In this document: positions 1 through 64,000 of the stretch, piece by piece | Numbering within the stretch: position 1 is the stretch's first letter | Layout of the letters: the number at the start of each line of letters is the position of its first letter | Origin: Brachyhypopomus gauderio | Taxonomy: Eukaryota > Chordata > Actinopteri > Gymnotiformes > Hypopomidae | NCBI RefSeq assembly: GCF_052324685.1 | Contig: NC_135218.1 | Location: 24,666,601-24,730,600 of the forward strand | DNA: 64,000 bases | Direction: 5' to 3' | The notes under the pieces: model-generated | What the model was told of the DNA's origin: nothing | What the model saw: the letters and a program-made list of their open reading frames with translations, nothing else | Databases searched by the model: none | Program-made: the position numbers and the translations under genes

Positions 1-1958
1 ACTAAATATTTTTTTGTATTTCTAGAATAAACCCAAGGTCTACACACTCGATTAAATGTTCTTCTTGATTCCGTAAAACCAGCCAGGACTTGAGTTTATT
101 ATAGGCTATGTGCTGTTGGTGCTCTAACGTGTGTGCATTGTGCTGTCGTAGCGTTTCAAACCCCATCCATCCAGCCCAAGTCTCGTAAAGCGCTACGCAC
201 CGCAGTGTGATGTTGCGTCATTGTGAATCTACTACATTCATGCACTTACAGGAACTCGGAGTTTAGCAGAAACCCTCTAAATGAAATCCCCTCGATTGGG
301 CCTTTCCATTACGCTGCAGTCTTCCTGATTTGCTTTTCTTTCCAGACCTTCTATTTATTTCAGCAAACCCTGTTAAATTCATTTATTTATTTACTTTATT
401 GTTGTTTTTGTTATGATTACTATTATTATTATTATATTCCTACCGTGTCACACCTTTAGTGTCTACGGTTTTACACACAAAGAGTAATTGTCCTATATAA
501 TTTTAATAGCCTACGCTATAACGCTATAAACTAGCGTCCACAACCACACTACACCACGTTTACTCACGTTATCACAGATTAAGTAAGTGTACTCAAATTG
601 ATTCCACCTACTTTTAGTCTGGAGCTTTATGGAACGTCCCTGATGAGCGCGACCCAACCGAGAAACGCAAATATCTGCTGACACCTAGTGGAGGACGTGG
701 GTTACTACGTGTTGCATGTGTTATGACGGACCCTGGCGGATTGAAATTGAATTAAATCCGACTGTCGGTTATTTGTCTTCGCGAACAGTGTTAACTTCTA
801 GTTCCTCTAGAACAAATACATTTTTACTCTCAGTTGTTCTTCGAATTAGCACCTTTGTTTTAAATAATGCTTTATTCATTTAAATTGGAAGCATTACTTT
901 GGATCAACAAAAAGTGTATTCAAAAGACAAACAGTTAACTTGCATTAGAAACCAACACTGAATTACTGAAACATGAAGAAAGATATGCAACACGTTCGGG
1001 TATACACATGGGCATGGTATTGGGGGAAAAAGTGGACCTGACTACCCAGGGCCCGAGTAGGGAGAGGGGCCCATTTTGCTCATGTGCCCCGTTTACTGGC
1101 ATTTATAGAGGCCCACTGACATTGAGAGTGTACAGGGCCCAGAATTCACTGCTAAGCCCCTGGGTATACATACATTACGGTGGTTGGTATCTCTTAAAGC
1201 CAGTACATAAGATGATCCTGAGTGTTAAGATAATTCATCAAACTCCACGATCACTTCATGACTGCGGGGGTTGATTCTGTATTGTCCGTACATTCACCAA
1301 GACGTCAGGGATCAGCTCCAAAATAGCTGTTATCTAACAACACGTACAGACACACAGTGCATTTGAAAGGAATGGATAACATAATTAATCCAGTTCAGAT
1401 AAGTTCAGGACTTTTAGTTTCATGTAAGTCATCTCAGCTATGAAACTAAAGGTGTTTACAACATTTGTACAATTACAATATTATTTAATTTGTCAAGGGT
1501 TAGCAATGGTGACAAAAACAGATAAAACTGGCCTAATCAACTTTAAGAAATTAAAGTTAGAATGACAAAACCCACATGTATAAGGAATCAACAATGAGAA
1601 TGAGAGTGATCAGAGACTGAGTGGCTGAAACACTCTGATCTCCTTGTTCTCTGGTTCAAAGGTCAAAGTTTACACAGGCAGCAGGGTGCTGAGATCTCTA
1701 CAGCTCTATGTAAACACCATTTTGATCATTGTCTAATGACTGCATTAGAAAAGGGGGTTACATTAGACCCCTTAATCATGTCTCATGGGTTATTAATTGG
1801 TTATTTTAAGTCATAGGCTCTCTAAAACCTCAAATAATAAGTTTGTTTAAAAAAAAAAAAAACCCCAGAGTCAAGAGTTTTTTACGTGGCTCTTCCGAGA
1901 CACTCCAAGATTGAAACTTTAATCCAACTTCTGCTCACACAAGCAGCTTGGCCACCTG
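1..1958. other. Intergenic, no gene seen
   Basis: No convincing coding exon is visible on either strand. The stretch is AT-rich and holds one short MITE-like element (listed separately). Open frames here are short, low in complexity or unlike known proteins. Confidence 0.6.
1007..1162. mobile_element. hAT-type MITE, 156 bp
   Basis: The element is flanked by a perfect 8-bp direct repeat, GGTATACA, at 999-1006 and 1163-1170. Its ends are imperfect inverted repeats: CATGGGCATGGTA on the left, and CAGGGGCTTAGCA when the right end is read on the other strand (9 of 13 match). An 8-bp target duplication is the hAT signature. No coding capacity, so non-autonomous. Family assignment is inference from the ends. 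Confidence 0.6.
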
Positions 1959-4312
1959 CTATAGATGTTTCCCTCGCCCCTCGGAGAGCACCAGTTCGGG
2001 CACCGCACGCGTGTACCACTCCGACCAGCCCCCGTCATACACGGACACGTCCGGCTGGCCGCACTCGCAGGCCGCCAGGGCAACGCTGCAGGCCGTCACG
2101 GCCGAACCGCACGTGGCGCACAGCGGCTGCCGCAGGTCCACCCCGGCCTGCTGAAACAGCGCCCTCAGCTGGTCTGGAGGAAGCATCAGCCCGGACGGAG
2201 CCAGGAAAGACGTGAAGGGCATGTTGATGGATCCAGGAATGTGGCCGGGTTCAGTGTCTGGCACGGACATGCACAAAAAGGAAGAAACACAATAGCTAGT
2301 TATGATGCAACCACTAAGTATTTGACATTTAGTACAACACATCTGATATAATATATAGCACTTTTGTAAGTCGCTCTGGATAAGAGCACTGGCGTAGGGG
2401 AGGGGCACGCAAGGCACGCACTGCGGGGGGACCCCGAACACAGGTGGGCCCCGCCTTAGGACGAGTTTGTTGTTTAGTCATCCTCCTGGGTGATGTTAAG
2501 CCTGGTCTGCGCGGCGAAAATGACGTAATCGCTGTGGCTCCGCCCGTGCGCGAGGGCCTCGCGCGCTGTCGATTCGCGAGGTCGTGCACCTCTCGAATTT
2601 TGTAATTTCGCGCGCGCGCCGCGCTTCAGCGCGATGAACAAAGTCATGTTTGCAGGCAGGGGCGAGGCTAGGGTATTTTTAGTGGTGCTAGAGCACCACC
2701 GTGAAGTTGCTCAGCACCCCCTGGCTCTACACATTTTTTAAATATTATATTATGCAAAAACCTTGCTCTGCACCTGCGCAATACTTTGGTATTGTGCCTC
2801 TGTGAGCACTGGGGGCTGGGCACCCCTAAAGACCAGATCCTAAAATCGCCCCTGTTTGCAGGGTTCATACACCTTAACAAGGTGGAATTAAAGCATTTGT
2901 ACATCACTTTCAAGGTCCATTTCAATATTTGCCAGCACGTTAAACTTAGTTAAATATTTATACATATACTCGAAATTATTCGCTTTTTATCACATTATTT
3001 AATGGTTGTTTATTTTCAAAACGCCCAATCTTAACGTCTTCACGTTCTCTCATGTTTCGTCCTGGAATTACAAGAGGCTCGTATTTGTTAACGTATCGTT
3101 TCGGACAACACTGCAAAGCCATATTTACACTGCAGCGACGCTCGCGAAAGTATAAACGCCTACACCGCTCGCGCAGGGTCGCGCGCTACGGTCGCTCGTG
3201 AGATTTTAGCTCACGCACGGGCCTCCTCATTGCCTCCTTGCGGTGGGGCCCCAGAATTATGCGCTACGCCTCAGGATAAGAGCGTCTGCTAAATGCCATA
3301 AATGTAAATGTAAATATAAATATATATAACCATTCACTTTACTCAGCAGCGAGTATGGAGTATTAAGACACTGCTCATTAAACCATAAAAGGCTGTTACA
3401 CGGACGTAGTTTTGGGGGGGGACATGTCCCCCCCACTTTTTCAAAAGCCGGTTTTGGTCCCCCCCAGTTTTTACAGTTAAACCCAAATATTTAAGTAGTG
3501 ACAAAGTCATGTCCCCCCCACTTTTTAACGGTAAAAAAACCAATATCCAAATAGCGACAAATCTAGCACTAGGATCATGCAGCACCCCCCCCCCCCCCCG
3601 CTTAACAGTTCGCCACCCCAGGTTGTGTCCCCCCCACTTGTGAAATCAAAACTACGTCCATGGGCTGTTAAACCTCATTCACAGTGACAACAACGTACAA
3701 AAAATAATACATCACACGTAAACACTGCGTGTCTGCTTATACAAACATATTGGACCCACCACAGCAAACTACCAGCGTCAGCACAGAATGAACTAGTCAG
3801 AGCCTGTGGGCCACGGGGGCTTCGAGGTCCAGTGGCTCCATAAACTTGGAGAAAGTGCGTTGAGAAATCGTCCAACTTGAACCCTGTCCTCTCCGTGTTA
3901 GTGTCGTACTGCACGTAAGCAGCACGCTGCCCTTGAAGGAGGACCCGACAGACCCGCACAAACATTAACTCACTTATTTATTGGGCTAATCTTGCCCGGG
4001 TCAGAGGGCTGCTCTCTTCACTACTCAGGCACAGTTCTCTTATACCTGCTTGTTTATTTTCGTCGGTGTCGACATGAAGAAGACGTGGCGTTTTTCTTTA
4101 GGTCAAGAGCAGTGGTAGACACTTGAAGATTTTTAAGTTCAGTTAGTAGCCTACATCAATTAGTAATTAGTACGCACTAGCTACCTAATTAAGAGAATCC
4201 AATCTGTTTTACACCGAGAAATGAATTTAAGATAGGGTTTATCTGTTAGCATAACAATAATAATAACAATAAGTATATTATATAATTAATAATATCAAAA
4301 ATAGTATTATAT

Positions 4313-4347
<35 letters not shown>

Positions 4348-4962
4348 GATAATATTTAATATTGTGTCACACTTACTGTCTCTCGGTTCTGGGTCGGTTC
4401 CTCTGAACCGACCTGCAGGCCGTGCGTCCACCAGTTGAAACGTCTTGGTGTCAGTATTGTTCAGAATGTCTTCGTACGTTTTAACCCACGAATGATTCAG
4501 GGTGGCTTTAAACTCCGTGGGTTCTGGCTTCTTATACGTGTCTGTTAGCGGGTATCCCTCCTTAATCCAGTGTTTTAGGCCACCGTTGAGGACAGACACG
4601 GACCTGTGTCCAAACACCCGGAACATCCACCAGACGCGCGGTGAAGAGAACGCCCCGTACTCGCTGGCGTCGTACACCACGACGTGTGTGGCGCCACTGA
4701 TGCCCAGATTACCCACATACTCCGCAAAATCACCCTCCGTGGGCAGCATGTGGTCCAGCGGAGAACTTCTGTCGCAACAGCGGTCAATGTCAAAAAACAC
4801 AGCACCTGGCACATGTCTCTTCTTAAAGTCGCTTTTGGCGACGTGCAAAAGTTTAGGAAGGTACCAGGAGGCGTCCAGAACACGGACGTTGGACCCGCTG
4901 CGTGTCTTGAGCGCCTCAGAAAGCCACCTGGCCGTGACCAGCGCGTTGGTTCTGAGAGGCAT
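1959..4962 (-). CDS. mpst: 3-mercaptopyruvate sulfurtransferase
   Basis: Two coding exons on the minus strand: 4962-4377 (195 codons plus one base) and 2257-1959 (stop TAG at 1961-1959), joined through donor GTAAGT and acceptor CAG, giving 294 residues, near the usual 297. The protein is a tandem rhodanese. Exon 1 has the inactive N-terminal domain with LDASWYLPKL, HVPGAVFFDID and PRVWWMFRVFGH. Exon 2 has EPGHIPGSINMPF, the catalytic loop CGSAVTA with the nucleophilic Cys near residue 245, and VYDGGWSEWY. A CGS loop is typical of MPST, whereas thiosulfate sulfurtransferase (TST) has CRK. The enzyme moves sulfur from 3-mercaptopyruvate to thiols and feeds hydrogen sulfide production. The loop has Ala where mammalian MPST usually has Gly (CGSGVTA). 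The Met at 4962 starts the family-like N-terminus; the frame is open up to a Met at 5028, adding 22 mostly hydrophobic residues that could be 5' UTR or an alternative N-terminus. The 2.1-kb intron is full of transposons. Confidence 0.93.
2388..3273. mobile_element. Non-autonomous DNA transposon, 886 bp, nested
   Basis: It is flanked by GGATAAGAGC at 2378-2387 and 3274-3283, which contains an 8-10 bp target duplication. The ends share GGCGTAG close to each terminus in inverted orientation (CACTGGCGTAGGGG against CTGAGGCGTAGCGC), which suggests a hAT-like element. A second, partly deleted copy of the same family lies at about 15960-16375; both share the GCGGCGAAAATGACGTAA-type segment and the segment around GTGGAATTAAAGCA. 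No transposase is encoded. It carries a younger element at 2657-2854. Confidence 0.65.
2657..2854. mobile_element. hAT-type MITE, 198 bp, inside the 886-bp element
   Basis: A perfect 8-bp target duplication TTTGCAGG lies at 2649-2656 and 2855-2862. The terminal inverted repeats are CAGGGGCGAGGCTAGG and CAGGGGCGATTTTAGG (13 of 16 match). The related copy at about 16120 lacks this insertion, an empty-site comparison that supports both boundaries. Confidence 0.8.
3399..3662. mobile_element. hAT-type MITE, 264 bp
   Basis: An 8-bp target duplication GGCTGTTA lies at 3391-3398 and 3663-3670. The terminal inverted repeats are CACGGACGTAGTTTTG and CATGGACGTAGTTTTG (15 of 16). The interior has repeated C- and G-runs (CCCCCCACTTTTT-like motifs) and no coding capacity. 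Confidence 0.8.
4315..4347. repeat. (TAA)n microsatellite
   Basis: An uninterrupted TAA/ATT triplet run in the mpst intron, about 30 nt beyond the exon 1 splice donor on the minus strand. Confidence 0.95.
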
Positions 4963-5567
4963 CGCGGTAAAGGAGAAGAAGATGATGAATCCCAGCTGTG
5001 CTGGTGAATATATCAGGACCTGTCGCACCTACTCCTGCAGGATCACAGGAGGCGTTGACCAACAGTCATTTCACCATAGGGCTGTTTCAAAGGGAACTTT
5101 ATCTGATTTGATCACGGCGGCTAGATCAAAAGTCCTTAGATGTCGACAGACTCACGTTTACAGTTTATGATACTATCAAATGACTGTAGTAACCTAAAAG
5201 TTTGCGATTGAAATGTTGTTTACAAATAGGAGTTAACATTTGTGTTATAAAAGGTGGCAGGGGTCTTTGTGGTGGTATGAAATATTAATTTGTATTTTAA
5301 CAAACATTACCACTTGCCGGTTTATTCTTCGTCAATGAAACCAAACCTATAGTTAGTTATCAAATAAATTACTACAGATTTCAGCTGTTCGGAACCTTTT
5401 TATTGTTCGGGGTTCCTACCCGAGTTTTTAAAGGTGCAACACAAAATGTTCACGGCATCATGTGGAAGTAATGACGCTATCAACAACTGGATTACACAGC
5501 GAATATAGTTATTAAATAAACACTTAGTGAGATTTTGAGTAGCTAACATTATTGGAAAAGTTGGACG

Positions 5568-7245
5568 ATGTCTGTTTCAGTGGTACGGAGGGGACTGGAG
5601 CTTCTAAGTAATGATCTTAAAGGTAAGATGCATTTGAATATCTATCTTATCTAAGGTAGGTTAGCTAGCTGGCAAACCAAGTAAGTGTTCAAACCAAAAT
5701 AATGAATATGCTAGTTGAGCACGCTAGCTAACTACATATAACGTTAACTGAGATGTGTTAACTACTGTTGCTATGGATATCTGGTTTTATAAATCTGAGA
5801 TTGTGGCTTTAAACTATGGTATATTCAGTTACCTGCTCCGAGGGTACACGGGTGCCTATTTTGTCTGTTTTGTCTGTACACATGCGGATCCTGTGACCCT
5901 CCGGAATGGCGACTATGAGGAATAGCACTGTTTATTGTGGATTGCCTCTAGATCTATGTGAAATCTGGCACCATAAGATAAATTGGTCAAATACTAAAAG
6001 AAGGTGCGTGTAAAACCACTGTACAGTGTTGGCTAACCCCCCCTCCCCCCTCCCCTTCTAAAGTTGGTGGTAAGAGTCAGAAGAAAACGAAGAACTGTCA
6101 GAAGACCATGATGGATCAGATCAGCTCTAATAAACAGGGCGTCAGGAAACAGATCCGTCAGCTGCAGGCCCACAGCCAAGCCAGGAAGAGCAAGACCACT
6201 GTCAAAGACAAGCATGTCAAAAACGCTTTGGGTGAGTAACTCAACCTGAAGGAACACTGGGGATTTGAAATACACACATTTTGTGAAAAAGAGTCATTTT
6301 TACATCATCTGCTTGTCACAAAATTCTTATTGGTGGTTCCTTCATGGTGTCCTTTATAGCTGACCCCGATTCTCTGAAGATACTGCTTGGCAATACTTGA
6401 ATCAGACAACTTTCTTCCATTATTAATATTACCAGAGGAATAATTCTAGTAGCCTATAATTCTGACCCAAAAGTTAAAAATGAGCATATGCAAATATGTA
6501 AATTAAGATATGCAAATTAACCAGGTGTTGTGGACCGTTCCTGCAGCCGTGCGGTAGAACATGCTCTTTGTGGCCCGTGTGCGCCCTGCAGCTGAACCAG
6601 AACTGCTGTGTGCGTGTTTTCATTGCAGAGGAGTACCGAAAGAAACAGAAGAAAAACCAGCTCGATGCCAACCTGAAGTACTTCCTTGGAACCAGCTACC
6701 GAACCCAGGAAAAGTACACAAAGAAGGTATTCCAACAAGACAGCCAACAAGACGGGCTGTTACTTCTTTCTTTTTAATGAATAACCACAAAAACATTTGA
6801 AGTTGCCGGTGCAATGAATATATTACACATGCACAGCACATGTCGAGGGAGCAAACATCAACGTATTTGCGGTGTAAGGAAGGAAAAGCAGTGTGTATTC
6901 CATGTCCGCTGGAGATTCTCACAGACTAAGATAAAAGTACATTAACCCAGTGCTCGTTCGAGTGTGTGACCTGGCTGTAGGCTGTTTAGCAGCCTGTCCC
7001 ATTCTCATTTGGTTCAGGGTCACATTTGATCCAGCGTCAGGAATGGTTGCAGTGTTGGGCACTGGTGGTGTCCTTGAGGTTAATGTCATGATCGAATCTC
7101 TTCGTCTCAGATCCTACAGCAGAACATCGGCCGTCTCTCCCGTCAACAGCCTGAGCAGCCAGAGAAGAAACCAGCACAGCACACGTCTGTCTTCACAGAA
7201 GAGGAATTCCAGAAGTTCCAGGAGGAATATTTTTCTAATCTCTGA
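5568..7245 (+). CDS. rps19bp1: Active regulator of SIRT1 / RPS19-binding protein 1
   Basis: Four coding exons: 5568-5622, 6064-6231, 6629-6726 and 7111-7245, all with GT-AG borders and compatible phases (1, 1, 0), totalling 456 nt or 151 residues; the human protein is about 136. Recognisable family segments are the N-terminal MSVSVVRRGLELL, the central NALEEYRKKQKKNQL, and the C-terminal VFTEEEFQKFQEEYF. The protein is small and very basic (Lys/Arg-rich exons 2-3), fitting its known nucleolar location, binding to ribosomal protein S19, role in small-subunit assembly and reported activation of SIRT1. An AATAAA lies at about 7369, 124 nt after the stop. It is divergent from mpst with about 600 bp between start codons, so a shared promoter region is possible. 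The coding exons look intact. Confidence 0.93.
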
Positions 7246-7612
7246 TCTTAGTACGGACAATCCCCATCGCTCCAGCAACATCTGGACAATCTAGATGGAT
7301 CCAAAAACAGATTAATTATTCATGTTTCATATTCATATTCATTTACTTCATGTTGTCATTTATGTTTTAATAAAAATGTGTACATGGTGGCTTTGCCAAA
7401 ATGTTTTTTGAAGATTGCAATCACAGTTCATGCAGTTAATTTTGGTCTCCGCAGTGAAGTCAGAGTGAAATGGATGAACTGGAATGAAGTCGTGGTCTTT
7501 ATCTTGTGTTCTTACGCCAAAATACACAAATATCTGCAAAAGGTTTCACACCCAGAGAAGGACTTAATGCTTGTTTACCTAAATATTCCATGCAGTTCTG
7601 TGTCCTCAGTTA

Positions 7613-9214
7613 CAGTGGGGAAAATAAGTATTTAGTCAGTCACCAATTGTGCAAGTTCTCCCACTTAAAAAGATGAGAGAGGCCTGTAATTGACATCATA
7701 GGTAGACCTCAACTATGAGAGACAAAATGTGAAAAAAAATTGAGAAAATCATTTTGTCTGACTTTTAAAGAATTTATTTGCAAATAATGGTGGAAAATAA
7801 GTATTTGGTCACCTACAAACAAGCAAGATTTCTGGCCGTCACAGACCTGTAACTTTTTTAAGAGGCTCCTCTTTCCCCCACTCATTACCTGTATTAATGG
7901 CACCTGTTTGAAGTCGTTAACAGTATAAAAGACACCTGCCCACAACCTCAAACAGTCACACTCCAAACTCCACTATGATGAAGACGAAAGAGCTGTCAGA
8001 GGACACCAGAAACCGAATTGTAGACCTGCACCAGGCTGGGAAGACTGAATCTGCAATAGGCAAGCAGCTTGGTGTGAAGAAATCTACTGTGGGAGCAATA
8101 ATCAGAAAATTGAAGACCTACAAGACCACTACTAATCTCCCTCGATCTGGGGCTCCACGCAAGATCTCAGCCTGTGGGGTCAAAATGATCACAAGAACAG
8201 TGAGGAAAAATCCCAGAACCACAAGGGGGGATCTAGTGAATGACCTGCAGAAAGCTGGGACCAACGTTACAAAGGCTACCATCAGCAACACACTACGACG
8301 CCAGGGACTCAGATCTTGCAGTGCCAGACGTGTCCCCCTGCTTAAGCCAGTCCATATCCAGGCACGTCTGAAGTTTGCTAGAGAGCATTTGGATGTTCCA
8401 GAAGAGTATTGGGAGAATGTCATATGGTCAGATGATACCAAAGTAGAACTATTTGGTAAAAACACAACTCGCCGTGTTTGGAGGACAGTGAATGCTGAGT
8501 TGCATCCAAAGAACACCATACCAACTGTGAAGCATGGGGGTGGCAACATCATGCTTTGGGGCTGTTTCTCTGCAAAGGGACCAGGATGACTGGTCCGTGT
8601 ACATGAAAGAATGAATGGGGCCATGTATTGTGAGATTTTGGGTGCAAACCTCCTTCCATCAGCAAGGGCAATGAAGATGAAACGTGGCTGGGTCTTTCAG
8701 CATGATGATGATCCCAAGCACACTGCCAGGGCAACAAAGGAGTGGCTTCGTAAGAAACATTTCAAAGTCCTGGAGTGGCCTAGCAGGTCTCCCGATCTCA
8801 ACCCCATCGAAAACCTTTGGAGCGAGTTAAAAGTCCGTGTTGCCTGCTGACAGCCCCAAAACATCACTGCTCTAGAGGAGATCTGCATGGAGGAATGGGC
8901 CAACATACCAGCAACAGTGTGTGCCAACCTGGTGAAGACTTACAGAAAATGTTTGACCTCTGTCATTGCCAACAGAGGATATACAACAAAGTATTGAGAT
9001 GAACTTTTGTTATTGACCAAATACTTATTTTCCACCATTATTTGCAAATAAATTCTTTAAAAGTCAGACAATATGATTTTCTCAATTTTTTTTTTCACAT
9101 TTTGTCTGTCATGGTTGAGGTCTACCTATGATGTCAATTACCGGCCTCTCTCATCTTTTTAAGTGGGAGAACTTGCACAATTGGTGACTGACTAAATACT
9201 TATTTTCTCCACTG
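7613..9214 (+). mobile_element. Tc1-like (Tc1/mariner) transposon, 1602 bp
   Basis: The element is flanked by TA dinucleotides (7611-7612 and 9215-9216). The ends begin CAGTGGGGAAAATAAG and, inverted, CAGTGGAGAAAATAAG, opening long inverted repeats of about 200 bp. AATAAGTATTTGGTCA-type motifs recur inside the ends as the inner transposase-binding direct repeats. Length and layout are typical of teleost Tc1-like elements. The transposase is listed separately and is broken. Confidence 0.95.
7975..8997 (+). pseudogene. Tc1-like transposase, two premature stops
   Basis: One frame of 340 codons runs from ATG 7975 to the terminal TGA at 8995-8997. It has an N-terminal paired-like HTH region ([20 protein letters not shown]), a second HTH with the GAPRKIS linker, and the DDE catalytic domain: first Asp in [11 protein letters not shown], second in [11 protein letters not shown], Glu in NPIENLW. 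In-frame TGA codons at 8587-8589 (after SAKGPG) and 8848-8850 (after KVRVAC) interrupt it. Both could be CGA-to-TGA changes at decayed CpG sites. Apart from these stops no frameshift is needed. Confidence 0.93.
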
Positions 9215-9238
9215 TATTTAGCTCCTGAAGTCCTAGAA

Positions 9239-9574
9239 CAGGGGTAATCAACTATATTGTTCCGCGGGCCAAATTTGGCAGATAGCTCTGACCTGCGGTC
9301 CGGGAGACGGGAGGGGGTGTGGCGAACGTAAGTTGTTGAGCCGGGGGGGGGGGGGGGGGGGGGGGGGTGTGTGGCGACGTAACACTCATGACGGAGTGTT
9401 TTTTTTCAATAGCGCTGAAATAAATGCTCCGGTTTAAAATTAATTCTCCCGTCAAAATTAAGAAATATATTTAACAATTTATTCTGGGTCCGGATGGGAT
9501 GGCATTTGGGTCCGTATATCAGGAATGAGATTGGGTCCGGATCCGGACCGCGGTCTGCCTGTTGGTGACCTCTG
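9239..9574. mobile_element. hAT-type MITE, 336 bp
   Basis: The 8-bp target duplication TCCTAGAA lies at 9231-9238 and 9575-9582. The ends are imperfect inverted repeats: CAGGGGTAATCAAC against CAGAGGTCACCAAC. Inside are GCGGGCC/CGGTCCG motifs on both sides and a poly(G) tract of about 25 nt near 9342-9367. No transposase. It lies only 16 bp after the Tc1 element's right TA. Confidence 0.75.
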
Positions 9575-10260
9575 TCCTAGAAACACGCTCCAAGTCAGAC
9601 TGCTCTATCACCGTACTAATAGTATGCTCACGAGGACATACAAAGACATACGCAGTATTGATCAGATGACAATCGTGCTTTGACATTTACCCATCAGAAA
9701 AGGCAGCAGGAATGAGAAGCTGAACTTGATCATCCGGTCCGAGCTGAATGGCAGAGAGATGCATGTTACGGTAATGCTCTTGAAATACTGAGCAAAGCTG
9801 TGAGAGTAAACAATGTGTGCAATGTAAGCAGCAGAACAGGTTCTGTGTGCCCTGAGCAGAGGTTCAGTGTCCGTCTGTAATCAGCCCTGGAAGCAGACAG
9901 TGCTCATTAAAGAATGCTTGAAGCATATAAAACCTAATGTGAATCCATTAGATGCAATAGAAAAAAACTAAAATATGATGGCATAGGGGAAAGTCAAGAA
10001 TCGGCTGAAAGTAAACACAGACAAAGGATGTCGCTCGTAAGTAATTGTTTATTACTCTAGAATTTTTGAGTTATGTAAGGGATTTACAATTGGCTTACGC
10101 TGTTACATCAACAGCATTAACATATTCCTTTTAGAAAATTAGTCATATTAAACGTTTCTTGGAGAGGAAAGTAGATTATTTTGAATATTCTGTTGTTTTC
10201 AACGACTGCTGGTTCTCTAAGATCCATAGAATAAAGTGTGGTATAATAATATCTTGTCAG

Positions 10261-12345
10261 GGTGCGAGTGCTAAACCTAGTCGTCCAGCACGCCCACCTC
10301 CCCGCGACCCAGCAGTGGTCCAACAGACGTCTCTAAACCCAGCCGAGGTCCAGCAGACGTCTCTAAACCCAGCTGAGGTCCAGCAGACGTCTCTATACCC
10401 AGCCGTGGTCCAGCAGACGTCTCTAAACCCAGCCGTGGTCCAGCAGACGTCTCTAAACCCAGCCGTGGTCCAGCAGACATCTCTAAACCCAGCCGTGGTC
10501 CAGCAGACATCTCTAAACCCAGCCGTGGTCCAGCAGACATCTCTAAACCCAGCCGTGGTCCAGCAGACATCTCTAAACCCAGCCGTGGTCCAGCAGACGT
10601 CTCTAAACCTAGCTGGGGTCCAGCAGACGTCTCTCCACCCAGCCGTGGCTCCATGCGTGCCCTCTGATCCATCAACAGACTCCCCAATTTATTTGTCCGT
10701 CCTGTCGGACGAGCTCACTGATAAGGTACAGGCATTCTGACAGTAGTGCTGTAACTGCCATGAATTTTGACATTAACAATTTGCTTCAGTCAAGATTTCT
10801 ATAACTATTCTATAGTTGTACTATACTATTTCAATAACTATTCTATATCTATATCTAAATGGGTTTTGTCAGTAGCTTGCGACACCTGCCAGACCTCCGC
10901 GTCCTGCCCCAAGGAGGTCTGTTCCCTCCAGGGAAGACCAGGTCTCTCTTGCCCAGCCAGAGGTGAAGCATTTTTAGCAAATTCACATCTCTTCCTCCAT
11001 AGTGTTTGCTTGTTCATTTTCATTTTCTCCTCTACAGAATTTATATGGGCACGCAGAGTCAACAGACGTTAGAACTGCAGGAGACCCTGTGTACGGTATG
11101 AACTCCGATCCAACGTCGGTTCTGTACCAAGACGTTCTTCCTGATGAGACCGATCTTACAGTAAGCCAGTGACATCGCTTCAGATGCGTTGCTTTACCAT
11201 ACATATGTATTTACTGTAAAGACCCTGGTGATAAAATAAACTTCTCAACATTTATGCACAAGATGTGCACATTTCATCACTAAATACTGATCCCAGTATG
11301 TATTTATATTTTCAGTACATTTCAGTACTTTTCAAGTATCAGTACATTTAAATTGGGGCTTTGTGAATGTACCATGTACAATATATAAGCTATGGCAGGG
11401 CATAATACATGATAATACCTACTGTCTTACTCTGGTTCCCTCACACCCAGCCCCAGGATTGTACCACACCACAAAGCCCCCCACCTCCTCGTCCTCTTGC
11501 TCCACCTCGTCCTGCTGCCCCCCCTCGCCCTGCAGTGGTACGACCCCCAAGACCCTCCCTACCCACATGGACCTCAGAAGATCCCACTGAGCACCTGTAT
11601 GAGTATATACCGGATCTACTGTCAAACACCCAGGTACGGGTACCGGGGACCCATCACAGATCATATCCACAGCCTCAGTGAGAGAATAAAGCCCAGAAAG
11701 GTCTGTGTGTTGAATGCGATTTCCGTTCGAACAGACGCAGGATGGAGGAGGTACGTTTTTGAGCCCAGTGCCTCCTGCAGTCCCAGCTGAGAGGAGGCCG
11801 CACAATGTTCGCTCCTGGAGTGAGCAGTCTAGCATGGAAGGAGATAACAGCTCCAAGGTGACGCACGCTGGTATCTCTCGCCAGCATCGTGCTCTGCAGA
11901 AATATGTGCGCTTTGACAGCGTCATGTTGCGCTGCAGTGACATAGAGAGTCTTAACTGGAGGGGTTGGGTTTTGTAAACACTATGACAATGTACAGAAGG
12001 TACAAAATAGGCTTTTTGCTTGTTGTTAATCAATTATATAAACAAGAAGGCAGCTCTCAATTACCAAGCAGCTTCTGGTTACGTTGCCTCCAGAATTGAC
12101 CTCAGGTTGGAATTGATTGAGATTTGGTATTCCACTTTAGTTAATAAAACGCACTGTGGTTAGTCAGAACACATGTTACAGTCAGGCCTGTTTGCATACA
12201 AACTCCACTCATTTAGGAATCCAGAATGATCACATGGAATGATATTTCTGGATCTGTTTTGATCAGATTGGAGTGTTATTTTTGTCAAAAGGACAAAAGT
12301 CTGTATATAAATCCAAGCATGTATCCTCCACATGTAATTTAAATT

Positions 12346-12381
<36 letters not shown>

Positions 12382-14330
12382 CTTTATTTGTATAACACCT
12401 TTCATACATACATGCAACTCAAAGTGCTTTACAGAATAAATAAAAAGAAACATCAAAAGGAAGCAAAGATAAGACAAAAAGAAAATGTTAAAAGAAAGAT
12501 AAAAAGAAACAAAAATAATGACAAATTATAAAATAATAATAATGTAATAAAATAAATATTAAAATAACGTAAAATGTAACTAAATAAAACAATATAAAAA
12601 AGTAAAGTAAATAAGATAATAATAATCTGGAAAACTATTAAAATAGTTATAACAGAGTTAGAGTTTCTTAACTAAAAGCAGATCTAAACAGGAAAGTTTT
12701 GAGACTCTTCTTGAAGCTATGCAGGGATGAAATGCCTCTGAGCTCTTCAGGAAGAGAGTTCCAGAGCTTTGGGCCATAGTGGCTAAAAGCCAATCTTTAA
12801 TCGGCTTTTAGGAATCACCAGTAGATTACTGTTTGAAGACCCGAGAGACCTGACTGGAACATATCTAACCATCATGAGGTAAAGAGGAGCAAGACCATGA
12901 AGACATTTAAAAACCATGACTAGAACCTTAGAATCTATTCTAAAGCTGACAGGTAACCAGTGCAGTGAGTGGAGTGCCGGTGTAATATGATCTCTCTTTC
13001 TCCTGCGGGTCAGAACCCTTGCAGCAGCGTTCTGAACTCGCTGTAGGTGCGAAATAGAGCTCTTTGGAAGAGCAGATAGAACAGCGTTACAATAATCTAG
13101 CCTTGGTGTGATAAATGCATGGACAAGTTTTTCACTATCAGCAGGAGAGAGCATATCTCGGACCTTAGCGATGTTTCGAAGGTGAGAATAAGCTGTCTTG
13201 CATGCAGTCATGATGTGTGATTTGAAGCTGAGCTCATTATCAAAGGTGACATTGTCTAAAGGTGGTGGCTGATTGGTGCAGTGTGTCAGCTGAGTAAAGG
13301 ACTTTTATTCTGTTATACCTCTCTAGGAGCTGCAGCTTCTGTGGGACTGGTGGGTTAGTGTGGAAGGTAAGTTGGGCCTCCACTGTTCTCTTCTACTGTG
13401 TGGATGAGTGTAGTCGTTCTTCTGTGCATACTGGTTGTCTCGTCTCTTTTAGAATGGGATCAAGTGGCCATGTACTATCAAGGAGAGGAAACAAAGTATA
13501 CTCACATTGTCTATTAATTTGGAAGCAATTAAAGTTTATCTACTGTAATTACCACGGATGAAAATAACTCCTATTTGGGATGCATCGTGTCCGGCAGGCT
13601 CCTGTCCTCGGCCGTGCACAGGATGAAGATGGCCATGCGTCTGTTCGAGCTGCTGATGTTCGAGCGCGGACGGGTCCTGCTGAACTACATCACAGAGCTG
13701 CACTGCACCGCCGACAGCGTGCAGAAGTCGAGCAAGACGACGCGCATCATGGGCATGACGGGCGGCACCACGGGGGCGGTGGGCGCCGTCGCCGTGATCG
13801 CCGGCCTCGCCCTCGCTCCCTTGACCTTCGGTGCCTCGGTGGTGGCGGCCGGGGTTGGCGTGGGGGTCGCGGCGGCCGGAGGGGTCACGGGCGCGTCGGC
13901 CGCCATCACCAACAAGGTGAAGAGCAACCAGTTCAGGCAGAAGGTGGAGAGGATTCTTAGGAACTACAAATCTCAGATGGAGGACGTCGTGGGGTGCCTG
14001 GCGTTCATTGATGAGGGAATGGAGCACCTTAGGAAGCGGGATAAGTCAAAGTTTAAGTACATGGATGGTGATGCCATGAAAATAGTGCAAATGGCCCTGG
14101 AGACAGAAAGCTTTGCTTCCACGGCCGCGGTTACCGAGAGTGCCTGTGTGCTCCAGGCCTTTGCCTCTGGGCTGGACTATTACTTCACTGAGGAAGCTGA
14201 CAAGCTGAGATTAAAAAAGGACTCCGAAAGCCAGTTCGCCGGCGAGATCCGCGAGGTGGCGGTCAGGCTCAAAAAGGGCATGGATGAACTGATCTGGATT
14301 AGAAACTTTTTCCGCTCTGTAGTTCTGTGA
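10261..14330 (+). CDS. Apolipoprotein L-like protein (5' end not found)
   Basis: Exons read by hand: 10261-10725, 10876-10962, 11038-11160, 11451-11633, 11735-11857, 13327-13366, 13453-13495 and 13598-14330 (stop TGA). Their lengths sum to 1797 nt, exactly 599 codons, with phases 0,0,0,0,0,1,2. The N-terminal half is proline-rich and probably disordered (PSRPARPPPRDP, then eleven 10-residue repeats, then PPPPRPLAPPRPAAPPRP). The C-terminal half is the apoL domain: an amphipathic helix (LLSSAVHRMKMAMRLFELLM), a long Gly/Ala-rich hydrophobic stretch with GMTGGTTGAVGAVAVIAG and VVAAGVGVGVAAAGGVTG, then charged helices. ApoL proteins have a colicin-like channel or membrane-insertion region and act in lipid handling, membrane remodelling and innate immunity; this protein's role is inferred from the domain only. 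The initiator exon was not located: the frame is open to an ATG at 10159, but that part looks intronic. Human APOL genes also lie close to RBFOX2. Confidence 0.75.
10312..10641 (+). repeat. Coding 30-bp minisatellite, 11 units (10-residue repeat)
   Basis: Eleven in-phase 30-bp units encode AVVQQTSLNP with small changes (AEVQQTSLNP, SLYP, AGVQQTSLHP). Every unit is exactly 30 bp, so the frame is preserved, and central units are nearly identical, indicating recent expansion. The antisense strand is also open across the array, a by-product of the repeat composition. Confidence 0.95.
12338..13250 (-). mobile_element. 5'-truncated non-LTR retrotransposon (L2/Rex1-like)
   Basis: On the minus strand an ORF (13211-12783) carries the C-terminal part of a reverse transcriptase: LVHAFITPRLDYCNAVLSAL, SISHLQRVQNAAARVLTRR, HITPALHSLHWLPVSFRID and VFKCLHGLAP. 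These are hallmarks of teleost L2/Rex1-type LINEs. The frame closes at 12783. Further downstream in the element's orientation is a 3' tail with AAAGCACTTTGAGTTGC and an ATT-triplet run (12338-12380 on the plus strand), the usual 3' end of such LINEs. It lies in the intron between exons 11735-11857 and 13327-13366 of the apoL-like gene. Confidence 0.85.
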
Positions 14331-15959
14331 AGTGTGTAATTCTGTAAAGCATGTAACTCTTGGTGGTAATGTAGGATGCCTACTGACTTCCACTGTAATT
14401 ATATTTCTGTTATTTAAGATGATCCTTTTAAGCCAGTCTAACAACTTCAAATATCATTGTGATGTATTTTAATGTCTTTGTTTCGTATGCATCTGTGACA
14501 AGTGTTTTGTGATGATGTACAGCTTAAATGTGTCTATTTGGAAAATGTATGACCAAGCATGTTTATCTGTTGATAAATATTAACAACATTAAAAGCATGC
14601 TTATCTGTTAAATATGAACAACATTAAAAGCATGTTTTTTTGTTGGATAATGTATAATTTTGCCAATGTGCGTTAACCAAACTCAGTGCAGAATAGGATT
14701 CATTACTTACAAATTGCCTGTGTTACCCACACTAATAGACTACTGTACTGCCCGAATCTTTTCTCATCCACATATTATCTTTTTTTTAATAAAATAAAAA
14801 ACATAGAACAGGCCTCTTTATTGATGCTTCAGCCCACCACATGTGACTGGGCTAGTTATTTGAAGCCAATATGCATGAGGGGGACCTCAGGGCTCCATAC
14901 TAGGTCTACTTTTATTTTCTTTAAACATGTTACCACTAGGACACATTATATTATTAATGAACATAGAGTCACTTTCATATTCATTCAGTAAACACCATTG
15001 TATTTATCTAGAGAGCCAAACGATACCAGTTTATTAAATAAACTCACAGTCTGGCTATCAAGCATCGTTACCTGGATGTAGAGATTCTTGTACAGATACA
15101 GGCCCATTGACAGTCTTGCTGGGGCCCGGAACAAGAAAGTTTCATGTGCCCACACCCCACCCGGCTTATGTCATTTGAATTTCATTCAAATTTCCTTACG
15201 ACATTTGAATTTCACAATCCTTGTGTTAGGTCATCTAGTTACGCAATAATACACGAGAGGGAGTGCTATAACGTGTAATATTAGCACTGCTGTGCTGCGG
15301 TCGTAGATCAGTGATTATACCACAGTTCCATTATCGCTGTTTATTGAAAGATTTTAGTTAAAGAGGACGAGAAAATACGACCTGTTTGGTTAAAAACACT
15401 CTGCCAGTTAAAATAGTTCCATTCAATGGCTCGCTACTAAACTTACACAACACTGGAACAGCCTTACCCAATAAATATTATTGAGGTAAATATACACAAA
15501 ACAACTGTTGATAAAAATGTATTTATTAAAAATAAAGTACAATTATTGATAATGGATTTTAAGGTATTAACTTCGTTTCTCTGCATTTCCAGCTCATCCA
15601 AATCATTGTTTGTAAGCGTGACAAACCTTGGCTCATTGGAGGAATCAGGCTGGTCATTTATAGCTTCATCCTCCAGGTTCAGATCGAAACAAATGCTTTT
15701 GAAGCCAATAGATTTAACAAACTCTCTGTAATTCATTTTGATAATGTTGCTGCTTGTTTGTAGTTGCGCTGTTTGGCTTGTAAACGCTGCTTCGTTGCTA
15801 GGTTACCTGTATGTGGCGGAGTAATACATGGAGAGCTTCGGTTACAATGCTGTAAGTGTAATATTGGCACTCCTAGATCGCCTCTCAGCCAATCACATTG
15901 TAGGGTCGGAACTAACTGTGGTATAATATATAATATAGCCACACATCAAAGCTGTTTCT
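14331..15959. other. ApoL-like 3' flank and intergenic DNA
   Basis: AT-rich sequence following the apoL stop, with a local duplication around 14560-14640 (AACAACATTAAAAGCATG appears twice) that may be part of the 3' UTR. From about 15105 there is CAGTCTTGCTGGGGCCCGG, which looks like a decayed hAT-type end, but no matching second end or target duplication was found. A minus-strand ORF of 90 codons (15736-15464) is unidentified. Confidence 0.45.
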
Positions 15960-16375
15960 GACAGCTGACTGGTGGAGGGGCGCGAGGGTCCGCACGGCGA
16001 AAATGACGTAATGGCAGTGGCACCGCCCGTGCGCGAGGGCCTCACACGCTGTCTCGCGAGGTCGTGCACCTCTTGAATTTTGTAACTTCGCGCGCGCCGA
16101 AAGTTATAAAATAAAGTCAAGTTCATACACCTTTACAAGGTGGAATTAAAGCACTTGTACGTCACTTTCAAGGTCCATTTCAATATTTCCTAGCATGTTA
16201 AACTTAATTAAGTTAAATATTTATACGTATACTCGAAATCATTCGAAATAATTCGCTTTTTATCACATTATTTAATGGTGGTTTATTTTCAACGTTCACG
16301 TTCTCTCATGTTTCGTCCTGGAATTACAAGAGGCTCGTATTTGTTAACGTAATACAAGAGAACTGTTCAGTCAGA
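15960..16375. mobile_element. Second copy of the 886-bp nested element family
   Basis: This matches the interior of 2388-3273: both have GGCGAAAATGACGTAAT, CCGCCCGTGCGCGAGGGCCT, CGCGAGGTCGTGCACCTC, GGTGGAATTAAAGCA and TTACAAGAGGCTCGTATTTG in the same order. It is shorter because of internal deletions. It has AAAGTCAAGTTCATACACC where the first copy carries the 198-bp MITE, so it represents the state before that insertion. Confidence 0.75.
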
Positions 16376-16834
16376 CAGCTATTTGTTGTGAAATGAAGTA
16401 GTTACAATTTCAAGCATTTTCAAGTACTTTAGTCTAAATTCTTTCAAACCTGGAACACAATGCAAAATTAAAATTCGTCAGGTAAATGTTTTTCCTTTCT
16501 TTTCTGCGCTCCAGATTTCTGTTTACTTTAACTATCCACCTCTGTATTTCCCGCTGTTGGGCGGGTACCAGCCGGCTATGGTCGGTGCTGGATCAAACCA
16601 TTTTTCAGTGGGAGGCGGGGGTGTATGCACTTAATAGAAAATATGCAGATAGGTAAAAAACATATATATTTTAGCCATTGAGCTTATTTTGAGTACAGAA
16701 TTTTATATTAATGAAAGATTTCAAGATTATATTTAAAATTATAGACTTCGGGGCTGTACAGATGTACAGAAAAACTAAATGAAGCAAAAACAAATTTTCA
16801 TCATTGGAAATTAAATGTGGGCTCTACAAGTGAA

Positions 16835-17130
16835 TGATAAAGTTAAGAATCTGGATATAATATTTGATTCATTTAAATCACATGTAGAGCATATTACAAA
16901 AAAGCCTTTTATTACTTCAGAAATATGAGTCAGGCCTGCCCTTGAGCTGCATGATACTGATAAACTGACCCCTCCCCTTTTCCTGCCTCGAATACTACAA
17001 CACACTCTTGAGGTTTACAAAAACACAACTTAGACCTAATGCAACTTGTCCAAAATACTTCACCAATGAAAGAATAAGAAATCATTACACACACTAGCAT
17101 CAATACACTGGCTGCCTATTATTATTATTT
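16835..17130 (+). mobile_element. Decayed L2/Rex1-like LINE fragment
   Basis: Frame-broken translation on the plus strand gives NLDIIFDS, SHVEHITKKAFYYFRNMSQ, MQLVQNTS and HTSINTLAAY, in the order seen in LINE reverse transcriptases (LGVIFDS, SHVKHITK.AFFHLRNI, LQLVQN, HITP.L.SLHWLP). Several stops and shifts are present, so it is an old relic. Confidence 0.6.
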
Positions 17131-17149
17131 TTTTTAAGAACTTATCTAC

Positions 17150-17338
17150 CTGTGTGTAGTTTATGAGTAGATGAATACAGTAACCGAGGCAACACGATAT
17201 GTCGAAGTTGAATAGGGTGGACCAGAAGTGGGTGTAGAGGGTGATGATGATGATGAAAATGGCAGAAGCGGCCCAGGTGACAGGTTGCAGTGGCATCAGT
17301 AAGTCTTCAGGTCTGGCACAGGGCTTTGTGCTGGGCAT
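17150..17338 (-). other. Possible orphan exon with one membrane segment
   Basis: A minus-strand open frame starting MPSTKPCARPEDLLM has a hydrophobic segment (PVTWAASAIFIIIITLYTHF) and ends at CACACAG|GTAGAT, which fits a splice donor. Codon use looks exon-like, but no partner exon was found and the family is not recognised. It may be a gene relic or chance. Confidence 0.25.
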
Positions 17339-18137
17339 GGATACCTAATGAAATTTACCAAACAAATCTGTGATGTGGCAGATACAAGCAGGCCTTAAGG
17401 AACTGACAGGGGGATTAAAGAAATCAAACAGAATTTGTGCATATCCTGGGATTTTTTTTTTCTTGTGGATTGCAAAGATAATCCTTTTGCTGCAATGTCA
17501 CTGAAAATGTCTAGAGGGCAGCCATGTACCATGTGCTAAACTTGAACTCTTGCTAGGGACAAAATTATGACTTATCTAAAGAATAAAAATTAATTCTGTA
17601 AAAGTGTATGGTGTTTGTAAAAATGACTTTTTCATATATACACTGGTTTCTCCTAGTAGTTCTTTTAATTCTAGCACTTTGCTTGTACAGCTGATGACAG
17701 ACCTCTGTCCCAAACGTCCTGTTTCTCTGGAAACTGCAATATTTAGCACATACACCACCTCACCCACCACACGTTATTATGAAAATCTTTATTACGCTAT
17801 TATGCCTTGAAAGCTAATTCAGTATGTTTAATAGGAAAAACTAAAAATAAGGACAAAAGTTGGAACAAAAAAAACTAATAAAACTAGTTATATATAACTA
17901 ATAAAAATTAAATTTTAGTTATTCTGGTATACTGGGTAAAATTTCTTTAAAAGTTTTTAAATCGTTTTGACACTAGTGTCACTAAAGGGACTTTTATGAT
18001 CCTGGTTGTTAACGAACTAGTTTTGTACCACAACACCGCCTCGTAATCCTTCTGACCAACCAGATGAAAGGACAGGCTGTGCACTGATATGCTGTTACAG
18101 GGCTCGCGGAAGGTTATCTGTGGGTGGTATGCGTGAG

Positions 18138-18145
18138 TATATAAA
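18138..18145 (+). promoter_or_regulatory. TATA box, probable atf4 promoter
   Basis: TATATAAA lies 92 nt upstream of uORF1 and 179 nt upstream of the uORF2 start in the presumed atf4 first exon. A start site about 25-30 nt downstream would leave a leader holding both uORFs. Inferred from position and motif. Confidence 0.5.
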
Positions 18146-18229
18146 GTCATGTGACACCCGAGCTCGTCTCTTTTGTCCTGTTTCACCGTCACATCGTACA
18201 GCTTTGAGCTTACAGTGCCACAGCGCAAA

Positions 18230-18241
18230 ATGGCAGTGTAG
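18230..18241 (+). CDS. atf4 uORF1 (three codons)
   Basis: AAAATGGCAGTGTAG encodes Met-Ala-Val-stop. Vertebrate ATF4 mRNAs have a three-codon uORF1 that lets ribosomes resume scanning. It is 75 nt upstream of the uORF2 start, a spacing like that in mammals. It lies in the same first exon as the beginning of uORF2. Confidence 0.8.
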   Translation: MAV

Positions 18242-18316
18242 CGGCTCGCAGCGGCGAAACTCGCAGCGGCAAAACCTGCAGTGCAACGGCTAATTGCACT
18301 GGTTCTCTTTGTCAAA

Positions 18317-19241
18317 ATGGCGTAAGTAATACCCGATCTTTATTAGAAAGCGTTTGTTGTCGGGTCGCTCTACGTAGGAATATGGCGGGTGTGTGTCCTC
18401 GTACGAGTGTGGCGTCGAAAGTTAGTTAAGCTAACCTGCTAGCTTAGTTGGCTAACCGGTCTAACTGGTGTTTCCTGTCGGGCACTATTCTCAGTTATTT
18501 ACTTTATGAAAAAGTCAGAGGCTTTGGGTCTATTCAAATCTCTATTAATGTTACTTAAAATCTACAAGATGGCTGAAGTTTTAGCTAGCAGTGATGCTAA
18601 CGTTGATCTTTTTTGCCGTGTCCGCCATAATAAGCCAGCTAGGATGTTTATAATCTTTACAGTCCAGTGTCTCCACCGACGAGACTTTATTACTCTTAAG
18701 ATACGCGCTCGATGGTTTAAAACGGACGTCTTGAACTGTCTATTGTTGCCAGACAACGTGGCACTCCCAAAATGGCGCTCGCTTCTCCTCGACTCGTAGT
18801 GACAGCTGGCTGTGTTGTGAAAATGGCGCGGGCGCCAAGGACGGCCCCGCCTTCCGCAGGAAGTTGGGGGCGGGGCCAAGGGTCGTTCGTGACCAAATTA
18901 GGAAGTCTGGTCATTCAGAGGCGTGGCTTTTCCACCGAGCCAGACTTTCAAGGTGACTGAAGAATTCCGTCATGTTGGTTAGTCCCAAGTATTAACTAGG
19001 AGCAAATGGTATTCAGATGAGCGAAATACTTTGAGTTCCAAAGAACTGGTTGAACATGCTTGTTAACACCTAGCTGTTAACACCCCCCCCCCCCCCAACA
19101 CACACCCACCCACTCACACCCAACACCCATGTTGGTGCTTCCTTATACAAAAGAAAGACACTGAAGGAAGTTGTTGAGCCGGTTGAAATTCTTTTAGTTT
19201 AGGGGAGTACAATGAAGACACAGATTGTGTGTGTGTATTTT

Positions 19242-19306
<65 letters not shown>

Positions 19307-19588
19307 AAAATATATATATATATTATTAGTTTTATAATTATTAAATGTATCCCCCATTGTTCCATTATTGTTTTGAGACTCACAATCTTCTCTTTTCTTT
19401 ATAGGTCCCTCGAGGCAACCACCCTCAGCTTTGCTGCCGTCGACAGCACACCAACCCTACTCGACTGGTTTATAGAACCCCTGTCCAGTTTAAGTCTGAC
19501 CCTGACCATCCACCATGTCTCTGAGCTCACAGCTGTGCGTGGAGGACATGGGGGCCCTGTTCTTGGGGCCCTCGACTCTGATGGCTGA
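18317..19588 (+). CDS. atf4 uORF2 (spliced, overlaps the main ORF)
   Basis: The ATG at 18317 is followed after two bases by the exon 1 donor (ATGGC|GTAAGT at 18321). Exon 2 starts at 19405 (acceptor ATAG) and continues the frame as ATG GCG TCC CTC to TGA at 19586-19588, giving 62 residues (mammalian uORF2: 59). It overlaps the first 74 nt of the main coding sequence out of frame, the classic inhibitory arrangement: with ample ternary complex ribosomes translate uORF2 and miss ATF4, and when eIF2 is phosphorylated they bypass it. The peptide includes DWFIEPLSSLSLTL. Confidence 0.85.
19246..19323. repeat. (TA)n microsatellite in atf4 intron 1
   Basis: A TA run of about 50 nt is preceded by GTGTGTG and followed by a second short TATATATA block. 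It is about 80-150 nt upstream of the atf4 exon 2 acceptor at 19404. Confidence 0.9.
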
Positions 19589-20901
19589 CCCCTTCGGGCC
19601 CCTTCTGGACGAAGATGAAGAGAGCGCTCTATCCGAGGGGTCGTCTTCGCCCCTCTCCTTCTCTTCATACTCTGAATCTTACACCTCCTCCCCGTTCTCC
19701 TCCCCCCTGGCCCCTTCTTCTCTAGGGTGTAAAGTCGGGTGTGACGTCGCACCCCTCCCCTGGCTGTCTGAGCAGATGGATGCTCACACTGGGGCAGATC
19801 AGAAAGAAGGTGAAACCCTTAAGATTCACTCTTGCACCTAGTTAGTGTTAGCTCCTCGTTTGATGATTCAGTGAGTTTATCTGAAATGAGTAAATGTCAC
19901 AAATGCACAACAATGAAAAAAAATGGCTTTATAGGAAAACTGAATCAACCAAAACATTGTTATTAATTACAGGGGATGCGTTTTCTGGAATGGACTGGAT
20001 GACGGAGAAGATTGACCTTAGCGACTTTGACCTGGATTCACTCATTGGGTCCTGTGATTTAGATGAGCCCCCCAGCTCTCCCGAGGAGCTGCTGGCCTCG
20101 CTCAACTCCCAAATGGATCTGGAAATGAATCCGCTTCCATTCCCCTCAACATCAACCTCCCACACAGAAGAGCTTGACGTGCCTGCTCACACACTCGATC
20201 TTCCCCTCCCTGACGAGCAGCCCGAGGACCTGGAGATGCAAGCGGAGCCGGTCACCGTCGATATCAAATCTGAGCCGGCGTCTCCGCCTCCTGCCCTGGC
20301 ACCACTCTCTCCTGCCTTCACCCTGGAAGTGGGCAGTGAGGTGGACATATCGGAGCTGGAGAAGGCCGTCTCCAAGACGGGGGGTGACCACCAGACCCCC
20401 AGCCTCGTCCTCTCTCTCTCCCCTGCCCACATCTTGGTGGTCCTCGCCCCCAAAGAAGAAGTGAGCATTCTGGCCAGCGCCTGTGCTGATCAGGCCGACA
20501 GCGGGGTCGAATCCATTTCCGGCTCTCCGCCACATTGCCCGAGTCCCGCCCCATCTCCAAAACCCGTGGGCACGTCCAGAACCAAACCGTACTCCAAGAC
20601 GGACTCTGCTGCGGGGCCAGCTGTCGGTGGCAGGGTGAAGACCTCTGGGGCTCCAAAGATGGTGGACAAGAAGCTGAAGAAGATGGAGCAGAACAAGACT
20701 GCTGCAACCCGCTATCGGCAGAAGAAAAGGGTGGAGCAGGAGTCTCTGAATGTGGAGTGTGCCGAGCTGGAGAACAGGAACCGGGAGCTGCAGGAGAAGG
20801 CCGACTCGATCAGTCGAGAGATCCAGTACCTCAAAGATCTTATGGAGGAGGTCCGGTCTGCCAAGACCCGCAAGACCAAGACCAAGGTCAACTCTCGCTG
20901 A
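19515..20901 (+). CDS. atf4: Activating transcription factor 4 (bZIP)
   Basis: Coding exons are 19515-19809 and 19973-20901 (phase 1 junction, GT-AG), about 407 residues; human ATF4 has 351. The second exon opens with GDAFSGMDWMTEKIDLSDFD, the conserved ATF4 acidic region. A beta-TrCP-type degron DSGVES follows ACADQA. The C-terminus is the bZIP: basic region NKTAATRYRQKKR, then leucine-zipper heptads (ELENRNRELQEKADSI, REIQYLKDLMEEV). ATF4 is the nuclear effector of the integrated stress response, inducing amino-acid synthesis, antioxidant and CHOP-pathway genes as a C/EBP or AP-1-family heterodimer. Translation is controlled by the two uORFs listed here. Possible poly(A) signals are AATAAA at 20944 and ATTAAA at 21349. 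Teleosts have two ATF4 copies (a and b); which one this is cannot be decided here. Confidence 0.96.
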
Positions 20902-22900
20902 AGCAGAGTCGCTTTAGGTGAAGAACGACTTTAATCAAGTATAAATAAAGGCACAAGAGAGGTCAACGATGAAAGCATTTGTGCTGGTCTCACCCCCTAC
21001 CCCCTCCTCACAACTCACAAGCCTTCATTTATGTCAGGGGAAACATCTTGTAGCTAAAATATTGTATTGTAGTGTAATAGTGACAAGAGAATGTACAAAT
21101 TAACGTGTTACAATACACCACAAACCTTGTACAGTGGAAAGTTTACCCCAACACACACACACACACACTTCCGTTTCACCTCTCTTATCATTGTCCAGTA
21201 AGGGGCCTCATGCATTTGATATATTACACTGAATCCTGTCTTTGTGCATGTACATAGCTTCAACCCTTTATTTAAAACTGCTTTATATTTGGTTGCTGTT
21301 CATGAAGTAGTACTCTACTGTCTTGTTAAAATTTCTGTGCCGTTTTCTATTAAAGCTTTGTCTAAACTAACTTGTGGTTGTGCTGCCTTCAGAAATGAGG
21401 AAGTCCATAGGTCTCGGAACATCGGCTGGTTTTTCAGGTTTCGTAGTTGATGTTTCGGTAAAAGTAAAATAGTTACAAAACTGACAGACGGGTTTCCCTG
21501 CCCAAATTTCCCCACCCTTACGCTATATCATGTGAGTAACCTAATACGGGAATGGGCGGTGGGGGTTAAACTGGTTTCGTGTGTATGTAAGATGACCGCC
21601 AGCTGTGTAAATACCGTCTCTTCAGCTGGGTGTCATTCGTAGGCCTGCACCATATATGTTTGCCAAAGGCCTCTAAGAAATATAGGATCCATTTTCACTT
21701 GTGCGCAGACATCGATATCTATTTAAACAGATGGAAGTAGCCGTTATCTATAAGTTACTCCCATGTTTATCAATTATATTTATTTAATGCAATTTAAAAG
21801 TCGACAAATGACTAAATGACCACTGGGAATCTACTACAAAGAGGTCCTTGACCTACTGGGGAAACAAACTCGCTGTGGTTACCAAATCACATGAGAGTTG
21901 CTCCCCGTTGCTTCTGCAGTGGTGCAGTGTGCTGGCACGCGCGCGCAGCTATATTCGAACCAGCGTGTTCAGCTCGTGCCAAGTTCACGAGCTCTATAGT
22001 TAACGCTCGAGGCGCAGCGTCATCAGTCATCATGCTGTAAAGTTTATATTTACCCGATGGGCGTTTGCTTTAATATAGAAGAGAAGTGAGTTACGGCACC
22101 TTACGAGAGGGAGAAAGGCCCTTTGGTTTATTTGAGGAAGCGTATTTAGTTCTTCTATTAAGAAACGCCAAATGCCACACAGGTTTTTAACGCAGGAGCC
22201 ACAAGAAAGCAGAGAATACAAATAGTAAAATTATATTACTAGATTCATTAACAGTGCATCGCACACCCGTTCATCAATAAATATTAATCAACAGTCAACA
22301 ACGACCTATGGGAAATAGTTTACAACTTTAGATTTTAATATGAGTATATGTGTTAAATGTAGTCAGACGCATATATTTTATATGGTTATTTATAATGGAC
22401 ATAAATAAAAGTGTCTAATTACATAGACGCATTATCATGAACGCGACTAAAATGAACTGCAGCCCACAGCGGCTGGATTAACGGAGGATTAAACGGGTGT
22501 TAAACGGGCTGAAGAAAACTCGGTCAAACCGGAACGCGCCGGTTCTGCTGGCGAAGCCGGAAGTCAGTCTAGAGTTAATACACGCGGTCGGCTAAAGTGA
22601 AGCACACCCATCTGTGAGGGCATGACTGAGTCTTGACATTATTTACACGTGTGTATTTAACTAGTGTTGACATTTAAAGGGCAAAGCGGAATTCAAACAT
22701 ATTTATAGTTTACAGTGACATTTCAGATATACCTGTAATTAATTTTAAATAGCTCTTCCGGCTAGTCTTCTTGCACATTTGTTGCTATTTGGAAATCCAT
22801 ACTTTAAATAACGTCACTTGAATAGTTTAATTATTACCACTGACTGTATATATACGTCTACGTTTAGGTGTGTATATACGGTTCCTACTTAAGATTTATT
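20902..22900. other. atf4 3' flank and intergenic DNA
   Basis: This holds the probable atf4 3' UTR to about 21370, then AT-rich DNA without a recognisable exon. A short (CA)n lies near 21152-21168. Open frames are short and have no familiar motifs. Confidence 0.5.
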
Positions 22901-22911
22901 CTAATCTTTTG

Positions 22912-22986
22912 CTGCCCCCTAGTGATCAAAATATATGTTTACGTCCAGCCGTTGTGTTTGCACTCCAGTCCAGTAGGGGGCAGTGG
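22912..22986. promoter_or_regulatory. Divergent pair of CTCF-like motifs
   Basis: At 22912-22925 the minus strand reads TCACTAGGGGGCAG. At 22970-22986 the plus strand reads CCAGTAGGGGGCAGTGG. Both fit the CTCF core (CCASYAGRKGGCAS). They are about 45 bp apart, point in opposite directions, and sit between atf4 and the HIT-like gene. Binding is inferred. Confidence 0.5.
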
Positions 22987-23426
22987 TGCCGCTGCGCAAA
23001 CATCTGGCGCTATAATGGATGAGCGAAGAAGATGTAGGAACTTTAGCGGAAGAGTTCATGTCGTTCTTAATGTTCTCATTTAAAAATCGCATTGCTTTAT
23101 GAAGCTTTGGTGGTCATTTAAAAGACCGTCATTTTGGTCTATCGTTCTTGCCAGTATTTTACGGAGGTAAGATTTGTGTTTTAATAATTCCTATTTGCTT
23201 TCCCACGTTTTATTGCAAACTGCTTGAGCTGCAGTTTGTCTTAACCTGAAATTCGACACTATTTTACTGTCTTTCTCAGTGATGTCATATAACGGTTGTG
23301 ATCGCGTCTAATGTGTTTTGGGATCTTAAATGATTTTTTTATTAATGTGGATCGTGATACATTCTCATAAAGGACTAATTCCACTCTCTGTTCCCTTCTC
23401 TGATCTAAAACAGAGCGTCGTCCACA

Positions 23427-24353
23427 ATGTCCAGCCCAGAAAGGCATGTGATCTGGAAGGCAGGAGACCTGGAGGCACACCTCCACCCTTCTCCGTGGAC
23501 CCCAGGGGCCACAGTAGTGACTCACAACCCCTCCCGAGGTCCTGGCAGCCTGTTCCATCTGCCCGAAGACTCCTTCCTGGGTCTGCTGCTTGGTGCACGA
23601 GTGGTAGGCCGTCTCCTCTGTGAGCGGCTCGGTGTGCAGCGCTGTGCGCTGGTCCACAGGCCTGAGCGGGAGGACCCCACGGCCAAGCTGCTCCTCCTGC
23701 CTCTCCACGGCCTGCAGGAGCAGTGGAGACCTCACCTTGCGGCCGAGGAAGAGTTTCAGCAGTATGACCCTGGATACATCACCTCGAAGAGCGGCCCCTG
23801 CTGGGCCGATCGAAACCTGGAGGACGTCAGGGACCGGATTCGGGCAAAATTGCCTTCACCAGGTGCCCCCCTCAACTACACTTTCCTAGGAGACCCGTCT
23901 CATGCGGGGCTGTTTTCTCGAATAGTGCGAGGGGAGGAAAAGCAGTGGAGGGTGTGGGAGGATGAGGAGCACATCGCCTTCCTCACTCCGTTCCCCAACA
24001 CGCCCGGTCTAACCGTAGTGATCCCCCGCAAACCCCTAACCAGCGACATCCTCCAGCTCGAGGAGAGGGATTATAAGGGACTGGTGCTGGCAACCCGAAG
24101 GGTGGTCAGGCTGTTGGAGGAGGGCCTGGGTGCGTGGGGGGTGGGGCTCATATTTGAAGGCTATGAGATTGACTATGCCCATGCTAAACTAATTCCTCTG
24201 CTTTCATCTCCTGGCAACCTTACTGAAAGTCCTGCTTGCCCAGTACCGGAGTTTTATGACAAATATCCAGGATTCGTGACCTCTGTTAATGGCCCTTCAG
24301 GCATCCCAGAACAACTAAAAGAGATGCATTACAAAATCACACACGGCTGCTGA
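23427..24353 (+). CDS. Tandem HIT-like domain protein
   Basis: Single coding exon, 308 residues. A 5' non-coding exon probably ends at 23166 (GGAG|GTAAGA) and the coding exon starts at 23414 after AAACAG. The protein consists of two HIT-like halves. Each has an HxxW/W.xxxE-type opening, a TPG stretch (WTPGATVVTHNPSR; NTPGLTVVIPRKPL), a helix and a final strand (DPTAKLLLLPL; EIDYAHAKLIPL). HIT enzymes hydrolyse or transfer nucleotides with a histidine triad, usually H-x-H-x-H. Here the second half reads Y-A-H-A-K, keeping only the middle (nucleophile) His, residue 252, and the first half has none. A nucleotide hydrolase or phosphorylase role is possible; non-enzymatic nucleotide binding is equally possible. 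The specific gene was not recognised. AATAAA-like sites follow near 24487. Confidence 0.75.
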   Translation: MSSPERHVIWKAGDLEAHLHPSPWTPGATVVTHNPSRGPGSLFHLPEDSFLGLLLGARVVGRLLCERLGVQRCALVHRPEREDPTAKLLLLPLHGLQEQWRPHLAAEEEFQQYDPGYITSKSGPCWADRNLEDVRDRIRAKLPSPGAPLNYTFLGDPSHAGLFSRIVRGEEKQWRVWEDEEHIAFLTPFPNTPGLTVVIPRKPLTSDILQLEERDYKGLVLATRRVVRLLEEGLGAWGVGLIFEGYEIDYAHAKLIPLLSSPGNLTESPACPVPEFYDKYPGFVTSVNGPSGIPEQLKEMHYKITHGC

Positions 24354-26009
24354 ACGTTTTACCTAACTATTTTACAAAAAAAAACTGTTTGAGTGGCTTT
24401 AATAATTGTTTCAGTGCAAGCCAGTTCCATAGTATTAACATATTTTCACATTTGTAAAAATCACAATTGACAAAATACGGCACATTTAATAAATAATTTA
24501 ATTTACTTCACTATACAAAGCACATTTTGATATACATAATGCTTTGTCAATGTTACCTTCTCTACTGTGTCCCATGTTCAAAATGATATACCTTAGAAAA
24601 CAGTGCTATTTCATCTAGCAGTTAGCACTATATATTTTTGGACTAAATATTATGAAGCCTTAAATAATATACTCAAATTTCAATAGTGTAGCTGGAGTTA
24701 CGTTCAGGTATGTTTAGTCGAGTCCAATTATTAAAGTGTTAGGTTGCAGATTCTCACTGCACGTGTTGCCTCAGAAACTCCAGTAAATACCATGTCGATT
24801 CAGGGAGAAAATGAGTTTATTTCAGACTAGATTGTCCAACAGAGAGAGTAACAGCATACGGAAGCAAACTGTACAACTGTGTGACATCGTTCTGCTTGGC
24901 CATGGTCTCTGTGCAGTGAGGTGGTGTTATGGATGGATGAGAAATGATCCCCTCATAGTCTACACAGTTGAAGAAGGAAGTGTGTCATTCTGGCAAGTGA
25001 GGAGATTACAGTGATGGGGAATGATGAAAAACACAGAATCTACCTGAAAATCAGTATAAATGTAAACATTTGGTATTATTACACAATTTGTATTTTATGT
25101 AATGTGAAATATTTACATAAGGATAAATTATGTTCTGATAATTCAATTATATGTTATATGCTTTGAGTTGCATTTATTTTTCAGAATAAACATTTTGAAT
25201 AATGATCTGTTTTTTCCACTAGAGGTCGCAATTAAAAAATGGTTGGGTTAAATCTCATTGTTCTGCCACTGAAAATATATTTTTTAAAGACTAGCATACC
25301 AATATTAGTGACACTGAGGAAAAACACAACAATGTAGGTGTTACCTCATTCTTTGTTTGAAACACTTTTGTTTTCCATTTTATTAGGATAAGGTAAATCT
25401 AAAATTCATTAATAGTAACATGCAGTGTCCTATTTTGGCTTCTAAATTTGAGGTCCTTAATTTTGTACAATAGGATCAATTGCACAATAGCATCTAATTG
25501 TTTTTCAATGTTAATTGGGGGGTAGCATCACTTACACAATTACCTGGCTTACCCCACCTGTTTTTCTTCTTGGATTGCACTTTGATAAGCTCCTAATTAA
25601 TCCCTAGACATTTTAATTAACATCTTAATTAGAGCAGAATTGTGTCTGAAAGTATGGCATCACCACCGAGAAACAGGAGCACAGTACAGAGTAGAGAGGA
25701 TGTGTGGGGGTGTAGAACCAGATGTGTCACAAATATATCCAACGGTACACACACGTATAAATTCTTAACAAGCGGCTCCTTTTTAAGTTGGTTTTTGGGA
25801 ATCCTCGAAAAGCCAAACACTAATATAATTATACAAACAAACAGGATCTGGTCTTGAAAATACACCGTTACTCCAAATCGGTAGATATATAGAATTACAC
25901 GTATAATAACTCCCCTGTTTCCCATGCAGTCAAATTCATTAGGACACAAAAGCTGAAAGAAAACCAAAATGATGCTTAATGTTCGCAGGTCTGCACTCAC
26001 ACAGGCTCC
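24354..26009. other. Intergenic, no gene seen
   Basis: AT-rich DNA between two convergent genes. A CTCF-like motif CCACTAGAGGTCGC lies near 25217-25230. No coding exon is supported. Confidence 0.5.
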
Positions 26010-26885
26010 TCACACACTGACAGTGGGTGGTTTCTTCACAGGACCCTGCAGACATGCAGGTTTCTCCATCTTGGAGAGGTGGAGCAGCGGCTCGATGGTG
26101 CAGCTGAGGTCCATGATGGAGAAGACGGAGATGCTGATCTTACATCGCAAGTCCACGAGCGAGTAGGCGGAGGCGAAGGGCATCAAGGCCACCGGTGGCA
26201 GGTAGTTGACCGTGATGATGGCCAGAACGGTGACGACCATTTTGAGGGCCTTCTTCTTCATGGGGTTCATGACCTCCTTCCCTGCCACACTCCTGCGCAG
26301 GGCCCAGATGATGGACACGTTGCAGAAGACCATGATGGAGAAGGCAGACAGGATCACGCCGCTGAACACCCCGTTCACCTGCATCCTACCCAGAATGCTC
26401 TTGGTCAGCGCGTAAGCCAAGATCAGCCCCCAGACGGCCGCCGAGACCCCCACCCGGAAGCGCTGGTCACGGATGCCTGTGAACAAGATGGGGTGGACCA
26501 CGGCGACGTACCTGTCCAAGCAGATGCATGTCAGGAATAACACTGCCATGTCTTTGAGCCCGAAAGCGAAGCGCTGGGCGTACCATACGCCGGCGTCATT
26601 CAGGTACATGCTGTTGATCAGGTCAATGGGTGTCATCAGGGAGAACAAGGCATCCAGAATGGCAAGATTGAAGATAAACACATCAGACGTGGTGCCTTCG
26701 GTGGTTCGTCTGGCTATCTGCCACATCACCAGCACATTGGTGGGGAAGCCAACAAACAAGTTGAAAACTTTCACCCCAAAATAAAAGATAAATCCATATG
26801 GAGCCACGGCGCACTCGTCCAACTGGTACCACACGAGATGGCGCCACCCAGTGGCTGTGGCGTTCAGTACAGAGGAGTTACTCAT
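26010..26885 (-). CDS. Divergent class A (rhodopsin-like) GPCR
   Basis: Single exon, 291 residues. The N-terminus has two N-glycosylation sequons (NSS at 3, NAT at 8). Seven hydrophobic segments are visible at about 30-56, 68-95, 105-130, 146-166, 172-196, 213-238 and 248-270. Class A landmarks kept: Asn50 in TM1, NLAILD with Asp78 in TM2, DRY at 124-126, Trp152 in TM4. Missing or changed: no Cys at the top of TM3 and a very short second extracellular loop, so no standard TM3-ECL2 disulfide; TM6 has VNYLPP instead of CWxP; TM7 has EPLLH instead of NPxxY. The C-tail is about 20 residues. Sequence style recalls teleost P2Y-like or lipid and metabolite receptors, but ligand and orthology are unknown. 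CTGAG just before the ATG could be a splice acceptor of a 5' UTR intron. Confidence 0.8.
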   Translation of the reverse strand: MSNSSVLNATATGWRHLVWYQLDECAVAPYGFIFYFGVKVFNLFVGFPTNVLVMWQIARRTTEGTTSDVFIFNLAILDALFSLMTPIDLINSMYLNDAGVWYAQRFAFGLKDMAVLFLTCICLDRYVAVVHPILFTGIRDQRFRVGVSAAVWGLILAYALTKSILGRMQVNGVFSGVILSAFSIMVFCNVSIIWALRRSVAGKEVMNPMKKKALKMVVTVLAIITVNYLPPVALMPFASAYSLVDLRCKISISVFSIMDLSCTIEPLLHLSKMEKPACLQGPVKKPPTVSV

Positions 26886-27640
26886 CTCAGAAATAAGGGC
26901 ACCTAAGAAGTCATGACACGCAATTGAACAAGGTCAGCTTAAGGTTAACCACATCTGTCTACAGGATAAAACATTTAATGTGAATATGTACCCAAAGTTT
27001 ACATTTCATGCATTTCAATGGGTAACTTCATTGCAAATGATATCGCTAAATGTCTAAGTAATTACCTGTTTGATCAACTTTAGAAAACTCACCTCAATGC
27101 ACGGCAGAATCGAAAGAAAAAAACTCCAACCAATCAGGTCGTCGTGTCCCTGGAGTTTCAGTCTTTGCTAATTCCACCTGTCGCTTTTTTTTTGGACTCT
27201 GTCCAAACTTTGACCAACAACTTAGTGTCCTCTCACCTGAGACACCCTGATATAAGTAAGTCCCACTGGGACACCGTGTTACACCATTTTGGCCACAGCG
27301 AATCAACACGTTTCTTGGAACAACGCAATGATGCGCAGGAATAGTCCTGCAACCCGATTGGTCAAAGTTGGCGTGAAGAGGAGGTGACACATTGTTAATT
27401 CCAAATCTGTTTAGATAAATATACTCCATAATGGGAGGGGTACCGTTTGATATCAGTGACGCAACTGCTAATAGACCACAGGACCTCGAGTAAACAGGTG
27501 ATGCAAGGTTGAAATGAGTAAATCATGTGTAATATCTTACATCCTTACAGACACATCTTTCAGAGTCAAAACTACAATACATGGGGCAGTAGAATCTGAG
27601 AATCTGATTATGACAGTAAAGCCAATTCTCACATATAGAG

Positions 27641-27674
<34 letters not shown>

Positions 27675-28018
27675 ATATTAACAGTATTAATAATCATATA
27701 TTTATAATTTAATTTAATTTATGCTTAACAGGATTTTCTGTATTGTACAGTCACAAATTCAATACAGCTAAGTATATAAACTGTGTTAAAGTTTAATCCA
27801 TTTGATGCAAGATTTTTATAATTGTATCCTATACAAAGTTGCCCTGCTTAATGACAGATAGATCCTACCTATCAAATTAGAGGCTATGATTCCTTGAGTT
27901 CTAGTAAGTATAGCTAGTAAGGTGAAAATACATCTGGTAAAGTTCTAACATAGATCCATGCATGATAAGTACACACATTCTTCTGATATGTTTGCAGCTT
28001 GATGTCAAATCCATAATT
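26886..28018. other. Intergenic, no gene seen
   Basis: This is the upstream flank of the GPCR. It includes a (CA)n run at about 27642-27672 and AT-rich sequence. No coding exon is supported. Confidence 0.5.
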
Positions 28019-28225
28019 TCAACTCTCCATGGCTGGTGGCAGCGTCACTGTTTTCAAGTTGGTTCCAACACAGATAAGGTTCAAAACAAAGTTCACAGCC
28101 AACACGAGAAGCGCTTCAGACTTATACAAAGATATTGTGCAGTCATTCCCTGTGACGGTGGTGGTGTCCACCGCAGGTTTCTCCACTCCATTCAGGTCTG
28201 CCTGGTCCAACTCCACTGACCACAC
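28019..28225 (-). other. Orphan exon-like ORF with a membrane segment
   Basis: A 68-codon minus-strand frame has coding-like codon use. It holds a hydrophilic stretch (VEKPAVDTTTVTGNDC), a hydrophobic helix (ALLVLAVNFVLNLICVG), and a short tail ending in a stop. Layout resembles the connecting-peptide and transmembrane exon of an immunoglobulin-superfamily receptor chain, such as a T-cell receptor chain. No upstream exons were seen on the minus strand before rbfox2. It could be a gene relic or a displaced exon. Confidence 0.35.
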
Positions 28226-28682
28226 TGGGACCCTGAACGACCGGGACGGTACCGGTTCCTCATTGATGGAAAAGGGCTATATATTATATTCTTTATACCG
28301 GATTTCATGATGTTGTTCTTTGGTAGTTGCGTTAGCTGGTCTTGTTAAATAGTCTGCTCCTTCTGTCTAAAGAACCGTCCCAAACGCAGAGAAGCTAAAT
28401 CAGATGATTTGGAAACCATTCGTTGATTAATTTGTTCAGTCATTAAATGGGAAATCAAGCAAAGGGCTATTTTGCTGCATTCATATGGGGTTTTCGGTTA
28501 CTAATATACTGTATTATACTATATTAATGCTGATATACTACTGTACTGTAGGCCTACTAATATGTCATGTTATGAGAAGATCTGCTCGGAGAAAGGGAGC
28601 ATGCTTACACTGTACGGCTCTTCCTAAACGGACCAGACACAGAAATAGGAAGTGTGAGGATTCAAAAGCGCGCTAACATCAA

Positions 28683-28767
28683 CCACGTGACCACAGTCAC
28701 CCGCGGTGCTCCGGTTACGAAGGTTACGACGTCTGACCACCAGGGGGCAGCCGGAATCTATATAAAA
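28683..28767 (+). promoter_or_regulatory. E-box, CTCF-like and TATA motif cluster
   Basis: CCACGTGACC, a perfect CACGTG E-box, lies at 28683-28692. CCACCAGGGGGCAG, a very good CTCF core, is at 28737-28750, and TATAAAAAA starts at 28761. Pyrimidine-rich DNA follows. The cluster is 1.7 kb upstream of the first rbfox2 coding exon and could be an insulator and/or a promoter. Function is inferred from motifs only. Confidence 0.45.
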
Positions 28768-29188
28768 AAGGGGAGACGTCAGGGTGAGAGGCCGCCCCCC
28801 TCCGACCCCCTCCCCTCCTCACCTCCACCCTCCCCACCTCCACCACCCTTCATCACCCTCCCCGCAACTCCAACCCCTTCCAGTGCAATGCGGGCCTTCA
28901 GTGTTTACTCTTAGAGAAATAAGCACTCTGTGTTTTTAAACCTAAACATTGTTAGCTATTGTTTTGTTTAAAAATTAAAAGCAAACAAACAAAAGACGTA
29001 TTTTTTTAAATGTTTGAACTGCAAAAAAATTATTATTATTATTATTTTATTTTTCTAATTTTCTTTGTGTTTCTCCAGACCTCGCTGCATAGAGTTGATC
29101 ATCTTGTCGAGTTTTTTTAGTATGCATATGCACAATCACAATCTGTATATCTATGTATTATATTTAATATGAATATAAAATCCGTGGC

Positions 29189-29290
<102 letters not shown>

Positions 29291-29451
29291 ACACTGTATT
29301 TTTTCTTTTCTTTAACTGTGTGGCTTTTTCTTTAACTCTGTTGGCTATCCCAGTAATTTGTTCCAGAGCAAAAAATCTGACGCAGTCGAAAGAAGGAAAA
29401 AGAGGCAGTTGATCTCCCGACACTGCGGAGAGAGACCAGCACACTATGGCG

Positions 29452-29492
<41 letters not shown>

Positions 29493-30426
29493 AGTGTGGG
29501 GGGGGGGGGGGGGGGTTACACTGTAACGAGAGCGCCAGGGAAGGAGAGAGAGAGAGAGAGGGGGAGGACGCCGTTTCCTCTCCGTAGCGCACACGCCGCT
29601 AGAATACACCGAAGTGATTGGGAGAGGGAGGGAAAGAGCCGAGAGAAGAAAGGAAATCGAGCAGCAAAACACGATTCGACTTCTTTGTTTTAGAAAATCG
29701 CTTGTAAGGGACGAATGGAGGTCTGAGACGATGAACACTCCTTCCCGAAGGTCTGCTCCTGACAGCCATCTTTAGATCCGCAGGTCTGGCAGCTCGTATA
29801 GGATTAGAAGGTTGAGGAGATTTGTCCTTCCACTGAGGTATGATGTGGACCATGTTGGAGATATAGCCTTTAGCCTCCCCACGCCTCACAACACATTCTT
29901 TTGGACCATATGCGCATATTTGCGACTCTGAACGCGTATTATTCACATCGCTTCTTTGTTTATAAACATTTTCCGTTAATTTCTCGCGTTTTGCGGGTTT
30001 CGTTTATTCCCGGTTCCGAGCACATTCCGTTTTTACCCCAGCGGACCGCAGTGATTCGGGGCGCAGGCTCCAGTATTTTGTAATCTCCTATTTGCGTTTA
30101 GGCCTGTAATGAATTTGCATCAAATGTTACATTAATCGGCACGGAGCTGATGTAATGTAATATTTGATACAGTACGATATACACTAACCCACAGGATTAA
30201 ACACACTTAGGCCTGTGTGTGTGTGTTTAAACCAGTTTAATGCGTCAGTTTCCACTCGTTTAAGATACATTAACACAACGGTGAGGCGCTGGTAACAGAT
30301 ACCCAGTACTGTTAGATCCACTCGGGCAGACTAAGGCAACACGGCCCACAAAAAAGAAAAAAAATATATTGAGTAATAAAGACTAAACCAGTGAGCCCCC
30401 AGTAGGACGAACGTCGGTGAATTTCA

Positions 30427-62066
<31,640 letters not shown>

Positions 62067-64000
62067 GTTAGTGAATTAGCATCAGAGCTAACCAGTCCTC
62101 ACTCACAGGTTAGTGAATTAGCATCAGAGCTGACCAGTCCTCACTCACAGGTTAGTGAATTAGCATCAGAGCTAACCAGTCCTGACTCACAGGTTAGTGA
62201 ATTAGCATCAGAGCTAACCAGTCCTCACTCACAGGTTAGTGAATTAGCATCAGAGCTAACCAGTCCTGACTCACAGGTTAGTGAATTAGCATCAGAGCTA
62301 ACCAGTATCCTCACTCACAGGTTAGTGAATTAGCATCAGAGCTAACCAGTCCTCACTCACAGGTTAGTGAATTAGCATCAGAGCTAACCAGTCCTGACTC
62401 ACAGGTTAGTGAATTAGCATCAGAGCTAACCAGTCCTCACTCACAGGTTAGTGAATTAGCATCAGAGCTAACCTGCGTCCTCACTCACAGGTTAGTGAAT
62501 TAGCATCAGAGCTAACCAGTCCTCACTCACAGGTTAGTGAATTAGCATCAGAGCTAACCAGTCCTCACTCACAGGTTAGTGAATTAGCATCAGAGCTAAC
62601 CAGTCCTGACTCACAGGTTAGTGAATTAGCATCAGAGCTAACCAGTATCCTCACTCACAGGTTAGTGAATTAGCATCAGAGCTAACCAGTCCTCACTCAC
62701 AGGTTAGTGAATTAGCATCAGAGCTAACCAGTCCTGACTCACAGGTTAGTGAATTAGCATCAGAGCTAACCAGTCCTCACTCACAGGTTAGTGAATTAGC
62801 ATCAGAGCTAACCAGTCCTGACTCACAGGTTAGTGAATTAGCATCAGAGCTAACCAGTCCTCACTCACAGGTTAGTGAATTAGCATCAGAGCTAACCAGT
62901 CCTGACTCACAGGTTAGTGAATTAGCATCAGAGCTAACCAGTATCCTCACTCACAGGTTAGTGAATTAGCATCAGAGCTAACCAGTCCTCACTCACAGGT
63001 TAGTGAATTAGCATCAGAGCTAACCAGTCCTGACTCACAGGTTAGTGAATTAGCATCAGAGCTAACCAGTCCTCACTCACAGGTTAGTGAATTAGCATCA
63101 GAGCTAACCTGCGTCCTCACTCACAGATTAGTGAATTAGCATCAGAGCTAACCAGTCCTCACTCACAGGTTAGTGAATTAGCATCAGAGCTAACCAGTCC
63201 TCACTCACAGGTTAGTGAATTAGCATCAGAGCTAACCAGTCCTGACTCACAGGTTAGTGAATTAGCATCAGAGCTAACCAGTATCCTCACTCACAGGTTA
63301 GTGAATTAGCATCAGAGCTAACCAGTCCTCACTCACAGGTTAGTGAATTAGCATCAGAGCTAACCAGTATCCTCACTCACAGGTTAGTGAATTAGCATCA
63401 GAGCTAACCAGTCCTCACTCACAGGTTAGTGAATTAGCATCAGAGCTAACCAGTCCTGACTCACAGGTTAGTGAATTAGCATCAGAGCTAACCAGTCCTC
63501 ACTCACAGGTTAGTGAATTAGCATCAGAGCTAACCTGCGTCCTCACTCACAGGTTAGTGAATTAGCATCAGAGCTAACCAGTCCTCACTCACAGGTTAGT
63601 GAATTAGCATCAGAGCTAACCAGTCCTCACTCACAGGTTAGTGAATTAGCATCAGAGCTAACCAGCATCCTCACTCACAGGTTCGTGAATTAGCATCAGA
63701 GCTAACCAGTCCTCACTCACAGGTTAGTGAATTAGCATCAGAGCTAACCAGTCCTCACTCACAGGTTAGTGAATTAGCATCAGAGCTAACCTGCGTCCTC
63801 ACTCACAGGTTAGTGAATTAGCATCAGAGCTAACCTGCGTCCTCACTCACAGGTTAGTGAATTAGCATCAGAGCTAACCAGTCCTCACTCACAGGTTAGT
63901 GAATTAGCATCAGAGCTAACCAGTCCTGACTCACAGGTTAGTGAATTAGCATCAGAGCTAACCAGTCCTCACTCACAAGTTAGTGAATTAGCATCAGAGC
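62067..64000 (+). repeat. 42-44 bp minisatellite, 45+ units, splice-site-bearing
   Basis: The array starts exactly at the GT of the exon 11 donor and runs to the window edge: 45 complete units plus 22 nt. The unit begins GTTAGTGAATTAGC, contains CTAAC, and ends CCTCACTCACAG. Variants are CCTGAC, and 44-bp forms with TATCC, TGCGT or GCATCC insertions. Variants recur in a fixed order (a 44-bp TATCC unit, then CCTCAC, CCTGAC, CCTCAC, TGCGT, CCTCAC, CCTCAC) three times, showing block duplication. Each unit junction reads CACAG|GTTAGT. Confidence 0.97.

What the first reader, a model, noticed from the sequence alone, without database searches (positions are those of the whole stretch)
62067..64000. 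Tandem array of about 45 recursive-splice-like (AG|GT) sites at the start of an rbfox2 intron
Seen directly: each 42-44 bp unit carries a 5' splice-site copy (GTTAGT, identical to the exon 11 donor), a CTAAC branch-point-like motif, a pyrimidine-leaning stretch and CACAG; units abut, so each junction is CACAG|GTTAGT. Known: recursive splicing uses juxtaposed 3' and 5' splice sites with no exon between. Inference: the array amplified the donor itself and made dozens of zero-length-exon sites, decoy donors or a U1/U2 sponge in the transcript of a splicing regulator. About 42 nt between sites is very short for lariat formation, so decoy competition may be likelier than true ratcheting.
Basis: partly seen in the sequence, partly recalled or inferred. 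Interest (0 to 1): 0.85.

Follow-up and report, generated by a model that had tools for sequence, protein, structure and literature searches.

The report
Splice-donor minisatellite filling an rbfox2-like intron
In an unnamed, probably fish, genome an intron of an RBFOX splicing-factor gene consists almost entirely of about 92 tandem copies of a 42-44 bp unit that begins with a copy of the intron's own splice donor; it is most likely a passive minisatellite, but a striking natural test of how cells pick the right splice site among many identical ones.

Summary
From the exon end at 62066 the array runs past the window edge: 92 unit starts over 3,924 bp, 97% of a 4,036-nt intron, then a 112-nt tail with its own acceptor and the next in-frame RBFOX exon. 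AG|GT is intact at 79 of 92 junctions, CAG|GTTAGT at 72 of 92. The host is an RBFOX gene. Recursive splicing is not supported: unit acceptors are pyrimidine-poor beside five real acceptors of the gene, junctions show no constraint, and no RNA was available. Splicing from donors 2-6 adds RLVN and a stop. The donor is complementary to the unit's CTAACC "branch point"; real and decoy donors are predicted mostly paired. A second donor-anchored, intron-filling array lies in a KASH-domain gene, but 0 of 18 other donor-motif arrays whose edge I read are exon-anchored. Best reading: a minisatellite born at the exon-intron junction, tolerated because decoys stay mostly silent, perhaps leaking into stop-containing RNA. 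New variant of a known kind.

The parts
61972..62066 (+). Upstream coding exon of the RBFOX gene ([31 protein letters not shown] + AG), 95 nt, strong acceptor (94% pyrimidine)
62067..62072 (+). Authentic splice donor CAG|GTTAGT, also the start of unit 1
   Evidence: frame continues YSD-AG|C-TAC GGC into the next exon; use as donor is inferred from the frame, not from RNA
62067..64000 (+). Window part of the donor-anchored array: 46 unit starts, 42/44-bp units; it continues to genome C8:24732590 (L009:1990), 92 unit starts in all
62088..62093 (+). CTAACC of unit 1: branch-point-like, and reverse complement of GGTTAG of the donor
50918..53249 (+). RRM-coding exons of the same gene (match 50918-51091, exon 51452-51505, 93-nt exon 53157-53249), with introns between

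Best explanation
A donor-anchored minisatellite. Step 1 (inferred): a tandem duplication between the exon end (..ACAG|GTTAGT) and an ACAG 42 nt into a short ancestral intron copied the donor. Step 2 (supported by repeated runs of unit types): multi-unit exchange or slippage enlarged it to 92 units, so the intron is now the array plus a 112-nt tail carrying the real acceptor. Step 3 (inferred): splicing normally joins the first donor to the tail's acceptor. Decoys are mostly ignored because only the first donor borders an exon with a strong upstream acceptor, because unit acceptors are poor, and because GGUUAGU/GCUAACC pairing buries most donors and branch-like motifs. Step 4 (inferred): some decoy use leaks and yields RLVN-stop RNA, probably degraded.
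For: Array starts exactly at a coding exon end and runs to 112 nt before the next in-frame exon. Repeated runs of unit types: 8 identical successive units at units 3 and 18, 7 at units 6 and 31. No constraint on junctions: changed cells 24 of 819 at -3..+6 against 22 of 2,275 at the other scored positions (cells are not independent, the variable middle of the unit was not scored, and one unit with a 4-bp deletion adds several junction changes). Unit acceptor 65% pyrimidine against 82-94% in five real ones. Splicing from donors 2-6 gives RLVN-stop. Predicted pairing: 62060-62320 MFE -71.6, z -2.48, 2 of 200 shuffles as good; mean unpaired probability at +1..+6 of donors 1-8 was 0.08-0.29, and 0.22-0.43 when CTAACC was scrambled in silico. 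A second intron-filling array of this kind in a KASH gene shows that the process recurs.
Against: Burial does not separate the true donor from the decoys: the true donor is itself predicted buried (unpaired 0.006 and 0.082 in the windowed run, against 0.597, 0.634 and 0.413 for three other donors of the gene), so what selects the first donor is inferred, not shown. Over the whole 9-mer -3..+6 the effect of scrambling CTAACC is small (0.18-0.36 against 0.34-0.41). Low accessibility of the C8 unit is not exceptional against units with shuffled bases and the donor kept (42 of 300 as low). Another minisatellite of the window folds better against shuffles (z -5.09), and the real C9 array start gave only z -0.43. 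No RNA data, no orthologous intron, no population data.
Confidence: 0.62

Rival explanations
1. Poison-donor dial: decoy donors are used at a regulated or length-dependent rate; each use adds RLVN and a stop, so the array lowers rbfox dose through decay of the RNA.
For: Splicing from donors 2-6 to the next exon gives the same early stop. The 9-mer of the real donor recurs at 71 of the 91 later junctions. SRSF1 and hnRNP A1 are reported to favour intron-proximal and intron-distal donors respectively (PMC5585400, passages), so such a choice can be regulated. Rbfox3 is reported to promote stop-introducing cryptic exons in Rbfox2 RNA (PMC3126832, passages).
Against: No RNA data; no sign of constraint on the decoys; a structure that buries them is predicted.
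Confidence: 0.2
2. Recursive splicing: the intron is removed in steps, each regenerating a donor at the next CACAG|GTTAGT, by hops of two or more units.
For: AG|GT intact at 79 of 92 junctions; branch-like CTAAC in 88 of 92 units; a two-unit hop gives 84 nt with 66 nt donor-to-branch. Recursive sites are reported in smaller introns too (PMC10156609, passages).
Against: Weak acceptors; AG|GT not intact at 13 of 92 junctions; a 4-kb intron has no need of it (inference); branch motif predicted mostly paired.
Confidence: 0.06
3. RNA-structure gate: the self-complementary array slows or modulates removal of this intron as a whole (retention), with array length as the setting.
For: True donor predicted almost fully paired (0.006; 0.082); three consensus units fold with z -2.70.
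Against: In-silico folding of naked RNA only; z-scores moderate (-2.48); unit not exceptional against shuffled units (42 of 300).
Confidence: 0.09
4. Assembly artefact or collapsed/inflated repeat.
For: Long tandem arrays are often mis-sized (general knowledge); only one assembly was seen.
Against: 28 unit types among 91 complete units, with a proximal-distal difference and repeated runs; clean joins to the exon and the tail. An error in copy number remains possible.
Confidence: 0.03

Closest known systems
Introns embedded in tandem repeats and arrays of dual-specific AGGT splice sites (human UBC; PMC10809524, abstract and Results read)
   Same: Tandem units whose boundaries are AGGT sites that could act as donor or acceptor; the paper reports 792 human introns in 262 tandem repeats.
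   Different: In UBC the units are coding and are spliced in or out in frame; here units are 42-44 nt, carry stops, lie wholly inside the intron, and the intron is not a whole number of units.
Recursive splice sites / ratchet points of flies and vertebrates (PMC8605326 and PMC10156609, passages read)
   Same: Juxtaposed acceptor-like and donor motifs with no exon between.
   Different: Those sites are documented by splicing intermediates or lariats; here about 92 tandem copies with weak acceptors and no RNA evidence.
Intronic repeats of fish, e.g. the ~150-bp block at the 5' end of Sparus aurata MSTN-2 intron 1, present in one or two copies (PMC3045353, passages read)
   Same: Copy-number variation at the 5' end of a fish intron; the paper reports an extra predicted acceptor in the longer allele.
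   Different: There 1-2 copies; here 92, starting exactly at the donor and filling 97% of the intron.
Internally symmetrical stwintrons of Hypoxylaceae (PMC8469720, abstract and section list read)
   Same: Complex introns with a second donor and self-complementary sequence that may form double-stranded RNA.
   Different: Fungal, dispersed in many genes; here one tandem array per gene and no dispersed copies of the unit found.

Membership tests
Minisatellite (VNTR) | Head-to-tail array of about 10-100 bp units with sequence variants | tested here: met
   42/44-bp units (one of 38 bp), 92 starts, 28 unit types among 91 complete units
Minisatellite (VNTR) | Copy number varies between individuals | not testable with these tools
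   one assembly only
Recursive splice site | Juxtaposed AG|GT | tested here: met
   79 of 92 junctions
Recursive splice site | Good pyrimidine tract upstream | tested here: inconclusive
   65% pyrimidine at -20..-4 against 82-94% in five real acceptors; no trained splice-site score was available
Recursive splice site | Splicing intermediates or lariats | not testable with these tools
   no RNA data held
Dual-specific splice-site array (UBC type) | Intron length is a whole multiple of the repeat unit | tested here: not met
   4,036 nt = 3,924-bp array of mixed 42/44-bp units plus a 112-nt tail
Dual-specific splice-site array (UBC type) | The same AGGT is used as donor and as acceptor | not testable with these tools
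   no RNA data held
Introner-like / proliferating intron | Near-identical copies as introns in many genes | tested here: not met
   pattern CACAGGTTAGTN{5,20}CTAAC (94 matches, all listed) finds this unit only on C8; the C9 array has a different unit. Exact-pattern search: diverged copies could be missed
RBFOX gene | RRM and Fox-1 C-terminal domain | tested here: met
   RRM_1 E 8.2e-19 and Fox-1_C E 5.9e-38; best solved-structure match RBFOX1 E 3.5e-55, 'RNA-binding protein 9' E 1.2e-50 with a shorter aligned stretch, so these do not decide between rbfox1 and rbfox2

The most novel reading that the evidence does not exclude
The array is a working copy-number dial made of splice donors: its length sets how often a decoy donor is caught, and so how much rbfox RNA ends in the RLVN stop, giving a fast-evolving, individually variable control of a splicing regulator; the nesprin-like array would be a second instance of the same device.
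Probability: 0.1. Interest if true: 0.85.

Novelty: new variant of a known kind. Interest (0 to 1): 0.5.

Why it matters
Seventy-one later junctions carry exactly the 9-mer of the real donor, within 4 kb. If the first is nevertheless used faithfully, this intron is a natural experiment on how the spliceosome commits to one of many identical donors (exon definition, order of transcription, RNA structure). If it is not, it is a possibly length-variable source of stop-containing RNA from a splicing regulator. The second array in a KASH gene makes the question testable at two independent loci.

Tried and rejected
Genome-wide excess of donor-motif arrays: not general. AGGTNAGT triples gave 2,295 matches against 5,884 for the pattern read backwards; CAGGTAAGT triples 112 against 56; AAGGTAAGT triples 25 against 45. 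Counts are of matches, not arrays, and long arrays give many matches each.

Exon-anchoring as a common property: of 21 other donor-motif arrays fetched, the 5' edge was in view in 18 (L018, L019, L048, L049, L053, L055, L071, L077, L078, L080, L081, L082, L085, L086, L087, L088, L089, L090); 0 of 18 start at a recognisable exon end. In 3 the edge was not reached (L079, L083, L084). At least 10 more arrays listed were not fetched, and others are unlisted (searches list only their first places). Judged by eye on open frames, without annotation. L048 may be a coding repeat; L087 starts some tens of bases after a possible exon end. The single or few-copy matches on C1, C3, C5, C10, C12 and C21 were fetched but their surroundings were not checked for exons.

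Donor plus complementary partner: AGGTTAGT..CTAAC..AGGTTAGT gave 116 matches against 5 for the control; the listed rows come from four arrays (C8, C9, C11, C19) and one single site, two of the four exon-anchored. AGGTAAGT..CTTAC gave 30 against 2, from two arrays, neither exon-anchored. The C9 array was found through a pattern that demands CTAAC, so its hairpin is partly selected by my query. The third pattern (AGGTGAGT..CTCAC) did not complete.

RBFOX self-binding of the array: no GCATG in 3,924 bp. UUAG (173 in the array) as hnRNP A1 sites: motif recalled, not tested.

Identity of the C9 gene from the two exons flanking its array: no Pfam or solved-structure hit; settled instead by a KASH domain further down the same strand.

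Literature: of ten paper searches, those on repeats, introns and splice sites listed no paper on a tandem array of an authentic donor filling an intron, as far as titles and abstract openings show. Most subscription papers are absent from that library, so this is weak evidence of absence.

Full report
What is there. The window lies at C8:24666601-24730600 of a 797-Mb genome in 840 contigs; that it is a fish is my inference, not a result. A coding exon (61972-62066) ends ..TACAGTGACAG, and from 62067 an array of 42/44-bp units begins with GTTAGT, the exon's donor. It does not stop at the window edge: fetched sequence shows it running to L009:1990 (C8:24732590), with 92 unit starts. It is followed by 112 nt of sequence outside the array, ending in CTTCCTCAG, and then the next exon, CTACGGCCGTGTGTACGCAGCGGACCC.., which continues the frame as YSD-S-YGRVYAADPY; the joined last exon ends ATLYRGGYSRFSPY-stop. 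So the intron is 4,036 nt and 3,924 of them (97%) are the array.

Host gene. Window and downstream exons read in order give RRM_1 and Fox-1_C domains; the best solved-structure match is RBFOX1, with 'RNA-binding protein 9' (recalled to be RBFOX2) a little lower over a shorter stretch. That the gene is rbfox2 rather than rbfox1 or rbfox3 rests on a sequence recalled from memory and compared. In mammals the exons after this position are tissue-specific and mutually exclusive; that is recalled, not tested.

Junctions. AG|GT is intact at 79 of 92, GT at 90, AG at 80, the full CAG|GTTAGT at 72; by halves 43 of the first 45 and 29 of the last 47. The proximal half is more uniform, so probably younger. 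Identical runs of 8 units (starting at units 3 and 18) and 7 units (6 and 31) point to multi-unit exchange. Junction positions are not protected: 24 of 819 cells changed, against 22 of 2,275 at other scored positions. Cells are not independent, the variable middle of the unit was not scored, and a unit with a 4-bp deletion adds some junction changes, so I claim only absence of constraint.

Splicing logic. Joining donors 2-6 to the next exon was translated and gave R-L-V-N-stop each time; the reading is set by the first unit, so I expect the same of any later donor. The acceptor-like end of a unit is 65% pyrimidine at -20..-4; five real acceptors of the gene are 82-94%. One unit is very short for a lariat (24 nt from donor to branch A), but two units give 84 nt with 66 nt from donor to branch A, and 17 nt from branch A to the end of the unit. 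I see no reason in the sequence why two-unit hops could not happen at a low rate.

Structure. GGUUAGU and GCUAACC of the same or neighbouring units are complementary. Window 62060-62320 folds to -71.6 kcal/mol, z -2.48; three consensus units z -2.70; three C9 units z -3.47; four other arrays folded for comparison gave -0.41, -0.68, -5.09 and +2.03. The actual start of the C9 array gave only z -0.43, which is against a strong structural claim there. Unpaired probability of the true donor at +1..+6 is 0.006 in a 200-nt context, against 0.413-0.634 at three other donors of the gene; a windowed run gave 0.082 for it and 0.08-0.29 for donors 2-8. Scrambling CTAACC raised these to 0.22-0.43, but over the whole 9-mer the change was small. 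Against arrays of units with shuffled bases but the same donor, C8 is not exceptional (42 of 300 as low) while C9 is (1 of 300). Structure may help to silence decoys but hits the true donor as well, so it cannot by itself explain the choice of the first donor.

A second case. On C9 (L011, minus strand) an exon ends AACACAGAGACGCAGAGCACAG|GTTAGAG and a 40-bp array begins, whose unit is the last ~22 nt of the exon plus the first ~18 nt of the intron; 35.5 copies by TRF take up 1,375 of 1,492 nt of the intron, and the next exon continues the frame as STG-VIERWELIQAQ. Its own donor is GTTAGA, while 25 of the 32 donors matched in the array are GTTAGTG. Reading on past the first donor gives G-stop. 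A KASH domain lies further down on the same strand, so the gene is probably a nesprin.

How special is it? Donor-motif arrays as such are not clearly in excess. I read the 5' edge of 18 others: none starts at a recognisable exon end. So two donor-anchored, intron-filling arrays are known here, both with GTTAGT and a complementary CTAAC; the second was found with a pattern that requires CTAAC, so that shared feature is partly selected.

Compared with the known. The nearest published setting is introns embedded in tandem repeats with dual-specific AGGT sites, UBC being the example (PMC10809524, abstract and Results read). Recursive sites (PMC10156609, PMC8605326, passages) share the motif but not the array. 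A fish precedent for repeats at the 5' end of an intron is S. aurata MSTN-2 (PMC3045353, passages). Self-complementary complex introns occur in fungi (PMC8469720, abstract).

Verdict. Real, larger and odder than reported, most likely a passive minisatellite seeded at the exon-intron junction; recursive splicing unlikely; leaky stop-producing decoys plausible and testable.

Noticed in passing
window 51837-52146: A 38-bp minisatellite of 8 copies, each carrying TGCATG (the RBFOX binding motif), lies in the intron just upstream (about 1 kb) of the 93-nt RRM exon 53157-53249. The RRM exon 6 of Rbfox2, recalled to be its equivalent, is reported to be skipped when RBFOX protein is raised (PMC3126832, passages), so this could be an amplified autoregulatory site. 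A chance motif in a 38-bp unit is not excluded (roughly 1% per unit by my estimate).
   Followed up: partly
L011 5693-7089 (genome C9:19322692-19324088, minus strand): Second donor-anchored, intron-filling array, in a KASH-domain gene; the unit includes the last ~22 nt of the exon, and most repeated donors (GTTAGT) differ from the exon's own (GTTAGA).
   Followed up: yes
window 10307-10653 and 38974-39498: Further minisatellites (30 bp x 11.5 and 23 bp x 22.8); four copies of the 30-bp unit fold much better than shuffles (z -5.09).
   Followed up: no
window 3060-3092 and 16316-16348, minus strand: The same short translated match (VNKYEPLVIPG) occurs twice on the minus strand, hinting at two copies of a repeated element.
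   Followed up: no
genome C1:2577460-2582344 (L019): A ~5-kb array of CAGGTTAGT-bearing 42-bp units abuts a sequence that looks like the 3' end of a retroelement (judged by eye), not an exon.
   Followed up: partly
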